From Verrucomicrobiota bacterium (GTDB lineage: Bacteria > Verrucomicrobiota > Verrucomicrobiia > Opitutales > Opitutaceae): a DNA stretch of 64,000 nt. Location of the stretch: NCBI GenBank assembly GCA_026398135.1, contig JAPLTN010000004.1:1-64000 (forward strand), read 5' to 3'. Positions 1 to 64,000 of the stretch are shown here, piece by piece. Made by a program: the position numbers and the translations under genes. The notes beneath the pieces were generated by a model, which was given only the letters and a program-made list of their open reading frames with translations, was not told the DNA's origin and did no database searches. Positions within the stretch are counted from its first letter, which is position 1; each line of letters begins with the position of its first letter.

Positions 1-77
1 CCACCTTCTTTCGTGCTGAGCCCCTCGCGAGGCCCGCCTTGGTCTTGGCTGCGGTTGTTGTCACTCAGTCCGAACAT
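1..77 (-). CDS. Possible 5' end of a gene running off the left edge
   Basis: An ATG at 77-75 opens a frame that stays open to the window edge (25 codons). The peptide begins MFGLSDNNRSQDQ and is hydrophilic, with no signal peptide or membrane segment in the visible part. The family cannot be recognised. Support is limited to the open frame, a weak purine-rich stretch (AAACGAG) just before the ATG, and its position next to a long non-coding gap that could hold its promoter. It could be spurious. Confidence 0.35.
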   Translation of the reverse strand, partial: MFGLSDNNRSQDQGGPREGLSTKEG

Positions 78-117
78 CTCGTTTCATATGTTTAGTTCAC
101 GCCCATGCCGGGCACAC

Positions 118-144
118 TAGCGTTGGCCGTCCCCGGCCAATTTT
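118..144 (+). repeat. Dispersed palindromic repeat, copy A
   Basis: The copy reads TAGCGTTGGCCGTCCCCGG followed by CCAATTTT. The same sequence occurs in inverse orientation at 12665-12690 and, trimmed at its left end, at 12716-12732. The GGCC...GGCC core is self-complementary. Three copies at two intergenic sites 12.5 kb apart suggest a genome-wide REP-like family. Confidence 0.7.
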
Positions 145-162
145 AGCGATAGCCTCAACTTG

Positions 163-194
163 ATCGGGAATTGGAATAATACCAAAGTCCCGAT
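163..194. other. Inverted repeat, interrupted hairpin
   Basis: ATCGGGA (163-169) pairs with TCCCGAT (188-194), and inside it TTGG (171-174) pairs with CCAA (182-185) around an AT-rich loop. It has no T-run on either side, so it is not a standard terminator. It could be a protein-binding palindrome or part of a structured RNA. Confidence 0.45.
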
Positions 195-240
195 GAATTT
201 AGACTTTGTCACAATGTAGCAACGGTGACTGGTTCCGCCC

Positions 241-294
241 TCTAAACCGCACACCAATTATCGTTCCCCCTCAGCCTGTGCACTGGGGTTTAGA
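241..294. other. Long-range stem, candidate structured RNA
   Basis: TCTAAACC (241-248) pairs perfectly with GGTTTAGA (287-294). The next bases GCACA (249-253) pair with TGTGC (277-281), leaving a one-sided five-base bulge. That is a 13-bp interrupted stem with a 23-base apical loop in a region with no gene. The strand is unknown and no RNA family is recognised. Confidence 0.35.
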
Positions 295-435
295 CTGCGC
301 CCTTGGGCGTAATGTTCTATGTAACCCAAGTTCCTGGCTCTAAAGGGAGGTCCTAAAATAATACTGATCTCTAACTTCGGTATCAGATTCTTCAAAGTGC
401 CCTATATAAAAACTTGTGGTGCCCGCGACAGGCTT

Positions 436-471
436 AACAAAACAGAACGATGCCGTGTATCACAGCATCGT
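436..471 (-). terminator. Intrinsic terminator after the 460-720 gene
   Basis: Read on the minus strand, ACGATGCTGTG and CACGGCATCGT form an 11-bp stem (one G-T pair) with loop ATA (447-471), followed by TCTGTTTTGTT. The stop codon of the upstream small gene (462-460) lies inside the hairpin, so the gene ends in its own terminator. It probably closes the opgGH transcription unit. Confidence 0.7.
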
Positions 472-720
472 TATCTCGTAGCTCAACTGGTTGGCCGCCG
501 GATCAGCGCTCTCGGTAAAGTGAAATGCCACACTGTTCTCGCCGGCCACGATGGTTTGCAGTTCGTTCGCACCATCGCGCGCCCACGTCGCAGGATCAAA
601 AATCACCCGCAAAGCCCCGGCCTTCATCGTGTAAATAAAACTATCGGCCGCGGGTCGCATGCGCGAAGACGGATACAGCGCCGCCGGTGCCAAACGCAAG
701 GAATGCACCGCCTCGATCAC
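460..720 (-). CDS. Small hypothetical protein downstream of opgH
   Basis: An 86-residue protein with a GTG start at 720, beginning 18 bases after the opgH stop. The sequence has balanced composition and no membrane segment. The segment around residues 25-80 (SFIYTMKAGALRV, then FDPATW, then VAFHFTES) alternates polar and hydrophobic residues as a small beta-rich fold would. No family is recognised. The stop codon falls inside a good intrinsic terminator, which supports it as the last gene of the dnaX-opgG-opgH run. Its role might relate to glucan synthesis or modification, but that is only positional inference. Confidence 0.5.
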   Translation of the reverse strand: MIEAVHSLRLAPAALYPSSRMRPAADSFIYTMKAGALRVIFDPATWARDGANELQTIVAGENSVAFHFTESADPAANQLSYEITML

Positions 721-738
721 ACCGCGCGGACCAAGCTT

Positions 739-2892
739 TTAGCGATAAAGCGCGGTCTGGGGCGCGGGCGCGATGACGTTGTAAGCCCGGATCGAGGTGC
801 GCCACCAGGCGGCAAGTCGATCCGCCGGTCTCGACCAAAGCTCACGGTGAAGAATCGCCATCGAATCCGCGTCCAGCAGAAGCGCTAGTTTATCGCGCGA
901 GGCCAGCGCCGACGGCCCTTCGCCCAAAAGTTTTTCCCGCAAGGGCCCGAAACGTCCCTCCGCCACCGGGGTGAGATCACGTTCGCGCAAGAGTGCCAGA
1001 TGAACGGCATTTACGTAAGGATCGAGCACGGCCTGCATCAATCCGTAGTCGGCGGCGAGCTCCGGCAAGGGCGGGGTGTGCCGACGACAAGCCTCCAAGT
1101 TTCGCGCCAAGCGCGTCAGCTCGGGCGGCTCGGCCGACTCTTCCGGAGTCAGAAACAACTGAAGTTTTCGCACAAACTGCCCCGCCACCAACTGCCCCGT
1201 CACCAGCGAAATAGGGATCGAGCTCATCATCCCCAATAAAATCGGTGCCATCCAGGCCGCGAACGCCGGATTCACCCAAAGCGCAAACCACCCCCAACCC
1301 AGACCCACCACGGTGTGCCCGGCATGCGTAAGAATAGCCTCGCGCCATTCCGGGTCACCGTCCGCACCACGCCGCTGCGCCACCCAAGCCACCCCGCGAC
1401 CCGCCAGGGTCAAAACGATGAACTTGGAGTGAAACAACATCAGCACCGGAGCCATCAGGGTAAAAACCAGCGTCTCCGTAATCACACTGCCAATCACCCG
1501 GAACCAGCCGCCAAAACGCTGCGCCTCGCCCGGAATGCGGCGAAGGTCGATCAACGCGAGCACCTTGGGTAAGAACAACAGCCCCATCGTGGCCGCAAAC
1601 AACAGCAAGGCCTGCGACTGAAAATCAAGCCGCAGGTAGCGTGCGAAACTATCGACCGGCAACGGCGTAAGCCCCGTCGCCGCGTAGCGCCAGGCGATCA
1701 CCGACGAAACCAACAGAAACATCAGCCACAGCGGCGAGGCCAGATAAGCCAGAATCCCGAGCGCCAGATGCAGCCGATTCGCCGCATGCAGACCGCGCGC
1801 CGTCACCAGCCACGAATGCTGCAAATTCCCTTGGAGCCAGCGTCGGTCGCGCTTGGCGAAATCGATCAAATTGCCGGGGCATTCTTCGTAGCTGCCCTCC
1901 AGCCCGACCGCCAGCCACACCGACCACCCGGCCCGGCGCATCAGCGCCGCCTCCACATAATCATGACTCAAGATACGACCGCCAAAGGGCTCCACACCGG
2001 GCAGCTCGGGCAGGGAGCATTGGTCGATAAAGGGTGCCACGCGGATGATCGCGTTATGCCCCCAATAGTTGGCCTCGCCTTGTTGCCAAAAGTTCAAACC
2101 CGCCGCGAAAATCGGTCCATACAGCCGGGAGGCAAATTGCTGGAGCCGGGCGAAAACCGTCTCGCCGTTAACCAGTCGCGGCACGGTCTGAATAATACCC
2201 GCACCGGGATTGCGCTCCATCAGACGCACCAGTTTCAAGATCGCATCGCCGCTCATCACGCTGTCCGCATCCAGCACCACCATATACCGGTAACGCCGTC
2301 CCCAGCGGCGGCAAAAGTCGGCCAGATTACCCGCCTTCTTATTCAGGTTAACCCGTCGTTTCCGGTAAAAAATCCGTCCGCGCGCGCCGAGCTGGCGGGT
2401 CAAGGCCACCCAGGCCGACTCTTCCTCAATCCAGCGGTTTGGATTGGTCGTGTCGCTGAGGATAAAAAAGTCGAACGCCTCCAGCTGCCCCGTCGCCTCC
2501 AGCGAGCGGTAAATCACGCGCAAGCCTTCCATGATGCGCGAGGTGTCCTCGTTAAAAATCGGCATCACGATCGCCGTCGGCGCATCCACCGGCCGGGCCT
2601 CGTCTTCCGGAGTCAGGCTCGCCATGATGCGGTTCGGGTCGCCTTTGCCCGCCCGGCAGAAAAAGCCGATCACCGCCTGCACCGCACCAAACGCGACGAG
2701 CGAAAACAAAATCGCGAACAGGATCAGGTGGAAAATTTTCAGCCCGTCGATGGCGTCCACCCGCCAGTGCAGGTCGGCCATCAACAGCACGGCCGGACCG
2801 GTCAGGAGCAGCGTGAGGGTGGCGACCAGGATGCGTCGCTGGGTGATACGGGTGCCGTCGAGAACGGCGGGATCAAAGCGCGGTGCGCTCAT
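739..2892 (-). CDS. opgH: Glucans biosynthesis glucosyltransferase OpgH/MdoH
   Basis: An inner-membrane family 2 glycosyltransferase that makes the linear beta-glucan backbone of osmoregulated periplasmic glucans from UDP-glucose. ATG at 2892 gives 717 residues. There are two N-terminal membrane segments (about 22-40 and 52-80). The cytoplasmic GT core has an aspartate in FFILSD (about 147), DxD in VVLDAD (about 208-210), SHD (about 311) and RDRRWLQGN (about 348), the OpgH form of the QxxRW motif. A cluster of C-terminal membrane helices follows. OpgH normally works with periplasmic OpgG, which is encoded two genes upstream. An upstream TTG at 2898 would add two residues but is less likely. 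Confidence 0.95.
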   Translation of the reverse strand: MSAPRFDPAVLDGTRITQRRILVATLTLLLTGPAVLLMADLHWRVDAIDGLKIFHLILFAILFSLVAFGAVQAVIGFFCRAGKGDPNRIMASLTPEDEARPVDAPTAIVMPIFNEDTSRIMEGLRVIYRSLEATGQLEAFDFFILSDTTNPNRWIEEESAWVALTRQLGARGRIFYRKRRVNLNKKAGNLADFCRRWGRRYRYMVVLDADSVMSGDAILKLVRLMERNPGAGIIQTVPRLVNGETVFARLQQFASRLYGPIFAAGLNFWQQGEANYWGHNAIIRVAPFIDQCSLPELPGVEPFGGRILSHDYVEAALMRRAGWSVWLAVGLEGSYEECPGNLIDFAKRDRRWLQGNLQHSWLVTARGLHAANRLHLALGILAYLASPLWLMFLLVSSVIAWRYAATGLTPLPVDSFARYLRLDFQSQALLLFAATMGLLFLPKVLALIDLRRIPGEAQRFGGWFRVIGSVITETLVFTLMAPVLMLFHSKFIVLTLAGRGVAWVAQRRGADGDPEWREAILTHAGHTVVGLGWGWFALWVNPAFAAWMAPILLGMMSSIPISLVTGQLVAGQFVRKLQLFLTPEESAEPPELTRLARNLEACRRHTPPLPELAADYGLMQAVLDPYVNAVHLALLRERDLTPVAEGRFGPLREKLLGEGPSALASRDKLALLLDADSMAILHRELWSRPADRLAAWWRTSIRAYNVIAPAPQTALYR

Positions 2893-2937
2893 GGGCAATT
2901 GAAAGGGTTGATAAAGACTTGAGAAAACTCGGCGTCA

Positions 2938-3546
2938 TCAGTGCGTGACCCGCCAGATCAACGCGAGCAGGCCGAGAAACAGGATCCAGCCCATCACCGC
3001 GCGCAAAACCGGCCAGCGCGCGAAGGTTTTCCAGGCCTCGTCGGCCACATTCGCGATCGGTCCAAAATCCAGGGGACGCGGCACCATGCGGGTGAGTTCC
3101 ATCTCCGGCCCGGCCTCGATGTAGGCGGCGCGCATCGCTTCGATCAGTTCCGGCGGCGGGGGCGTCTCGGCCAGGAAGTGCTGGGGCCAGCGCGCCGGCA
3201 CGTCCGCCATCACCAGTGCGATGCGACCGCGGGTGCCGAGTCGCTCATCCTCGGGGTCGGCCGCATCGCCCAAGACCATTTGAAACCAAGCCGTGGTGCG
3301 GCGCTCCGCCTCGTGCATCGCGCGAGCCACCGGATCCAGGCTGTCGCCCGCTCCGGTATGCGCCTGGGCGGTGCGGACCGCCGCGCGCACGATCTCCATC
3401 GCGAGCCGGTTCAACACCAGCCGGCTTTCGATTTGGTGCGCGCGCAAGTAACTCTCGACCCGCAGAAAGGCTTCGTCCCAGGCAGGACCAATGGGGTCGT
3501 CAAGCACAGGGGGATTCATCGTCGGGGAAACTCCGGCGTCACTCAT
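2938..3546 (-). CDS. Unknown C-terminally membrane-anchored protein between opgG and opgH
   Basis: A 202-residue protein starting at the ATG of an ATGA overlap with the opgG stop (3543-3546). The body is soluble and mostly helical (for example RLAMEIVRAAVRTAQAH and ARAMHEAERRTTAWF). A single hydrophobic segment near the C-terminus (VMGWILFLGLLALIW) suggests a tail-anchored membrane protein facing the cytoplasm. It lies 45 bases before opgH, so it is very probably translated and transcribed with the glucan genes. No domain is recognised. Possible roles are assembly or regulation of OpgH, by context only. Confidence 0.8.
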   Translation of the reverse strand: MSDAGVSPTMNPPVLDDPIGPAWDEAFLRVESYLRAHQIESRLVLNRLAMEIVRAAVRTAQAHTGAGDSLDPVARAMHEAERRTTAWFQMVLGDAADPEDERLGTRGRIALVMADVPARWPQHFLAETPPPPELIEAMRAAYIEAGPEMELTRMVPRPLDFGPIANVADEAWKTFARWPVLRAVMGWILFLGLLALIWRVTH

Positions 3547-5183
3547 GGCAGCCAAGTGTAAACCCAGGTTTCCGAAACCGGCTCATAACCATCGCGCAAG
3601 CGCACGCGCAATTCCACCGGCTTGGGTTTTTCTCCGGGCTGGGGCGGATTCTCCCCCTCGATCTGCAAGGCCACACGCCAGCCATCGATGCCCGGGTGGG
3701 GGATCATGGTCTGGTGACGCAATTTAGCGCCCGACCCCAGATCGATCTGCGGAGCCAGGTTCGCCGGATTGCGCTGCCCGAGCCCGGCGCCCGCAAAGTC
3801 GATCCAGAAGAGCTGCCCCCAGCCGTGATCCGGCAAATGCCCGATCCGGGTGGACTGCACGCGTGCCAGATTGTCGTCGCCCGGCTGGGCCAGCGACCAC
3901 GTCATGCGATAGGCCAGATCGAAAGGTTTGCCCACTTCGGGCTTTTTATCCGGCACCCAGTAGGCAACCACGTTGTCCCCGTACTCGTTTACGGTGGGCA
4001 GCTCGACCAGGCGCACCTGGCCACCACCCCAGTCGCCCACCGGCTCGATCCAGCAGCTGGGGCGCTCGTGGTAACGGGCTTCAAAATCTTCGTAGGCCGA
4101 GATGGCGCGCTCACGTTGGATAAGTCCGAAACGAATCGGTTTCACCGCGCGCAAATCCGTATTCAAAATGTAACGCGGATTCTGCAGGGGACGCCAGATG
4201 TGCGCGCCGTCGGCGGTATGTAATAAGAGCCCGTCCGAATCATGCACCTGCGGGCGCACGTCGCCGCCGGGACGATCCGAGTTTTTCCCAAACCAAAACA
4301 TGCTGGTCAGCGGAGCCATGCCCGGCAGGGCGATGTTGTCGCGAGCATAAAGCCGGGCGCGCACATTAATCACGGTCGGATGACCGGGCTTGATGACAAA
4401 CTCGTAGGCTCCGGCGATGCGTTTGCTATCAAGCAGGGCATACACCGTGATTTCGGTCGCGCCCGGCCGGGGTTTGCCGATCCAGAAGTCCGTGAACACC
4501 GGGAACTCTTCCGTGACTCCGGGCACGCCGGAATCGACCGCCAGGCCGCGCGAGGACAGGCCGTATATCTGGCCCGCCCCGAGCGCCCGGAAATACGAGG
4601 CGCCATGGAAAACCGCCACCTCATCGAAGGTATCCGGCCGGTTCATCGGGTAGTGCAACCGGAAGCCGGAGTAACCCAAGGAGGAGCGCAAGGACCCCAT
4701 GTTGCCCAGTTTGCCGTAGTCAAAAAAGTCCCGGATAAACGGGATCGTCTGCACATGGGTGGAGCTGAACTCGCGAATCTGCACCTCCTCGCGCACCGCC
4801 GCCGTGCGGTGAAAAAGGTGCAACTGAAACGGCAGCGCCTCGTTGCGCCAGAGCGCCTGGTCCGGCCGGAAACGGATGTCGCGGATCTCGTCATAGTTCA
4901 GCTCGGCCAGACGCTTGGGCAGTTCGCGATCCGGCTCTTTATATGGCGCGGCGGCACGTTCCGCGGCCAGGCCGCCTACATAGTCATAGGTCACTTCCAG
5001 CCGCTCGATCGCGGCGGATAGCGTGCCCGCCGGCATCGCCAGCCAGGCGGCGCTCCAGCCAAGAACGGCGACGAGAAGGGTTTTCGAGGATGAGGTTTTC
5101 ACGTAAAAACGAATAAGCGGCGTAGAAAGCACCCGGACCCCGCGCAATGCAAACGCAGAGCGCGCTCCGCCCGTTACCTTCAT
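3543..5183 (-). CDS. opgG: Periplasmic glucans biosynthesis protein OpgG/MdoG
   Basis: A periplasmic protein needed for osmoregulated periplasmic glucan synthesis alongside OpgH. The sequence follows the OpgG family throughout: FHGASYFRALGAGQIYGLSS, GLAVDSGVPG, FWIGKPRPGATEITVYALLDS, APLTSMFWFG and VAYWVPDKKPEVGK are typical blocks. The ATG at 5183 overlaps the preceding stop as ATGA and gives 546 residues. However, the signal peptide (about residues 28-58, TLLVAVLGWSAAWLAMPAG) would be N-terminal if the GTG at 5102 were used, so 5102 (519 residues) is an equally plausible start. It is encoded directly after the dnaX tau-tail frame and before the unknown protein and opgH. Confidence 0.93.
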   Translation of the reverse strand: MKVTGGARSAFALRGVRVLSTPLIRFYVKTSSSKTLLVAVLGWSAAWLAMPAGTLSAAIERLEVTYDYVGGLAAERAAAPYKEPDRELPKRLAELNYDEIRDIRFRPDQALWRNEALPFQLHLFHRTAAVREEVQIREFSSTHVQTIPFIRDFFDYGKLGNMGSLRSSLGYSGFRLHYPMNRPDTFDEVAVFHGASYFRALGAGQIYGLSSRGLAVDSGVPGVTEEFPVFTDFWIGKPRPGATEITVYALLDSKRIAGAYEFVIKPGHPTVINVRARLYARDNIALPGMAPLTSMFWFGKNSDRPGGDVRPQVHDSDGLLLHTADGAHIWRPLQNPRYILNTDLRAVKPIRFGLIQRERAISAYEDFEARYHERPSCWIEPVGDWGGGQVRLVELPTVNEYGDNVVAYWVPDKKPEVGKPFDLAYRMTWSLAQPGDDNLARVQSTRIGHLPDHGWGQLFWIDFAGAGLGQRNPANLAPQIDLGSGAKLRHQTMIPHPGIDGWRVALQIEGENPPQPGEKPKPVELRVRLRDGYEPVSETWVYTWLP

Positions 5184-5695
5184 GGCGCGGCCTTGCGGGC
5201 GGCGACCGGATCCAGCGCCTGGGACGGCACGCGTTTCACCGTCGTAAACCGCACCCGCAAAAGCTCCTCCATCGTCTCGCGCACTTCGGCGGGCACGCGC
5301 CCGAGCAACACGTCAAGCCCAGGCAAGGGCGCCCCCGGCCGCGTGGCTTCGGAATCGTTATCCTCGTCCGCGACCATCCGCCCCCGCGTCTTGCGCGGCG
5401 CTTGGGCGGCGTCGCTCGCCGCGACCTCCATGCGCATCCGCGCCTCCAATTCCTCCACCGGCGGACCGTCATCGTCGCCAGTCGCGGCCGCAACGGCGGA
5501 CGGAATGATTGCCTCCGTCCAGTCGTCCGCCGCATCACCCGCGCCTGCAACCGGGGAGGGCGCGACGGCTGGCGCGGCGGCGGAATTTCGCGGTGGAGCG
5601 ATAGCCGCCAGTGCCAGACCGCGCTTGGGTGGCGCACTCGCCACTGAAGCGGCCAGATAGGCCACCACCGCGATCTCAAGCCGGTCGATCAGGGC
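5180..5695 (-). CDS. dnaX: Tau-like C-terminal extension of DnaX in the -1 frame
   Basis: This frame is open from the A10 tract at the end of dnaX and encodes about 171 residues beginning [20 protein letters not shown]. If translated alone it would start at a GTG near 5668 (162 residues). A -1 shift, or one extra A in the transcript, at the tract fuses it to the ATPase part to make a roughly 555-residue tau-like subunit. The layout fits tau: an Ala/Pro-rich linker, an acidic middle, then a compact end ([20 protein letters not shown], then [11 protein letters not shown]). In known tau proteins the C-terminal domains bind DnaB and the polymerase alpha subunit; here that role is inferred. It ends in an ATGA overlap with opgG. 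Alternatively it is one ordinary gene with a homopolymer length error in the sequence. Confidence 0.7.
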
Positions 5696-6846
5696 TTTTT
5701 TTTTTGGTCCGCCGCGCCATCGGCGGGCAGTTCGGCGGACAACGCGGCCAACTCCTTCAACAACGAGTCAATAGCCCGCGAACGCGAGGCATCGACCGCT
5801 TTGAGCAAGGTCACTTCCAAATTGATTTTATCCGACAGGCCCAGCTTCACGCTGTCCTCCCCTTGGCGCAGCACATCCAGCATGCGCGTGATTTGTTCGG
5901 TGGTGAGCGGCACCCCGCCCAGCGCGCCCGACCGCCCGCCTTGTGCAATGGCGTGCAACAAACTCTCCCTCACATGCGCCTGTAAATCCGCCAGCAACCG
6001 CGCCAGATCGCGCCCGGCCGCGTCGCACTCGTCCACCAACCGGATAATCTCGGCGTGGTCCCCTGCCGCGAGCGCGGCGGCCAGCGCGGCCAGCTTGTCG
6101 GCCGAGACTAATCCATAAACATCCAGCACGTCGGCCTCGTCGATCTTGAGCCCGCAAAACGAAATCATCTGGTCGAAAATCGACTGCGCGTCGCGCATAC
6201 CGCCGTCCGCCATGCGCGCCACGCACGAAAGCGCGGCCTCGGTAACCTCGATTTTCTCCGCCACCGCGATTTTTTTCAGCCGTTCGATGATCAGCGGCGC
6301 GGGGATCGGCTTGAGGTCGAAGCGCTGGCAACGCGAGACGATGGTCGGCAAAACTTTTTGCGGATCCGTGGTCGCAAACACGAATTTCACATGCGGCGGC
6401 GGCTCCTCCAGCGTTTTCAGCAGAGCGTTAAACGCCGCCGCCGAAAGCATGTGCACCTCGTCGATGATGTAGATTTTGAACTTACCCTGCGCCGGGGTGT
6501 ACTGGACCGTTTCGCGCAGATCACGGACTTGGTCCACGCCGTTGTTCGAAGCACCGTCGATCTCGATCACATCAAGATGGCTGCCTGCCGCGATGGAAAG
6601 ACACGCCGGGTCGGCCGGGTCGAAATCCGCCTTGGGCCCGTCGGTGCAATTCAAAGCCTTGGCAAAAATACGCGCGGTCGAGGTCTTGCCCGTGCCGCGC
6701 GGCCCGACGAACAGGTAGGCGTGCGCGATGCGCTGCCGGGCGATGGCGTTGCGCAGCGTGCGCACGACGTGATCCTGCCCGACGACATCGTCGAAAGTCT
6801 GGGGGCGCCACTTGCGGGCGATAACTTGGTAGGCGGCTTGCGACAC
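5689..6846 (-). CDS. dnaX: DNA polymerase III subunit gamma (short DnaX form)
   Basis: An AAA+ clamp-loader ATPase of the replisome. GTG at 6846 ([16 protein letters not shown]) gives 385 residues. An in-frame start at 6933 is rejected because it would run into the SRP RNA. Walker A is GPRGTGKTS (about residue 44), the DExx box is IIDEVHMLS, and [11 protein letters not shown] matches sensor 2. The zinc module is degenerate: family members have four cysteines (C, then PCGxCxxC), but only NC and PAC remain here. In frame, the gene stops seven codons after the GAC preceding the A10 tract (CAA AAA AAA AAG CCC TGA). SRP RNA lies directly upstream, a common bacterial arrangement. Confidence 0.95.
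5696..5705 (-). promoter_or_regulatory. A10 slippery tract, probable programmed frameshift or transcript slippage site
   Basis: Ten consecutive A on the minus strand end in G, so the tract contains A AAA AAG, the heptamer used for -1 frameshifting in E. coli dnaX. The 0 frame stops within two codons after the tract, while the -1 frame is open for 171 codons. No clear upstream Shine-Dalgarno stimulator and only weak downstream pairing are visible, which fits transcript slippage (as in Thermus dnaX) at least as well as ribosomal shifting. Confidence 0.65.
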
Positions 6847-6918
6847 AGGAAAGACCCAGCAAAGCACGCGTCCCGGAGCGAAGCGCAAACCCGAAAACAC
6901 TTCGGGTAAAAGTAAAGT

Positions 6919-7014
6919 GGCCAGGCCTTCCACGGCACTGAGAGAACGTCGTCACCGTTGCTGCCTTCCGGCCCTGGCGGAGTTCACGCGCCTGCCCATG
7001 CATGGCGCCTGGCC
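6919..7014 (-). ncRNA. ffs: Signal recognition particle RNA, small bacterial (4.5S) type
   Basis: The RNA component of the signal recognition particle, partner of Ffh. The conserved apical motif CAGGGCCGGAAGGCAGCAAC is present on the minus strand (about 6956-6975), with the SRP tetraloop GGAA and asymmetric loop sequence. The ends pair perfectly: GGCCAGGC at the 5' end (7014-7007) with GCCTGGCC at the 3' end (6926-6919), giving about 96 nt. It lies 72 bases before the dnaX GTG, a gene order also seen in other bacteria. Confidence 0.9.
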
Positions 7015-7045
7015 GCCCGCACCGTGCGCAGCCCTGCGAAGCGGA

Positions 7046-7537
7046 TCAATGAGAATCTTTTTCCGGGCGCGGCGGAGGCGGCGCATCCGCACGGGACGGG
7101 CGGTCCGCACCCTCGCGACGCTCGCCTTCGCCACCGCGGCGCTGGCGCTCTTCCATGTAGGTCTTCATGCGCTGGCGCTGCGCCGCCTTCAGCTCCGCGA
7201 AGCGCTCGCGCTGCACGGGCGTCAAATGCTCGGCGATCAACCCATCCATCGCCTCGAAAACGACGGATGTTTGCTGCATGCTCTCCTTGCGCAGCCGGCG
7301 CAAATCATCCCCCGCCTTCTGCACGATTGGCTCGATCGTAGCCCGCTGTTCGGCTGTCAATTTCAGCTCGGTGCCGAGTCGGCGCAGCGTGCGCGAAGCA
7401 AATCCTTCCTCATTCGGGCCACCGCGACCCGACGGTGGCGCCATATGCATAACGCGTCGCACGCAGACCCCGCCCGCCACGGCTCCGCAGAGAAAAATGC
7501 CGGTAAAAACCAGGGTTATCTTCAACGTGCGGTTCAT
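7046..7537 (-). CDS. Spy/CpxP-like periplasmic protein (heavy-metal sensor type)
   Basis: A 163-residue protein with an N-terminal membrane or signal segment (residues 6-25, ITLVFTGIFLCGAVAGGV), followed by a charged helical domain with two LTxxQ-type motifs: LKLTAEQRATIEP (about 58) and HLTPVQRERFAEL (about 104). This pattern is typical of Spy, CpxP and CnrX-like periplasmic chaperone/sensor proteins. The C-terminus is a charged, Pro/Arg-rich tail. Its ATG overlaps the previous stop (ATGA at 7534-7537), making it the third gene of a sigma factor cassette. Such proteins bind misfolded proteins or metals and hold the sigma system off; that role is inferred. Confidence 0.75.
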   Translation of the reverse strand: MNRTLKITLVFTGIFLCGAVAGGVCVRRVMHMAPPSGRGGPNEEGFASRTLRRLGTELKLTAEQRATIEPIVQKAGDDLRRLRKESMQQTSVVFEAMDGLIAEHLTPVQRERFAELKAAQRQRMKTYMEERQRRGGEGERREGADRPSRADAPPPPRPEKDSH

Positions 7538-7881
7538 GATTGCACCGCCTCCAGCATAGTCCCGATCGGATCAAAATAGGCTTCGGATACCAGCGTGGCT
7601 TCATTTGCCGAGCCGACCTCTATTTTAACGGGACGACCGGCCCACACCGCCAAAGTCAACGCACAGACTCCGGCAAGCCCCAAGGCACGGGCGGCGAGCC
7701 GCTCAAAGAGCGCACCACCCAGGATGCCGCCGCCACCGCCCAGCTCCGCGTGGGCCACGATCCGCGTGGCAAAGCCAGGCGGCATAAGCTCGGCGGACAT
7801 CTCTGCCGCTGCTACCGCGCCCGGGGCGCGCCGCGCCGCCGCCGTCAAACGGGTCCATGGGGTTGTAGGGGTGTTTTTCAT
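7534..7881 (-). CDS. Small single-span membrane protein, possible anti-sigma factor
   Basis: A 115-residue protein starting MKNTPTTPWTRL at 7881, the ATG of an ATGA overlap with the sigma factor stop. A cytoplasmic N-terminal half (to about residue 58) is followed by one hydrophobic span (ALGLAGVCALTLAVWAG, about 62-80) and a short C-terminal part. No zinc-binding HxxxCxxC of ZAS anti-sigma factors is present. Size, topology and coupling to an ECF sigma gene fit a CnrY-like regulator. No sequence family is recognised with confidence. Confidence 0.7.
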   Translation of the reverse strand: MKNTPTTPWTRLTAAARRAPGAVAAAEMSAELMPPGFATRIVAHAELGGGGGILGGALFERLAARALGLAGVCALTLAVWAGRPVKIEVGSANEATLVSEAYFDPIGTMLEAVQS

Positions 7882-8483
7882 GTGCGCTCCTGTTTGCTCA
7901 GTTGTTGAAAGAGTTTTTGCAATTTTCTCCGCGCCCGGAAGGCGCGAACTTTGATAAGGGTGATGTTCCAACCGGTGATTTCACGAATTTCGACCAGAGT
8001 TTTCTGTTCCAGATCGAGCAGTTGCAGCACCATGCGGTCCTGCGGGGCGAGTTGATCGAGTAACTTGTGCACCAGCTCATGGGCCGCCAGAGCGTCCGCC
8101 GTATCCGCTGCGTCGTCGCGAGTGAGCACCGCGTCGAGTGTGTCCGCCTCTGTCTCGGATAAATCCGCCCAGCGCAGCTCAGGCCGGCGCCGCTGCGCCC
8201 GCAAGGCATCGATGCAGGTCGTCACCGCGATCCGCGACACCCAATGGGCGAGCGGCACCTGGCCTTGATATTGATCGAGTCGGGTGAACATTTTCAGAAA
8301 GATGTCTTGGGCCAGATCTTCTTCGCCCCCGCGCCGCGGCAGCCGGGCGCGAACGATGCGGATGACCTGCGGATAAAGATGCTCGACCAACGCCCGGGCC
8401 GCTTGCTGATCACCGGCCCGGATGCGCACCAGCCACGCCTCGACGTCGGGCGGCGGAGCATCGTCTTCGGCGTCAGGGGGCAT
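7878..8483 (-). CDS. ECF-family RNA polymerase sigma factor
   Basis: An alternative sigma factor of about 201 residues starting MPPDAEDDAPP. Region 2 covers about 25-95 (LYPQVIRIVRARLPRRGGEEDLAQDIFLKMF, then HWVSRIAVTTCIDALRAQRRR). Region 4 covers about 135-195 (LDQLAPQDRMVLQLLDLEQK, then EIREITGWNITLIKVRAFRARRKLQ). Region 3 is absent, as in all ECF sigmas. An upstream ATG at 8519 would add 12 residues. It is followed by two ATGA-coupled genes, a membrane protein and a Spy-like protein, an arrangement like the Cnr/Ncc metal-stress systems. It is divergent from leuA. Confidence 0.9.
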   Translation of the reverse strand: MPPDAEDDAPPPDVEAWLVRIRAGDQQAARALVEHLYPQVIRIVRARLPRRGGEEDLAQDIFLKMFTRLDQYQGQVPLAHWVSRIAVTTCIDALRAQRRRPELRWADLSETEADTLDAVLTRDDAADTADALAAHELVHKLLDQLAPQDRMVLQLLDLEQKTLVEIREITGWNITLIKVRAFRARRKLQKLFQQLSKQERT

Positions 8484-8515
8484 GGGAAAAAGGAGGGGAC
8501 TGCATGCACAAAAAC

Positions 8516-8565
8516 TCAAGACGAGCGTGCAACGACGGGGTTACGGCAAAAACCGCCCGTCTTGA
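8516..8565. promoter_or_regulatory. Inverted repeat in the leuA leader region
   Basis: TCAAGACG (8516-8523) pairs perfectly with CGTCTTGA (8558-8565) around a 34-base loop that itself contains GG/CC-rich complementary pieces. It lies 58 bases before the leuA ATG and upstream of the divergent sigma gene. It could be a leader structure for leuA or an operator. No leader peptide with leucine codons was found, so classical attenuation is not supported. Confidence 0.3.
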
Positions 8566-8623
8566 CTCCACCGGTCGCTGCCCTGCCTTTTCAAATCACG
8601 TAAATCCTGTTTTAACCGTAATC

Positions 8624-10288
8624 ATGTCCTTTTCCCCCGTCGGCAAATACACGCCCTTCCCCCCGGTTCGCCTGCCGGACCGCCAATGGCCCGACCGCAC
8701 CCACGCGCGGGCTCCCATCTGGTGCTCGGTGGACCTGCGCGACGGCAACCAGGCCCTCGCCCAACCCATGAGCGTGGAAGAGAAAATCGAGTATTTCGCC
8801 CTGCTCGTTTCCATCGGCTTTAAACAAATCGAGGTCGGCTTCCCCTCCGCCTCCCAGATCGAGTTCGATTTCTGCCGCCGCCTCATCGAGGAAAACCGCA
8901 TCCCGGACGACGTCTCCATCCAGATCCTCTGCCAATGCCGCGAGGACTTGATCGTGCGTTCACTCGAAGCCCTGCGCGGCGCGAAAAATATCATTTTTCA
9001 CCTCTACAACTCCACCTCGCCCAAACAGCGCGAATACGTGTTCAACGCCACCCGCGATGAGATCAAAGCCATCGCCGTCCACGGCATCACCTTGCTCAAA
9101 AAACACATGGGGCCGCTCGTCACCGCCGGTTCCCGCATCCGCCTCGAATACTCGCCGGAAAGCTTCACCAGCACCGAGCTCGATTTCGCCTTGGAGGTCT
9201 GCGAGGCCGTGACCGACGTCTGGCAACCCTCGCCGGACAACAAGATCATCCTCAACCTGCCCGCCACGGTCGAATACGCCACGCCCAATGTCCACGCCGA
9301 CCAGATCGAGTGGATGTGCCGCCACCTCACCCGCCGCGCCCTCACCGAGGTTTCGCTCCACACCCACAACGACCGCGGCACCGGCGTCGCCGCCACCGAA
9401 CTCGGCCTGCTCGCCGGCGCCGATCGCGTCGAAGGCACCCTCTTCGGCAACGGCGAACGCACCGGCAATCTCGACATCGTCATCGTCGCCCTGAACCTCC
9501 ATTCCCACGGCATCGAGACCGGCTTGGATTTCTCCAACCTGCCCCACCTGCGCGAGGTTTACGAGCGCTGCACCCGCATGGAGGTGCCCGCCCGCCAGCC
9601 CTACGCCGGCGACCTGGTTTTCACCGCCTTCAGCGGCTCCCACCAGGACGCCATCAAGAAATCCTGGCCTCACCAGAAGCCCGGCCACCCTTGGGATGTC
9701 GTTTACATTCCCATCGACCCGGCCGACCTCGGGCGCACCTACAAGGCCATTATCCGCATCAATTCCCAGTCCGGCAAAGGCGGCGTCGCCTACATCCTCG
9801 AAACCGAGTTCGGCTACCAGTTGCCCAAACTCATGCACAAGGAAATCGGCAAGGTCATCAACGACCTCGCCGACCAACGCGGCACCGAGCTCGCGCCCGA
9901 CGAGATCCTCGCCGCCTTCCAGCGCGAATACCTCGAACGCACCGAACCCGTCACCCTGCGCCAGTTTCGCACCACCGAACGCGGCGCGCAGGTGACCTGC
10001 GAAGCCGAACTCGTCGTGCGCGGCGAACCCTTCTTCATGACCGGCCAGGGCAACGGCCCCATCGACGCCTTCGTGCGCGGCCTCGCCGCCACCGACCGCG
10101 TGCCCGGCTTCGACGTGCAAAGTTACAACGAGCACTCCCTTGGCAGCGGCGCCGAGGCCAAAGCCGTCAGCTACATCCAGATCAAGCTCGCCGGCGGACG
10201 CACCTGCTTCGGCGCCGGCGTCGATACCAACATCGAGCTCGCCTCCATCCGCGCCATCGTCAGCGCGCTCAACCGCGCCCTGACCTGA
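8624..10288 (+). CDS. leuA: 2-isopropylmalate synthase
   Basis: Condenses acetyl-CoA with 2-oxoisovalerate, the first committed step of leucine synthesis. ATG at 8624 (MSFSPVGKYTPFPPVRLPDR) gives 554 residues, the length of the long alpha-IPMS type found in actinobacteria and yeast. Catalytic TIM-barrel motifs: WCSVDLRDGNQAL (about 32-44), the metal-binding SLHTHNDRG and LFGNGERTGN. A C-terminal LeuA regulatory domain (about 420-554) follows, in which leucine binds in homologues. No other leu gene is nearby. Confidence 0.95.
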   Translation: MSFSPVGKYTPFPPVRLPDRQWPDRTHARAPIWCSVDLRDGNQALAQPMSVEEKIEYFALLVSIGFKQIEVGFPSASQIEFDFCRRLIEENRIPDDVSIQILCQCREDLIVRSLEALRGAKNIIFHLYNSTSPKQREYVFNATRDEIKAIAVHGITLLKKHMGPLVTAGSRIRLEYSPESFTSTELDFALEVCEAVTDVWQPSPDNKIILNLPATVEYATPNVHADQIEWMCRHLTRRALTEVSLHTHNDRGTGVAATELGLLAGADRVEGTLFGNGERTGNLDIVIVALNLHSHGIETGLDFSNLPHLREVYERCTRMEVPARQPYAGDLVFTAFSGSHQDAIKKSWPHQKPGHPWDVVYIPIDPADLGRTYKAIIRINSQSGKGGVAYILETEFGYQLPKLMHKEIGKVINDLADQRGTELAPDEILAAFQREYLERTEPVTLRQFRTTERGAQVTCEAELVVRGEPFFMTGQGNGPIDAFVRGLAATDRVPGFDVQSYNEHSLGSGAEAKAVSYIQIKLAGGRTCFGAGVDTNIELASIRAIVSALNRALT

Positions 10289-10302
10289 CCCGCACGCTCA
10301 GC

Positions 10303-11439
10303 TCAAGCCCGGTCCACCCGGCGAAACAGCCACACCCCCGCCGCCGCATAAACCAGTGGCGGGGCCCACACCCACAGCTCGGGATGCAGCTTCGGGCTGC
10401 GCTCCAACATCCCGGTCAGCGCGGCCAGAAAGTAGTAGCCCAGCACCAGCACCACCGCGATGCCCAGATTGGCCGATGTCTCCTTGCGCGATACCTTTAT
10501 CCCCAACGGTACGGCTATGAACCCGAAGGCCAGCACCGCCAGACTGGCCGCCGCCTTTTCACTTATAACCACTGAAACGCGAGTCAGCTCGGACTTTTCC
10601 CTCGCCGTCGCACCCGCACCCTTGGCGATCAACTCCGCCTTCCGCGCCAACAATTGACCAATCGTCATCCAGTTGGCTTTCGGCCCGGCATGCATCGTCC
10701 CGAAAACCCCGTCCAAACGTAACTCCACCGTCATCGAATCGGAATTCCCCACCGGCTGCGGCTTGGAGAAATCCTCCGGCCGCTCGCGGTCGCGCGTCTC
10801 CACGCTGACATCGCGGAGGGTCAGCACCAAGCGGTTGTCCTCCTCGCGGAAATCGACCGCCCCCGACTTCGCCCGCGCCACGCTCACCACCCGCTTCTTC
10901 GCGTCCACCTCCCAAAGCCAGAAATCATTCAATTCCGCCCCGCGCCGCTCGCCCACGTAAACCACAAAACCCGGGAAATCCCGCACGAAGGTACGAGGCA
11001 CGATGAAATTCAACGGATTCTGCCTTACCGCCGCGAAAAGCATCGCACGGTACTCCGCCCTCGCCACCGGCATCAGATAAAAGTTCAAGGCCAGCGACAA
11101 CACCGCCGCCCCCCCCGAAATCAACCAGATCGGCCGCGCAACAAAACCGAGGCTCAGCCCCGCCGCCCGCATCGCCGTGATCTCCTGCTGGCTCGACATC
11201 CGCCCCAGCACCAGCAGCACCGCCGTCAGCAAACCGATGGGCAGCGCATACACCGCCACGAACGGCACCAGCAACCCCAGCAACTGCACCGCCGTCGTCA
11301 GCGGTATCTGGCCCGCCACCACATAACCCAGCAGATCCCGCAACCCCTGGCCCGCGATCAGCACAAACGCAAAGACACTCACCGCCGCCAGACAGGCGAC
11401 GGCGACATTGGCGAAGATATGACGTTGGAGGAGACCCAT
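10303..11439 (-). CDS. LptF/LptG-family lipopolysaccharide export permease
   Basis: An inner-membrane permease of the YjgP/YjgQ family, which extracts LPS from the inner membrane with the LptB ATPase. ATG at 11439 (MGLLQRHIFANVAV) gives 378 residues. There are three N-terminal membrane segments (about 10-130), a periplasmic jellyroll domain (about 150-270) and three C-terminal segments. AYRAMLFAAVRQNPLNFIVPRTF and EKAAASLAVLAFGFIAVPLGI are family-like blocks. Whether it is the F or G paralogue cannot be told, and no partner is adjacent. It is convergent with leuA and divergent from rlmN. Confidence 0.88.
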   Translation of the reverse strand: MGLLQRHIFANVAVACLAAVSVFAFVLIAGQGLRDLLGYVVAGQIPLTTAVQLLGLLVPFVAVYALPIGLLTAVLLVLGRMSSQQEITAMRAAGLSLGFVARPIWLISGGAAVLSLALNFYLMPVARAEYRAMLFAAVRQNPLNFIVPRTFVRDFPGFVVYVGERRGAELNDFWLWEVDAKKRVVSVARAKSGAVDFREEDNRLVLTLRDVSVETRDRERPEDFSKPQPVGNSDSMTVELRLDGVFGTMHAGPKANWMTIGQLLARKAELIAKGAGATAREKSELTRVSVVISEKAAASLAVLAFGFIAVPLGIKVSRKETSANLGIAVVLVLGYYFLAALTGMLERSPKLHPELWVWAPPLVYAAAGVWLFRRVDRA

Positions 11440-11506
11440 GGCGGGAGCGACTAACCATCGCGCGCTATTGCCAACAGTCCGGCGCGTGCGAGCGTATTGT
11501 CCAAGC

Positions 11507-12631
11507 ATGAAGTTCACGCCCGCCAAGCCGCCCCTCACCGGCGAGACCCTCGAAACCCTCACCACCCGCCTCCAAGAGCGCGGCGAACCCGCCTTTCGCG
11601 CCAAACAAATCCTCGAATGGGTTTATAAAAAGCGCGCCCGCTCCTGGGACGAGATGACCAACCTCGCCAAGCCCCTCCGCGCCTGGCTGGCCGAGACCTT
11701 CGAACTCATGCCCATCGGCCTGCTCTTCGACAAACAGTCCCGCGACGTCACCGACAAACTCCTCTTCGAGCTCGGCGACCGCGCCCTCATCGAGACCGTG
11801 ATCATCCGCGCCCCCCAGGAAGGCGTCGGCCTCGACGAATCCCGCAAAACCATCTGCATCTCCACCCAGGTCGGCTGCGCCATGGCCTGCCGCTTCTGCG
11901 CCTCCGGCCTCGCAGGCCTCAAACGCGATCTCAACGCCGGCGAGATCGTCGCCCAGCTCCTCCACGTCTGCTACCGCGAGGACGCCCACGATCCCCGCGC
12001 CCACGACGGCCTCGCCACCTTCGACAACATCGTCGTCATGGGCATGGGCGAACCCCTCGCCAACTACGACGCCGTCCTGCGCGCCCTCACCATCGTCAAC
12101 GCCGAGTGGGGCCTCGGTTTCGGCGCCCGCCGCATCACCCTCTCGACCAGCGGCCTGGTGCCAAAAATCCTCCAACTCGCCGACGAACCCCTCGGCTTCC
12201 GCCTCGCCATCTCCCTCCACGGCGCGACCAACGAAGTGCGCGAGAAAATCATGCCGGTCAACAAAGCCTACCCGCTCGAAAAACTCATCCCCGCCATCCA
12301 GACGTTCACCGAAAAACACGGCCGCATGGTGACGCTGGAGTTTATTCTCATCGAAGACGTGAACGACACCCTCGAACAAGCCGCCGCCCTGCGCGACATC
12401 GCCGCCGAGCCCCACGCCCACGTTAACCTGATTCCCTACAACACGGTGGAAGGCCTGCCTTGGAAACGCCCCTCCGGCAACCGCATGGAACGCTTCGCCG
12501 ACGTGCTTCGCGACGCCCGCGTGCCCGTGACCCTGCGCCGCGAAAAAGGCCACGACATCGACGCCGCCTGCGGCCAGCTCCGCCTGAAAACCGAAAAAGA
12601 CCGCGAGGCCATGGCCGCCGCCGCCGGCTAA
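11507..12631 (+). CDS. rlmN: 23S rRNA (adenine2503-C2)-methyltransferase / tRNA A37 methyltransferase
   Basis: A radical-SAM enzyme that methylates C2 of A2503 in 23S rRNA and A37 in some tRNAs. ATG at 11507 (MKFTPAKPPLTG) gives 374 residues. The 4Fe-4S site is CAMACRFC (CxxxCxxC, about 122). VVMGMGEPLANYD and ISLHGATNEVREKIMPVNKAYPL split around residue 240 are typical. The C-terminal DIDAACGQL carries the second catalytic cysteine that forms the methylated intermediate. An in-frame start at 11438 is rejected because it would overlap the divergent permease start. Confidence 0.96.
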   Translation: MKFTPAKPPLTGETLETLTTRLQERGEPAFRAKQILEWVYKKRARSWDEMTNLAKPLRAWLAETFELMPIGLLFDKQSRDVTDKLLFELGDRALIETVIIRAPQEGVGLDESRKTICISTQVGCAMACRFCASGLAGLKRDLNAGEIVAQLLHVCYREDAHDPRAHDGLATFDNIVVMGMGEPLANYDAVLRALTIVNAEWGLGFGARRITLSTSGLVPKILQLADEPLGFRLAISLHGATNEVREKIMPVNKAYPLEKLIPAIQTFTEKHGRMVTLEFILIEDVNDTLEQAAALRDIAAEPHAHVNLIPYNTVEGLPWKRPSGNRMERFADVLRDARVPVTLRREKGHDIDAACGQLRLKTEKDREAMAAAAG

Positions 12632-12664
12632 ATCTAGTCCGCGTTCAAGTTTAAACTATCTCGG

Positions 12665-12732
12665 AAATTGGCCGGGGACGGCCAACGCTACACAAAGAAG
12701 GTTGCTGTGGAGTTTGCCGTCCCCGGCCAATT
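12665..12732. repeat. Dispersed palindromic repeat, copies B and C in inverse orientation
   Basis: Copy B (12665-12690) is the reverse complement of copy A near the left edge. Copy C (12716-12732) lies in the opposite orientation. AATTGGCCGGGGACGGC (12666-12682) pairs perfectly over 17 bp with 12716-12732, and the 33-base spacer holds a second complementary pair, CCAAC/GGTTG. This pair-of-repeats layout resembles a BIME/REP doublet or a tiny MITE. It sits between the convergent ends of rlmN and the next gene and could also stop transcription from both sides. The rest of 12632-12838 shows no gene. Confidence 0.75.
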
Positions 12733-12838
12733 AGATAGTGTCGGGGTGTTACATGGATTCACTTCCTCCTGTATCGTGCGCACAAATGCCTGAGGCTCTT
12801 CCTTCGGCGACAAAACGGATCCACTTTGGGATTAAACC

Positions 12839-14497
12839 TTACTTCTGCACCGCCGGCGCGGGAGGCGGGGCGGTTAACTTGGCGTACTCCGTCTCCCAGC
12901 GTGAGATCTGGGTAAAATCCCGCACCGTCCGGGCGATTTCCATCCCCTGTTTCAAGACCAGAATCCGTTGCGCGGGGGGCAACTCCGCCCCGAGCAGGCG
13001 TTGCATTAACTTCATGCCGCCGGGCGCGTCCTCCGCCGCTTGCAACGCGCTCGCCGCCGCCAGCACCAGCGGCCAATCCGCCGGACGCCACTTCGGCAAT
13101 AGGGCAAAAATCCCCAGGCTGCGCCGCGCCGCCGCCGCGTCGCCCGCGCTCAGTTGCAAATTCGCCAGACTCAAGGCGAGCGGCAGGCTGGGGTTTTGCC
13201 TCAAACCGGCCTGCCCCAAGGCCAGCGCCTCCTCGCTCCGCCCCGCCGCCGCCAGAAGACGCATGCGCCGCAGCCGCGCATAAGGCTCCAACGCAGGCGG
13301 CAAACTCGCCCGGCGCTCCCATTGCGCCTCGGATGTCACGGCAAAGGGCCGATACAGCGGGTCGCCTATTACCACGGCCTTCCAACTCAGGGCATTGATC
13401 GAAAAAAGTGCCGCCCGGCCCAGCGGCTCGCCCCGCGCCAAGGCTTTTAACAACAACTGCGGCTGATGGGTAAATTGCAGGTAGGGCTCGGCGACATTGC
13501 CAAAGGTCGCCGTCACCCCTTTCGCCACCAAGGGCCCCGTCCACGCCCGGCTGGCGGAACGCATGGTGACCGCCGAATAACTGTGGATGTGCAGCGCGAT
13601 CGCCCCGACCGGAAAACGGAAACCCGGCGCGTTGAACGGCCCGTTGGCATCGCCCGCATACCAGCCGAAATAAAGCGCCGTCGCGTCGAACCGCGCAAAC
13701 TCCGGCAGGGTCGCCCCCTCGCGGTCGATGTCGGTCTCGAAGCCGAGCGCCGCCAGTTCAGGCGCGCAGGCCTCCAGCCACTCGTCGCCCTGCCGGTGCG
13801 GGCCGCCTGTATCCAAATAAGCACGCCCGCTCAGCCCGTCTCGCTCAGCCACCAGCGCGCGATCCACCAAGCCCTTGGCGTCGGCCAAGGTCGGCCCATC
13901 GAGCCGCCCCACCGGTACGATCTGCTCGCGCAGAAACGTGGATGGATTGTTTTGGTTAAAAAGCGGGTTGGGCACGAACGCCGCGATGGGCGGGTTGCCC
14001 GTCGCCAGCAGCGCGAGTTCGGAATCGACCGAGGCCTCCGTGTTCTGCAACGCCGGGTTGGCGGTCAGCGGATTCGACTTCGCATCGTAAAGCACCGCGT
14101 CGTGCGCCACGCGCAAGGGCACGCCGCGACAAATCACCAGGGCCTCCAGCCGGTGCCCGGAGGATACCACTCGCACGCGACCCACCGCATCCTTGGTTTC
14201 GGAAACCGAGGCCAGCATCCAGCCACGCGCCGCCGCCTCGCGCACCAAGGGGTTCCAGATCGTGACGGCGAACTCTCCCCAGGTGATTTCCTCGGTCAGC
14301 GGCATGGTCAGCGCGACAATGGCGGATTCATCCAAGCCGCGCTGCGCCAAGTAATAGCGGGCAAGTTCCAGCGACTCCGGATCATCGCGATTGGCCAGCA
14401 CCGCCACCGTCGGCGTCGCCGCAAACGCCGGACTCAGCCACCCTCCGCAGGCGGCAACAAGGCACAGGATGAGACGAACTAAGACGCGATTTCGCAC
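12839..14497 (-). CDS. TIGR03790-family secreted protein
   Basis: A secreted protein of unknown function belonging to the TIGR03790 family, seen mainly in Verrucomicrobia, Planctomycetes and Acidobacteria. A GTG at 14497 places the signal peptide (VRNRVLVRLILCLVAACGGW...AFA) at the N-terminus and gives 552 residues; an in-frame start at 14545 adds 16. Family-like blocks: ESLELARYYLAQRGL, LEALVICRGVPLRV, ASVDSELALL, ALYFGWYAGD, and AVVIGDPLYRPF near residue 350. After about residue 375 come TPR-like helical repeats (EALALGQAGLRQNPSLPLALSLA). The enzymatic activity is unknown. Confidence 0.85.
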   Translation of the reverse strand: MRNRVLVRLILCLVAACGGWLSPAFAATPTVAVLANRDDPESLELARYYLAQRGLDESAIVALTMPLTEEITWGEFAVTIWNPLVREAAARGWMLASVSETKDAVGRVRVVSSGHRLEALVICRGVPLRVAHDAVLYDAKSNPLTANPALQNTEASVDSELALLATGNPPIAAFVPNPLFNQNNPSTFLREQIVPVGRLDGPTLADAKGLVDRALVAERDGLSGRAYLDTGGPHRQGDEWLEACAPELAALGFETDIDREGATLPEFARFDATALYFGWYAGDANGPFNAPGFRFPVGAIALHIHSYSAVTMRSASRAWTGPLVAKGVTATFGNVAEPYLQFTHQPQLLLKALARGEPLGRAALFSINALSWKAVVIGDPLYRPFAVTSEAQWERRASLPPALEPYARLRRMRLLAAAGRSEEALALGQAGLRQNPSLPLALSLANLQLSAGDAAAARRSLGIFALLPKWRPADWPLVLAAASALQAAEDAPGGMKLMQRLLGAELPPAQRILVLKQGMEIARTVRDFTQISRWETEYAKLTAPPPAPAVQK

Positions 14498-14591
14498 GGG
14501 TGACTGTAGCGTGAAGCCAAGCACCTTTTTAAGTCGAGGCCGCAAGCGCGGCGTTGCCGTTACGCTCCACTCGCTCCAGCCACGCGAACGC

Positions 14592-14882
14592 TCAGCGTTT
14601 TTTACCCAACAAGGACGAAAGCAGCGGGGCCCAGCGCAACACGCCGGCGAGGCGGGTCAGGCGCTGGAGCACGGATTGCCGCACGAGCAGACCGAGGGAC
14701 GCCATGCCCACACGCGCGAGCGGCGGCAATTCACGCACCATCGCCACCGCGCGATCCAGCCACTCCACCGGACGGCCAACGTCACGCGCGGCCACGACAC
14801 ATTCCGCCCGGCTTACCGCGATGGCGCGTCGCAGCACCGCCTTGTGCGCGGCGAGACGTATCAGTTCTTGGCGAGGATACAT
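14592..14882 (-). CDS. YqjK-like small protein
   Basis: A 96-residue basic protein (MYPRQELIRLAAHKAVLRRA...) with no clear membrane span but an amphipathic C-terminal half ending LSSLLGKKR. It overlaps the end of the upstream holin-like gene by 22 bases. Position after DUF883 and DUF1469 genes matches the E. coli yqjD-yqjE-yqjK order, and size and basic character fit YqjK. Similarity is by context and composition rather than a diagnostic motif. Confidence 0.65.
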   Translation of the reverse strand: MYPRQELIRLAAHKAVLRRAIAVSRAECVVAARDVGRPVEWLDRAVAMVRELPPLARVGMASLGLLVRQSVLQRLTRLAGVLRWAPLLSSLLGKKR

Positions 14883-15250
14883 GCGCGGTCTTCGGCCAGT
14901 TCACTGATGGTAGCGGCGAAGGGTTGAGGCTGACGCGAGAGGTAGCGACGAAAGGCGATCAACACCGCGACAAACACCGCCGCATAGAGACCGGCCAAGC
15001 CGCCCAACACCCACAACCGGGCGCTTTCCCAAAAAAGATAGACCAGCAGCAGGCTGGCGAAGGTGATCGCCATCATGCCGCTGAAAACCACCGCGCTGAT
15101 CCAGATAAAGATCTGAATCAGGCGGAGTTTTTCCTCCTGCAATTCGGCGGAGAGCAGCGCGATGCGCTGCTCCACACTGGCAATCAGGCCTTCGCACAGA
15201 TTGCGCAGCGCCCCCATGAAGCCGGCCGACGAAAGCGGATTAAAGGCCAT
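14861..15250 (-). CDS. Phage-holin-family / YqjE-like membrane protein (DUF1469)
   Basis: A 129-residue inner-membrane protein. An N-terminal amphipathic helix (LRNLCEGLIASVEQRIALLS) is followed by two membrane segments (about 48-72, IFIWISAVVFSGMMAITFA, and about 78-100, LWVLGGLAGLYAAVFVAVLI) and a short basic tail. This is the YqjE arrangement. In E. coli YqjE sits beside YqjD, a ribosome-binding membrane protein of stationary phase; here the DUF883 gene precedes it by 17 bases. The precise function is not known. Confidence 0.8.
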   Translation of the reverse strand: MAFNPLSSAGFMGALRNLCEGLIASVEQRIALLSAELQEEKLRLIQIFIWISAVVFSGMMAITFASLLLVYLFWESARLWVLGGLAGLYAAVFVAVLIAFRRYLSRQPQPFAATISELAEDRACILAKN

Positions 15251-15267
15251 GATCGAGGTTAGGTTGC

Positions 15268-15585
15268 TTACTTGCTACGACGCCCAAGCAACACGCCGAG
15301 GATGAGTCCGGCGCCGGCCGCAATGGCGAGGGATTGATACGGGTTGGCGCGAATGGCCTGGTCGGTGCACTGGGCGCCGGCGACCGCGCGGGCCTTGGCG
15401 CAGGAGTAAAGATGCGAGACGCGTTCCTGCGCGGCGTCGAAACGGGTGCGCAACGCGCTGACCGCATCAGCGGTATGTTCAGTGAGGGAATCGCCCATCA
15501 TCTTTTCGGCTTCAAGGACGAGCGCTTGCAGGTCGTTGAGCAGTTCTTTGGGCGAGGAGGCGGAGCTTTCGTTGGGTGATTTCAT
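15268..15585 (-). CDS. DUF883 / YqjD-ElaB-like membrane-anchored protein
   Basis: A 105-residue protein with a long helical, charged N-terminal part (LLNDLQALVLEAEKMMGDSLTE split near residue 20, then SALRTRFDAAQERVSHLYS). The C-terminal anchor ANPYQSLAIAAGAGLILGVLLGRR is the hallmark of the DUF883 family. E. coli YqjD and ElaB bind ribosomes and localise them to the membrane in stationary phase; conservation of that role here is inferred. First gene of the YqjD-YqjE-YqjK-like unit. Confidence 0.85.
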   Translation of the reverse strand: MKSPNESSASSPKELLNDLQALVLEAEKMMGDSLTEHTADAVSALRTRFDAAQERVSHLYSCAKARAVAGAQCTDQAIRANPYQSLAIAAGAGLILGVLLGRRSK

Positions 15586-15621
15586 AATATTTAGGTTCTA
15601 ACGGAAAGGGATTGTGGAGCT

Positions 15622-15828
15622 TCAGCCGACGCGGGGGCCGCGCACCAAGCCGGCCAGGCCGACCACGGCCGCGATAGTGCCGCCGATAAGCATCCAAATG
15701 CTTTTTTCGGTCGGCGAGCCGGTGAAGAAACGCGAGAAACTGGAACTCAGCGAATCGGAGGCATTCAGTCCGTAAACGACCAGAATGATGCCGCCGACGA
15801 GCAACGCGAGGGGGATGACTTTGTTCAT
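15622..15828 (-). CDS. DUF3185-family small membrane protein
   Basis: A 68-residue protein starting MNKVIPLALLVGGIILVVYG. The layout is two membrane spans (about 4-22 and 44-64) joined by a short loop with SDSLSSSFSRFFTGSPTEKSIW, the signature of the DUF3185 family. The function is unknown. An in-frame start at 15849 would add seven residues (MLLFPDS) but would leave only eight bases to the Dps stop. It belongs to the same envelope/stress cluster as the DUF883 and Dps genes. Confidence 0.8.
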   Translation of the reverse strand: MNKVIPLALLVGGIILVVYGLNASDSLSSSFSRFFTGSPTEKSIWMLIGGTIAAVVGLAGLVRGPRVG

Positions 15829-15857
15829 AGAATCGGGGAAAAGGAGCAACCGCGCAC

Positions 15858-16352
15858 TCAGCTCGTCTCGGCGGATTCATCCTCGATTTGCGCGCGGAGC
15901 AGCCAGGAGGTTTTCTCATGCCACTCCATCAGCCCGGTGAGGAAATCAGCCGTGCCGGCATCGTTAAAACTACCGGAGCACGAGGCACTGTCGGTGCGGA
16001 GCCGTATGACCAGATCCTCATGCAGCGCGACCAAGGCGGCCACCATCTGGCTCGCCGCCATGCCGGTGCCCGCAATCGCCGATGAGCGGACGGTTTTGGC
16101 AATATCCGCGAAGCTGCCGCGGGCGCCGATACCGATGGAGCGGGCGCGTTCCGCGACTTCATCGATCCACGTGGCCACCTGGCCGTACTGCGCCTCGAAT
16201 TGCTGGTGCAGGCTGAGGAATTCCGGGCCGGTGACATTCCAATGATAATCCCGGGTGGTGAGATAGAGCATGGTCTCATCCGCCAGCAGCAGATTGAGTA
16301 TCTGGCCGATTTCCAGGCGGGCTTCGTCGGTCAAACCAAGATTCGTTTTCAT
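15858..16352 (-). CDS. dps: Dps-family DNA-binding ferritin-like protein
   Basis: A 164-residue Dps/ferritin-like protein that forms dodecamers, oxidises and stores iron, and protects DNA from peroxide. Ferroxidase-site residues appear in DYHWNVTGPEF (His and Trp, about 35), HQQFEAQYGQVATWIDEVAERARSIG (split near residue 55; H, D and E ligands) and a C-terminal TGLMEWHEKTSWLLRAQ. The N-terminus is short, lacking the lysine-rich DNA-binding tail of E. coli Dps. A terminator lies beyond it only after the beta-barrel gene, which is transcribed separately. Confidence 0.92.
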   Translation of the reverse strand: MKTNLGLTDEARLEIGQILNLLLADETMLYLTTRDYHWNVTGPEFLSLHQQFEAQYGQVATWIDEVAERARSIGIGARGSFADIAKTVRSSAIAGTGMAASQMVAALVALHEDLVIRLRTDSASCSGSFNDAGTADFLTGLMEWHEKTSWLLRAQIEDESAETS

Positions 16353-16455
16353 ATAAGATAAAGTCGGGACGATACGCGGATTAGCGCCGGTGCGATATAA
16401 GGCCTTACCCTACTTGTTCGGTTGAAGTCGGCAGGCTTGTCCTTGCCGGGAACGC

Positions 16456-16486
16456 ACAAAAAAGCCTCCGTAAAAAACGGAGGCTT
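16456..16486 (-). terminator. Intrinsic terminator after the beta-barrel gene
   Basis: Minus strand: AAGCCTCCG and CGGAGGCTT form a perfect 9-bp stem (16462-16470 with 16478-16486) with loop TTTTTTA, followed by a T-rich tail. It sits 23 bases after the stop of the beta-barrel gene and upstream of dps. Confidence 0.85.
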
Positions 16487-16509
16487 GGGAAGTCAGTCAC
16501 CAGGCGTGC

Positions 16510-17085
16510 TCAGAGACTGAAACCGACGCCGACCGACCAGAGATAAGCGCCGTCTTTGAAGTTGTCCGTGGCCTTGCTGCCGCTGTCGAAGGTCCACGCG
16601 TAGTTGACCAGCGCGAAGAGGAAAGTCTTGGGCTGCACGTAGAACTTCATACCTGCCTCGACGCCAGCGGCCCAGGTGTCGTGGGTCGTGTCACCATAAA
16701 GACCGCCGAAATTTACGCCGACAAAGGGACGAAAACGATCATGGCCGAAATGTTGATCGAGCGCGACGAAGGTCGATGCGTCGTAGGAAGCGCCGTTGCC
16801 GCCGGAGCCATTGGAGTAATTGACCGACTGGCGAACGGAGACTTCCAGCGAGTCAGTGAGGTAGTTGCCGACCGAAAAATTCAGCCCGCCGAGCGAATTA
16901 TCGAAGTCGTTATTGGTCGCTCCGCTGCCGCCGAGGGTGAATTCCCAATCGGTGGCGCGGGCGCCGAATTCGACGAGCGCGGAATTGGTGTTGGTTTGCA
17001 CGGCGGGGGCGGTGTTGGTCTGGGCAGCGGCGGTGCCGGCGATCAGGAGCGAAAGGCTCGAAAGAATCAGGTTTTTGGTTTTCAT
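16510..17085 (-). CDS. Outer-membrane beta-barrel protein
   Basis: A 191-residue secreted protein with signal peptide MKTKNLILSSLSLLIAGTAAAQ. The mature part has alternating beta strands rich in aromatic and Gly residues (WEFTLGGSG, GGLNFSVGNYL, SLEVSVRQSVNY, FRPFVGVNFGGLYGD, GAYLWSVGVGFSL) and ends in a C-terminal Leu after a Phe-containing strand, as expected for a small 8-stranded barrel. The exact family (OmpA- or OmpW-like) cannot be settled. It has its own terminator. Confidence 0.85.
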   Translation of the reverse strand: MKTKNLILSSLSLLIAGTAAAQTNTAPAVQTNTNSALVEFGARATDWEFTLGGSGATNNDFDNSLGGLNFSVGNYLTDSLEVSVRQSVNYSNGSGGNGASYDASTFVALDQHFGHDRFRPFVGVNFGGLYGDTTHDTWAAGVEAGMKFYVQPKTFLFALVNYAWTFDSGSKATDNFKDGAYLWSVGVGFSL

Positions 17086-17160
17086 GGTTGGTTTGGTTTT
17101 TTGCCCTTTGGAAAAAGGCGAAAGGAGCCGGCTCAGCTGTCGGCGTAGAGGCGCGCTCGC

Positions 17161-17313
17161 TCAGCGTTTACGCAGGCAGCCGGTCAGATAAACGATCAGC
17201 ACGATCAGGAGAATCAGACCAAGTCCGCCGCCTCCGATGGCCGGGCCGCCGAAATAAAAACCGCCGCCGCCAAATAGCAGCAGCAGCACGAGGATCAGCA
17301 GTAGGGTGTTCAC
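17161..17313 (-). CDS. DUF3309-family small hydrophobic protein
   Basis: A 50-residue protein with GTG start at 17313. It begins MNTLLLILVLLLLFGGGGFY, continues with a Gly/Pro turn (FGGPAIGGGGLGL) and ends in a second hydrophobic stretch (LILLIVLIVYL, then TGCLRKR). This two-helix layout with a glycine-rich middle is typical of DUF3309. It lies 75 bases upstream of the beta-barrel gene in the same direction. The function is unknown. Confidence 0.75.
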   Translation of the reverse strand: MNTLLLILVLLLLFGGGGFYFGGPAIGGGGLGLILLIVLIVYLTGCLRKR

Positions 17314-17386
17314 TCCGGCAGCGTAAACACCCGCCGCCGGATCGCCTATGGGGCCATTCCCTACCCAGCCTTCGCAGAATACACGC

Positions 17387-18517
<1,131 letters not shown>

Positions 18518-18624
18518 GAAGGAAAAAGGAGAGTGAAACGGAAGGGGCCCGGCAGGAACCGGCGGGCGGAACGGTTTGCGCATTGCGCGCGGGACGCGGC
18601 GGGCCTTGCTTACGCGCAGGCTCC

Positions 18625-18650
18625 GCGCACGGACCAAACGAGGTCCGCGC
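18625..18650. repeat. Imperfect palindrome between prfA and the HAD gene
   Basis: GCGC-AC-GGACC (18625-18635), loop AAACGA, then GGTCCGCGC (18642-18650): nine pairs with a two-base bulge, in a divergent intergenic region. There is no T-run. It resembles a REP-type element, but only one copy was noticed in this window. Confidence 0.35.
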
Positions 18651-18668
18651 TAAAGGTGCTGATCCGCC

Positions 18669-19712
18669 ATGGCCAAGACTCTTTTCACACAGAACATCAT
18701 CGCCTGCATCTGGGACTTCGACAAGACCCTTATCCCCGAATACATGCAGTCGCCGCTTTTTCGGCGCTACGGGGTGGACGAGACCGTGTTCTGGAACGAG
18801 TGCAACAACCTCGTCTCCCACTACCAGCGCAGGGGCTACCAGCTTTCGTCCGAAATCGCCTACCTCAACCATCTACTCACCTACGTGCTGGCCGGCCGCA
18901 TGCCCAAGCTTAGCAACAAGGTGCTGCGCGAGTGTGGCGCTGAGATTCAGTTCTACCCAGGTCTGCCCGATTTTTTCCGCACCGCCCAAGGTTACGTCGC
19001 CGAGAAGGAAACCTACCGCAAACACGACATCCGGCTTGAACACTACATCGTAAGCACGGGCTTGGCCGAAATGGTGCGCGGGAGTAAAATCGCCCCGTTC
19101 GTGGACGGCATCTGGGGCTGCGGCTTCGTGGAAAACCCGCTCCAGCCCGGCTTTTTAGAGCAAGGTAATCTGGCCATTGAAGCCGAAGCCGAACTCGCCC
19201 AAATCGGCTTGGTAATCGACAACACCACCAAGACCCGCGCCCTCTTTGAAATCAACAAGGGCACCAACAAGGACCCGGCGCTCGACGTAAACGCCAACAT
19301 CGCGCCCGAGGATCGCCGCATTCCGTTTCAGAACATGATCTACATCGCCGATGGCCCGAGTGATGTGCCCAGCTTCTCCGTCACCAAAAAAGGCGGCGGC
19401 CTGGCCTACGGCGTGTACAACCCGGCCCGCCCGGACGAATTCGCGCAAAACGACCGTCTGCGCTCCTCGGGGCGCATCGACCACTATGGCCCGGCCGACT
19501 ACCGCCCGGAGAGCAGCACCGCGCTCTGGCTGCGGCTGCAAATCCACTCGCTCTGCGACCGCATCGTGGCCGACCGCGAGAGCGCGGTGGCCGCTCGCGT
19601 GGCAAGACCGCCTCGACATCTCAATCTCACCCCCGAGGAAGTCGCCGCCCAACGCGCCGCCGCCGAAAAACCGGGCCAGACCGCCGGTCGTCAGGACACG
19701 TTTTTAGAGTAA
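18669..19712 (+). CDS. HAD-superfamily phosphatase/hydrolase
   Basis: A 347-residue haloacid-dehalogenase-like protein. Motif I is IWDFDKTLIPE (DxDxT, nucleophile Asp about 16) and motif IV is YIADGPSDVPSF (about 223), with a helical cap between them. Phosphoserine-phosphatase-like organisation is likely but the substrate is unknown. The C-terminal 40 residues are charged and probably disordered. It is transcribed divergently from prfA. A single-gene unit; the methyltransferase follows 153 bases later. Confidence 0.8.
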   Translation: MAKTLFTQNIIACIWDFDKTLIPEYMQSPLFRRYGVDETVFWNECNNLVSHYQRRGYQLSSEIAYLNHLLTYVLAGRMPKLSNKVLRECGAEIQFYPGLPDFFRTAQGYVAEKETYRKHDIRLEHYIVSTGLAEMVRGSKIAPFVDGIWGCGFVENPLQPGFLEQGNLAIEAEAELAQIGLVIDNTTKTRALFEINKGTNKDPALDVNANIAPEDRRIPFQNMIYIADGPSDVPSFSVTKKGGGLAYGVYNPARPDEFAQNDRLRSSGRIDHYGPADYRPESSTALWLRLQIHSLCDRIVADRESAVAARVARPPRHLNLTPEEVAAQRAAAEKPGQTAGRQDTFLE

Positions 19713-19865
19713 AACACCGACCTCGCTCAACCCACCGCGCTCAACCCATCGCGCGAAAACGCGAAGTTGGTCGTGATGACATGACCGGCGTTTTCAGAGC
19801 AGAAACGCGCCTTTCATTTGCGTCGATTCGCGTCGATTAGCGGTTACCTGTTTTCGCATCACACC

Positions 19866-20666
19866 ATGGATCACCTCTCGGTTGGAGACTGTTGGAACGG
19901 CAATGCCGAAGCTTGGACTAAACTCGCGCGCGCGGGCTACGACACCTATCGCGACCACCTGAACACACCGGCGTTTCTGGCGATGTTGCCGCCGGTTGCG
20001 GGACTGGAGGGGCTCGATATTGGCTGCGGAGAGGGACACAACACGCGGCTGATCGCGCAGCGGGGCGCGCAGATGACGGGGCTGGATATCGCGGAGATTT
20101 TTATCCGCCATGCGCGCGAGGAGGAGCAGCGCGCGCCACTGGGGATCACCTATCATCACGCGAGCGCGGTGGAGTTGCCCTACAAGACGGCGTCTTTCGA
20201 TTTCGCGGTCGGCTGCATGAGCCTGATGGATATCCCGGAAACGTCGCAAGTGGTGGAAGAGGCGTTTCGCGTGCTGCGGCCGGGCGGGTGGTTGCAGTTC
20301 TCGATTCTGCACCCGTGTTTCAATCCGCCGCACCGGCGCAACTGCCGCGACGAACGGAAGCTGACGTATGCGGTGGAAGTCGGGGATTATTTTTCGGAGA
20401 CGCGCGGGCAAATCGACGAGTGGATTTTCGGAACTGCGCCGCTGGCGCTGCGGCAGCGCTTGCCGATGTTTAAAGTGCCGCGTTTCCACCGTCCGCTGGG
20501 GCAGTGGATCAATCTGCTGATCGCGGCGGGCTTCATGATCGAGCGCGTGGAGGAACCGAAACCGAGCGATGCGACCGTGCTGGCGAATCCGAGCCTGCAG
20601 GACGCGCAGGTGGTCGCGTATTTTCTGCATGTGCGGGTGCGGAAGGCGGCTTCGCCTACTGGCTGA
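19866..20666 (+). CDS. Class I SAM-dependent methyltransferase
   Basis: A 266-residue protein starting MDHLSVGDCWNGNAEAW; an in-frame start at 19818 is less likely. SAM-binding motif I is GLDIGCGEGHNTRL (about 47), with an acidic end of strand 2 at MTGLDIAE and motif post-I/III around FAVGCMSLMDIPE and FRVLRPGGWLQFS (Methyltransf_11 type). The substrate is unknown. Upstream (19820-19838) is a short tandem repeat of GCGTCGATT. It runs convergently with the pilT-like gene. Confidence 0.85.
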   Translation: MDHLSVGDCWNGNAEAWTKLARAGYDTYRDHLNTPAFLAMLPPVAGLEGLDIGCGEGHNTRLIAQRGAQMTGLDIAEIFIRHAREEEQRAPLGITYHHASAVELPYKTASFDFAVGCMSLMDIPETSQVVEEAFRVLRPGGWLQFSILHPCFNPPHRRNCRDERKLTYAVEVGDYFSETRGQIDEWIFGTAPLALRQRLPMFKVPRFHRPLGQWINLLIAAGFMIERVEEPKPSDATVLANPSLQDAQVVAYFLHVRVRKAASPTG

Positions 20667-20756
20667 AGCTTGCGGGACTTTGGAGTCCCCAAAAGCGTTC
20701 GGGATGTTACAGATCCCAATCAATAATACGGTTCCCGATCAGTCCGTGCTAAGAGC

Positions 20757-21833
20757 TTAGTGCCCGCCGTCCAGTTCGCCGGGTTTGAGCAGGCTGGTGA
20801 AGAGGTTTTTGTCCGCCGCTTTCATGTAGGCCTCGCCGGCGGCGATGCTGCCATCCTTCACCCGGGCAAGCAGACTCTGGTCCATCGTGGTCATGCCGTC
20901 GGAGCGGCCGTTTTCAATGATGGCGCGGATGTTGGCGATCTGGCCGCTGCGGATGGTGTTGGGCAGGGCCTCGTGTTGAAGCAGGATCTCGTGCACCGCG
21001 CAGCGGCCCTTGGGGATGCGTTTGCAAAGCAACTGGGAAACGACGCCGGATAGACAACCGGCCAGCATCACGCGCACCTGGTTTTGTTCTTCGGAGGGAA
21101 AGGCGTTGATAATGCGGTCCACCGTCTTCGGTGCGTTGTTGGTGTGGAGCGTGCCAAAGACGAGCATGCCCATCGATGCGCAGCCGAGCGCGAGTTTGAT
21201 CGTCTCCAACTCGCGCATCTCGCCCAGCAGCAGGATGTCGGGGTCGTGGCGCATCGCGCCCTTGAGCGCGTCGCCAAAGCTTCGGGTATGCTCGCCGACT
21301 TCGCGGTGCACGATGGTGCAGCGTTTGTTTTGATGCACGAACTCGATCGGATCCTCGATGGTGATGATGTGCCGGGAGAGGTTCGTGTTAATGTAGTCAA
21401 TCATCGCAGCCAGCGTGGTGGACTTACCGCTACCGGTGGGGCCGGTGACCAAAACCAAGCCTTCGTTGAGATGACACAGTTTCTTCAAGGGCTCGGGCAA
21501 CTTGAGTTCCTCGAAGGAGAGAATCTTTGAGGGGATCTGGCGAAACACCGCCGCCTGCCCCCAGTGGTTGCAGAGGTAATTACCACGGAAGCGGGCCAGT
21601 CCGGCGATTTCGTAGGCAAGATCGAGGTCATGCCGTTCGAGGAAATCCGTCCAGCGGGCGGGCGGGCAAATCTCCTTAAGATAGGCCTCCATTTGCGGAG
21701 CGGTGACCGGTTGGTCGTTTAGCGGGGTGAGCGCGCCCGAGATGCGGCCCTTGGGCGGCAGGCCGACGGTGAGGTGGAGATCGGAGCCTCCTCGCTCCAA
21801 CAGAGTGCGCAGCAGTGAATCGATGGCGGGCAT
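20757..21833 (-). CDS. Type IV pilus retraction ATPase, PilU/PilT-like
   Basis: A 358-residue hexameric ATPase. N-terminal PAS-like domain (SDLHLTVGLPPKGRISGAL), Walker A GPTGSGKST (about 131), ASP-box TIEDPIEFVHQNKRC, Walker B DILLLGEMRELET and His-box GTLHTNNAPKTVDRI. The retraction motif of PilT (AIRNLIRE) is changed to IANIRAIIENGRSDGMTTMDQ, as in PilU. It follows a second ATPase gene by 25 bases in the same direction, so the two probably act together at the pilus base. Confidence 0.9.
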   Translation of the reverse strand: MPAIDSLLRTLLERGGSDLHLTVGLPPKGRISGALTPLNDQPVTAPQMEAYLKEICPPARWTDFLERHDLDLAYEIAGLARFRGNYLCNHWGQAAVFRQIPSKILSFEELKLPEPLKKLCHLNEGLVLVTGPTGSGKSTTLAAMIDYINTNLSRHIITIEDPIEFVHQNKRCTIVHREVGEHTRSFGDALKGAMRHDPDILLLGEMRELETIKLALGCASMGMLVFGTLHTNNAPKTVDRIINAFPSEEQNQVRVMLAGCLSGVVSQLLCKRIPKGRCAVHEILLQHEALPNTIRSGQIANIRAIIENGRSDGMTTMDQSLLARVKDGSIAAGEAYMKAADKNLFTSLLKPGELDGGH

Positions 21834-21858
21834 GGGCTGGGGTGATACGGTGGACGAC

Positions 21859-23337
21859 TCAGGTGATGCGTGCGCGCAGCACGCGATTGGAGATAATTTC
21901 CCGCGCGGTCTCGGCAGTGATCGCGCCTTCGCTGTAGAGGTTAAAAACGCCTGTCTCCATCAGGCACATGCCGTCGCGCTGGCCGGTCTCCAGCACATTG
22001 CGCAGGCCGCTCATCTTGCCCTCGCGGATCAGGGCGGCGATGGCCGGATTACCAATGAGGATTTCGCACGCCATCACCAGTTTCCCGTCCGCTCCGGGCA
22101 AAAGGCGTTGGCAGATGATGCCGCGCAGACTCTCGGCCACGCTGGCACGAATCTGCGCCTGCTGCGCGGGGGGAAATACATCCAGCAGCCGGTTCAAGGT
22201 GGTCGAGGCGTCGCTGGTGTGCATGGTGCCGATCACCAAATGCCCGGTCTCGGAGGCGCTGATCGCCATCTCTATGGTCTCCAAGTCGCGCAGTTCGCCG
22301 ATGATGATCACGTCGGGATCTTCACGCAGCGCTCCCTTGAGCGCGCTGGCAAAAGTCTTGGTATGCGGGCCGACCTGGCGCTGGGTGATGTTGCAGCCTT
22401 TGGAGACCTGCACGACCTCGATCGGGTCTTCCACCGTGATGATGTGGTCCTCGCGTTTCTCATTCAACTCGGCGACCAAGGCGGCGAGCGTGGTCGTCTT
22501 GCCCGCCCCGACCGGTCCGGTCACGAGGATGAGGCCGTTGTGATAGGTAAGCAGCTTGCGGATATGCTCCAAATTACGCAACCCGAGCGAGTCGAGCTTG
22601 GGCACCTCGGCGGCGATCATGCGGTAGGCTCCGGCTGCACCGCCCTTGTGAAACATCAGGTTCACCCGGTAACGATTCTTGGCGTCGAGCGCCAAGGCGT
22701 AGTCGAGGTCCTTGCGCTCCATAAAATCCTTCCGCTGGTGCGGTGCCAGCAAAGCGGTATTGAGCCGGAGCGACTCCTCCGCCGTGAGCACCCGGGTGCC
22801 CAGCGGGGTGAGCAAACGTTGCTTGCGCACAAAAGGCCGCGCGCCCGCCGAAAGGTGCAAATCACTGATGCCGCCGCGGGCGCAGGCCTTGAGCAGGCCG
22901 CGAAATTTTTCCGCCAGCTCGGTGTCGTTCATCGCGGTTACTTGCGCGAAGGGGAAATCGAGCCCGCCAGCACTTGCTGACCCGCCCCCGGCCGACCCCG
23001 CTTCAGGTGCGGCGGCATGGGCGCCCAGTTTGAGCGAAGTCTTCCCCGGCTGCGGAATCGGCGGCGTCGTGCCACTGCTCACGAACGGGTCATTTTCCGG
23101 TGGGCCGAATTTGGCTTTCACTTGAGCAAGACCGGCAACGTTCTCCAGTGCGTCGATATTCTCCACCGTCACGTGACCGCCATCGACCAACTCCTGCGCG
23201 TAGTCCAAAAGGTCCGTATCCTCGCCAAGTTTCATTCGCACTGCCCACGCTGCTTTGCAGGTGAACAACGCTTGATCGACGCCAAGGCGAACCAGCCAGA
23301 TGATTGGGGTTTTCATCGCCTTCTGTTTCATGGTCAT
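21859..23337 (-). CDS. Type IV pilus retraction ATPase PilT-like with N-terminal extension
   Basis: About 492 residues from an ATG at 23337; ATGs at 23331 and 23316 are alternatives and a TTG at 23364 is also open. Residues about 1-130 are an extra region: a helical segment (VRLGVDQALFTCKAAWAVRMKL) and a Pro/Gly/Ala-rich linker. The PilT core follows: ISDLHLSAGARPFV, Walker A GPVGAGKTT, TVEDPIEVVQVSKGC, Walker B DVIIIGELRDLETI, and AALIREGKMSGLRNVLETGQ, which fits the PilT AIRxLIRE motif. The extension may link the motor to a verrucomicrobial regulator or localiser; inference only. Confidence 0.88.
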   Translation of the reverse strand: MTMKQKAMKTPIIWLVRLGVDQALFTCKAAWAVRMKLGEDTDLLDYAQELVDGGHVTVENIDALENVAGLAQVKAKFGPPENDPFVSSGTTPPIPQPGKTSLKLGAHAAAPEAGSAGGGSASAGGLDFPFAQVTAMNDTELAEKFRGLLKACARGGISDLHLSAGARPFVRKQRLLTPLGTRVLTAEESLRLNTALLAPHQRKDFMERKDLDYALALDAKNRYRVNLMFHKGGAAGAYRMIAAEVPKLDSLGLRNLEHIRKLLTYHNGLILVTGPVGAGKTTTLAALVAELNEKREDHIITVEDPIEVVQVSKGCNITQRQVGPHTKTFASALKGALREDPDVIIIGELRDLETIEMAISASETGHLVIGTMHTSDASTTLNRLLDVFPPAQQAQIRASVAESLRGIICQRLLPGADGKLVMACEILIGNPAIAALIREGKMSGLRNVLETGQRDGMCLMETGVFNLYSEGAITAETAREIISNRVLRARIT

Positions 23338-23434
23338 CAGCGGATTTTGTAAAATATTATCCAAACAATAAGCCGGTTAATAGCGAATCCCACGCCAAGC
23401 CCGCGACTAACACCGGCCGCCGTTGCGTTTCTGC

Positions 23435-26400
23435 GTGAAACGTTCCCCTTTCCTATCCCTTTTCGTGATCACAACGGATTCGACCGCACTCCTTCTGCCG
23501 CCCCGCGCCAAACATACTGGCGTCTGTCCCACCGCGCGCGGGGCGGTGCTGGCCGAATTGGCGCGCCGCGACCCCGCGCCGGTGTGGCTGGTGATTTCCG
23601 ATACACTCAAATCCGCCGAGCAACTGGCGGAGGACACCACTCTCTTCTACGTCGCCGTCGTTGGAGGAAAAGCCGCTCGTCTCGAAACCCTGATTCTGCC
23701 CGAGGCCATGGGCGAATCCCGCGAAATGGCCGAAGCCTTCGCCGCCTCCGCCGATCGCCAGGCTGTGCTCTCCCGCCTGCGCGCCACGCGAAACATCAGC
23801 CAGAGCAACGGCACGGCCCCGCCGCTGCTGATTTTCACCACTCCCGCAGCCCTGCTCCAACGTGTGCCCGCGCTGGAGGACTACACCGCCAACGAACTCA
23901 CCCTGACCAAGGGCCAGGCGCATCCGTTCCTCCCCCTGCTCGAAAAACTCCGCGCCCTCGACTACGACTCGGAGGCGGTGTGCGAGGCCCCCGGCACCTA
24001 TGCGGTGCGAGGCGGCATCATCGACCTCTACCCGGTAAACGCCGCCCAACCCTACCGTCTCGATTTTTTCGGCGACGACCTGGAATCGATTTGTGAACTC
24101 GATCCCGTTACCCAGCGCTCGGGCGGGGAAGTGGAAAAACTCACCCTCGCCGCCTCACCCCGCCTCGCGCTCGCACCCTCGCTCACCGGTTTAGCGCCCT
24201 ACCTCAGCACCGCCACCCGGCTGGTGCTGGTCGAGCCCGCGCCGCTCGACCTGGCTTTCAGTCTGGTTGCCCGCCAGAACGCCAACCTCGCCTTATCATC
24301 CGGCCCCGATGCCGACGCCACTGGCAACGCGCTCGCTCCGATTCTCGCCCGCATCGCCGCGCTCGTCGCCCTGTGCGACCTCGATGAAGCGTCCGCGCTT
24401 TTTGACTCCACATCAAGTTCGTCTCCCGTCGTCGAAACCACCTGGGATACCGAGAGCCTAGTCCACCACCGCCACTATCCCTCGGACCACTTGATCGCCC
24501 ATGAACGCCTCAACGCGGAAGAACAAGCCCGGCACGATTTCCTCGTCCAGCTCGCCCGCTGGCAAAATGAAGGCGCAGCCATCGCCGTCGTCGCCCCCAA
24601 AGACTCCGACGAGAAACGCATCCAGGAGATTATCGCCGCCCACCCCGCCGCCAAAAAACTTCGCCTTCACTGGCTTCGCGGCCAACTCAACGAAGGCTTT
24701 CGCTGCACCCCTCGCCCCGACGCCGCGCTCTCGCTCGCGGAGGCCCGGACCGCAAAAAACAAGCGCCCGGCCGCCACCAATACCGCCGCCACCGCGCTGG
24801 CTGCGACGTCCCTCGTCGTCGTCACCGAGACCGAGCTTTTCGGCCGCCAGCGCACCCGCCGCGCCACCTCTTCCCGCCGCGCCACCGTGCACCGTGCGCA
24901 AGTGGATCAACTGCTCGATTTCGCCGATCTGGTGGAAGGCGATTTCGTCGTCCACCTCCAGCACGGCATCGCACTTTTTCGCGGCATCACCCAGCTCGAT
25001 ACTCGCGACGGTCTGCGCGAGGTCATCTCGTTGGAGTTCGACGACCATGTGACCCTGCACGTTCCCCTGCCCGAGGCTCACTTGATCAGCCGCTACGTCG
25101 GCCTTTCCAAAGTCCGCCCCCAGCTCGGCCGCATCGGCTCCGACCGCTGGCAAAAAACCCGCCAGCAAGCCGAACGCTCCACCCTCGATCTCGCCGCCGA
25201 ACTCCTGCGCATTCAGGCCGCGCGCGACGCCCAGCCCGGCATCGCCCTGCCCCCGGACAACGACTGGCAACGCGAGTTCGAGGGCGCGTTTCCCTTCTCC
25301 GAAACACCCGACCAGCTCAAGGCCATCGTCGCCACCAAGGCCGACCAGGAGCGCCCGCGCCCGATGGACCGGCTCGTCTGCGGCGACGTCGGTTTCGGCA
25401 AGACCGAGGTCGCCATCCGCGCCGCCTTCAAAGCCGTGCAGGGCGGCAAACAGGTCGCCATTCTGGTGCCCACCACCATCCTCGCCCAGCAACACGCCAA
25501 CACCTTCCGCGAACGCATGGCCGGCTACCCGGTCGCGGTGGAAATGCTCTCGCGCTTTCGCACCCAGGCCGAGTCCACCCGCATCATCGCCGCCACCGCC
25601 GCCGGCCAAGTGGACATCCTCATCGGCACCCACCGGCTGCTCAACAAAGACATTCACTTCAAAGACCTCGGCCTCGTAGTGATCGACGAAGAGCAGCGCT
25701 TCGGAGTGAAACACAAGGAGCAGCTCAAGGCCCTGCGCGTCTCGGTGGACGTGCTCTCCATGTCCGCCACGCCTATCCCGCGCACCCTCTACATGGCCAT
25801 GACCGGCGCGCGCGACATGAGCGTGATCGAGACACCCCCGACCAACCGCCACCCGATCCAGACCATCGTCAAAACCTACGACGAACAACTCGTGGTGGAC
25901 GCCATCCGCCACGAACTGCGGCGCGGCGGACAGGTTTTTTACCTGCACAACCGCGTGCAGACCATCGCCCTCGTCGCCGCCCGCCTGCGTGAGCTCTTGC
26001 CCGACGTCGATATCGGCGTCGGCCACGGCAAGATGAACGAGCACGAGCTGGAGGAAATGATGACCGCCTTTGTCGCCGGGCGTCACCAAGTGCTGGTCTG
26101 CACCACCATCATCGAGACCGGCCTCGATATACCGAACTGCAACACCATCATCATCGAGGGCGCGGACCGCTTCGGCCTTTCCCAACTCTACCAACTCCGC
26201 GGCCGGGTGGGTCGCTTCAAACATCAGGCCTACGCCTATCTCCTCCTTCACCGCCACTCGCGCCTGATGGAGGCCGCGCGCGAACGGCTCAACGCTCTGC
26301 GCACCCACAACCAGCTCGGCGCGGGTTTCCGCATCGCCATGCGCGACCTCGAACTGCGCGGCGCGGGCAACCTGCTCGGCTCGCAACAATCCGGCCACAT

Positions 26401-27016
26401 CGTCGGCGTCGGCTTCGAGCTTTATTGCCAACTCCTCCGCCAGTCCGTCGCTCGCCTAAAAGGCGACAAACAAGCCGCCAGCATCCGCGCCTCGGTGAAG
26501 CTCGACTTCGTTTTCGTCGGCGAAGGCGCGCCACCCGAAAAAAACGCCCCCACCGCCGCCGCCAGCCACGCCGGCGCCACCAGTTATCTCGCCATCCGCC
26601 AGGCCGAGGATGCCGCCGCCGGAGCGGTCACCGTGTCGCGAATCCAAGCCCGTCTGCCCGTCGCCTACATTGGCGAAACCCGCCTGCGCTTGGATTTTTA
26701 CCGCCGCCTCGCCTTGGCCGGCTCCCCCGCAACCTTGAAGGAACTGGAAGCCGAACTCACCGATCGTTTCGGCAAGTTCAACGACGACGTGCGCGCCCTT
26801 TTGCAAGTCACCGCGATTCGCATCGCCGCCGAACAAAAGGGCATCGTGAGCGTCGAGACCGAGGGCTCGAAACTCAAACTCCTGCGCGCCGGCCCCGGGC
26901 GTCGCGACGACTATGTGCAGCTCAACGGTCGTTTCCCCAGATTAACCGCCCCCCGTCCGCTCGCCCGTCTCAAGGAAATCCTGACCTACCTCGGCAATTT
27001 ACCGGGCCCGATTTGA
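23435..27016 (+). CDS. mfd: Transcription-repair coupling factor
   Basis: A DNA translocase that removes stalled RNA polymerase and recruits UvrA. A GTG at 23435 gives about 1193 residues; TTG 23423 and GTG 23468 are alternatives. The N-terminal UvrB-like domain contains [17 protein letters not shown]. The RNA-polymerase-interaction domain has [17 protein letters not shown] (about 505). Translocase motifs: Walker [33 protein letters not shown] (DEEQ), [23 protein letters not shown]-like [14 protein letters not shown] and [11 protein letters not shown]. The C-terminal TRCF domain includes [13 protein letters not shown]. Confidence 0.96.
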
Positions 27017-27032
27017 GGCGAAACGCCGCCGC

Positions 27033-28355
27033 TTATTTCGCTTTGGGCGCCGGCGGTTTCGCCCGCACCGGTTGGTCAATGCGCCGGTGGGTTTGGCCGC
27101 CCTCGGCGTCGAAAGTAATGATTGTGCCCTTCTCCATCTGCTGGAGCCACTGCATGCCGTTTTGATCAAAATACGCCTGGGCAACCTCGCTCCCGAGCAT
27201 GCGCTTTACCCGGTCGCGTGCAGTGGCGGCCAGCTTGGCCACTTCGCTTTTCTTCTGTTCGGGCGTGAGCGCGGCATCGTCGGCGATTTTCAACGCCGCC
27301 GCCGGCACCTCATCGCGCAACGCGAAAACCTTGGCCGGCGTGTCGGGCGGCAGGGCGAAACGTTTGGTCGCCGCCCGTAGCTGGCGATAGTCATTATCGT
27401 TGGCCCGCAAGTAATCGGTATAGCGCTCATCACCCAGCGCGACTTTGAGCCGGGCCTTCATCGCCTTTTCCGCCTCGGAGCGGATTTTCCAATCCTCGCT
27501 TTTGGGGCTGCGCACCCGATTCCCGAAACTATCATATTCGTTATACTGCTCATCGAACTCCTTCTTGAGCTCAAAAATCGCCTTAAACTCGGCCTCCGTG
27601 GCGTTCATCTGGGTCATCTGCCAGCGGAGATTTCGCGCCGTTCCCGACTGCCGTAACTCGTAAGCTTCCATTTCCTGAGGCGACAGCAGAGCGGCCAGAT
27701 CCCGTCTTTTCTCCTCCTGCAAGAATCGGGTTTTCTCCGCATCTCCCGGAATCGAAAATCCCTGCGTTTCCTGACGCAGTTCGCTGCCGAGCTCGTTGTA
27801 ATCCTGCTCGAGCTGCTGCAACGCCTCCCGCTTTTCCGCCGGCAAATAACCATACTGACGCGCCAGCCACGAGCCCGCCCCCGCCCCTTCGGGCTCCTGG
27901 CCCAGCAAACGCGCGGTCTCCGCCTTCACCTCGGCCTGCAGTGCCTTCATCTGGGCACGCTGCTCCTTGGTCTGGCCGCCCCACCAATCGCCATCATCTT
28001 TCCACCACTCCGCCTTGGGCGCAGTGGTCTGCAAGGCCTTGTAGCGCGACTCGTAGCGCTTCCAGATCAACGTTCCGACCACCGAGCGCACCACCGCTTC
28101 GTCCAAACCCGCCGCACGGAGTTCGTCGCGCAACCGTTCTTCATTCCCCGAACGCAACACTTCGCGCAGCAACGCACTGGCCGCAGTAGGGCTGCCCGTT
28201 CGGATGGGGTCGGAAAAACCAGGCTCCGAACGCGCAGTACTCGGCGTGCCGGATTTCTGAGTGCGTCCACCGAGCCCGACCGAACCGGAGCCAACCCATA
28301 GCAAACCGGCGTTCGCGACCAACGACACGCCTAGCAAAATCGGCAGGATTTTCAT
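27033..28355 (-). CDS. Hypothetical secreted helical protein
   Basis: A 440-residue protein with N-terminal signal or anchor MKILPILLGVSLVANAGLLW. The rest is highly charged and predicted helical, with repeated aromatic-Leu patterns (GYLPAEKREALQQLEQDYNE, DLAALLSPQEMEAYELRQS, ALGDERYTDYLRANDNDYRQ). No catalytic motif is seen. The repeated L(S/T)PxE(M/K) pattern recalls CpxP-like LTxxQ helices. It may be a periplasmic structural or stress protein. Ends convergently, 16 bases from mfd. Confidence 0.75.
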   Translation of the reverse strand: MKILPILLGVSLVANAGLLWVGSGSVGLGGRTQKSGTPSTARSEPGFSDPIRTGSPTAASALLREVLRSGNEERLRDELRAAGLDEAVVRSVVGTLIWKRYESRYKALQTTAPKAEWWKDDGDWWGGQTKEQRAQMKALQAEVKAETARLLGQEPEGAGAGSWLARQYGYLPAEKREALQQLEQDYNELGSELRQETQGFSIPGDAEKTRFLQEEKRRDLAALLSPQEMEAYELRQSGTARNLRWQMTQMNATEAEFKAIFELKKEFDEQYNEYDSFGNRVRSPKSEDWKIRSEAEKAMKARLKVALGDERYTDYLRANDNDYRQLRAATKRFALPPDTPAKVFALRDEVPAAALKIADDAALTPEQKKSEVAKLAATARDRVKRMLGSEVAQAYFDQNGMQWLQQMEKGTIITFDAEGGQTHRRIDQPVRAKPPAPKAK

Positions 28356-28557
28356 GGGGTAAAAAAGAAAAACTACGATTCATTGCTAACGCCGCGTAAG
28401 CCGGTCGCCAGCGTAAAGCCGTCCGAAAACCCTCCCGACACCGGCTGATTCCGGTATTTTACCCAACCAGTTTCCCCCATTGACCACCCCGCCCTCAGCT
28501 CTAGCTTGGAACGATTCCGGCTTTATGCCGTCGTAGTACGACACCGTAACCGTTCCC

Positions 28558-29565
28558 ATGCTCCCAGTCTTCCCTCGCCTTGCCACTTCGCTCCTCGCCG
28601 CCGCCCTGCTTGCCTTGCCGTCGGCGCTCCTCGCCCAAAAAGAACCGGCGGTGGACGACGGCCTGAACCTGCGTTTCGCCAACGGCATCGCCGCCGTGGT
28701 CGAATCCAAGGTCATCACCGTGGATGACATCCGCCGCGAGCTCGCCCCGATTTTGCCCCAGATCCGTCGGGACGCCCGCAATCAGCAGGATTTCTCCCAA
28801 AAACTGGAGAAGATCCAGGACGACATCATCCGCAATCTCGTGGACAGAGTGCTCATTGTTAAAGAGTTCCGTAAAGACGAGAAACATCAAATCCCGTCGA
28901 GCTACATCGACAACTCCATACAAGAACAGCTCACCACCCAGTTTGAAGGCGACCGCGCCCGTTTCCTCGGCTACCTGAAATCCCGCGGCTTCACCCTGCG
29001 CGACTACCGCAAGGAAGTGGAAGAGGACATCATCTACGGCTACATGCGCAACCAGCAGCGCAAATCGCAGAACATCGTAAGCCCCGCCAGGGTCGAAGCC
29101 TACTACGCCGCCAATCAGGATAAATTCTTCGAGGAGGAACAAGTCCACCTGCGCATGATCCAGCTCAACCGCGCCTCGTTAACCGATGCCGAACTGCTGG
29201 CCCGCGCCGAAGAAATCCTTGGAAAACTCCGCGCCGGGGAAAAATTTGAAGCCCTCGCCAAGACCTACACCGAGGACGCCCGCAAGGCCAAGGGCGGTGA
29301 CTGGGGCTGGCAAAAACGCGCAGACCTCAAACCCGAATTCAGCGACCCGCTCTTCGCTCTGAGCGCCGGTCAAGTCAGCACCCCCATCGTTCAAAAAGAA
29401 GGCGTTTACCTGCTTTTCGCCGAAGAACGCAAAGCCGCCGGCGTGCCCGCCATCAGCGAGGTCCGCGAACAAATCGAAGTCGTGCTCTCCCAGCAAATGA
29501 CGCGCGAAGCCCAGGAAAAATGGCTGGAGCGCCTCCGCAAGGGCTCCTACGTGCGGCTCTATTAA
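28558..29565 (+). CDS. SurA-like peptidyl-prolyl cis-trans isomerase (parvulin)
   Basis: A periplasmic foldase for outer-membrane proteins. 335 residues with a signal peptide (LATSLLAAALLALPSALLAQ). SurA_N-like helical domain (about 38-170: VVESKVITVDDIRREL, LVDRVLIVKEFRKDE). One PpiC/parvulin domain (about 185-290: EEQVHLRMIQLNRAS, FEALAKTYTEDARKAKGGDW, DPLFALSAGQVSTPI). E. coli SurA has two parvulin domains; only one is present here. Ends at a strong terminator. Confidence 0.88.
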   Translation: MLPVFPRLATSLLAAALLALPSALLAQKEPAVDDGLNLRFANGIAAVVESKVITVDDIRRELAPILPQIRRDARNQQDFSQKLEKIQDDIIRNLVDRVLIVKEFRKDEKHQIPSSYIDNSIQEQLTTQFEGDRARFLGYLKSRGFTLRDYRKEVEEDIIYGYMRNQQRKSQNIVSPARVEAYYAANQDKFFEEEQVHLRMIQLNRASLTDAELLARAEEILGKLRAGEKFEALAKTYTEDARKAKGGDWGWQKRADLKPEFSDPLFALSAGQVSTPIVQKEGVYLLFAEERKAAGVPAISEVREQIEVVLSQQMTREAQEKWLERLRKGSYVRLY

Positions 29566-29621
29566 ACCGCCCTCGAAGGCTACGCTCCCGGGCTTACGGA
29601 CCACGCGTATTTCCACTTTTT

Positions 29622-29649
29622 GGCCCGACCCGTCCGGTCGGGCCTTTTT
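29622..29649 (+). terminator. Intrinsic terminator after the SurA-like gene
   Basis: GGCCCGACC and GGTCGGGCC form a perfect 9-bp stem with loop CGTCC, followed by TTTTT (29645-29649). Confidence 0.9.
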
Positions 29650-29744
29650 GTGCCCTGCGCCAGCCAATAAATGCGTAGCCGCTGCGCGCCCTTTTAACTA
29701 GAATATGGGCTCACTCTGGAACGTCCGCACCTCCTCTTTCCATC

Positions 29745-31235
29745 ATGTCCCTGCCCTTCCCAACACTCACCGCTTCTGAAGCCGCCGCCTTGGTTCGCCA
29801 TGGTGACACCGTAGCCTTTGGTGGCTTCACGCCCGCCGGCTCGCCCAAGGACATCCCCACCGCCATCGCCGAACGCGCCACTGCCGAGCATACCGCCGGT
29901 CGTCCCTTCCAGATCGGTGTTATCACCGGTGCGTCCACCGGAGCTTCCCTTGACGGCGCCCTCGCCAAAGCCGACGCCATCAGCTTCCGCACCCCCTACC
30001 AATCCGACCCCGACCTGCGCCGCGCCATCAACGCCAACCGCGTCCGCTTTTTTGACCTTCACCTCAGCCAGCTCGCGCATCACGTGCGCATCGGCTCGCT
30101 CGGCCCCATAAACTGGACCGTGCTCGAAGCCGCCGACATCACCTCCGATGGTCGCGTGGTCCTGACCAGCGGCGTCGGCGCCGCCCCCACCTTCGCCCGC
30201 TGCGGCCAGCGCATCCTGATCGAAATCAACCGCCGCCACCCCGCCAGCCTTTGCGGCCTGCACGACATCTACGAACCGATCGACCCGCCCAATCGTTGCG
30301 AAATCCCCCTCTACACCGTCTCCGATCGCATCGGCCAGCCCTGGCTCCAGCTGGATCCAGCCAAGATCGCCGGCATCGTTTACACCGACCGCGAGGACGA
30401 GGTCGGTGCCTTCGCCGAGCCCGACGCCGTGACCACCAAGATCGGTGAAAACGTCGCCAATTTCCTCGCCGCCGAGCTCGCCTCCGGACGCATCCCCGTC
30501 GACTTCCTGCCCCTCCAATCCGGCGTGGGCGACATAGCCAACGCCGTCCTCGGCGCGCTTGGCGCGCACCCCGACATTCCTCCGTTCGCGATGTATTCGG
30601 AAGTGCTCCAGGACGCGACGCTCGCCCTGCTGCGCCAAGGCAAACTGAAATTTGCCAGCGGTTGCTCGTTTACCCTCAGCCCGCCCGCGCTCAAAGCCCT
30701 CTACGCCGAATTGCCCGCCCTGCGTAACCGCCTCGTGCTGCGTCCGCAGGAAATCAGCAACAACCCCGAAATCGTTCGCCGCCTCGGCATCATCTCGGTC
30801 AACACCGCCATCGAAGCCGACTTGCAGGGCAACATCAACAGCACCCACCTCTTCGGCAAATCCATGATGAATGGCATCGGCGGCTCGGGCGACTTCACCC
30901 GCAACGCCTACCTCTCCATCTTCACCTGCCCCTCCCTTCAAAAGGGCGGCAAGATCAGCACCCTCGTTCCCCAGGTCACGCACGCCGACCACAGCGAACA
31001 CTCCGTTCAAGTCATCGTCACCGAGCATGGCGTGGCCGACCTCCGCCGCCTCGACCCGCGCCAGCGCGCCACCGTCATCATCGATAAATGCGCCCACCCC
31101 GATTTCCGCGCCGACCTGCACCACTACCTCGCGCTCTGCAACGACGGCCACGAGCCGTTCAACTTTGAACACGCCTTCGCCTTCCATCGCCGCTTCCAGC
31201 AAACCGGCGACATGCGCGGCGCGTTCACTGCCTAA
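29745..31235 (+). CDS. Succinyl-CoA:acetate CoA-transferase (acetyl-CoA hydrolase family)
   Basis: Transfers CoA between succinyl-CoA and acetate (or related acids). 496 residues. Family blocks: AFGGFTPAGSPKDIPTAIA (about 26), SGVGDIANAVLGAL (about 260), ISVNTAIEADLQGNINSTH with the likely catalytic Glu (about 352), and NGIGGSGDFTRNAYLSIF (about 378). The class is close to AarC/Cat1-type enzymes, which can bypass succinyl-CoA synthetase in the TCA cycle or act in propionate and acetate metabolism. Aconitase is elsewhere in the window but not adjacent. Confidence 0.9.
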   Translation: MSLPFPTLTASEAAALVRHGDTVAFGGFTPAGSPKDIPTAIAERATAEHTAGRPFQIGVITGASTGASLDGALAKADAISFRTPYQSDPDLRRAINANRVRFFDLHLSQLAHHVRIGSLGPINWTVLEAADITSDGRVVLTSGVGAAPTFARCGQRILIEINRRHPASLCGLHDIYEPIDPPNRCEIPLYTVSDRIGQPWLQLDPAKIAGIVYTDREDEVGAFAEPDAVTTKIGENVANFLAAELASGRIPVDFLPLQSGVGDIANAVLGALGAHPDIPPFAMYSEVLQDATLALLRQGKLKFASGCSFTLSPPALKALYAELPALRNRLVLRPQEISNNPEIVRRLGIISVNTAIEADLQGNINSTHLFGKSMMNGIGGSGDFTRNAYLSIFTCPSLQKGGKISTLVPQVTHADHSEHSVQVIVTEHGVADLRRLDPRQRATVIIDKCAHPDFRADLHHYLALCNDGHEPFNFEHAFAFHRRFQQTGDMRGAFTA

Positions 31236-31258
31236 GTGTCCGTCAGCCGTCGTCCGGG

Positions 31259-31283
31259 TTGACCGCGCCTTGTGCGCGGTCAA
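31259..31283 (+). terminator. Strong hairpin between CoA-transferase and next gene
   Basis: TTGACCGCGC and GCGCGGTCAA form a perfect 10-bp stem with loop CTTGT. There is no T-run after it, and the next ATG is only 9 bases on, so it may partly stop transcription or tune translation of the following gene rather than act as a full terminator. Confidence 0.45.
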
Positions 31284-31292
31284 TCTCGGACC

Positions 31293-31793
31293 ATGACGTT
31301 TCTGGAACAGCTCGAAGCCCTGAGTTACGTCGTCACCATCATCGGCCTGCCCTTCGGTATCTGGGTTTACCTGCGCGACCAGCGCAAGGAGCGCAAAAAC
31401 GAAGAGGAAGAGGTCTATGTCCGGCTCTCCGACCAGTATTCCGAATTCCTCGAACTGGTCCTCAAAAACGCGGACTTGCAGCTCACCACCCGCAACAGCC
31501 CGGCCGCTCCACCCACACCCGAGCAACAGGAACGCCGCATGGTGCTTTTCGAGATTCTGGTCTCCCTCTTCGAACGCGCCTACATCCTGGTTTACGAACC
31601 CGAAATGGACCGCGAGGAAGCCCGTCTCTGGGGCTCCTGGGAAGACTACATGCGCGAGTGGTGCCGCCGGGCCGACTTTCGCGAGGCGCTGCCCGCCTTG
31701 CTTCGTGGCGAGGACCCCGATTTCGCAGCCTACATCAGTAGGCTCGCCAGCGAAGAAACCGCCGCCGTAAACACGGCTCGTCGCCAGCCTTGA
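31293..31793 (+). CDS. Small membrane-anchored protein, DUF4760-like
   Basis: A 166-residue protein from ATG 31293 (MTFLEQLEALSYVVTIIGLP). One N-terminal membrane segment (about 9-27) is followed by a charged helical domain with aromatic clusters (DQYSEFLELVLKNADLQL, LFERAYILVYEPEM, WGSWEDYMREWCRRADFREA). The layout is DUF4760-like: an anchored cytoplasmic helical domain of unknown function. A perfect hairpin precedes its start. Convergent with the phosphoesterase gene. Confidence 0.7.
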   Translation: MTFLEQLEALSYVVTIIGLPFGIWVYLRDQRKERKNEEEEVYVRLSDQYSEFLELVLKNADLQLTTRNSPAAPPTPEQQERRMVLFEILVSLFERAYILVYEPEMDREEARLWGSWEDYMREWCRRADFREALPALLRGEDPDFAAYISRLASEETAAVNTARRQP

Positions 31794-31801
31794 TTCCGCC
31801 T

Positions 31802-32590
31802 TCAACGCCCGCGCTTCATGTGGAGCAACTCCACCTTGAGGGCGCGTTTCTGAGTCTCGTCGTATTCGACGATCGCTCCCGAGATACGCACATCGCCCTC
31901 CGCGACTTCGAATTTACGCGGCATGCCGTCGAGAAACTTTTCCACCACCGGCTTTACCTCGCGGCCCAAGACCGAGGCATAAGGACCGGTCATGCCGACA
32001 TCGCACATAAAACCTGTTCCGCCCGGCAGCACACACGCATCCGCCGTAGGCACATGGGTGTGGGTTCCGAGCACTGCCACCGCACGCCCGTCGAGATGCC
32101 AGCCAAGCGCGATTTTTTCGCTCGTGGCCTCCATGTGCGCCTCAACCAAAAACCCGTCCGCCTCGCCCGCCAGTTTGCGCAGCATCTGGTCGGCACCGAT
32201 AAACGGACACTCCGCTTTCATGCCCATGAAGGTGCGCCCGAGCACGGTGAACACCGCGAGGCGAAACCCCTTCACATTTACGATCACATGGTCCGCCCCC
32301 GGACACGCCCCGGGCAGGTTGGCGGGACGGCAGACCTTGGGAAAATCGTCGATTTCCGACTCCCACCCGCGCTGGTCCCAGACGTGGTCGCCTAGCGTAA
32401 TAGCGTCCACCCCGCTCTGGAGCAGACCCTTGACGATGCCGCCGTTTATGCCTGCTCCGGCGGCGGCGTTTTCCCCGTTGGCGATGACGGCATCGAGCTT
32501 CAGCTCGGTGCGCAGGCGCGGCAGCCGCTCCATCAACATTTCCCGACCGGGGCGGCCCACGATATCGCCGACAAAAAGTAGTCTCAACAT
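31802..32590 (-). CDS. YmdB-family metallophosphoesterase (TIGR00282)
   Basis: A 262-residue phosphodiesterase of the YmdB type, which in Bacillus hydrolyses 2',3'- and 3',5'-cyclic nucleotides and affects biofilm formation. Motifs: GDIVGRPGRE (about 8), ANGENAAAGAG (about 37), AVLGTHTHVPTAD (about 172) and PGGTGFMCDVGMTGP. The usual TLGNHxWD metal motif reads TLGDHVWD here, with Asp in place of the Asn that normally helps bind the metal pair. Whether it remains fully active cannot be told. Confidence 0.9.
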   Translation of the reverse strand: MLRLLFVGDIVGRPGREMLMERLPRLRTELKLDAVIANGENAAAGAGINGGIVKGLLQSGVDAITLGDHVWDQRGWESEIDDFPKVCRPANLPGACPGADHVIVNVKGFRLAVFTVLGRTFMGMKAECPFIGADQMLRKLAGEADGFLVEAHMEATSEKIALGWHLDGRAVAVLGTHTHVPTADACVLPGGTGFMCDVGMTGPYASVLGREVKPVVEKFLDGMPRKFEVAEGDVRISGAIVEYDETQKRALKVELLHMKRGR

Positions 32591-32659
32591 GCGCGCACCG
32601 TGCGCCCCCGCCGCGCCCCCTCCAAGCCAAAACCTGGCCGGAGGGGTCTTATCCGCTGC

Positions 32660-33910
32660 TTAAACCGCGCGGAAAACGACCGCCGCGTTCTGGCCGCCGA
32701 AACCGAGGTTGTTGCTCAATACCGCCGAAACCGAGGCTGAGCGGGCCACATTGGGCACATAGTCCAGATCGCACTCGGGATCGGGATCGTGGAGGTTGAT
32801 GGTCGGCGCGAGGGTCTGGGTTTGCAGCGTCTTGGCGCAGATCACGCTCTCGATGCCGCCAGCGCCGCCGAGCAGATGCCCGGTCATGGATTTGGTGGAG
32901 CTGACCGGCACGGACTTGGCCCGGTCGCCAAACACACGTTTGATCGCGAGGGTCTCGAATTTGTCATTGTAAGGCGTGCTGGTGCCGTGGGCGTTGATGT
33001 AGCCGACCGCATCGGTGGCGACGCCGGCGGATTTGAGCGCACGCGTCATGGCCATACCGAGGCCTTTGCCCTCGGGATCGGGCATGGTGATGTGGTGGGC
33101 GTCGGCGGTGGCGGCGTAGCCAGCCAGTTCGCAATAGATACGGGCTCCGCGTTTTTTCGCGTGTTCGAGCGATTCGAGCACGAGCACGCCCGCGCCTTCA
33201 CCCATGATGAAGCCGTCGCGGCCGTTGGAGAAGGGGCGGCAGGCGGTGGCCGGATCGTCGTTGCGCGTGCTCATGGCCTTCATCGCGCAGAAGCTGGCGT
33301 AGGCGAAGGGCGTGATGGCGGCCTCGGTGCCACCCGCGATCATCACATCGGCGTCGCCACGACGGATCATGTGCATGGATTCGCCCAAGGCGTGGGTGCC
33401 GGTGGCGCAGGCGGAAACGACGCCGAAATTGGGTCCGCGCGCGCCGAGCTCAATGGCAATGATGCCCGAGCAAATGTTGCCGATCAGCGCCGGGATGGTG
33501 AAGGGCGAGACCTTGCGGGGGCCGCCGTCGTGCAGCTTTTTTAACTGCGTCTCGTAGGTGAACATGCCGCCGATGCCGGACCCAACAACCACGCCTACGC
33601 GGTCGGGATCTTCGGTGTCCATGCTCAGACCAGAGTCAGCCCAGGCCTGCTTGGCGGCGCAAAAGCCGAAGTGAGTGTAGCGGTCGTTGCGGCGCGCCTC
33701 CTTCGGATCCATGAAATCCTCCGCATTCCAACCGCGTACCTCGGCGCCGATCTGGGTGGAGAAGGGGGCGGGATCAAAGAGCGAGATACGGTCGATGCCG
33801 TTTTTACCGGCGACGAGACTGGCCCAGAAAGTGTCGGCGTTCTGGCCGAGGCCGTGAATGACGCCGAGGCCGGTGACGACGACGCGTTGGGAATCAGGAA
33901 GCGTGGACAT
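32660..33910 (-). CDS. fabF: Beta-ketoacyl-ACP synthase II
   Basis: Elongates fatty acyl chains by condensing malonyl-ACP with acyl-ACP. 416 residues, thiolase fold. Active-site Cys in VVSACATGTHALGES (about 169), His in NAHGTSTPYNDKFE (about 308) and His in SSTKSMTGHLLGGAG (about 345), giving the CHH triad of FabF/FabB. It lies downstream of fabG and acpP on the same strand, but a strong terminator separates it from acpP, so it may also use its own promoter. Confidence 0.96.
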   Translation of the reverse strand: MSTLPDSQRVVVTGLGVIHGLGQNADTFWASLVAGKNGIDRISLFDPAPFSTQIGAEVRGWNAEDFMDPKEARRNDRYTHFGFCAAKQAWADSGLSMDTEDPDRVGVVVGSGIGGMFTYETQLKKLHDGGPRKVSPFTIPALIGNICSGIIAIELGARGPNFGVVSACATGTHALGESMHMIRRGDADVMIAGGTEAAITPFAYASFCAMKAMSTRNDDPATACRPFSNGRDGFIMGEGAGVLVLESLEHAKKRGARIYCELAGYAATADAHHITMPDPEGKGLGMAMTRALKSAGVATDAVGYINAHGTSTPYNDKFETLAIKRVFGDRAKSVPVSSTKSMTGHLLGGAGGIESVICAKTLQTQTLAPTINLHDPDPECDLDYVPNVARSASVSAVLSNNLGFGGQNAAVVFRAV

Positions 33911-34013
33911 ATGCGAAGGGAAAACGTTGAGGCACCGGCACCACGTAGCGCAAGACTTGGGGCAGAAGCAGATTGGAAAAGTGACGATTTACAAAATTCA
34001 CTCCGCGTGACCG

Positions 34014-34054
34014 AAAAACAAAACCGCCCGCTCCGGAATACGGAGCGGGCGGTT
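34014..34054 (-). terminator. Intrinsic terminator after acpP
   Basis: Minus strand: AACCGCCCGCTCCG and CGGAGCGGGCGGTT form a perfect 14-bp stem with a 5-base loop (34022-34054), followed by TTGTTTTTC. It separates fabG-acpP from fabF. Confidence 0.9.
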
Positions 34055-34084
34055 CAAAAGTAACGCGAATGAAGCGCGGAGGGC

Positions 34085-34348
34085 TTAGGCGACGCCGGCC
34101 TTGGCCTTGATGTAGTCGGTCACCTGACCGACGGTCTTGAGCTTCTCGGCATCGGCTTCAGGGATCTCGCCCTTGATCTCGTCCTTGAACTCTTCTTCGA
34201 AGGCCATGATCAACTCGACGGTGTCGAGGGAATCGGCACCAAGGTCGTCCAAAAAGGACGCGGTGGGCGTGATCTGCTCTTCATTAACATTGAGTTGGTT
34301 AACGATGATTTCTTTGACGCGCTGTTCGATGGTTTTTTGGTCGGCCAT
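34085..34348 (-). CDS. acpP: Acyl carrier protein
   Basis: An 87-residue acidic four-helix protein carrying acyl chains on a phosphopantetheine arm. The start [19 protein letters not shown] at 34348 is preferred; an in-frame start at 34381 would overlap fabG. The attachment serine is in [19 protein letters not shown]. Length is slightly over the E. coli 78, with an alanine-rich C-terminus (IKAKAGVA). It follows fabG by 29 bases. Confidence 0.95.
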
Positions 34349-34377
34349 GTTGGGTAAAATGCTGGAATGAAGAAGGC

Positions 34378-35118
34378 TCACATCGCCATGCCACCGTCAA
34401 CGGCAAAAACTTGGCCGGTGATATATGCCGCTTCGTCTGCGCAAAGAAACGCGACCGCGTGGGCGATATCGGCGGGTTCGCCGAAACGCTGCATAGGAAT
34501 AAGCGCGGTGGCACCCTTTTGCACCTCTTCGCTGAGCTCGGCGGTCATATCGGTCTTGATAAAGCCGGGGGCGACCACGTTCACGGTGACGCCGCGCTTG
34601 GCGAATTCCTTGGCGGTGGCCTTGGTAAAGCCGATCATGCCGGCCTTGGCGGCGGCGTAGTTGGCCTGCCCGGCGTTGCCCATGATGCCGGTCACCGAGG
34701 AGATGTTGACGATGCGACCGAAACGGGCGCGGCACATGGGCCAGCCGATCGCCTTGGTCCAGTAAAAGCAGCTGGTGAGGTTGGTCTGGATGACGCTGTT
34801 CCAATCGTCGTCACTCATGCGTGCGAGCAGGCCGTCGCGGGTGATGCCGGCGTTGTTCACCAGAATGTCGATTTTACCAAACTCCTTGAGCAGGGCCTCG
34901 GCGGCGGCGTTCACCGCCGCACCGTCGGCCACGTCCACCGCACGAGCCACGGCCTTGCCGCCGGCGGCGGTGATGGCGGCGGCGACCGCGCCGCAGGATT
35001 CGGCAGACTTGGAAACGCAGATAACAGTCACGCCCTGGGCGGCAAGGGTCTCGGCGATGGCTTTGCCGATGCCACGTCCGGCGCCGGTGACTAGAGCGGT
35101 TCTATTGGTGTAGGTCAT
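34378..35118 (-). CDS. fabG: 3-oxoacyl-ACP reductase
   Basis: NADPH-dependent reduction of 3-oxoacyl-ACP in the elongation cycle. 246 residues of the short-chain dehydrogenase fold. Cofactor motif [14 protein letters not shown] (about 10), [11 protein letters not shown] (about 88), catalytic Ser in [11 protein letters not shown] and Tyr/Lys in [18 protein letters not shown] (about 150). C-terminal [16 protein letters not shown] is standard for FabG. First gene of fabG-acpP. Confidence 0.95.
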
Positions 35119-35185
35119 GGAGAGGGGAGAAACGAAACAGAAGAGGGTTTAAGCGCGGGGTGCGAAGTCGGCGGGAACAGATGCG

Positions 35186-36355
35186 TTAGTAAACGTCACG
35201 CTGGTAGCGTTTGTCCTTTTTCATCTGCTTCACGTATTCCTGTGCCTTCTCAATGGGCATGGCACCTTGCTCGGCGATGATGTCGTGCAGGGCTTGGTCC
35301 ACGTCCTTGGCCATGCGCTTGGCATCGCCGCAGACGAAGAAGTGCCCGCCGTTTTGAATCCAAGCCCAAAGCTCGGCCGCGTTGGTGCGCATCTTGTCCT
35401 GCACATAGACCTTGGTGCCCTGATCGCGGGACCAAGCGAGGTCGAGATGAGCGAGTTTGCCGTCGGCGAGATACTTCTCCCACTCCTCTTGATAGAGAAA
35501 GTCAGTCTGACTCTTCTGGTCGCCGAAAAACACCCAGTTGCGCCCCGTCGCCCCGGAGGCGATGCGATCCTGCACAAAGGCGCGAAACGGCGCGATACCG
35601 GTGCCGGGCCCGACCATGATGCAATCCTTGGCACCATCTTCCGGCGGGCCGAAGTGAGAATCGGAAACGAATACCGGCGTCGGCGTCTCGCCCAGCGCCA
35701 CGCGGTCGGCCATGAAGGTGGAACACACACCGTGGCGCTCGCGGCCGTTGGTGGAGTAGCGCACCACCGCAACCGTGAGGTGAATCTCCTGCGGATAAAC
35801 CCGGGAAGACGACGCGATCGAGTAAAGACGCGGCATGAGTTTGCGCATGTGGTCCACCAGCTCCTGAGCGGTCAGGCGGGCGGAGGGAAACTCGGCCAAC
35901 AAATCCGCATACTCGCGCTCGTCCAAAAAGGCGGTGAGCTGCTCCTTCGCCTCGGGCTTGAGCAGGGCCTCAAGCCGGGCCTTCTCGACGGAGTCGGTGG
36001 CTTTGGCGAAGAGGGTGTTGACGATTTTCGCGGTCGGGCCACCCAGCGCCAGCCGTGAGCTCAGGGCCTCGCGCAAAGTGATCGGCGCGGGCAGTTTGAG
36101 CATCGCCGGGGAAACCAGTTCGCTGCCCGTAGCTTGCACGCACGAGATAATCGCCTCCACCTCGACCCCTCGATTGGTCGGGAAAACGCCGAGCGAATCG
36201 CCCGCTTTATAGACGAGGTCGCTGCCCTTGAGCGAGACGACGAAATGGCGGGTCTCCTTGGCGGAGCCCGGCTGGTTAAGCAGTCGGTTCTCGGTGATGC
36301 GGGCCGGGAACGGGTTCTCTTTGGAATACAGGGAAGCGGCGACGATTGCGGACAT
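35186..36355 (-). CDS. CysJ-type flavoprotein reductase lacking the flavodoxin domain
   Basis: A 389-residue FAD/NADPH reductase matching the C-terminal part of sulfite reductase alpha subunit. FAD motif RLYSIASSSRV (about 178), pyrophosphate-binding GVCSTFMAD, NADPH motifs GPGTGIAPFRAFVQDR (about 248), NWVFFGDQKSQTDFLY, KVYVQDKM and FFVCGDAKRMAKDVD, and the terminal aromatic (RDVY). The FMN flavodoxin domain of CysJ is absent, so electrons must go to a separate carrier. It might serve assimilatory sulfite reduction; no CysI is nearby. Confidence 0.85.
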   Translation of the reverse strand: MSAIVAASLYSKENPFPARITENRLLNQPGSAKETRHFVVSLKGSDLVYKAGDSLGVFPTNRGVEVEAIISCVQATGSELVSPAMLKLPAPITLREALSSRLALGGPTAKIVNTLFAKATDSVEKARLEALLKPEAKEQLTAFLDEREYADLLAEFPSARLTAQELVDHMRKLMPRLYSIASSSRVYPQEIHLTVAVVRYSTNGRERHGVCSTFMADRVALGETPTPVFVSDSHFGPPEDGAKDCIMVGPGTGIAPFRAFVQDRIASGATGRNWVFFGDQKSQTDFLYQEEWEKYLADGKLAHLDLAWSRDQGTKVYVQDKMRTNAAELWAWIQNGGHFFVCGDAKRMAKDVDQALHDIIAEQGAMPIEKAQEYVKQMKKDKRYQRDVY

Positions 36356-36476
36356 AAGAGGTCGTACGTCATGCCCGCCCCGCGCCTGCGCAAGCCCTTA
36401 CTTTCTGCGTTCATTCTCCGCCCGCCCTGCGCGCGCGCTTGCTTCGCTCCACGCTTTCGCGCCAACTGACCCGCTC

Positions 36477-37301
36477 ATGTCCGACACCGCCGTCCGTCTG
36501 CAAAAATTCATCGCCGATGCCGGCGTCTGTTCCCGCCGCGCCGCCGAGCAACTCATCGCCCAAGGCGAAGTGTGGGTAAACGCCAAGGTCGCCACCCTCG
36601 GCCAGAAAATCGACCCCGAGACCGACAAAGTCACCGTCGAAGGCATCCAGGTGCGCTCCATCGTGCAGCCAAAGATCACCCTCGCCGTCCACAAACCGCG
36701 CGGGCTGATCTGCTCCAACGACGACCCGCATAATCCCGAAACCGTCTTTACCCTCCTGCCCCGCCAGCTGGCGAAATACCGGTTTTTCTGCGCCGGCCGC
36801 CTCGATAAAGACTCCGAGGGCCTGGTCATCCTGACCACCGATGGCGATCTCGCCCAACGGCTGACCCACCCGAGCAACCTCGTTACCAAGCGTTACCTCG
36901 TTATCCTGGAAAACGGCTTCGCCCGCGAACGCATTCCCCGCCTCCTTTCCGGCATCACCATCGATGGCGAACGCCTCAAGGTCGAATACGCCAACCTCAT
37001 CAACCCCAGCCCGTCCGGCCTCGCCACCTCGCTCGATGTGCACATGCACCACGGCAAGAAACGCGAAATCCGCCAGCTCTTCCTCGCCCTCGGCCACCCG
37101 GTTAAACGCCTCAAACGCTACCAAATCGGCGCCTTCGCCCTCCGCGGCATCCCTATGCGCGCCGGCAAACAACTCTCCCCCGCCGAGATCGAGTCCCTCT
37201 TCGCCCAACCCGGCCTTGCCCCGCGCCCCTCCTCGGTGCGCGCCTCGCAAAAACCCGCCCCCAAACGGCTCGCCAAACGCCGTCCCGCCGCCAAAAAGTA
37301 A
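36477..37301 (+). CDS. RsuA/RluB-family rRNA pseudouridine synthase
   Basis: Isomerises uridine in rRNA. 274 residues from ATG 36477. N-terminal S4 RNA-binding domain (RLQKFIADAGVCSRRAAEQL, then GEVWVNAK). The catalytic aspartate is in FCAGRLDKDSEGLVILTTDG (about 108). HMHHGKKREIRQLFLALGHPV is the RluB/RluE/RluF-type block. The C-terminus is a Lys/Arg/Pro-rich tail that probably binds RNA. RluB is most likely, but the substrate uridine cannot be read from sequence. In-frame codons upstream to 36228 lie over the divergent reductase gene and are rejected. Confidence 0.9.
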   Translation: MSDTAVRLQKFIADAGVCSRRAAEQLIAQGEVWVNAKVATLGQKIDPETDKVTVEGIQVRSIVQPKITLAVHKPRGLICSNDDPHNPETVFTLLPRQLAKYRFFCAGRLDKDSEGLVILTTDGDLAQRLTHPSNLVTKRYLVILENGFARERIPRLLSGITIDGERLKVEYANLINPSPSGLATSLDVHMHHGKKREIRQLFLALGHPVKRLKRYQIGAFALRGIPMRAGKQLSPAEIESLFAQPGLAPRPSSVRASQKPAPKRLAKRRPAAKK

Positions 37302-37338
37302 CGCTCTCTCTATTTTAAATCCGCACCGACTCCGTAAC

Positions 37339-38145
37339 ATGAAGCGCATCCTGTTCACCGCCCTCGCCTTGTTTACCGCCGCCGCCCGCGCCGCCAGCCT
37401 GGAGGCACCCTTGCCCGCCTTCGCCGCGCCCGACGCCAAAGCCCCCATCCTCGGCACCGCCAAAGCCGGGACCAAACTCGCCACCGTGGCCGCCCCCGCC
37501 GGCTGGGCCGCCGTGGAGCTCGTCGGCCCCCACACCGTTTACGTCACCGAAAAAGACACCCTGAAAAACTTCGAGGTTCGCCCGGGCGGCGCCTACCACT
37601 CCGCCCCGCGCGCCGATTCCCCCGTGGTCGGCCTCGCTGGCGAAAAAGACCCGTCCGACTTCGTCGATGTCGCCGGTCGTTTTAACAAGTTCTCTCTCAA
37701 GAAAACCCTCATCGCCTACGTCCGTATGGCCCCCACCGCCGTGACGCCCGTCGCCGCCGCGCCCGTGCCCGCCGCCCCTGCCCCCTCCCCTGCCGCCGCG
37801 CCCGAGCTCATGGGCGACCTCAACGCCACCCTGCGCAACGACATCCCCGCCAACTCGCCCGCCAGCCCCGGCCACAGCGCGCAACTCGGCGAACCCCGCC
37901 TCGCCCGCACCTTCTTCGGTGTCGTCGCCTCGACCCGCAATCCGCTCCGCCCGCGCCGTCCCTATGATTTCCAAATCAACGACTCCGCCGGCGCTCGCAT
38001 CGCCTACATCGACATCTCCCAACTTCTCCTCACTGAGCAGATCGAAGCCTTTATCGGCCGCCCCGTGTTCATCCTCGGCACCGCCGAGCCCCTCGGCTCC
38101 GGCAACGAAATCGTGATCCGCTGCGAAACCCTGAAACTCCAATAA
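37339..38145 (+). CDS. Secreted protein of unknown function with SH3-like N-terminal part
   Basis: A 268-residue protein with signal peptide [20 protein letters not shown]. Residues about 22-125 contain two short beta-rich repeats ([22 protein letters not shown] and [20 protein letters not shown], split) resembling bacterial SH3-type domains. A Pro/Ala-rich linker (about 133-160) leads to a C-terminal beta-rich domain ([39 protein letters not shown]). It may bind cell wall or protein ligands. 37 bases after the pseudouridine synthase gene, closed by a terminator. Confidence 0.75.
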
Positions 38146-38170
38146 AACGTCCGCCCTCCCGGACGTTTTT
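38146..38170 (+). terminator. Intrinsic terminator after the SH3-like gene
   Basis: AACGTCCG and CGGACGTT form a perfect 8-bp stem with loop CCCTCC, followed by TTTT. It begins one base after the stop codon. Confidence 0.85.
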
Positions 38171-38207
38171 CCAGCTCCCGGCACCTTCGCCGACTTATCT
38201 CTCCACC

Positions 38208-39080
38208 ATGCAGCTCATCGACGGCAACGCCATCGCCGCCTCCATCATCAGTGAACTCAAGGCCAAGGTCGCCGCGCTTCCCGGCCGACGTCCTTGCCTC
38301 GCCCTCGTGCGAGTGGGCGAAGACCCCGCCTCGGTCTCCTACGTGAAGAAAAAGGAGAAAACCGCCGCCGAAATCGGCATCGAAAGCCGCATCATCCTGC
38401 CTCCGGTCACTATTTCCCAGACGGCGCTCGAAACCCTGATCGACGAGCTCAACGCCGACCCCACCGTGGACGGCATCCTCGTCCAGTCCCCCCTGCCCAA
38501 GCCACTCAACGAACTGGCCGTCTTCCGCCGCATCGCCGCGCATAAGGACGTGGACGGTTTCCATACCCTCAACCTCGGTAAAATCGCCCAGGAAGACGAC
38601 ACCGGCTTCGTCGCATGCACCCCCGCCGGTGTCATGGAGCTGCTCGCCCGCTCCGGCACCGACCTCAACGGCAAACACGTCGTCGTGCTCGGCCGCTCCC
38701 TCATCGTCGGCAAACCCGTGGCCCTGCTCGCCCTCCAGAAAAAAGCCGGTGCCAACGGCACCGTCACCATCTGCCACTCCGGCACCACCGACCTGCCCGC
38801 CATCACCCGCCTGGCCGATGTGCTCATCGCCGCCATCGGACGCCCCGAATTCGTCAAGGCCCACATGGTCAAACCCGGCGCCGTCATCATCGACGTCGGC
38901 ATCAACCGCGTGGCCGATGCGTCCAAGAAAACCGGCTACAAACTCGTCGGCGACGTGGATTTCGCCGGTGTCTCTCCCCTCGTTTCCAAGATCACCCCGG
39001 TCCCCGGCGGCGTCGGCCCCATGACCGTCTGCATGCTGATGCAGAACACCCTCAAGGCCCGCCTCCTCGCCGCCGCCTGA
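38208..39080 (+). CDS. folD: Methylenetetrahydrofolate dehydrogenase / methenyl-THF cyclohydrolase
   Basis: A bifunctional one-carbon enzyme interconverting 5,10-methylene-THF and 10-formyl-THF with NADP. 290 residues. The catalytic Lys is in [17 protein letters not shown] (about 46-62). [10 protein letters not shown] and [10 protein letters not shown] are typical. The Rossmann motif is [16 protein letters not shown], and [16 protein letters not shown] closes the active site near the C-terminus. Its stop is 37 bases before the sensor gene. Confidence 0.95.
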
Positions 39081-39117
39081 ACGCCCCGATCTCGCACGCG
39101 TTTTCCGACCGGCCCCC

Positions 39118-39834
39118 ATGCCCAGCCCCTCAAAAATCCTGGTAGTCGATGACCAGCCGGTAAACGTCCAACTCCTCAAACGCGCCCTCGAACGCGAAGG
39201 CCTGACCGTATTCCCCGCCCACACCGGCCAGGACGCGCTCGACATGGTCCAGCGCGAACACCCTGACCTCATCCTGCTCGATGTGATGATGCCCGACATG
39301 GACGGCATCGAGGTCTGCCAACGTCTCCAGCAGGACAGTCGGCACAAAAACATCCCGGTGATCTTCATCACCGCGCGCAGCTCCAAGGAAGGCCGCCTCG
39401 CCGGCCTAGGCGTCGGCGCGGTCGATTACATCACCAAGCCCATCGACCTCGACGAGACCATCGCCCGCGTGCAGACCCAGCTGCGCGTCGTCGCGGTCAA
39501 CCGCGAGATGATCGACCTCCAGCGCCGCCTCGAAGAAGCCCGTCGCGCCGCCTCCATCGGCGCCATCACCCAAGGCATCGCCCACAACATGAATAACCTG
39601 CTGGGCGTAGTCTTGGGGTATCTGGACCTCATCAAGACCAACGCCCACCGGCCCGACACGGTGCGGGCCAACGCCGAGAACCTCGAGGCCGCCGTGCAAC
39701 GCATCGTCGGCATCATCCGTCAGCTCAGCTCGCTGGTCGTCAAATCCCGCCTGCCCACCAGTCCTATTCCCCTGGATCAACTCTTGAAAGGGGCCGTCAC
39801 CCACCCTCGGGCGCGTGCTGATGAACGCCCGTGA
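39118..39834 (+). CDS. Response regulator receiver + histidine-kinase H-box, 5' part of a broken hybrid sensor
   Basis: A 238-residue product. Receiver domain at about 1-122: acidic pocket VVDDQ, phospho-acceptor Asp in ILLDVMMPDMDG (about 54) and Lys in YITKPIDL. A coiled linker (INREMIDLQRRLEEARRA-like) leads to a HisKA H-box, ITQGIAHNMNNLLGVVLGYLDL (His about 161). The frame then runs LLKGAVTHPRARADERP and stops. The kinase ATPase domain continues in another frame (39815-40156). The 35-40 residues usually found between the H-box helices and the N-box are missing, so an internal deletion (size 3n+2) rather than a one-base shift explains the break. Confidence 0.75.
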   Translation: MPSPSKILVVDDQPVNVQLLKRALEREGLTVFPAHTGQDALDMVQREHPDLILLDVMMPDMDGIEVCQRLQQDSRHKNIPVIFITARSSKEGRLAGLGVGAVDYITKPIDLDETIARVQTQLRVVAVNREMIDLQRRLEEARRAASIGAITQGIAHNMNNLLGVVLGYLDLIKTNAHRPDTVRANAENLEAAVQRIVGIIRQLSSLVVKSRLPTSPIPLDQLLKGAVTHPRARADERP

Positions 39835-40156
39835 AAGCTACGGCTCCGGTCACGAAGGTCCTCGCCCCATCACCATTCGCACCCACCTGCTGCCTACTCT
39901 CGGTCCCGACGGTCGCATACTCGCCATTCAAGTCGAAGATCAAGGACGCGGAATCGATCCCCAGCTACGCGACCACATGTTCGAGCCGTTTATCAGCAGT
40001 AAAAACACCGTGGGCGTGGGCATGGGCCTTACCGTCGCCCGCCACGCCCTGCGCAACATGGGCGGCGATCTTGTGCTCGAAGACCGGCCCGGCGGCGGCG
40101 TCATCGCCACCCTCACCCAACCGCTCGAACGCCGACGCCGCGTGCACGGGAGCTGA
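39815..40156 (+). CDS. HATPase_c fragment, 3' part of a broken hybrid sensor
   Basis: This frame carries the kinase ATP-binding domain: N-box remnant LGRVLMNARESYG, G1 box VEDQGRGIDP, F-box MFEPFISSK and G2 box GVGMGLTVARHALRNMGGDL. It lies +1 relative to the 5' part and overlaps it by 20 bases. As a stand-alone product it would start from a GTG at 39815, inside the N-box, and lacks the beginning of the domain, so it is probably non-functional unless the reading frame is an assembly artefact. Confidence 0.7.
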   Translation: MLMNARESYGSGHEGPRPITIRTHLLPTLGPDGRILAIQVEDQGRGIDPQLRDHMFEPFISSKNTVGVGMGLTVARHALRNMGGDLVLEDRPGGGVIATLTQPLERRRRVHGS

Positions 40157-40193
40157 TCCCGGGCAACCGACGCCACGCTCCTCCCCTTTTCCC

Positions 40194-41006
40194 ATGCCTT
40201 CCCTTCGCATCGCCTTCCTCGGAGCCGGTCGCATGGCCTCCGCCATCATCGACGGCTTGCTCGCCACCGGAGCCGCCGCCCCCGACTCAATCGCGATCCT
40301 CGGCGGTTCCGGCCCCAGCGCGCCAACCCTGGCCGCCCGAACCGGCGTCCGTCTGGCCACCGACCTGCCCGACTTGATTGCCACCGCCGATCTCGTTGTC
40401 ATCGCCTTTAAACCCCAGCACCTGGCCGGGGCCGATCCGCGCCTCGCCGAGCTCACCCGCGGCAAACTCGTCCTCTCCGTGCTAGCCGCCAAAACCCTGG
40501 CGCGACTGGCCAAAACCTTTCCCCACGCCCGCAACATCGTCCGCACCATGCCCAACACCCCCGCCGCCATCGGGGCCGGCGTGACCGGCTGGGCAGCGTT
40601 ATCCACGCTCACCGCCGCCGACCGCGCCACCGTAGTCACCCTGCTCCGTGCCATGGGCCGCGAAATCGAACTGCCGGAAAATCAAATCGACGCGCTAATG
40701 GCGGTCAGTGGCTGCGGCCCGGCCTTCGTCTTTGAGTTTACCGCCGCTCTGCGGGAGGCAGGCGTGGCCTGCGGCCTGAGCCGTGAAACCGCCCACCTTC
40801 TGGCGCTGGAGACCGTGGTCGGCGCGGCCAAACTCATGGCCCACACCGGCACCGAACCCGAAGAACTGCGCAACCAAGTGACGTCCCCCAAGGGCACCAC
40901 GTTCGCCGGGCTGCAAGTGCTTCAAGCCCGTGATTTTCGCGGCCTGCTGCGCGACACCGCCCTGGCCAGCCAGGCCCGTTCCGCCGAGCTCTCCGCCCAG
41001 GAGTAA
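40194..41006 (+). CDS. proC: Pyrroline-5-carboxylate reductase
   Basis: The last step of proline synthesis: NAD(P)H-dependent reduction of pyrroline-5-carboxylate. 270 residues from ATG 40194. Rossmann motif IAFLGAGRMASAIIDGLL, VIAFKPQHL, IVRTMPNTPAAIGAGVTGW (about 115) and the signature VTSPKGTTFAGLQVLQA (about 230). Length is typical. It follows the broken sensor by 37 bases. No proA or proB lies in this window. Confidence 0.95.
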   Translation: MPSLRIAFLGAGRMASAIIDGLLATGAAAPDSIAILGGSGPSAPTLAARTGVRLATDLPDLIATADLVVIAFKPQHLAGADPRLAELTRGKLVLSVLAAKTLARLAKTFPHARNIVRTMPNTPAAIGAGVTGWAALSTLTAADRATVVTLLRAMGREIELPENQIDALMAVSGCGPAFVFEFTAALREAGVACGLSRETAHLLALETVVGAAKLMAHTGTEPEELRNQVTSPKGTTFAGLQVLQARDFRGLLRDTALASQARSAELSAQE

Positions 41007-41041
41007 TCGCCCCCGACGTTCCAGCGTTCGCATCACGGCAC

Positions 41042-41076
41042 AAAAAAGCTGACCGGCTAAAAGCTCGGCCAGCTTT
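41042..41076 (-). terminator. Intrinsic terminator between proC and the STAS gene
   Basis: AAAGCTGACCG (41045-41055) pairs with CGGCCAGCTTT (41066-41076), one mismatch, with T-rich sequence on the minus-strand exit side. It serves the STAS gene and may also stop proC transcripts from the other side. Confidence 0.7.
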
Positions 41077-41098
41077 ACGATAAATAACCCCGGCGGAT

Positions 41099-41611
41099 TT
41101 AGCCTTGGTCCACGCGGCCCTTCAGGAAGGCCAGCACATCCTGGAACTTGGTGCGGTTGGCCTCGTCGGCGGCGACTAGATTCTCGTGCGCGGCCAAAAC
41201 CAGACGCGCGTTTTCGAGCTCGTTCATTTTCGCCTGAGGGGCGAGCGCCGTGCCTCCGGAGCGCAACTGAGTCGAAGCGTCCGGACAATCCACCACCAGC
41301 AAGCGGTGCAGACCAAGATTCTTGATCAATTCCAAGTTACGCTCCCCGACGCGACACAGCACCAGACTGCCATCGGATCCGGCTTTGCGCAGTTCGAGCG
41401 CGGAGCCGGCCAGCACGCCGAGAAAGGTGCTGTCCATGCTGGTGCAATTTTGAAAATCCATGACGAAGCGCAAACGGCCCTGCCGGCGCATCTCGCCCAT
41501 GAAATCGCGCAAGGTCGCGCTGTTTTGAAAAGAAGCACGTCCCTCGATGCGTATGATAACGGGATCACACGAGGCATCCACGAGGAAGGTAGGCGAGGCG
41601 ACGTCAGACAT
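41099..41611 (-). CDS. STAS-domain protein (anti-sigma-factor-antagonist-like)
   Basis: A 170-residue protein from MSDVASPTFLVDASC at 41611. STAS domain at about 8-105: VIIRIEGRASFQNSATLRDFM, FVMDFQNCTSMDSTFLGVLAGSA (split) with Ser in the usual phosphorylation position (DCTSMDST-type), and LLVVDC. The C-terminal helical tail (ENARLVLAAHENLVAADEAN) is an addition. It would act in partner-switching signalling with a kinase/phosphatase not present here. Confidence 0.85.
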   Translation of the reverse strand: MSDVASPTFLVDASCDPVIIRIEGRASFQNSATLRDFMGEMRRQGRLRFVMDFQNCTSMDSTFLGVLAGSALELRKAGSDGSLVLCRVGERNLELIKNLGLHRLLVVDCPDASTQLRSGGTALAPQAKMNELENARLVLAAHENLVAADEANRTKFQDVLAFLKGRVDQG

Positions 41612-41641
41612 GGCTTTGGGTGAACGATAAGCGACCACATC

Positions 41642-41693
41642 AAAAATGCGTGTCGGCCGGTCCGCTGGCAAGCGAGCGGAGGGACCGGCCGAC
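41642..41693 (-). terminator. Intrinsic terminator after acnA
   Basis: GTCGGCCGGTCC (41652-41663) pairs perfectly with GGACCGGCCGAC (41682-41693), with a smaller inner CCGCT/AGCGG pairing. A T5 run follows on the minus-strand side, about five bases after the stem. It lies 27 bases beyond the aconitase stop. Confidence 0.75.
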
Positions 41694-41719
41694 GACTATT
41701 TTTACAGGGTCTTTAACGT

Positions 41720-44407
<2,688 letters not shown>

Positions 44408-44460
44408 CGTGGACGTTTGGAAAAATGGGGAAAATCGGTCGCGCTAGGAGGACACGAAAC

Positions 44461-44483
44461 GGGCCGACCCCAAAGGTCGGCCC
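44461..44483 (-). terminator. Hairpin between peroxiredoxin and acnA
   Basis: GGGCCGACC and GGTCGGCCC form a perfect 9-bp stem with a 5-base loop, 16 bases after the peroxiredoxin stop. The minus-strand tail (GTTTCGTG) is only weakly T-rich. Confidence 0.65.
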
Positions 44484-44498
44484 GAAGGCATAAGTGGG

Positions 44499-44972
44499 TT
44501 ATTTGGCGAGGGCGGCTTTAACGGCCTCGAAATCAGGCAAGTCTTTCGGGGTGGCGGTTTGCTCGGCGTATTTGATCACGCCATCCTTGCCGATGACGAA
44601 GGCGGCACGAGCTGAAGTATCACCAATCCCGGCCAAGCCAGGGAACACGACGTCGTAGGCCTTGGTGGTTTCCTTGTTCAGGTCGGAAACAATCGTGAGC
44701 TTGATGTTCTCCTTCTTCGCCCAGGCTTCTTGGGCGAAAGGACTGTCCACGCTGATCGCAATGACCTCGGCGCCGAGCGAGGCGTATGCGGAGAGCCCGG
44801 AAGTGATGTCGCACAACTCAGCCGTGCAGACCCCGGTGAATGCCAGAGGGAAAAACAAAAGAACGGTCTGCTTGTGACCAAAGTTAGCGGACAGCTTTAC
44901 GTCCACCAAGCCATCGGCGGTTTTGGATTTAAGGGTGAAATCAGGAGCGCGAGTGCCAATAGAGAGGGCCAT
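44499..44972 (-). CDS. Peroxiredoxin (AhpE/alkyl hydroperoxide reductase type)
   Basis: A 157-residue thiol peroxidase. Thioredoxin fold with peroxidatic Cys in LAFTGVCTAELCDI (about 50) and a second Cys five residues on, as in AhpE/BCP-like enzymes. VIAISVDSPFAQEAWAKKE and DTSARAAFVIGKDGVIKY are typical. It reduces peroxides using an unidentified reductant. Separated from aconitase, an oxidant-sensitive Fe-S enzyme, by a hairpin. Confidence 0.9.
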   Translation of the reverse strand: MALSIGTRAPDFTLKSKTADGLVDVKLSANFGHKQTVLLFFPLAFTGVCTAELCDITSGLSAYASLGAEVIAISVDSPFAQEAWAKKENIKLTIVSDLNKETTKAYDVVFPGLAGIGDTSARAAFVIGKDGVIKYAEQTATPKDLPDFEAVKAALAK

Positions 44973-45212
44973 GGTGGATTAAGGATGATTGGTTAAAGGA
45001 ACACGTGGACGACCGGTAGCGGACGAGCACGCGTGAGAAAAACCTGACCCTGAGTAGCGCCGCAGAGTGCCGCAATCCGTTTTTAACAGCTACGCATAGG
45101 TAACGCTCGCACCGACATGGCGCCGTCAGTCGCGGGCATTGACAGACCCATGTCATGAACTACGGTCACAAGCTCCACTTTAGACCGTTTACCGACGATC
45201 TCACTTGCCACC

Positions 45213-45473
45213 ATGCCCTCCGCTCACACTCCGCCAGACGCCAACGGCGCCCGCGACTTCGTGAAGCAGTCCAGTCTCTACCAAGAGTTCCTGGCTGAGA
45301 GGGAGGAGATTCTAAAACACAAGTGGATCGAGTCAGAACGCCTCGGCTACGATATCGGGTTCGAGCGCGCTCTGCTCGATTGGATTCGCAAACACCGCGA
45401 TAGTTGGCGAGCCGCTCGCCGCTCCGGCTCCACGAACACAAACCCTGCGATTATCCCATCTAAGCGAAACTAA
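45213..45473 (+). CDS. Small hypothetical protein
   Basis: An 86-residue protein. The centre SSLYQEFLAEREEILKHKW (about 19-38), then SERLGYDIGFERALLDWI and KHRDSWRAARR, reads like a compact conserved helical domain rather than chance coding. The ends are low-complexity. No family is recognised. A TTGACA at 45139-45144 could be a -35 element for it, with only a weak -10 downstream. It converges on clpX, 10 bases away. Confidence 0.65.
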   Translation: MPSAHTPPDANGARDFVKQSSLYQEFLAEREEILKHKWIESERLGYDIGFERALLDWIRKHRDSWRAARRSGSTNTNPAIIPSKRN

Positions 45474-45483
45474 ATCGCTTCGA

Positions 45484-46818
45484 TTAAGCGGCGTTTTTGG
45501 CCTCATCAGTGTCGTCTAGGATTGATTTGTCGTTTTTGGTGCGACGGCGGAGATGAGGCCTGCGCTCACCCGCTACAACCCCTGCATTGATAATCACCTC
45601 CGCGACATCATCGCGGGAGGGCAAATCATACATCACATCCAGCATGATCTGCTCCATGATGGAGCGCAGGGCACGTGCACCGGTTTTGAGCGTAATGGCT
45701 TTGCGGGCAATCGCGGTAAGCGCATCCGAGGTGAAACGAAGACTGACACCATCAATCGCGAAAAGCTTGGCGTATTGTTTAACCAAAGAGTTTTTCGTGT
45801 CCTGCAAAACCTTCTCCAAGTCGGCCAGTTTCAGCGGCGCGAGCACCGAAACCACCGGCAAGCGACCGATAAACTCGGGGATCATACCGTAGCGAACCAA
45901 ATCCTCCGGAGCCAGCGCGCGCATAAGCGCTTCGGCGGCTTCATCATCTCCTTGTTCGGTCATGGGCTTGTGCGAGGTATGGGCGCTGAAACCGATGCCG
46001 CGCGCGCCAATCCGTCGTTGGACGATCGCATCGAGCCCCACGAATGCACCGCCGCAAATAAAGAGAATATTCTGGGTGTTTACCTGCACCAGTTCTTGGT
46101 TGGGATGTTTACGGCCCCCTTGGGGTGGAACATTGCAAACCGTGCCTTCCAATATCTTTAACAAGGCTTGCTGCACGCCCTCGCCCGAGACGTCTCGGGT
46201 GATGGAAACGTTCTCCGTCTTGCGTCCGATCTTGTCGATTTCGTCAATGTAAACGATACCGCACTCCGCACGCTTTACATCGAAGTTCGCGTTCTGCAGC
46301 AGCCGCACGATCACGTTTTCAACGTCATCACCCACATAGCCGGCCTCGGTCAAAGTAGTGGCGTCAGCGATGGCAAAGGGCACGTCGAGAATTCGCGCCA
46401 AGGTGCGAGCAAGTAACGTTTTTCCTGAACCCGTTGGTCCCGTGAGCAGTATGTTACTTTTTTCGACCTCAACTTCATTAAACTCAGGGGCCAAAGATTC
46501 GCCCGTCCGGTCCGGAGACCCGACAGAGTAGCTCAACCGCTTGTAATGGTTATAAACCGCGACTGAGAGCACTTTTTTCGCGTGATCCTGCCCAATAACA
46601 TGCTCATCCAGCGTTCGTTTGATCTCAGAAGGCTTAAGCAACTGAAACGTCGGCTTACGATCTACCGCCGGGGTGGAAAACTCACGGTCGATGATCGTTT
46701 TGCAGACGTTTACGCAAGCATCGCAGATATACACGCCCGGCCCGGCGATGATCTTGCGAACCTCGGACTGCGGCTTTCCGCAAAAAGAACATAAATTAAC
46801 CCGTGTTGCCTTGGCCAT
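45484..46818 (-). CDS. clpX: ATP-dependent Clp protease ATP-binding subunit ClpX
   Basis: An AAA+ unfoldase that feeds substrates to ClpP. 444 residues. N-terminal C4 zinc finger: CSFCGKPQ (about 10) and CDACVNVC (about 33). Walker [15 protein letters not shown] (about 126), Walker [13 protein letters not shown], pore loop GYVGDD and the ClpP-binding IGF-type loop region (RGIGFSAH). RPxVSxLAPLK-like sensor sequence [15 protein letters not shown]. Last gene of tig-clpP-clpX, in the order usual in bacteria. Confidence 0.96.
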
Positions 46819-46871
46819 GTGCTTATCACCTCAACATGGGCAAGTTGTGGACGGTGTCGAGGCGCAAGCTC

Positions 46872-47492
46872 TTACGAACTCGAAACCGGAGTGATCACCG
46901 ACGCCTCTGCCGAGTTCTCGACCACATGATCCACGAGCCCGTAATCCTTCGCCTCTTGCGCGCTGAGGAAGTAATCGCGATCCGTGTCTTTCTCCAACTG
47001 CTCGATGGTCTTTCCGGTGTGCCGGGCGATGACTTGATTCAGAGTCTGCCGCCAACGAAGGATTTCTTTGGCCGCAATGGCAATGTCGGAGGCTTGACCG
47101 CCCGCGCCACCGCTGGGTTGGTGAATCATCACCCGGCTATGCGGTAGCGCGAAGCGTTTACCCTTGGTTCCGGCGGCGAGCAACACCGTCGCCATGCTGG
47201 CGGCTTGGCCGATGCAGTAAGTGACCACGTCGCATTGCAGGAACCGAATGGTGTCGTAGATTGCCATGCCTCCGGTAACCACACCGCCAGGCGAGTTAAT
47301 GTAGAGATGAATGTCCTTCTTGGGATCTTCCATCTGAAGAAACAACAGCTGCGCAATCACCACGTTGGCGACCCCATCATCAATGGGCGTGCCAATAAAA
47401 ATGATGCGATCTTTCAGGAGGCGGGAATAGATATCCATCGACCGCTCCACGCGACCGTTGTTTTCAATCACCATCGGGACGTAATAACTCAT
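46872..47492 (-). CDS. clpP: ATP-dependent Clp protease proteolytic subunit
   Basis: A serine protease that forms two stacked heptameric rings. 206 residues from [20 protein letters not shown] at 47492; in-frame codons upstream to 47600 run through the tig terminator and are rejected. Catalytic Ser in [14 protein letters not shown] (about 100), His in [14 protein letters not shown] (about 125) and Asp in [11 protein letters not shown]. Followed by clpX 53 bases later. Confidence 0.95.
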
Positions 47493-47560
47493 GGGTAAAC
47501 CACGTTCACCGGCTCGGCGCGGAAGGCAAGCGCGACAGTGCCAAGAAGCAGGCCAAAACA

Positions 47561-47595
47561 ACAAAAAGCCCCGCCGCGAAAAACGCAGGCGGGGC
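47561..47595 (-). terminator. Intrinsic terminator between tig and clpP
   Basis: Minus strand: GCCCCGCC (47595-47588) pairs with GGCGGGGC (47575-47568), followed by TTTTTGTTG. clpP therefore probably has its own promoter downstream or receives partial read-through. Confidence 0.8.
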
Positions 47596-47636
47596 GGCAA
47601 AAAGCCAAAGCGCGGAATCCGGCAGCGAACCGATAA

Positions 47637-48965
47637 TTACACGGCGGCGGCTTCGGCGCTCTCCGTGACAACGGCTTTGGAGACAAGCAGATCCAAGGCC
47701 TTGTCGAACACGATGCTTTGCTGCACGGCGCGCAGGCGCTCGCGATCGTTGGTCAACTCCTTGACCAGCTTGTCCGGCTTGGTGCCGGTCTGCATGGACT
47801 GGCGATAGAGGAAAGCGTCGATATCCGCGGCCTCGACCGCGAGTTTCTCCTGCTCGGCTACGCGCGCCAGAATGAGCTGGGTCTTCACCCGGCTCTGGGC
47901 GGCTTTCTTGGCGCCTTCGATCAGCTGATCCTTGTCCTTTTCAAATTGCTCGGCAGTCAGACCACGGCGCTGGTTTTCCTGGATGAACTGACGCAGCACG
48001 CTCTGGGTCTCTTGCTCGACCAGGCTCTCGGGCACGGGGAACTCAACCTTGGCCACCAGCGCATCCACGATTTGGCGACGCTTGCCGGAGATGTTTTCGT
48101 AGTCCTTGCGAGCCTTCAGGTTGTTGTGAATTTTGGTCTGCAAGCCGGCCAGATCATCAACTTGGTTGGCCTTGAAAAAAGCCTCGTCCAACTCAGGCAA
48201 AACGCGCTCGCGAATCTCCAGAATCTCGACCGCATACACCGCCGACAAACCCGCCAGAGCAGGCGCACCGGCAAACTCGGCCGGGAAGGTCACGGTGATT
48301 TCTTTTTTGTCCCCGGATTTGAGCCCGGCGAGCTGCTTGCCCAAGCCGGGGATAAGACCTTCGTTTTCTCCCTCAACCTCTTCCCAAGTCTGGGGCACTT
48401 TGCCGAAAATCTGCTTGTCGGGCACCAGTTCCAAAATGGGCTTGCCATCGACCGTGCCTTCATAAGCCAGCTTCACGTAATCGCTCTTTTGCGCGGCACG
48501 CTCGGCGACTTTGAAATCGGCCCGTTCGCTACGCAGGGAATCGATTCCCTTGGCAACCTCAGCCTCGGTTGGCTCGACCGGAGAGACCGTGACGGGAATG
48601 CCTGCCAAATCGGGCAATTCAAAGGTGGGACGAAGATCCACCGTGAAAACGATGCCGGCAAACTTGTCAGGAGCGATGTCGCCCTCCTGCACATTAACCA
48701 CTTGGATGATATCGAGTTTAGTCTCGTCAATCGCGCCACGGTAAGCCTTGCCCACGACCTTCTGCTTAAACTCCTCAGCCACGGCTTTGCCGTATTGCTT
48801 GAGAATCATTTGGGCAGGAGCCTTCCCGGGACGAAAACCAGGAATGCTGGCGTGCTTGGATACCTCGCCGATCACAACTTTATACTCGGCAGCGACTTCC
48901 ACTGCATCGAGATTGACGGAGATAGTTTTACGGGTGGGCGAGACGTCTTGGATTAGGATGTTCAC
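47637..48965 (-). CDS. tig: Trigger factor
   Basis: A ribosome-associated chaperone and peptidyl-prolyl isomerase. 442 residues with GTG start at 48965 (MNILIQDVSPTRKTISV). Ribosome-binding loop near IPGFRPGKAPAQMI (about 43; the GFRxGKxP signature). The PPIase domain (about 150-245) includes DYVKLAYEGTVDGK and GDKKEITVTFPAEF. The helical C-terminal chaperone domain (about 250-430) follows. It is divergent from tsaB. Confidence 0.95.
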   Translation of the reverse strand: MNILIQDVSPTRKTISVNLDAVEVAAEYKVVIGEVSKHASIPGFRPGKAPAQMILKQYGKAVAEEFKQKVVGKAYRGAIDETKLDIIQVVNVQEGDIAPDKFAGIVFTVDLRPTFELPDLAGIPVTVSPVEPTEAEVAKGIDSLRSERADFKVAERAAQKSDYVKLAYEGTVDGKPILELVPDKQIFGKVPQTWEEVEGENEGLIPGLGKQLAGLKSGDKKEITVTFPAEFAGAPALAGLSAVYAVEILEIRERVLPELDEAFFKANQVDDLAGLQTKIHNNLKARKDYENISGKRRQIVDALVAKVEFPVPESLVEQETQSVLRQFIQENQRRGLTAEQFEKDKDQLIEGAKKAAQSRVKTQLILARVAEQEKLAVEAADIDAFLYRQSMQTGTKPDKLVKELTNDRERLRAVQQSIVFDKALDLLVSKAVVTESAEAAAV

Positions 48966-49096
48966 AGGCTAAAATTCAGCAGGGTTTCGTGGATAGAATT
49001 GGTCACCCTACGCAACCGCGCAAAAGCCGGTCAATGCCTGATTCTCACGCTTGCCGCGCCCGCTCTCCGCGCGCTTGCTGCGAACGCTTCAACACC

Positions 49097-49783
49097 GTGC
49101 CAAGCCTCCGCCAACTCCTCGACCGCCACCCCAATCTTCTGGTGGTGGATTCCAGCTCTACACGCGTCGAAGCGGCCGTCTGGAAGTGCGGTTCCCTTAC
49201 ACCCGCGCAAGTCGTTCACTGCGATGGTGAGTCGTCCGCCGCCTTGCCTAAAGTCACCGCTCAGGCGCTTGCCGCCGTCGCGCTCACGGTGCGTGCCCTC
49301 GATGCCGTGGCCTTTTGCGCGGGCCCGGGCTCCGTGCTGGGCATCCGACTTGCCGCCGCCTCGCTGCGCGCTTGGCGGGCGATCAACCCTTCACTCGCGC
49401 TATTCTCCTACCAAAGCTTGCCGCTCCTCGCCGCCGCGCACCCTGCGCATGCCATCGTGGCCGACGCGCGGCGGGATAGTTGGCACCTTGTCCGACCCGG
49501 GGCCCCGGGCCAGATACAGCGCCTCGCCACAGCCGAACTCATCCCCTTGGCCCGTATCAGCCCCTTGGGCACACCGGCGACTTTCCGCCGCTGGTCCAGC
49601 CTGCCACCCGACTTAACGTTGCTGCCGTTAACCTACTCTGCGGCGGCTTTAGTCTGCACCGCTCCGGACACTCTGTTTTTCACCCCGACACCTGAACCCG
49701 AGGCCTTTTTAGCGGATACCCCAAGTTACGTCACTTGGACGCCACAAATTCACCAGGCGCCCGGAAACAGACTTGCTTCATGA
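49097..49783 (+). CDS. tsaB: tRNA threonylcarbamoyladenosine biosynthesis protein TsaB
   Basis: An ASKHA-fold partner of TsaD in making t6A at position 37 of tRNA. A GTG at 49097 (VPSLRQLLDRHPNLLVVDSS) gives 228 residues; earlier in-frame starts (48989, 49034) add a basic, poorly conserved leader. Fold-typical blocks: VVDSSSTRVEAAVW, VAFCAGPGSVLGIRLAAASLRAW (split; TGPGSFTGxR-type) and AIVADARRDSWHL. Sequence is divergent from E. coli TsaB, as usual. Overlaps alr by ATGA. Confidence 0.85.
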   Translation: MPSLRQLLDRHPNLLVVDSSSTRVEAAVWKCGSLTPAQVVHCDGESSAALPKVTAQALAAVALTVRALDAVAFCAGPGSVLGIRLAAASLRAWRAINPSLALFSYQSLPLLAAAHPAHAIVADARRDSWHLVRPGAPGQIQRLATAELIPLARISPLGTPATFRRWSSLPPDLTLLPLTYSAAALVCTAPDTLFFTPTPEPEAFLADTPSYVTWTPQIHQAPGNRLAS

Positions 49784-50931
49784 GTACGCCCTCCAGCCTG
49801 CCCCACCGCTGTTGGGCGGAAATCGACCTGGCCGCCCTGGAGCGCAATCTGCGCCGTATCCGTGCCTCCCTGCCACCGCACATGCGCTATGTCGCCGTGG
49901 TCAAAGCCGACGCCTACGGGCACGGATTGCCCCAGATCGCAGCCCGGCTGATGCACGCGGGGGCGGATTTATTCGCAGTAGCCAACTTGGCCGAAGCCGC
50001 AGCCTTGCGCGAAATCGGACCCGACTGGCCGATTCTGCTCCTCGGGGCGCTCCTGCCGGACGAGGCCCGTTTCGCGCCGGATTACGATGTCGCCGTGACG
50101 GTATCGTCCGTGGAAGAGGTCGAACGGTTGGATCGCGCCGCCGCCGCCGCCCGCCGCCAACTCGACGTTCACCTTAAAATCGACACCGGCATGGGCCGCC
50201 TCGGGGTATGGCACGAAGAAGTGGCCCCCGTTTACCTCGCTATCCGTCACGCGGATTATCTGCGGCTCGCGGGGGTTTTCACCCATTTTTCCAGTTCGGA
50301 CGACAATGCCGCGTTCACCGCCGAGCAACGCCGGCGCTTTCTGCACGCCTTGGATTTCCAATGCCCCGACCTGGACCGCGAGCGCTTGTTTATCCACGCC
50401 GACAACAGCGCAGGCCTTGATACGATCGAGCAAGCCGGCCCGTTCAACGCCGTGCGCATCGGGCTGCTCCAATTCGGCATTTTACCCAGCACTGCCTCGC
50501 TGCTTTCCGAGGTGCACGCCGAGCCGGTATTTAGTTTTCGCACCCGCGTGGGCCTGGTCAAAAACCTCCCGGTCGGCACCGGTATCAGCTACGGCGGCAC
50601 CCACATCCTGAAGCGCAACTCACGAATAGCAGTGCTCACCTGTGGCTACGGCGATGGCATTCCCCGCTCCGCCAGCAATCGCGGCGAAGTGCTCGTGCAT
50701 GGTCAACGTTGCCCCATCCTAGGACGCGTGACCATGGACCAGACCATAGTAGATGTCACCGACCTGCCGGCAGTGGCTGCGGGCGACGAAGCCGTTCTCG
50801 TGGGTTGCCAAGCAACCGCTGAGATACCCTTGGCTGAATTCAGCCGCTGGGCCGACACCATCCCTTGGGAAACCCTTTGCTCGGTGACCAAACGTGTTCC
50901 GCGCATCTACCGCACGCCATTGGGCGGGTAA
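49780..50931 (+). CDS. alr: Alanine racemase
   Basis: A PLP enzyme making D-alanine for peptidoglycan. 383 residues from ATG 49780, which overlaps the tsaB stop (ATGA). The PLP lysine is in RYVAVVKADAYGHGL (about 41). The second catalytic base Tyr is in GTGISYGGTH (about 270). HLKIDTGMGRLGV and AVLTCGYGDGIPR are standard. tsaB-alr pairing recurs in some bacteria, joining cell-wall and tRNA modification genes. Confidence 0.95.
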   Translation: MSTPSSLPHRCWAEIDLAALERNLRRIRASLPPHMRYVAVVKADAYGHGLPQIAARLMHAGADLFAVANLAEAAALREIGPDWPILLLGALLPDEARFAPDYDVAVTVSSVEEVERLDRAAAAARRQLDVHLKIDTGMGRLGVWHEEVAPVYLAIRHADYLRLAGVFTHFSSSDDNAAFTAEQRRRFLHALDFQCPDLDRERLFIHADNSAGLDTIEQAGPFNAVRIGLLQFGILPSTASLLSEVHAEPVFSFRTRVGLVKNLPVGTGISYGGTHILKRNSRIAVLTCGYGDGIPRSASNRGEVLVHGQRCPILGRVTMDQTIVDVTDLPAVAAGDEAVLVGCQATAEIPLAEFSRWADTIPWETLCSVTKRVPRIYRTPLGG

Positions 50932-51043
50932 TTACTGCTGCGCGCCTCCGCTCGGTCTGGAGAGCCGTGAAACTTTGCCTTTCAGCGCACGTCACTACAG
51001 AACGTCAGCGCCCCAATCGTCAGCACCCCGCCCCACCCTCCCT

Positions 51044-52531
51044 ATGACGTCCCCACTCGATCCCCGAGAGGCTTGGCAACCCCTGCCCGCTTCCGAATGG
51101 AATGCCGATCTCGCCCGCCACCTCTTGCGCCGGGCCGGCTGGGCGGCCCGGCCCGATGAAGTCGCCCGCGCCGTCCAACAAGGCCTCGCCGCCACGCTCA
51201 ACCGTTTGTTCCCCGCGACTCCCCCGCCACTGGCACGACCGGCGTTTATTCCTCTGGCCCAAGACCGGATCAACGCCCTGCGTCCGCTGAAACGCGGTGC
51301 CCTGGATCAGGAGGAACGCCGCATCTACGAACGCGAAGAACGCGAACTCGAACGCACCGCCGGAGTCGAACTCACCTTTAAATGGCTGCAAGCCGCCGCC
51401 GACCCCAGCCGTTCAGCCTATGAAAAATGGGTGCACTTCCTGACTGACGTTTACGTCATTAGCATGGAGAAAGTCCGTAGCGCGGAACTGGTGTATCAAC
51501 ATTACGACCTCCTGCGCACCAAGGGCACCGGCACCGCACCCGCATTGACCAAAGCCGTCTCCCGTTCCGCCGCGATGATTCGCTACCTCGACCTGGATCT
51601 TAGTTCCAAGAAAGCACCCAACGAAAACTTCGCCCGCGAACTCTTTGAGCTCTTTACCCTGGGCGAAGGAAATTACACGGAGGACGACATCAAACAGGCG
51701 GCCCGCGCCTTCACCGGCTATCGCCACGGCAAAGACGGATTTCGCCAAAACGAGCGCGAACGCGACACCACCCCGAAAACGATCTTCGGCCAAACCGGCC
51801 CCTACTTGGGCGACGATGTGATCGACCTCGTTTACCGGCAGCCCGCCGCCGCCACCTTTCTCCCTCGGGAAATGGCCCGCTTTTACCTCACGGAACGCAC
51901 CCTGCCCCATGAGTTTTTCGTCCCCCTTGGTCAGGATTGGCGCGCCTCGGGCTTTAACCTGCGCGAGCTCTGCCTGCGGTTTTTTGGCTCGCGGGCCTTT
52001 TACGCACCCACCTTCCGCGCCAATTACATCAAGAGCCCGATCCACTTCTATCTCGGCCTGCTCCAAGACCTCGGCCTCGATGTGTTGCCCCTCCAACGCA
52101 CCACGCTTCAACCGCTCCGCCAAATGGGGCAAACCTTCCTCCTGCCGCCCAACGTCCGCGGCTGGGTCGGTGGTCGCCTCTGGATAAACTCGTCCACCCT
52201 CGCCGCCCGCCGCCAGCTTGCCGAAACCCTTTGCTCACCGCTCGACGAAGACCGCCTCAACGCCGACGATCGCCTCGAACTCGAGGGCGCGCGCGACGCC
52301 GGCCACAGCCGTTTCACCGTCGATGATGAACGCATCCGAACCTTCGCTTCTTTAGGCGCGCCGGGTATCGCCGAGCGCCTGTGCGACTTTTTCCTGCCCG
52401 TGCGCGTCACCCCCGAATACCGCGCCACCCTCACTCAGTTTCTTACCGCCAGCAGCCCCGCCGAAGCTGAAGCCAAGGCACGGCGTGCCACCATCGCCAT
52501 CCTGCAGTCGCCCGAATACCAACTCTGTTAA
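51044..52531 (+). CDS. DUF1800-family protein
   Basis: A 495-residue protein of unknown function from ATG 51044. DUF1800 blocks: ARHLLRRAGWAARPDEV (about 24), KWVHFLTDVYVIS, NENFARELFELFTLGEGNYT (about 190), QAARAFTGYRH, and FLLPPNVRGWVGGRLWINSS (about 365). No N-terminal signal peptide is obvious, which is atypical. Encoded 45 bases before a DUF1501 gene; the two families are routinely paired in Planctomycetes, Verrucomicrobia and Proteobacteria. Function unknown. Confidence 0.88.
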   Translation: MTSPLDPREAWQPLPASEWNADLARHLLRRAGWAARPDEVARAVQQGLAATLNRLFPATPPPLARPAFIPLAQDRINALRPLKRGALDQEERRIYEREERELERTAGVELTFKWLQAAADPSRSAYEKWVHFLTDVYVISMEKVRSAELVYQHYDLLRTKGTGTAPALTKAVSRSAAMIRYLDLDLSSKKAPNENFARELFELFTLGEGNYTEDDIKQAARAFTGYRHGKDGFRQNERERDTTPKTIFGQTGPYLGDDVIDLVYRQPAAATFLPREMARFYLTERTLPHEFFVPLGQDWRASGFNLRELCLRFFGSRAFYAPTFRANYIKSPIHFYLGLLQDLGLDVLPLQRTTLQPLRQMGQTFLLPPNVRGWVGGRLWINSSTLAARRQLAETLCSPLDEDRLNADDRLELEGARDAGHSRFTVDDERIRTFASLGAPGIAERLCDFFLPVRVTPEYRATLTQFLTASSPAEAEAKARRATIAILQSPEYQLC

Positions 52532-52576
52532 CTACGGCCGACCCGCCCCCCGCATCTCGTTACCCCTACAAATCCC

Positions 52577-53821
52577 ATGCCCTCACTACTGCTTCCCTCG
52601 ACCCGCCGAGAGTTTCTCCACCTCTCCAGCAAAGGCGTGGGCCTGCTCGCCTTCAGTCGCTTCGCGCCCCAGTTCCTCGTGCAAACCTCGCTGACCGCGC
52701 CCAAGCCCGAAAAAGACCGCAAAATTCTGGTGCTTGTCCAACTCGCCGGCGGCAACGACGGCCTCAACACCGTCGTGCCGTTTTCGGATCCTGCGTATCA
52801 CAGTCTGCGCCCCACCCTCGCCCTCGATCAGAAAGACGTGCTTCCCCTCAACGACAGCCTCGGTTTCCACTCCGCCTGCGCACCCCTGCACGCCCTGCTT
52901 AACGAGGGTCGCCTCGGCATTGTGCAGAACGTCGGCTACCCCAACCCGAACCGCTCCCACTTCCGCTCCACCGAGATCTGGGAGACCGCCACCGCCTCCG
53001 ACGAGACTGCCGCCTCCGGCTGGATCGGACGTTACCTCGACAACGCCTGCGCCGGTGCCCCTGCCGCCGCCGACCCCGACGCCGTGCACATCAGCGCCGA
53101 GGTGCCGCAATCTTTCGGCGGCGTCCATCCACACAACACCTACGGTCTAGCCCTGGGTGCCCGCGCCGGAAAGAACGACTCCGCCCTGCTCGAACGCCTC
53201 GCCACCCAAGGTGCCTACACCGGCCATGGCCAGCCTGACACCAACCACGATTTCCTCCGGGCCACCTTGATGGATTCCCTCGTGTCCGAGAAAAAAATCC
53301 AGCGCATCCTCGACGCCAACAAACCCGAGGCCACCTACCCCGCCAGTCCATTCGCCCAAGCCCTGCGCAACGTCGGCGGGCTCATCGCGGCCGGCCTCTC
53401 CACCCGGGTTTATTTCGTTTCCCTGGGAGGCTTCGACACCCATGCCAACCAGTCCAACCCTCACGCCAATCTGCTTCGCCAGCTCTCCGAAGGCCTGGCT
53501 GCCTTTCAAAAAGACCTCACCGCCCGCGGCCTCGATGGCCAGGTGCTGACCATGACGTTTTCCGAGTTCGGACGGCGACCCAACGAAAACCAGTCCGGCG
53601 GCACCGACCACGGCACCGCCGCGCCGCTTTTCGTCATGGGTAAACAAATACATGGGCCCATGCACGGCACCGCCCCAAACCTCGCGGTGGAGAAAAACGC
53701 CGACCTTACCTATTCCACCGATTTCCGTTCGGTTTACGCCACGGTGCTCGATCGCTGGCTCGACTGCCCGGCCGACACCATCCTCGGGGCCAGACACGAA
53801 CGGCTCGGTTTCCTTGGCTAA
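52577..53821 (+). CDS. DUF1501-family protein with Tat-type signal
   Basis: A 414-residue protein. The N-terminus has a twin-arginine motif TRREFLHLSS followed by a short hydrophobic region, pointing to folded export through Tat. DUF1501 (sulfatase-like alkaline-phosphatase superfamily) blocks: VLVQLAGGNDGLNTVVP (about 52), VQNVGYPNPNRSHFRSTEIW, YFVSLGGFDTHANQS (about 280), TFSEFGRRPNENQSGGTDHG (about 330). The metal-ligand residues (D, H) are retained in GGTDHG. Probably a periplasmic hydrolase acting with its DUF1800 partner. Confidence 0.9.
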   Translation: MPSLLLPSTRREFLHLSSKGVGLLAFSRFAPQFLVQTSLTAPKPEKDRKILVLVQLAGGNDGLNTVVPFSDPAYHSLRPTLALDQKDVLPLNDSLGFHSACAPLHALLNEGRLGIVQNVGYPNPNRSHFRSTEIWETATASDETAASGWIGRYLDNACAGAPAAADPDAVHISAEVPQSFGGVHPHNTYGLALGARAGKNDSALLERLATQGAYTGHGQPDTNHDFLRATLMDSLVSEKKIQRILDANKPEATYPASPFAQALRNVGGLIAAGLSTRVYFVSLGGFDTHANQSNPHANLLRQLSEGLAAFQKDLTARGLDGQVLTMTFSEFGRRPNENQSGGTDHGTAAPLFVMGKQIHGPMHGTAPNLAVEKNADLTYSTDFRSVYATVLDRWLDCPADTILGARHERLGFLG

Positions 53822-53861
53822 AAAGAAAAAGCCCCGGTGCGCACTAGACGCAACCGGGGCT
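53821..53861. terminator. Bidirectional terminator between DUF1501 gene and glnK1
   Basis: AGCCCCGGT (53830-53838) pairs with ACCGGGGCT (53853-53861), with inner GCG/CGC pairing. A long A/T run lies on the left (T-run for minus transcripts of glnK1). It can also stop transcription from the plus-strand gene. Confidence 0.85.
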
Positions 53862-53884
53862 GGGCGTGAAACAAGGACGAACGC

Positions 53885-54241
<357 letters not shown>

Positions 54242-54262
54242 TTAATAATGGGGTGGCGAGTC

Positions 54263-55723
54263 TTAGTCCACATAACCCTCTTCGCCATGCTCGTTAATGT
54301 CGAGCCCTTGACGCTCGACTTCGGGAGTGGGGCGAAGGCCGGTCACAGCCTTGACGATGCAGGCGATAACCACGGTTGCGACGATAGAGAGCACCAAGGT
54401 GACCCCGATGGCCTTTGCCTGCTCGAGCCAGAGGCCGCCCTCGGCCACGAGATTGTAGAGGCCGTTGGTCTTGGCGTAGGTGTTTGCCTCAGTGAGGTTT
54501 CCATTAACCGAGGAGGTGGCAAGCACGCCAGTAAGCAGCGCGCCAAGGGTGCCGCCGACAGCGTGGACGCCGAAGGTATCAAGCGCGTCGTCGTAGCCGA
54601 ACTTTGCCTTCAGCACGGTGCAAAAGATATATGGAACGATGGCGGCGACCACGCCAATGATTACTGCACCTGTGGAATCAACGAAACCAGCGGCAGGAGT
54701 GATCACGACCAGACCGGCAACTACGCCGGAGCAGAAGCCGAGGATCGAGGCGTGGCCACGGAAAACCAGCTCGATCATGCCCCAGACAAAACCAGCCACG
54801 GCGGCAGCGATCATGGTGGTCATGAAGGCGTTGGCGGCCACGCCATCGGCGGCGAGGGCGGAACCGGCGTTGAAGCCGAACCAGCCGACATAGAGCATAC
54901 CGGTGCCGACCATACACAACACCATGGAGTGCGGGGTCATCTTCTCCTTACCGAAGCCGAGACGGGGCCCGAGGATAAGACAGAGGATGAGAGCGGACCA
55001 GCCGGAGCTCATGTGCACCACGGTGCCACCAGCGAAGTCGATCGCGCGGATCACCGCATCACCGTTCCAGACGCCGTTCATCCAACCAGTCACGCCCCAA
55101 ACCATGTGGGCTAGCGGGAAGTAAACCACGACCATCCAGATGGCTACAAACAACAAGACCGCGGTGAATTTCATGCGTTCGGCAACAGCACCGACGATCA
55201 GAGCGGGCGTGATAATGGCGAACATCATCTGATACATCGCAAACACGTTCTGGCTGATCCACCAAGCGTAGTCGGTATTGGGCGCAGAAGTAACACCCTT
55301 CAGGAAGAAAAACTCAGTTCCACCCAAGAATGGACTGTTGAAGCTCTTGCCGAAGACCAGCGAGTAACCGAAGGCCCACCACATAAGCGTAACCAAGCCG
55401 GTGATGCCCAAGCACTGCGCCAGCACGGACAGCACGTTCTTCTTGCGCACAAGACCGCCATAAAAAAGCGCCAGGCCGGGTAGCGTCATAAAAAGCACCA
55501 GTGCGGCGCAAATCATCATGAAACCGTTATGACCGGGACCGGCCACTCCGGGTAATGCAGCACCAGGATCGGTATTATTGACATACGCGGTGAACGCGGC
55601 GTCAGCCGTCGGCGCGACAAGCGCTGCGGCAGCGGGTGCCGGAGCGGCTTCCTGAGCCGTAACCTGGATAGATGCGCCAACCAAAGCCAGCGCACATAGA
55701 ATAGTTTTGTAGAGGGTCTTCAT
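54263..55723 (-). CDS. amtB: Ammonium transporter, copy 1
   Basis: A trimeric ammonium channel in the inner membrane. ATG at 55723 (MKTLYKTILCALALVG) gives 486 residues; an in-frame ATG at 55747 lies inside a sigma-54-like element and is less likely. A signal peptide and an Ala/Pro-rich stretch precede 11 membrane segments. The pore twin-His: His in AHMVWGVTGWMNGVWNG-type segment (about 193) and in FGVHAVGGTLGALLTG (about 400). GPGHNGFMMICAALVLFMTL is typical near the N-terminus. Nearly identical in its core to copy 2. Confidence 0.95.
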   Translation of the reverse strand: MKTLYKTILCALALVGASIQVTAQEAAPAPAAAALVAPTADAAFTAYVNNTDPGAALPGVAGPGHNGFMMICAALVLFMTLPGLALFYGGLVRKKNVLSVLAQCLGITGLVTLMWWAFGYSLVFGKSFNSPFLGGTEFFFLKGVTSAPNTDYAWWISQNVFAMYQMMFAIITPALIVGAVAERMKFTAVLLFVAIWMVVVYFPLAHMVWGVTGWMNGVWNGDAVIRAIDFAGGTVVHMSSGWSALILCLILGPRLGFGKEKMTPHSMVLCMVGTGMLYVGWFGFNAGSALAADGVAANAFMTTMIAAAVAGFVWGMIELVFRGHASILGFCSGVVAGLVVITPAAGFVDSTGAVIIGVVAAIVPYIFCTVLKAKFGYDDALDTFGVHAVGGTLGALLTGVLATSSVNGNLTEANTYAKTNGLYNLVAEGGLWLEQAKAIGVTLVLSIVATVVIACIVKAVTGLRPTPEVERQGLDINEHGEEGYVD

Positions 55724-55738
55724 GGACGCAGAAAATTT

Positions 55739-55754
55739 AGCAATCATCGCGCCA
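55739..55754 (-). promoter_or_regulatory. Possible sigma-54 promoter of amtB copy 1
   Basis: Minus strand: TGGCGC-GATGA-TTGCT matches the -24/-12 consensus TGGCAC-N5-TTGCW with one change and correct GG-to-GC spacing. The predicted start at about 55728 lies only 5 bases before the ATG, so transcripts would be almost leaderless, which lowers confidence. Confidence 0.4.
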
Positions 55755-55803
55755 TGAATTAAAATACTAGGAACATTTCCTTAATTAATATGTAAATTGC
55801 TAA

Positions 55804-55837
55804 AATAAAATTACTTACCTGCTAAAGTAATTTTATT
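55804..55837. promoter_or_regulatory. AT-rich palindrome upstream of amtB copy 1
   Basis: AATAAAATTACTT (55804-55816) is followed by an 8-base spacer and its perfect reverse complement AAGTAATTTTATT (55825-55837). It lies about 80-115 bases upstream of the amtB1 start, in one of the few AT-rich stretches of the window, where an activator site would be expected. Not an NtrC consensus. Confidence 0.45.
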
Positions 55838-55877
55838 CATCATTAACCATTGGCTGTTCAAAATTTACCAGATGAAC

Positions 55878-55911
55878 AAAAAAGGCCGACTTCCCGCAAA
55901 GGAAGTCGGCC
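55878..55911 (-). terminator. Intrinsic terminator after glnK copy 2
   Basis: GGCCGACTTCC (55884-55894) pairs perfectly with GGAAGTCGGCC (55901-55911), followed on the minus strand by TTTTTTGTT. It separates the two amtB-glnK units. Confidence 0.9.
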
Positions 55912-55950
55912 GAAGCTTGAGCGAAGAACCCAATTATCGGGCAGGCCTGC

Positions 55951-56307
<357 letters not shown>

Positions 56308-56312
56308 TTAAA

Positions 56313-57782
56313 TCAGTCAACGTAACCTTCTTCGCGATGCTCGTTAATATCAAGCCCTTGGCTCTCAACTTCGTGGGTGGGACGGAGACCCACCAGAACC
56401 TTAACGAAGTAAGCAATGACAACGGTAGCAACAATGGAGAGGACCAAGGTGACTCCGATAGCCTTGACTTGCTCTAACCAGAGACCGCCGTCGGCCACGA
56501 GTTTATAAAGGCCGTTAGCCTTGGCGTAAGTGTTGGCGTCGGTGAGGTTACCATTGACCGAGGAAGTGGCCAAAACACCGGTGAGCAACGCTCCAAGGGT
56601 GCCGCCGACGGCGTGAACACCGAAGGTGTCGAGCGCGTCATCGTAGCCAAACTTGGACTTCAGCACCGTGCAGAAGATATAGGGGACGATCGCGGCAACC
56701 ACACCGATGATTACGGCCCCGGTCGAATCGACGAAGCCCGCAGCGGGAGTGATTACGACGAGACCAGCAACGATGCCAGAGCAGAAACCGAGGATCGAAG
56801 CGTGACCGCGGAAAACCAGCTCGATCCTACCCCAGACAAAACCGGCCACGGCAGCGGCAATCATGGTGGTCATAAACGCATTGGCGGCAACGCCGTCGGC
56901 CGCGAGTGCAGAACCCGCGTTAAAGCCAAACCAGCCCACATACAGCATGCCCGTGCCCACCATACACAAGACCATGGAGTGAGGCGGCATCTTTTCCTTA
57001 CCAAAACCGATGCGGGGTCCAAGAATGATACAGAGAACGAGAGCCGACCAACCGGAGCTCATGTGAACCACGGTGCCACCGGCGAAATCGATCGCTTTGA
57101 TAACGGCATCGCCATTCCAAACGCCGTTCATGAAGCCCGTAACACCCCAAACCATGTGGGCGAGAGGGAAATAGACAACGACCATCCAAATGGTAACGAA
57201 GAGAAGAATAGCGGAAAATTTCATGCGCTCAGCAACGGCACCGACGATCAGAGCCGGAGTGATAATCGCGAACATCATCTGATACATCGCGAATACATTC
57301 TGACTGATCCACCAAGCGTAGTCGGTGTTTGGAGCAGACGTAACGCCCTTCAGGAAAAAGAACTCCGTGCCACCAATGAAGGGGCTATTTAAGCTCTTGC
57401 CGAAAACCAGGGAGTAGCCGAAAGCCCACCACAGGATGGTGACCAAGCCCGTGATGCCCAAACATTGGGCCAACACGGAAAGCACATTCTTTTTGCGGAC
57501 GAGACCGCCGTAAAAAAGCGCCAAACCGGGCAAAGTCATGAAAAGCACCAGAGCGGCGCAGATCATCATGAAGCCGTTGTGACCGGGACCGGCAACCCCG
57601 GGCAGAGCTGCACCTGGGTCAACGTTGTTAACATAGGCCGCAAATGCCGCGTCAGCAGCAGGAACAGCGGCAGCGGCCGCAGGGGCCGCGTCTTGAGCAT
57701 GAGCGGGAAGCGCGAGCGCCAGTAGCGCGAGAACTCCTACCATTTTAAATAACCCAGATACGGGCTTGGACCATAACTTCAT
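56313..57782 (-). CDS. amtB: Ammonium transporter, copy 2
   Basis: A 489-residue AmtB with signal peptide (FKMVGVLALLALALPAHAQ) and 11 membrane segments. Core blocks equal those of copy 1: GPGHNGFMMICAALVLFMTL, WFGFNAGSALAADGVAANAF and FGVHAVGGTLGALLTG with the second pore His. Changes are scattered and conservative (SFNSPFLGG versus SLNSPFIGG). The signal peptides are more diverged than the cores. First gene of the upstream amtB-glnK unit, behind a good sigma-54 promoter. Confidence 0.95.
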   Translation of the reverse strand: MKLWSKPVSGLFKMVGVLALLALALPAHAQDAAPAAAAAVPAADAAFAAYVNNVDPGAALPGVAGPGHNGFMMICAALVLFMTLPGLALFYGGLVRKKNVLSVLAQCLGITGLVTILWWAFGYSLVFGKSLNSPFIGGTEFFFLKGVTSAPNTDYAWWISQNVFAMYQMMFAIITPALIVGAVAERMKFSAILLFVTIWMVVVYFPLAHMVWGVTGFMNGVWNGDAVIKAIDFAGGTVVHMSSGWSALVLCIILGPRIGFGKEKMPPHSMVLCMVGTGMLYVGWFGFNAGSALAADGVAANAFMTTMIAAAVAGFVWGRIELVFRGHASILGFCSGIVAGLVVITPAAGFVDSTGAVIIGVVAAIVPYIFCTVLKSKFGYDDALDTFGVHAVGGTLGALLTGVLATSSVNGNLTDANTYAKANGLYKLVADGGLWLEQVKAIGVTLVLSIVATVVIAYFVKVLVGLRPTHEVESQGLDINEHREEGYVD

Positions 57783-57818
57783 AATTTATGTAGTTTGCAG
57801 GTTGTTGTGATGAGCGAA

Positions 57819-57836
57819 CTTATCGAGAACGATAAG
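57819..57836 (-). promoter_or_regulatory. Palindrome in the amtB copy 2 leader
   Basis: CTTATCG and CGATAAG form a perfect 7-bp inverted repeat with a 4-base loop, just downstream of the predicted sigma-54 start site. It could form an mRNA hairpin or bind a repressor. Confidence 0.35.
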
Positions 57837-57854
57837 AAATCCAAAAGCGTTAAA

Positions 57855-57870
57855 AGCACAGCTTGTGCCA
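57855..57870 (-). promoter_or_regulatory. Sigma-54 promoter of amtB copy 2
   Basis: Minus strand: TGGCAC-AAGCT-GTGCT, followed by TTT. This matches TGGCAC-N5-TTGCW at all but one position with exact -24/-12 spacing. The predicted start, near 57844, leaves a leader of about 60 bases before the amtB2 ATG. Sigma-54 control is typical for amtB-glnK in many bacteria. Confidence 0.7.
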
Positions 57871-57948
57871 AGATGTCAGTTTGGGCTGAATTTTTTTCAT
57901 AGCCGAGGGGTATTAGAACCCCGCTCTGGCTGTATATGAGTGCCATAA

Positions 57949-59748
57949 TTAAATCGCGGCGACTTCCGGTGCCACCACCGAAATATGCAACTCCTTGAGC
58001 TGTTTAGCTGTTACCGGTGTGGGAGACTGCGCCATAAGATCCTGCCCCTTTTGCGTCTTGGGGAAAGCAATCACGTCGCGAATACTCGTCGTGCCACAAA
58101 GTAAGGCGCACATGCGGTCGAGTCCGAAAGCGATGCCTCCGTGCGGGGGCGCGCCATAGGAAAACGCCTTCAATAAGTAGCCGAAACGGCTCTCCACCAC
58201 ATCGGCAGGGATTTTGAGCACGTCTTTGAATACTTTTTCCTGAATCGCCGGCTGGTGGATACGAATCGAACCGCCGCCAAGCTCCATCCCGTTGAGCACG
58301 AGGTCATAATGTTGACCACGAACTTTTTCCGGAGCGGTTTCGAGCAAATGTGCATCTTCCGGCACCGGCGAGGTGAAGGGGTGATGCGTAGCGAGAAACC
58401 GTTTCTGTTCCTCGTCGTAGGTCATTAACGGGAAATCGACCACCCACAGGAAACGCCAGTCATCCGCCCGAATGGCGAGCTTGCCCCGTTTCACCAGCAG
58501 TTGAGCGGCTTCCAAACGCACGCGTCCCAGAATGGCGCAGGCCTTTTCCCAAGGGGCGGCAGCGAAAAACACCATGTCGCCATCCGCGATGCCAAGCTGC
58601 GCGGTGAGCGCGGCTTTTTCGGCCTCGGAGAAAAACTTCACGATAGGCGATTTCCACTCGCCGCCTTCGCATTTGATGAAAGCCAGTCCCTTTGCGCCGA
58701 GCGACTTGGCGATGTCCTCAAGGTTCTTGAGTTCGCCTTGGGTCAGATCCGCCAGCCCCTTGGCGTTGAAGGCTTTGATCACGCCGCCACCTGCCACCGT
58801 AGCCTGAAACACCTTAAACGCAGATGCCTTGAACGTCTCCGAGAGGTCCGTGAGCTCCATCCCGAAACGCAGATCGGGCTTATCAACCCCGAAACGATTC
58901 ATCGCATCCACGAACGGCATGCGCAGGAAAGGCGTGGGCAGGTCGGTGCCGAGCACCTCTTGCCAGACCTTTTTCACCATGCCTTCAAAGATCCGGTAAA
59001 CATCTTCGCGGTCGATAAACGACGCTTCGACGTCCACTTGGGTGAACTCCATCTGACGATCCGAGCGTAGATCTTCGTCGCGAAAACAACGCGCGATCTG
59101 AAAATACCGCTCCACCCCGGCCACCATTAAAATCTGCTTAAACTGCTGGGGTGACTGAGATAACGCATAAAATTGCCCCGCGTGGATGCGTGACGGCACC
59201 AAGTATTCGCGGGCACCTTCAGGCGTGGATTTGAACAGCGCGGGCGTCTCGACCTCGATAAACTCCTGCGAGTCGAAGTAGTCGCGGATCGCCTTGGTGA
59301 CCTTGTGGCGCACCTGAAGGTTATGACGCATCTTGGGACGACGCAGATCCAAATAACGATAGGTCAGGCGCAGGTCTTCGTTAACCTTGTCGCCACCGGC
59401 ATCGGTGAGGGGAAACGGCGGAGTGTCGGAAATGTTATGAATCACCAACGCGGTGGCCGAAACCTCGATCGCGCCCGTGGGCAGGGCGGCATTCACCGTG
59501 CCCTCGGGACGGGCTACCACTTGACCGGTGACGGCGATCACGGATTCGGGCTTCACCGTGGCCGCCTCGGCGGCGAGCGCGGCATGATCCTGCGGATCAA
59601 ACTTCACCTGGGTAATGCCCTTACGGTCGCGCAAATCGATGAAGAGAATGCCGCCGTGGTCGCGAATGGAATCCACCCAGCCCACAAGGGAAACGGTGGA
59701 GCCGAGATCGGCGGCGGTAAGCTGGGCGCAGTGGTGCGTGTTCGTCAT
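57949..59748 (-). CDS. aspS: Aspartate--tRNA ligase
   Basis: Charges tRNA-Asp (and possibly tRNA-Asn). 599 residues, the bacterial length with the GAD insertion. N-terminal OB anticodon-binding domain (VSLVGWVDSIRDHGGILFID). Motif 2 FRDEDLRSDRQMEFTQVDVE has Met where most bacterial enzymes have Pro. Motif 3 GGIAFGLDRMCALLCGTTSI is intact. VETPALFKSTPEGAREYLVP is typical. A weak GC hairpin at 57901-57931 follows its stop. Confidence 0.96.
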   Translation of the reverse strand: MTNTHHCAQLTAADLGSTVSLVGWVDSIRDHGGILFIDLRDRKGITQVKFDPQDHAALAAEAATVKPESVIAVTGQVVARPEGTVNAALPTGAIEVSATALVIHNISDTPPFPLTDAGGDKVNEDLRLTYRYLDLRRPKMRHNLQVRHKVTKAIRDYFDSQEFIEVETPALFKSTPEGAREYLVPSRIHAGQFYALSQSPQQFKQILMVAGVERYFQIARCFRDEDLRSDRQMEFTQVDVEASFIDREDVYRIFEGMVKKVWQEVLGTDLPTPFLRMPFVDAMNRFGVDKPDLRFGMELTDLSETFKASAFKVFQATVAGGGVIKAFNAKGLADLTQGELKNLEDIAKSLGAKGLAFIKCEGGEWKSPIVKFFSEAEKAALTAQLGIADGDMVFFAAAPWEKACAILGRVRLEAAQLLVKRGKLAIRADDWRFLWVVDFPLMTYDEEQKRFLATHHPFTSPVPEDAHLLETAPEKVRGQHYDLVLNGMELGGGSIRIHQPAIQEKVFKDVLKIPADVVESRFGYLLKAFSYGAPPHGGIAFGLDRMCALLCGTTSIRDVIAFPKTQKGQDLMAQSPTPVTAKQLKELHISVVAPEVAAI

Positions 59749-59847
59749 GTCGGAAATAGGGTAACGTTAAACGTAAACGCGCAGCAAAGCCGCGCCACAA
59801 AGGCGGCGGCAACGAGATTTTAAACGCCCTGCCCCCGCCCGAAGCGT

Positions 59848-61290
59848 TTATTTGTGATCCCAAGGGAAACTCGCCACCACGCGAGGCGCTTTCCAAACCT
59901 CGACCACCTCGAACATTTTCCCGGGGTTCAAAATCCCCTTGGGGTCGAGCGCGTGCTTCACCGCCTGCATCGCGCCGATCTGGGCGGCGTTGTGCTGAAG
60001 GCGCAAAAACGGCGTTTTCGCCAACCCGATACCGTGCTCGCCCGAAATCGCTCCGCCCAGCGCAACGACCTTTTTCATCAATGCCAGCACCGCCTTTTCC
60101 GCCGCGCGACACTCCTTGGCCACCGCCTTGTGATACATGATGTTCACGTGCAGATTCCCATCCGCCAAATGCCCGAAGGTCGGAATCGCCAAGCCCGATT
60201 TTGCCCGCAGTTGCTCGAGCCACACCGCGAAATCCTCATAAGCGCCCAGCGGCACCGTGATGTCTTCGTTCAGCTTGGCATCGCCCATCTGAAACATCGC
60301 GCCGGAGCACTTGCGCCGCACCGCCCAAAGCGTTTCCGCCTCGGCCCGCGTCTGCGCCTCGCGATGCCCGGCCGCGTTGGCCTCGGCCCAGGCCAGCACC
60401 GCTTTTTTTGCGTCCGCCAGCTCCGCCTCAGACCCCGCCAGCTCGATCAAAATCACCGGACGCCCCGGCTGCCCGGGGAAAATCGTCGTCTTCATCGCCT
60501 GCTCGGCGCACTGGACCGAGTAGCGATCGAGAAACTCGCAGATCGCCGGCTGCACTCGCGCCGCGAACAAAGCCCGCGCCGCCCGAAACGCCGACACTTC
60601 ATCGGCAAAACTCGTCAACAAGGTCCACCGCGCCGCCGGTTGCGGAATCAAGCGCAACACCGCGTCCGTGATCACCCCGAGCATGCCTTCGCTCCCGATC
60701 CACAAATCGCGCAGGTTAAATCCCGCCGCAAATTTCCGCGTCGCCGTGCCCCACTCCACAAACTCTCCCGTCGGCAAATAGCCCTTCAACGCCACCACGA
60801 AATCACGCGTCACACCATACTTGCCGCCGTGCATGCCGCCCGCGTTACAGGCGATGTTGCCGCCAATCGTGCAATACTGCTTGGAGGACGGGTCAGGTGG
60901 ATAAAACCACCCCTGCCCCGCCGCCGCGTCCTGGATCGCACCGACATTCGCCCCCGCCTGCACATGGGCGAGCCCAGCCTCGGGATCGATACGTATCGTG
61001 TCCAAACCCATCAAATCCAGCACCCAGCCGCCCTGAATCGGCACCGCCGAACCCATCAAAGTCGTGCCGCGCCCACGGGGCGTCACCGGCACGCCAATCT
61101 TGTTGGCCATTTTTAAAAGCACCCCGATTTGCTCCCGCTTGGTCGGGCGAATCACCGCCGCCGGCCGCACCGCGATCCGGCTTGAATCAAAAGACGCCGC
61201 CTCCAACGAAGCGTCATCGGTCAAAACGACGCGGGCGCCGAGTTTTCGACGCATAGCTAAGGTGGCGGAGGCGAGTTGCTTCTTGGTCAT
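59848..61290 (-). CDS. FAD-linked oxidase, glycolate/D-lactate oxidase subunit GlcD-like
   Basis: A flavoprotein oxidising 2-hydroxy acids. 480 residues from MTKKQLASATLAMRRKLGAR at 61290. PCMH-type FAD domain (about 40-215): VTPRGRGTTLMGSAVPIQGG, IGGNIACNAGGMHGGKYGVT and GSEGMLGVITDAVLRLIP. The C-terminal cap (about 230-470) includes TFGHLADGNLHVNIMYH and SGEHGIGLAKTPFL with His residues of the active site, as in GlcD/D-LDH. No GlcE or GlcF subunit is adjacent. Divergent from the 2-hydroxyacid dehydrogenase. Confidence 0.9.
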   Translation of the reverse strand: MTKKQLASATLAMRRKLGARVVLTDDASLEAASFDSSRIAVRPAAVIRPTKREQIGVLLKMANKIGVPVTPRGRGTTLMGSAVPIQGGWVLDLMGLDTIRIDPEAGLAHVQAGANVGAIQDAAAGQGWFYPPDPSSKQYCTIGGNIACNAGGMHGGKYGVTRDFVVALKGYLPTGEFVEWGTATRKFAAGFNLRDLWIGSEGMLGVITDAVLRLIPQPAARWTLLTSFADEVSAFRAARALFAARVQPAICEFLDRYSVQCAEQAMKTTIFPGQPGRPVILIELAGSEAELADAKKAVLAWAEANAAGHREAQTRAEAETLWAVRRKCSGAMFQMGDAKLNEDITVPLGAYEDFAVWLEQLRAKSGLAIPTFGHLADGNLHVNIMYHKAVAKECRAAEKAVLALMKKVVALGGAISGEHGIGLAKTPFLRLQHNAAQIGAMQAVKHALDPKGILNPGKMFEVVEVWKAPRVVASFPWDHK

Positions 61291-61457
61291 GTCAGGAAAG
61301 ATAAAGGTCTCTCCCGCATCTCTCATGCCGCGGCAACGCCCAACACGCCTGCAAACCTTCTCACAAGCTGGTTACTCGTATTCTGCGCTGCTCACCGCCA
61401 ATTTTGCGCTCGCCCCCGCAATCCCCCCTTCGCCCCCCACCGATCGCTTTTCTCCAC

Positions 61458-62408
61458 ATGACCCGCGTTCTCCTCACCACCACCTCCTTCCAAGACACGC
61501 CCGGCATCCACCACGAGATGCTCGCCGCCGCAAACTTTGAAATCGTCCGCGAACGCGGCCCGCTGCCCGAGTCCCGCATGCTGGAGCTCGCCGGCCAGTT
61601 CGACGCCTACCTCTGCGGCGACGACGCCATGACCCGAGCCGTCATGCAGAAATCCCTCCCGCGCCTCAAAGTCATTTCCAAATACGGTATCGGCCTGGAC
61701 AAAATCGACCTCGCCGCCGCCAAAGACCTCGCCCTGCCCGTGCTTTTCACACCCGGGGTCAACCACACCACCGTCGCCGAGCACACCTTCGCCCTCCTGC
61801 TCGCCACCGTGCGCAACCTCGTCGTCGAGGCCAACCACGTCGCCGCCGGTCGCTGGACCCGCATCACCGGCAACGAAGTCTGCGGCAAGACCCTCGTTCT
61901 CGTCGGCCTGGGCCGCATCGCCAAGGAAGTCGCCATTCGCGCCCGTGCTTTCGGCCTGCGCGTCGTCGTATTTGCCAACTACTGGGAAGAGGACTTCGCC
62001 CGCTGGTACGGCCTCGAACGCGCCGAGACCCTTGATGAGGCCCTGCGCCAGGCCGACTTCGTCTCCCTGCACACCAAACTCACCGCCGAGACCAAGGGCC
62101 TGCTCGACGCCCGCCGCCTCGCCCTGCTTCCCAAGGGCGCGGTTATCGTGAACACCGGCCGCGGCGAACTGCTCGACCTCGCCGCCCTCGTCGCCGCGCT
62201 CAAAGCCGGCCACATCCGCTACGCCGCAGACGTGCTCGACCAGGAGCCGCCGCCGCCAGACCACCCCTTGCTCGGCCTCCCCGGCGTCATCCTCACCCCC
62301 CACATCGGCAGCCGCACCCACGAAAGCGTACAACGCCAGGCCTCCTGCGCGGTCGAAAACCTTACCCGCTTCCTCGGCGGCCAACCTCCCATCGCCCGCG
62401 CCGTCTGA
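61458..62408 (+). CDS. D-2-hydroxyacid dehydrogenase (phosphoglycerate dehydrogenase-like)
   Basis: An NAD-dependent dehydrogenase of 316 residues from ATG 61458. Rossmann motif TLVLVGLGRIAKEVAIRARA (about 141). Catalytic Arg in NTGRGELLDLAALVAAL (about 233), Glu in YAADVLDQEPPPPDHPLL and His in VILTPHIGSRTHESV (about 280). Closest to the SerA-like/GhrB-type group without the C-terminal ACT domain, so not a typical SerA. The substrate is unknown. It precedes an LDH2-type dehydrogenase by 50 bases. Confidence 0.88.
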   Translation: MTRVLLTTTSFQDTPGIHHEMLAAANFEIVRERGPLPESRMLELAGQFDAYLCGDDAMTRAVMQKSLPRLKVISKYGIGLDKIDLAAAKDLALPVLFTPGVNHTTVAEHTFALLLATVRNLVVEANHVAAGRWTRITGNEVCGKTLVLVGLGRIAKEVAIRARAFGLRVVVFANYWEEDFARWYGLERAETLDEALRQADFVSLHTKLTAETKGLLDARRLALLPKGAVIVNTGRGELLDLAALVAALKAGHIRYAADVLDQEPPPPDHPLLGLPGVILTPHIGSRTHESVQRQASCAVENLTRFLGGQPPIARAV

Positions 62409-62458
62409 TTTTCCACTACTCGCTACCCACTACTCACCACTCGCTACTTCTTACTGCC

Positions 62459-63559
62459 ATGCCCGACACCTACCTCATCGTCCCCGAATCCGCCCATAAT
62501 TCCCTCGTCGCCGCCGCGTATCAACATCGCGGTTACCACGCCGACGAATCCGCCGAGGGCGCCCGCTTCTGCGCCGAGGCCTCCCGCCACGGCATCCGCA
62601 CCCACAACGGCCTCAAGGCCCTCCATCTCGACCACCTCTTCGGCTCCGGATCCAAAGGCTGCGTGCCCGGCGCGCAGATCGAGGAACGCCCCTCCCGTTT
62701 CCCCTCCGCCAAAATCTGGAACGCCAACAAAAAACTCGGCCAGGCCACCGCCTACCGCGCCATCGACGAAGCCATCCGCCTGGCCGACATCTACGGCGTC
62801 GGCACCGTCTCGGTGGACAACGCCTTCCACTATCTCTGGGGCGGTGGCTACGTGATGGAGGCCGCCCGTCGCGGCTACATCGCCTACACCAACTGCACCG
62901 CCGCGCTCGCCGAGGTAGTACCCTTCGGCGGCAAATTCCCCACCCTCGGCACCAACCCCCACTCCTGGGGTTTCCCCACCACCGAGGCCGTCGGCTTCCC
63001 GCTCGTGATCGACTGGGCCACTTCCGTCGTCGCCATGGGCCGCGTGCAACAACTCAAACGCGAAGGCAAACAACTGCCCCCGCTCGCCGCCGTGGATAAA
63101 GACGGCAAACCCACCACCAACCCCGACGACGTCACCGCCCTCCTTCCCTTCGGCGCGCACAAGGGCTACGGTCTCTCCCTGCTCAACGAGGTCGTCGGCG
63201 CCTTCATCGGCGGATCCCTGCCCACCATCCGCAACCGCTGGGACCAGGTTCCCGCCGGCGATAAGGGCACCTGCTGCTTCTTTTTCCAAGTCATCCACCC
63301 CGAGGCGCTCAGCGGCGGTCTCTTCGCCCAAGGCCGCAACCAGCAGTCCAACGTCAAGGCCGTGCTCGCCGACGTCCTCGGCCACGGCAACGACGGCGCC
63401 ATCATCCCCGGCCAGATCGAGGCCACCTTCGCCAAACACACCGCCGCCGCCGGCGGCCTGCTCTTCACCAAGGCCGAAGTGGACGCCTTCAACGAGGTCG
63501 CCCGCGAATGCGGCCAGCCAGAGTGGAACATCGCTTCGCTCAAAACCGTCACGGTCTGA
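62459..63559 (+). CDS. Malate/L-lactate dehydrogenase family (LDH2) oxidoreductase
   Basis: A 366-residue NAD(P)-dependent oxidoreductase of the LDH2/MDH2 family. Blocks: YHADESAEGARFCAEASRHG, IADIYGVGTV-type (RLADIYGVGTVSVDNAFHY), GTNPHSWGFPTTEA (about 162) and LPFGAHKGYGLSLLNEVVGA (about 226). The family includes malate, ureidoglycolate and (R)-sulfolactate dehydrogenases. Pairing with a D-2-hydroxyacid dehydrogenase suggests handling of both stereoisomers of a 2-hydroxy acid. The substrate cannot be named. Confidence 0.88.
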   Translation: MPDTYLIVPESAHNSLVAAAYQHRGYHADESAEGARFCAEASRHGIRTHNGLKALHLDHLFGSGSKGCVPGAQIEERPSRFPSAKIWNANKKLGQATAYRAIDEAIRLADIYGVGTVSVDNAFHYLWGGGYVMEAARRGYIAYTNCTAALAEVVPFGGKFPTLGTNPHSWGFPTTEAVGFPLVIDWATSVVAMGRVQQLKREGKQLPPLAAVDKDGKPTTNPDDVTALLPFGAHKGYGLSLLNEVVGAFIGGSLPTIRNRWDQVPAGDKGTCCFFFQVIHPEALSGGLFAQGRNQQSNVKAVLADVLGHGNDGAIIPGQIEATFAKHTAAAGGLLFTKAEVDAFNEVARECGQPEWNIASLKTVTV

Positions 63560-63593
63560 GGAAAAGCCCCAAGTCCAACTCTCAGCTCTTCAC

Positions 63594-63628
63594 GCCGGTC
63601 CCCGCCCTCCACGCCACCGGGGACCGGC
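63594..63628 (+). terminator. Perfect hairpin after the LDH2-type gene
   Basis: GCCGGTCCCCG (63594-63604) pairs perfectly with CGGGGACCGGC (63618-63628) around a 13-base loop. No T-run follows, so it may need Rho or act as a pause site. The stem resembles, but does not match, the GGCCGTCCCCGGCC repeat family. Confidence 0.5.
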
Positions 63629-63700
63629 CAAACCCTGACTCGCGTCCGGCTTGTTAAGTTCGCTTGGCCCGGCCTTGCTACCCGCAACTCCGTCGGCCCC

Positions 63701-64000
63701 GTGCGCACCGCTCCCTTAGCTCCAACTTCGCCCCAACCCTACGTCGGTCGGCTCGCCCCCTCGCCGACCGGATTGCTCCATCTCGGACACGCCCGCACCT
63801 TCGCCCTCGCCGCCGCCCGGGCCAACGCTGCCGGTGGCAAGCTGCTCCTGCGCATCGATGACCTGGACCGCGCCCGCTGCCGCCCCGAATTCACCGCCGC
63901 CGCGCTCGAAGACCTGGCCTGGCTCGGGCTCGACTGGGAAAAGCCCGTCATCACCCAATCCGAACGCCTCCCCCTCTACCGCAACGCCCTCGCCCGTCTG
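63701..64000 (+). CDS. gluQ: Glutamyl-Q tRNA(Asp) synthetase, 5' part
   Basis: Attaches glutamate to queuosine in tRNA-Asp. A GTG at 63701 opens a frame running off the right edge (100 codons visible). YVGRLAPSPTGLLHLGHART (about 14-33) holds the HIGH-like motif, and LLRIDDLDRARC follows. ALEDLAWLGLDWEK is typical. GluQ lacks the anticodon-binding half of GltX; that cannot be checked here, so GltX remains an alternative, though LRIDDLDRARC favours GluQ. Confidence 0.8.
   Translation, partial: MRTAPLAPTSPQPYVGRLAPSPTGLLHLGHARTFALAAARANAAGGKLLLRIDDLDRARCRPEFTAAALEDLAWLGLDWEKPVITQSERLPLYRNALARL

Follow-up and report, generated by a model that had tools for sequence, protein, structure and literature searches.

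In Escherichia coli, dnaX is decoded with a −1 ribosomal frameshift, and a single lysine tRNA reads both AAA and AAG, according to the account in a review (PMC5009743). For dnaX of Thermus thermophilus, transcriptional slippage on a run of nine As is described (Larsen 2000, as cited in PMC1088944 and PMC5009743). A two-ORF type of dnaX, in which the production of tau needs recoding, was described by Antonov 2013 for 17 frameshift genes, all of them −1 at the DNA level as given there; nine of the genes have 10 As, 7 to 10 As stand at the frame transition in 12 of the 17, and transcriptional realignment was proposed (PMC3711429). A homopolymer frameshift is also described for dnaX of Blochmannia, again with a proposed correction by slippage (PMC3017870).

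We analyzed a stretch of 64,000 nucleotides (the window) from a Verrucomicrobiota bacterium whose dnaX resembles the genes of Antonov 2013, with gamma in frame 0, tau in the overlapping −1 frame, and 10 As at the transition (PMC3711429). Since two-ORF dnaX genes whose tau depends on recoding at 10 As were published in 2013, the gene of the window adds a new member to a known type, and members of its order may be among the 17 genes. Like the Thermus gene as described, it has a run of at least nine As near the gamma/tau junction and nearby stops in both non-tau frames; unlike there, where tau is in the unslipped frame 0 and slippage leads to gamma, tau of the window lies in −1, and slippage would lead to tau. 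With E. coli dnaX it shares an in-frame A_AAA_AAG and a gamma form that ends close to the shift site (PMC5009743), but frame 0 does not give tau, nor the shift gamma: the outcome is reversed, the tract is longer, the genome has two tRNA-Lys species, and no structure signal was found past the tract. The Blochmannia gene also has a homopolymer frame break with a proposed slippage correction, but that account places the break past the shift site, within the region specific to tau, and in endosymbionts with shrinking genomes (PMC3017870).

Layout of the dnaX locus

Table 1. Parts of dnaX in the window
Feature	Position	Strand	Basis
dnaX 0-frame ORF, gamma form, 385 aa	5689..6846	minus	ORF reading and DnaX family matches
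A10 slippery tract, followed by G; in-frame A_AAA_AAG inside	5696..5705	minus	sequence read
0-frame TGA closing gamma, two codons past A10	5689..5691	minus	sequence read
tau-specific part, −1 frame, 171 aa plus stop	5180..5695	minus	ORF, tau conservation and AlphaFold model

The minus-strand codons across the tract read GAC CAA AAA AAA AAG CCC TGA, with A_AAA_AAG in frame (codons AAA AAA AAG). Past the A10, the third frame closes after 6 codons, and the −1 frame runs from 5695 down to 5183 with its stop at 5182-5180. The start codon is likely the GTG at 6846-6844. The original prediction of an A10 followed by G, a 0-frame stop two codons on, and a −1 frame of 171 codons with a linker and a C-terminal end (here a conserved C-terminal block) was borne out. 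Its further claim of reversed polarity, with the short form in frame 0 and tau in −1, holds as well, and this arrangement is conserved in the genus, the family, and single-contig genomes.

The 0-frame product matches the gamma/tau model TIGR02397 (E 2.2e-127) and the Pfam families DNA_pol3_delta2 and DNA_pol3_gamma3. At E 0.001, neither Pfam nor NCBIfam gave a match to the 171-codon part; despite this, it is conserved within the genus and the order. It comprises a predicted helix at residues 2-20, a linker, and a conserved C-terminal block with the majority sequence LPxLDxLxxRIPxxxRExLEELFRAKFxxVxRVP. AlphaFold modeled the tau part with confidence only in its helices (mean pLDDT 70, pTM 0.31). 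An hhalign comparison of the C-terminal block with the C-terminal ends of 56 DnaX proteins encoded in a single frame, all from named loci, gave a probability of 18% (E 0.0013; reversed control, 0.5%, E 0.11), a weak and only suggestive indication of homology. Over 12 genus members, pN/pS was 0.56 for the tau part, 0.44 for the C-terminal block, and 0.14 for the gamma part; on these ratios, the tau part evolves under constraint, but a weak one, with synonymous changes near saturation.

Conservation of the tract and the frame of tau

The A10 of dnaX is the only A/T run of at least 10 in the 3.39-Mb genome. There are eight runs of at least 9. Just two of them, the dnaX tract and a T9 in a glycosyltransferase-like ORF, sit well within a gene, and the rest fall outside genes or at an edge, as judged from ORFs alone. 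In 12 of 25 genomes of the same family that were searched, dnaX likewise carries the only A10/T10. In a comparison of the tract over related genomes, as called for earlier, all but one of 15 genus genomes show A10 and the same frame; the exception, L005, has A9. In the family as a whole (144 of 205 entries, those with listed or fetched places), 141 loci were scorable, two being cut before the tract and one ending 43 codons past it. Tau lies in −1 behind A9 or A10 in 138 of these; the exceptions have tau in 0 (two genes, A11 and A12) or in +1 (one gene, A9). L018 (A10, tau in −1) was a weak match and was omitted from later counts.

Across the order, this family included, 228 genes in 19 families have a run of at least 8 at the gamma/tau junction (A8, 2; A9, 41; A10, 181; A11, 3; A12, 1). 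The tract is conserved across genera and kept in deep-branching families of the gene tree. Unlike in the set of Antonov 2013, where all genes are described as −1 (PMC3711429), tau is in −1 in 173 genes, in 0 in 30, and in +1 in 25. The survey of the order outside the family of the window covers 100 fetched of 121 genomes searched, and in the class outside the order DNA was read for 80 of 93 genomes. Eleven order rows with runs below 8 were excluded (families f6, f21, and f23; L143 of f5 and L162 of f7), and an N-terminal piece (L352) was omitted from the counts; L270 and L348 break off ahead of the tract, and L015, L188, and L212 end too soon past it.

The frame assignments draw on a tau profile whose training set was limited to 137 −1 segments of the window's family. 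Beyond these, its first pass recovered 33 segments, which fall in all three frames; once iterated, it supported the assigned frame in 212 of the 228 genes, and no locus matched in two frames. The remaining 16 calls (3 in −1, 5 in 0, 8 in +1) were made from ORF length alone. Two rows of family f15 (L190 and L206) are in frame 0 by the profile, unlike the −1 call from ORF length. Both non-tau frames are closed within 12 codons in 216 genes, and a non-tau frame stays open for more than 12 codons in 12; at control positions, double closure within 12 codons occurred at 222 of 2,305 in the tau part and 397 of 3,179 in the gamma part.

On a tree of 120 genes built without the tract, the tau frame changed at least 15 times (shuffled mean, 46), and 12 changes remained without the A8 rows and the three deviating rows of the window's family. 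Twelve hand-picked pairs were compared for tract length and frame: eight differ in both, three have equal length and different frames, and one has the same frame. Length explains the frame in five of the eight (four events, L005 being used twice) and fails in three, with half expected to fit by chance; the three equal-length pairs need indels in the flanks. On these pairs, a change in tract length alone was rejected as the cause of the frame changes. Since fragmented MAG-like assemblies make up many of the genomes, the single deviating tract lengths of L005, L330, L333, and L172 may be errors.

A proposed model of transcriptional slippage

It is probable, from the sequence, that the window dnaX yields both clamp-loader subunits via slippage of RNA polymerase on the A10. 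The layout, its conservation, the shuffling of frames across the order, and the closed frames are observed, whereas we infer the slippage, its direction, and its rate. In our model, RNA polymerase would slip on the tract and produce mRNAs with 9, 10, 11, or more As. The unslipped A10 mRNA would be read in frame 0 up to the stop two codons on and give gamma, while the gain of one A (or the loss of two) would join the ATPase part to the −1 segment and give a tau of about 555 aa, whose C-terminal block we take to be the polymerase binder. The third class of mRNA would reach a stop after 6 more codons and give another gamma-like protein. The roles of the gamma and tau products are inferred by analogy with DnaX of E. 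coli and Thermus. A bias of bacterial RNA polymerase toward slipping on T rather than A runs has been reported (PMC6260861), which, as far as that account goes, counts against slippage on an A run here.

As slippage makes all three frames, tau could change its frame at the DNA level from one relative to the next and still be made. For the order, we favor, with moderate confidence, a dnaX that has no fixed mid-gene frame: slippage on A9 to A12 would supply all frames, selection would keep the tract and the off-frame stops, the tau frame would wander (at least 12 to 15 changes), and the slippage spectrum rather than the ribosome would set the tau:gamma ratio.

dnaX is essential in well-studied bacteria, and our data suggest that the frame relation can drift in such a gene. 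If the wandering-frame reading is true, an essential replication gene tolerates indels at its junction. Where 17 genes, all −1, were described before, one order now offers 228 that share a conserved tract and between them show every frame relation, a natural series that helps in telling transcriptional and ribosomal recoding apart. Automatic annotation may take such genes for truncated or broken ones and overlook their tau-specific part.

Alternative explanations

Tau could also be made by programmed −1 ribosomal frameshifting at A_AAA_AAG, to which the long A run merely adds. The window and 124 of the 173 −1 genes carry the heptamer in frame, and the near fixation of −1 in the family of the window (138/141) fits a ribosomal shift too and is a point against slippage; moreover, Chlorobium phaeobacteroides is named as a candidate of this kind in the review cited above (PMC5009743). 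However, the heptamer is missing in 49 of the −1 genes (27/138 in the window's family, 22/35 elsewhere), a run of at least 9 in 226 of the 228 genes exceeds what the heptamer needs, and the genome encodes tRNA-Lys with both CTT and TTT anticodons, as opposed to the single lysine tRNA described for E. coli (PMC5009743). Nor was there a stem-loop in the 60 nt past the window tract (z of −0.10 versus −0.53 at its own +150 control; 40 shuffles), and the −1 genes gave no clear signal of RNA structure past the tract, with a mean fold z of −0.40 in 41 genes of the window's family (control, −0.10) and −0.27 in 35 others (control, −0.45; 40 shuffles each); an RNA stimulator past the tract was therefore rejected for these genes. 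The sequence preceding the tract, ggcgcggcggacc, was read for a Shine-Dalgarno-like stimulator by eye only. Tau lies in 0 or +1 in 55 of the 228 genes behind the same tract. A −1 ribosomal shift cannot explain these genes, and +1 is impossible from it; slippage, making all three frames at once, can. This variation makes transcriptional slippage more likely than a reversed E. coli-like shift. We regard the ribosomal explanation as unlikely, but shifting at the heptamer may contribute in the window dnaX.

The original prediction had named a one-base sequencing or assembly error in the homopolymer, hiding a single continuous frame, as the main rival. The genome is indeed in 117 contigs, and the close relative L005 reads A9. 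Against an error stand the 14 genus genomes with A10 and tau in −1, six single-contig family genomes with tau in −1 (A10 in G001, G017, G018, G034, and G062; A9 in G084), and the A10 in the isolate record of Cephaloticoccus primus (L060). Because tract and frame are conserved, this explanation was rejected and is extremely improbable. It is also very unlikely that internal initiation, for example at GTG 5668, yields the tau part as a protein of its own, or that a decaying gene makes only gamma. A 162-aa ORF starting at that GTG exists within the −1 part, and the tau part evolves fast, but in 30 relatives of the order gamma reads on without a frame break into the part past the tract (25 of them recognized by the tau profile), pN/pS is below 1, and the tract is kept in deep-branching families.

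Slippage on the A10 stays our preferred reading. A point against it is that folding past the tract was slightly stronger than at the control position among the 25 +1 genes (mean z of −0.75 versus 0.19), an unexplained observation.

Overlap with opgG

The claimed ATGA overlap of tau with opgG is present as an overlap of ORFs, but it is not conserved (0 of 7 genus relatives with printed tau ends), and translational coupling of opgG to tau via ATGA was rejected for this reason. The overlap seems to lie outside the recoding system and probably reflects an over-long ORF; similarity to opgG starts no earlier than opgG residue 16 in the 12 relatives identified.

Results

The window dnaX gene is divided between two reading frames at its A10 tract, and all coordinates of gene, tract, and frames in the original prediction proved correct on direct reading of the sequence. 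The 0 frame starts with GTG, encodes a DnaX ATPase protein of 385 aa (family-model matches), here called gamma, and stops after AAG CCC just past the tract; from the tract on, the −1 frame has 171 open codons. The reading of dnaX was correct overall, except for the weight put on the ATGA overlap with opgG, which is absent in relatives, where the similarity of opgG starts further in. The true opgG start is probably downstream of the ORF start, for example at the GTG preceding KTSSSKTLLVAVLGWSAAWLA.

Features at the dnaX locus of the window
Feature	Position	Strand	Remarks
dnaX, gamma and tau parts	6846 to 5180	minus	frames read from DNA; −1 frame ends at 5180
A10 tract, next base G	5696-5705	minus	read from DNA
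Small SRP RNA gene (RF00169, bacterial)	6916-7014	minus	61.3 bits; adjoins dnaX on upstream side
opgG/mdoG ORF	3543-5183	minus	ATGA overlap with tau stop

A one-base error in the homopolymer, seen at first as the main rival explanation, is refuted by the relatives. A10 is found in the same frame in 14 of 15 genomes of the genus; the exception has A9, which places tau in the +1 frame. In the family (f1), 144 loci were sampled, of which two are cut ahead of the tract and one ends 43 codons past it, and tau is in the −1 frame in 138 of the 141 scorable loci (A10 in 123, A9 in 15; in one, L323, a second frame is also open for 81 codons). Tau is in frame 0 in two others (A11, A12) and in +1 in one (A9). 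The split arrangement of the window also occurs in named records, among them Cephaloticoccus primus CAG34 and a number of Opitutaceae MAGs, and going by these names f1 probably corresponds to Opitutaceae. Furthermore, the dnaX tract is the sole A/T run of at least 10 in the window genome (whole-genome search) and in 12 of 25 f1 genomes searched; a run of this length is lacking in three of the 25, and the single run of two others lies elsewhere or on a contig not tied to dnaX. The split is real and conserved and, by inference, functional.

Across the order, f1 included, 228 genes from 19 families have an A-run of at least 8 at the gamma/tau junction; tau occupies the −1 frame in 173 of these genes, frame 0 in 30, and the +1 frame in 25. 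Families f3, f4, f10, f17, and f22 are wholly −1 and f1 nearly so, f2, f5, f8, f9, f11, f14, and f19 have tau in frame 0, f13 in +1, and f7, f15, f16, f18, and f20 are mixed; several of the families are represented by no more than one or two rows. A tau profile trained on 137 f1 −1 segments alone found 33 additional segments in its first pass, spread over all three frames; after iteration it supported the assigned frame in 212 of the 228 genes and matched no locus in two frames, and the frame of the remaining 16 (including 7 of the 10 f13 genes) was taken from ORF length. On a 120-gene tree built without the tract, at least 15 frame changes are needed (shuffled mean, 46), or 12 once the A8 rows and three deviating f1 rows are removed, numbers that serve as a guide because support is weak at many forks of the tree (44 of 117 open). 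In eight hand-picked pairs differing in tract length and frame, a change of length alone fits five (four events), among them the window and a close relative; indels in the flanks are needed in the other three and in three further pairs of equal tract length and different frame. Families f6, f21, and f23, with genomes of about 0.8 to 1.0 Mb, have no A-run of 8 at the junction (9/9 rows). Three genomes of the order with completeness of at least 90% (G215, G270, and G310) lack a DnaX match at E 0.001, which probably reflects gaps in their assemblies.

In the class outside the order, 93 genomes were searched for dnaX and the DNA was read in 80. The 0 frame runs for at least 442 codons, well beyond the junction, in 79 and is cut at codon 361 by a contig end in one; no A-run longer than 8 lies between residue 330 and the stop in these 80. 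Within the class, the long tract and split therefore seem to be peculiar to this order. Among named loci of other groups, a few (for example, L094, L098, L101, and L106) carry A9 to A11 near the junction, with tau in frame 0.

The tau part is short (171 aa in the window; median, 133 codons in the 228 genes). A predicted helix directly past the junction is followed by a variable linker and then by a conserved C-terminal block. Uncorrected pN/pS counts are 0.56 for the tau part, 0.44 for its C-terminal block, and 0.14 for gamma. The part is putatively identified as tau by its position, by its fusion to gamma in relatives with tau in frame 0, and by weak similarity to a motif at the C terminus of other DnaX proteins, and by analogy with E. 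coli tau it may bind the polymerase.

Discussion

We favor RNA polymerase slippage on the A-run as the source of tau, based on three facts. The tract is kept while the tau frame changes, which argues for slippage, since a −1 ribosomal frameshift serves −1 genes only. Both non-tau frames are closed within 12 codons in 216 of the 228 genes (80/87 outside f1), compared with 222 of 2,305 control positions in the tau part and 397 of 3,179 in the gamma part, all counts being uncorrected for relatedness. The E. coli-type frameshift heptamer A_AAA_AAG is absent from 49 of the 173 −1 genes (27/138 in f1, where AAC mostly replaces AAG, and 22/35 elsewhere). However, two points count against slippage: the window itself carries the heptamer, and f1 is predominantly −1, so that ribosomal frameshifting may contribute to tau in the window. 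The window genome has a gene for an AAG-reading tRNA-Lys. Folding of the 60 nt past the tract (40 shuffles each) gave no stem signal in −1 genes, with mean z-scores (control positions in parentheses) of −0.40 (−0.10) in f1 genes (n = 41) and −0.27 (−0.45) in other −1 genes (n = 35); values were −0.18 (0.13) in frame-0 genes (n = 30) and −0.75 (0.19) in +1 genes (n = 25). The window has −0.10 past the tract, −0.53 at its control (+150), and −1.59 upstream. On A-runs of 7 to 11, slippage insertions are reported to be more common than deletions (PMC6260861), a bias that would suit −1 genes because one added A makes tau. Bacterial polymerase slippage reportedly favors T runs (PMC6260861), which counts somewhat against slippage on the dnaX tract.

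The dnaX gene of the window belongs to a two-frame type already in print. Antonov et al. (2013) describe 17 dnaX genes in which tau requires recoding, all −1 and nine with 10 As, and propose slippage (PMC3711429). A 2016 review mentions a few bacteria with the reversed dnaX arrangement and states that, at a shift near 50%, a one-base change can swap the roles (PMC5009743). Among the open-licence PMC papers searched, supplements aside, none was found to describe +1 tau genes, a mixture of all three tau frames in one order, or recoding of dnaX in Opitutaceae. The drift of the tau frame across the order is the new and more interesting part.

Some minor observations may be added. Predicted folding just past the tract is slightly stronger in +1 than in −1 genes, a weak and unexplained difference. 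In the window's own genome, tRNA-Lys(CTT), tRNA-Thr(TGT), and tmRNA are grouped within 1 kb (L354, contig C31). The only other A/T run of nine well within a gene of this genome is a T9 in a glycosyltransferase-like ORF (L137, contig C77, 46154-46162), a candidate slippage site.
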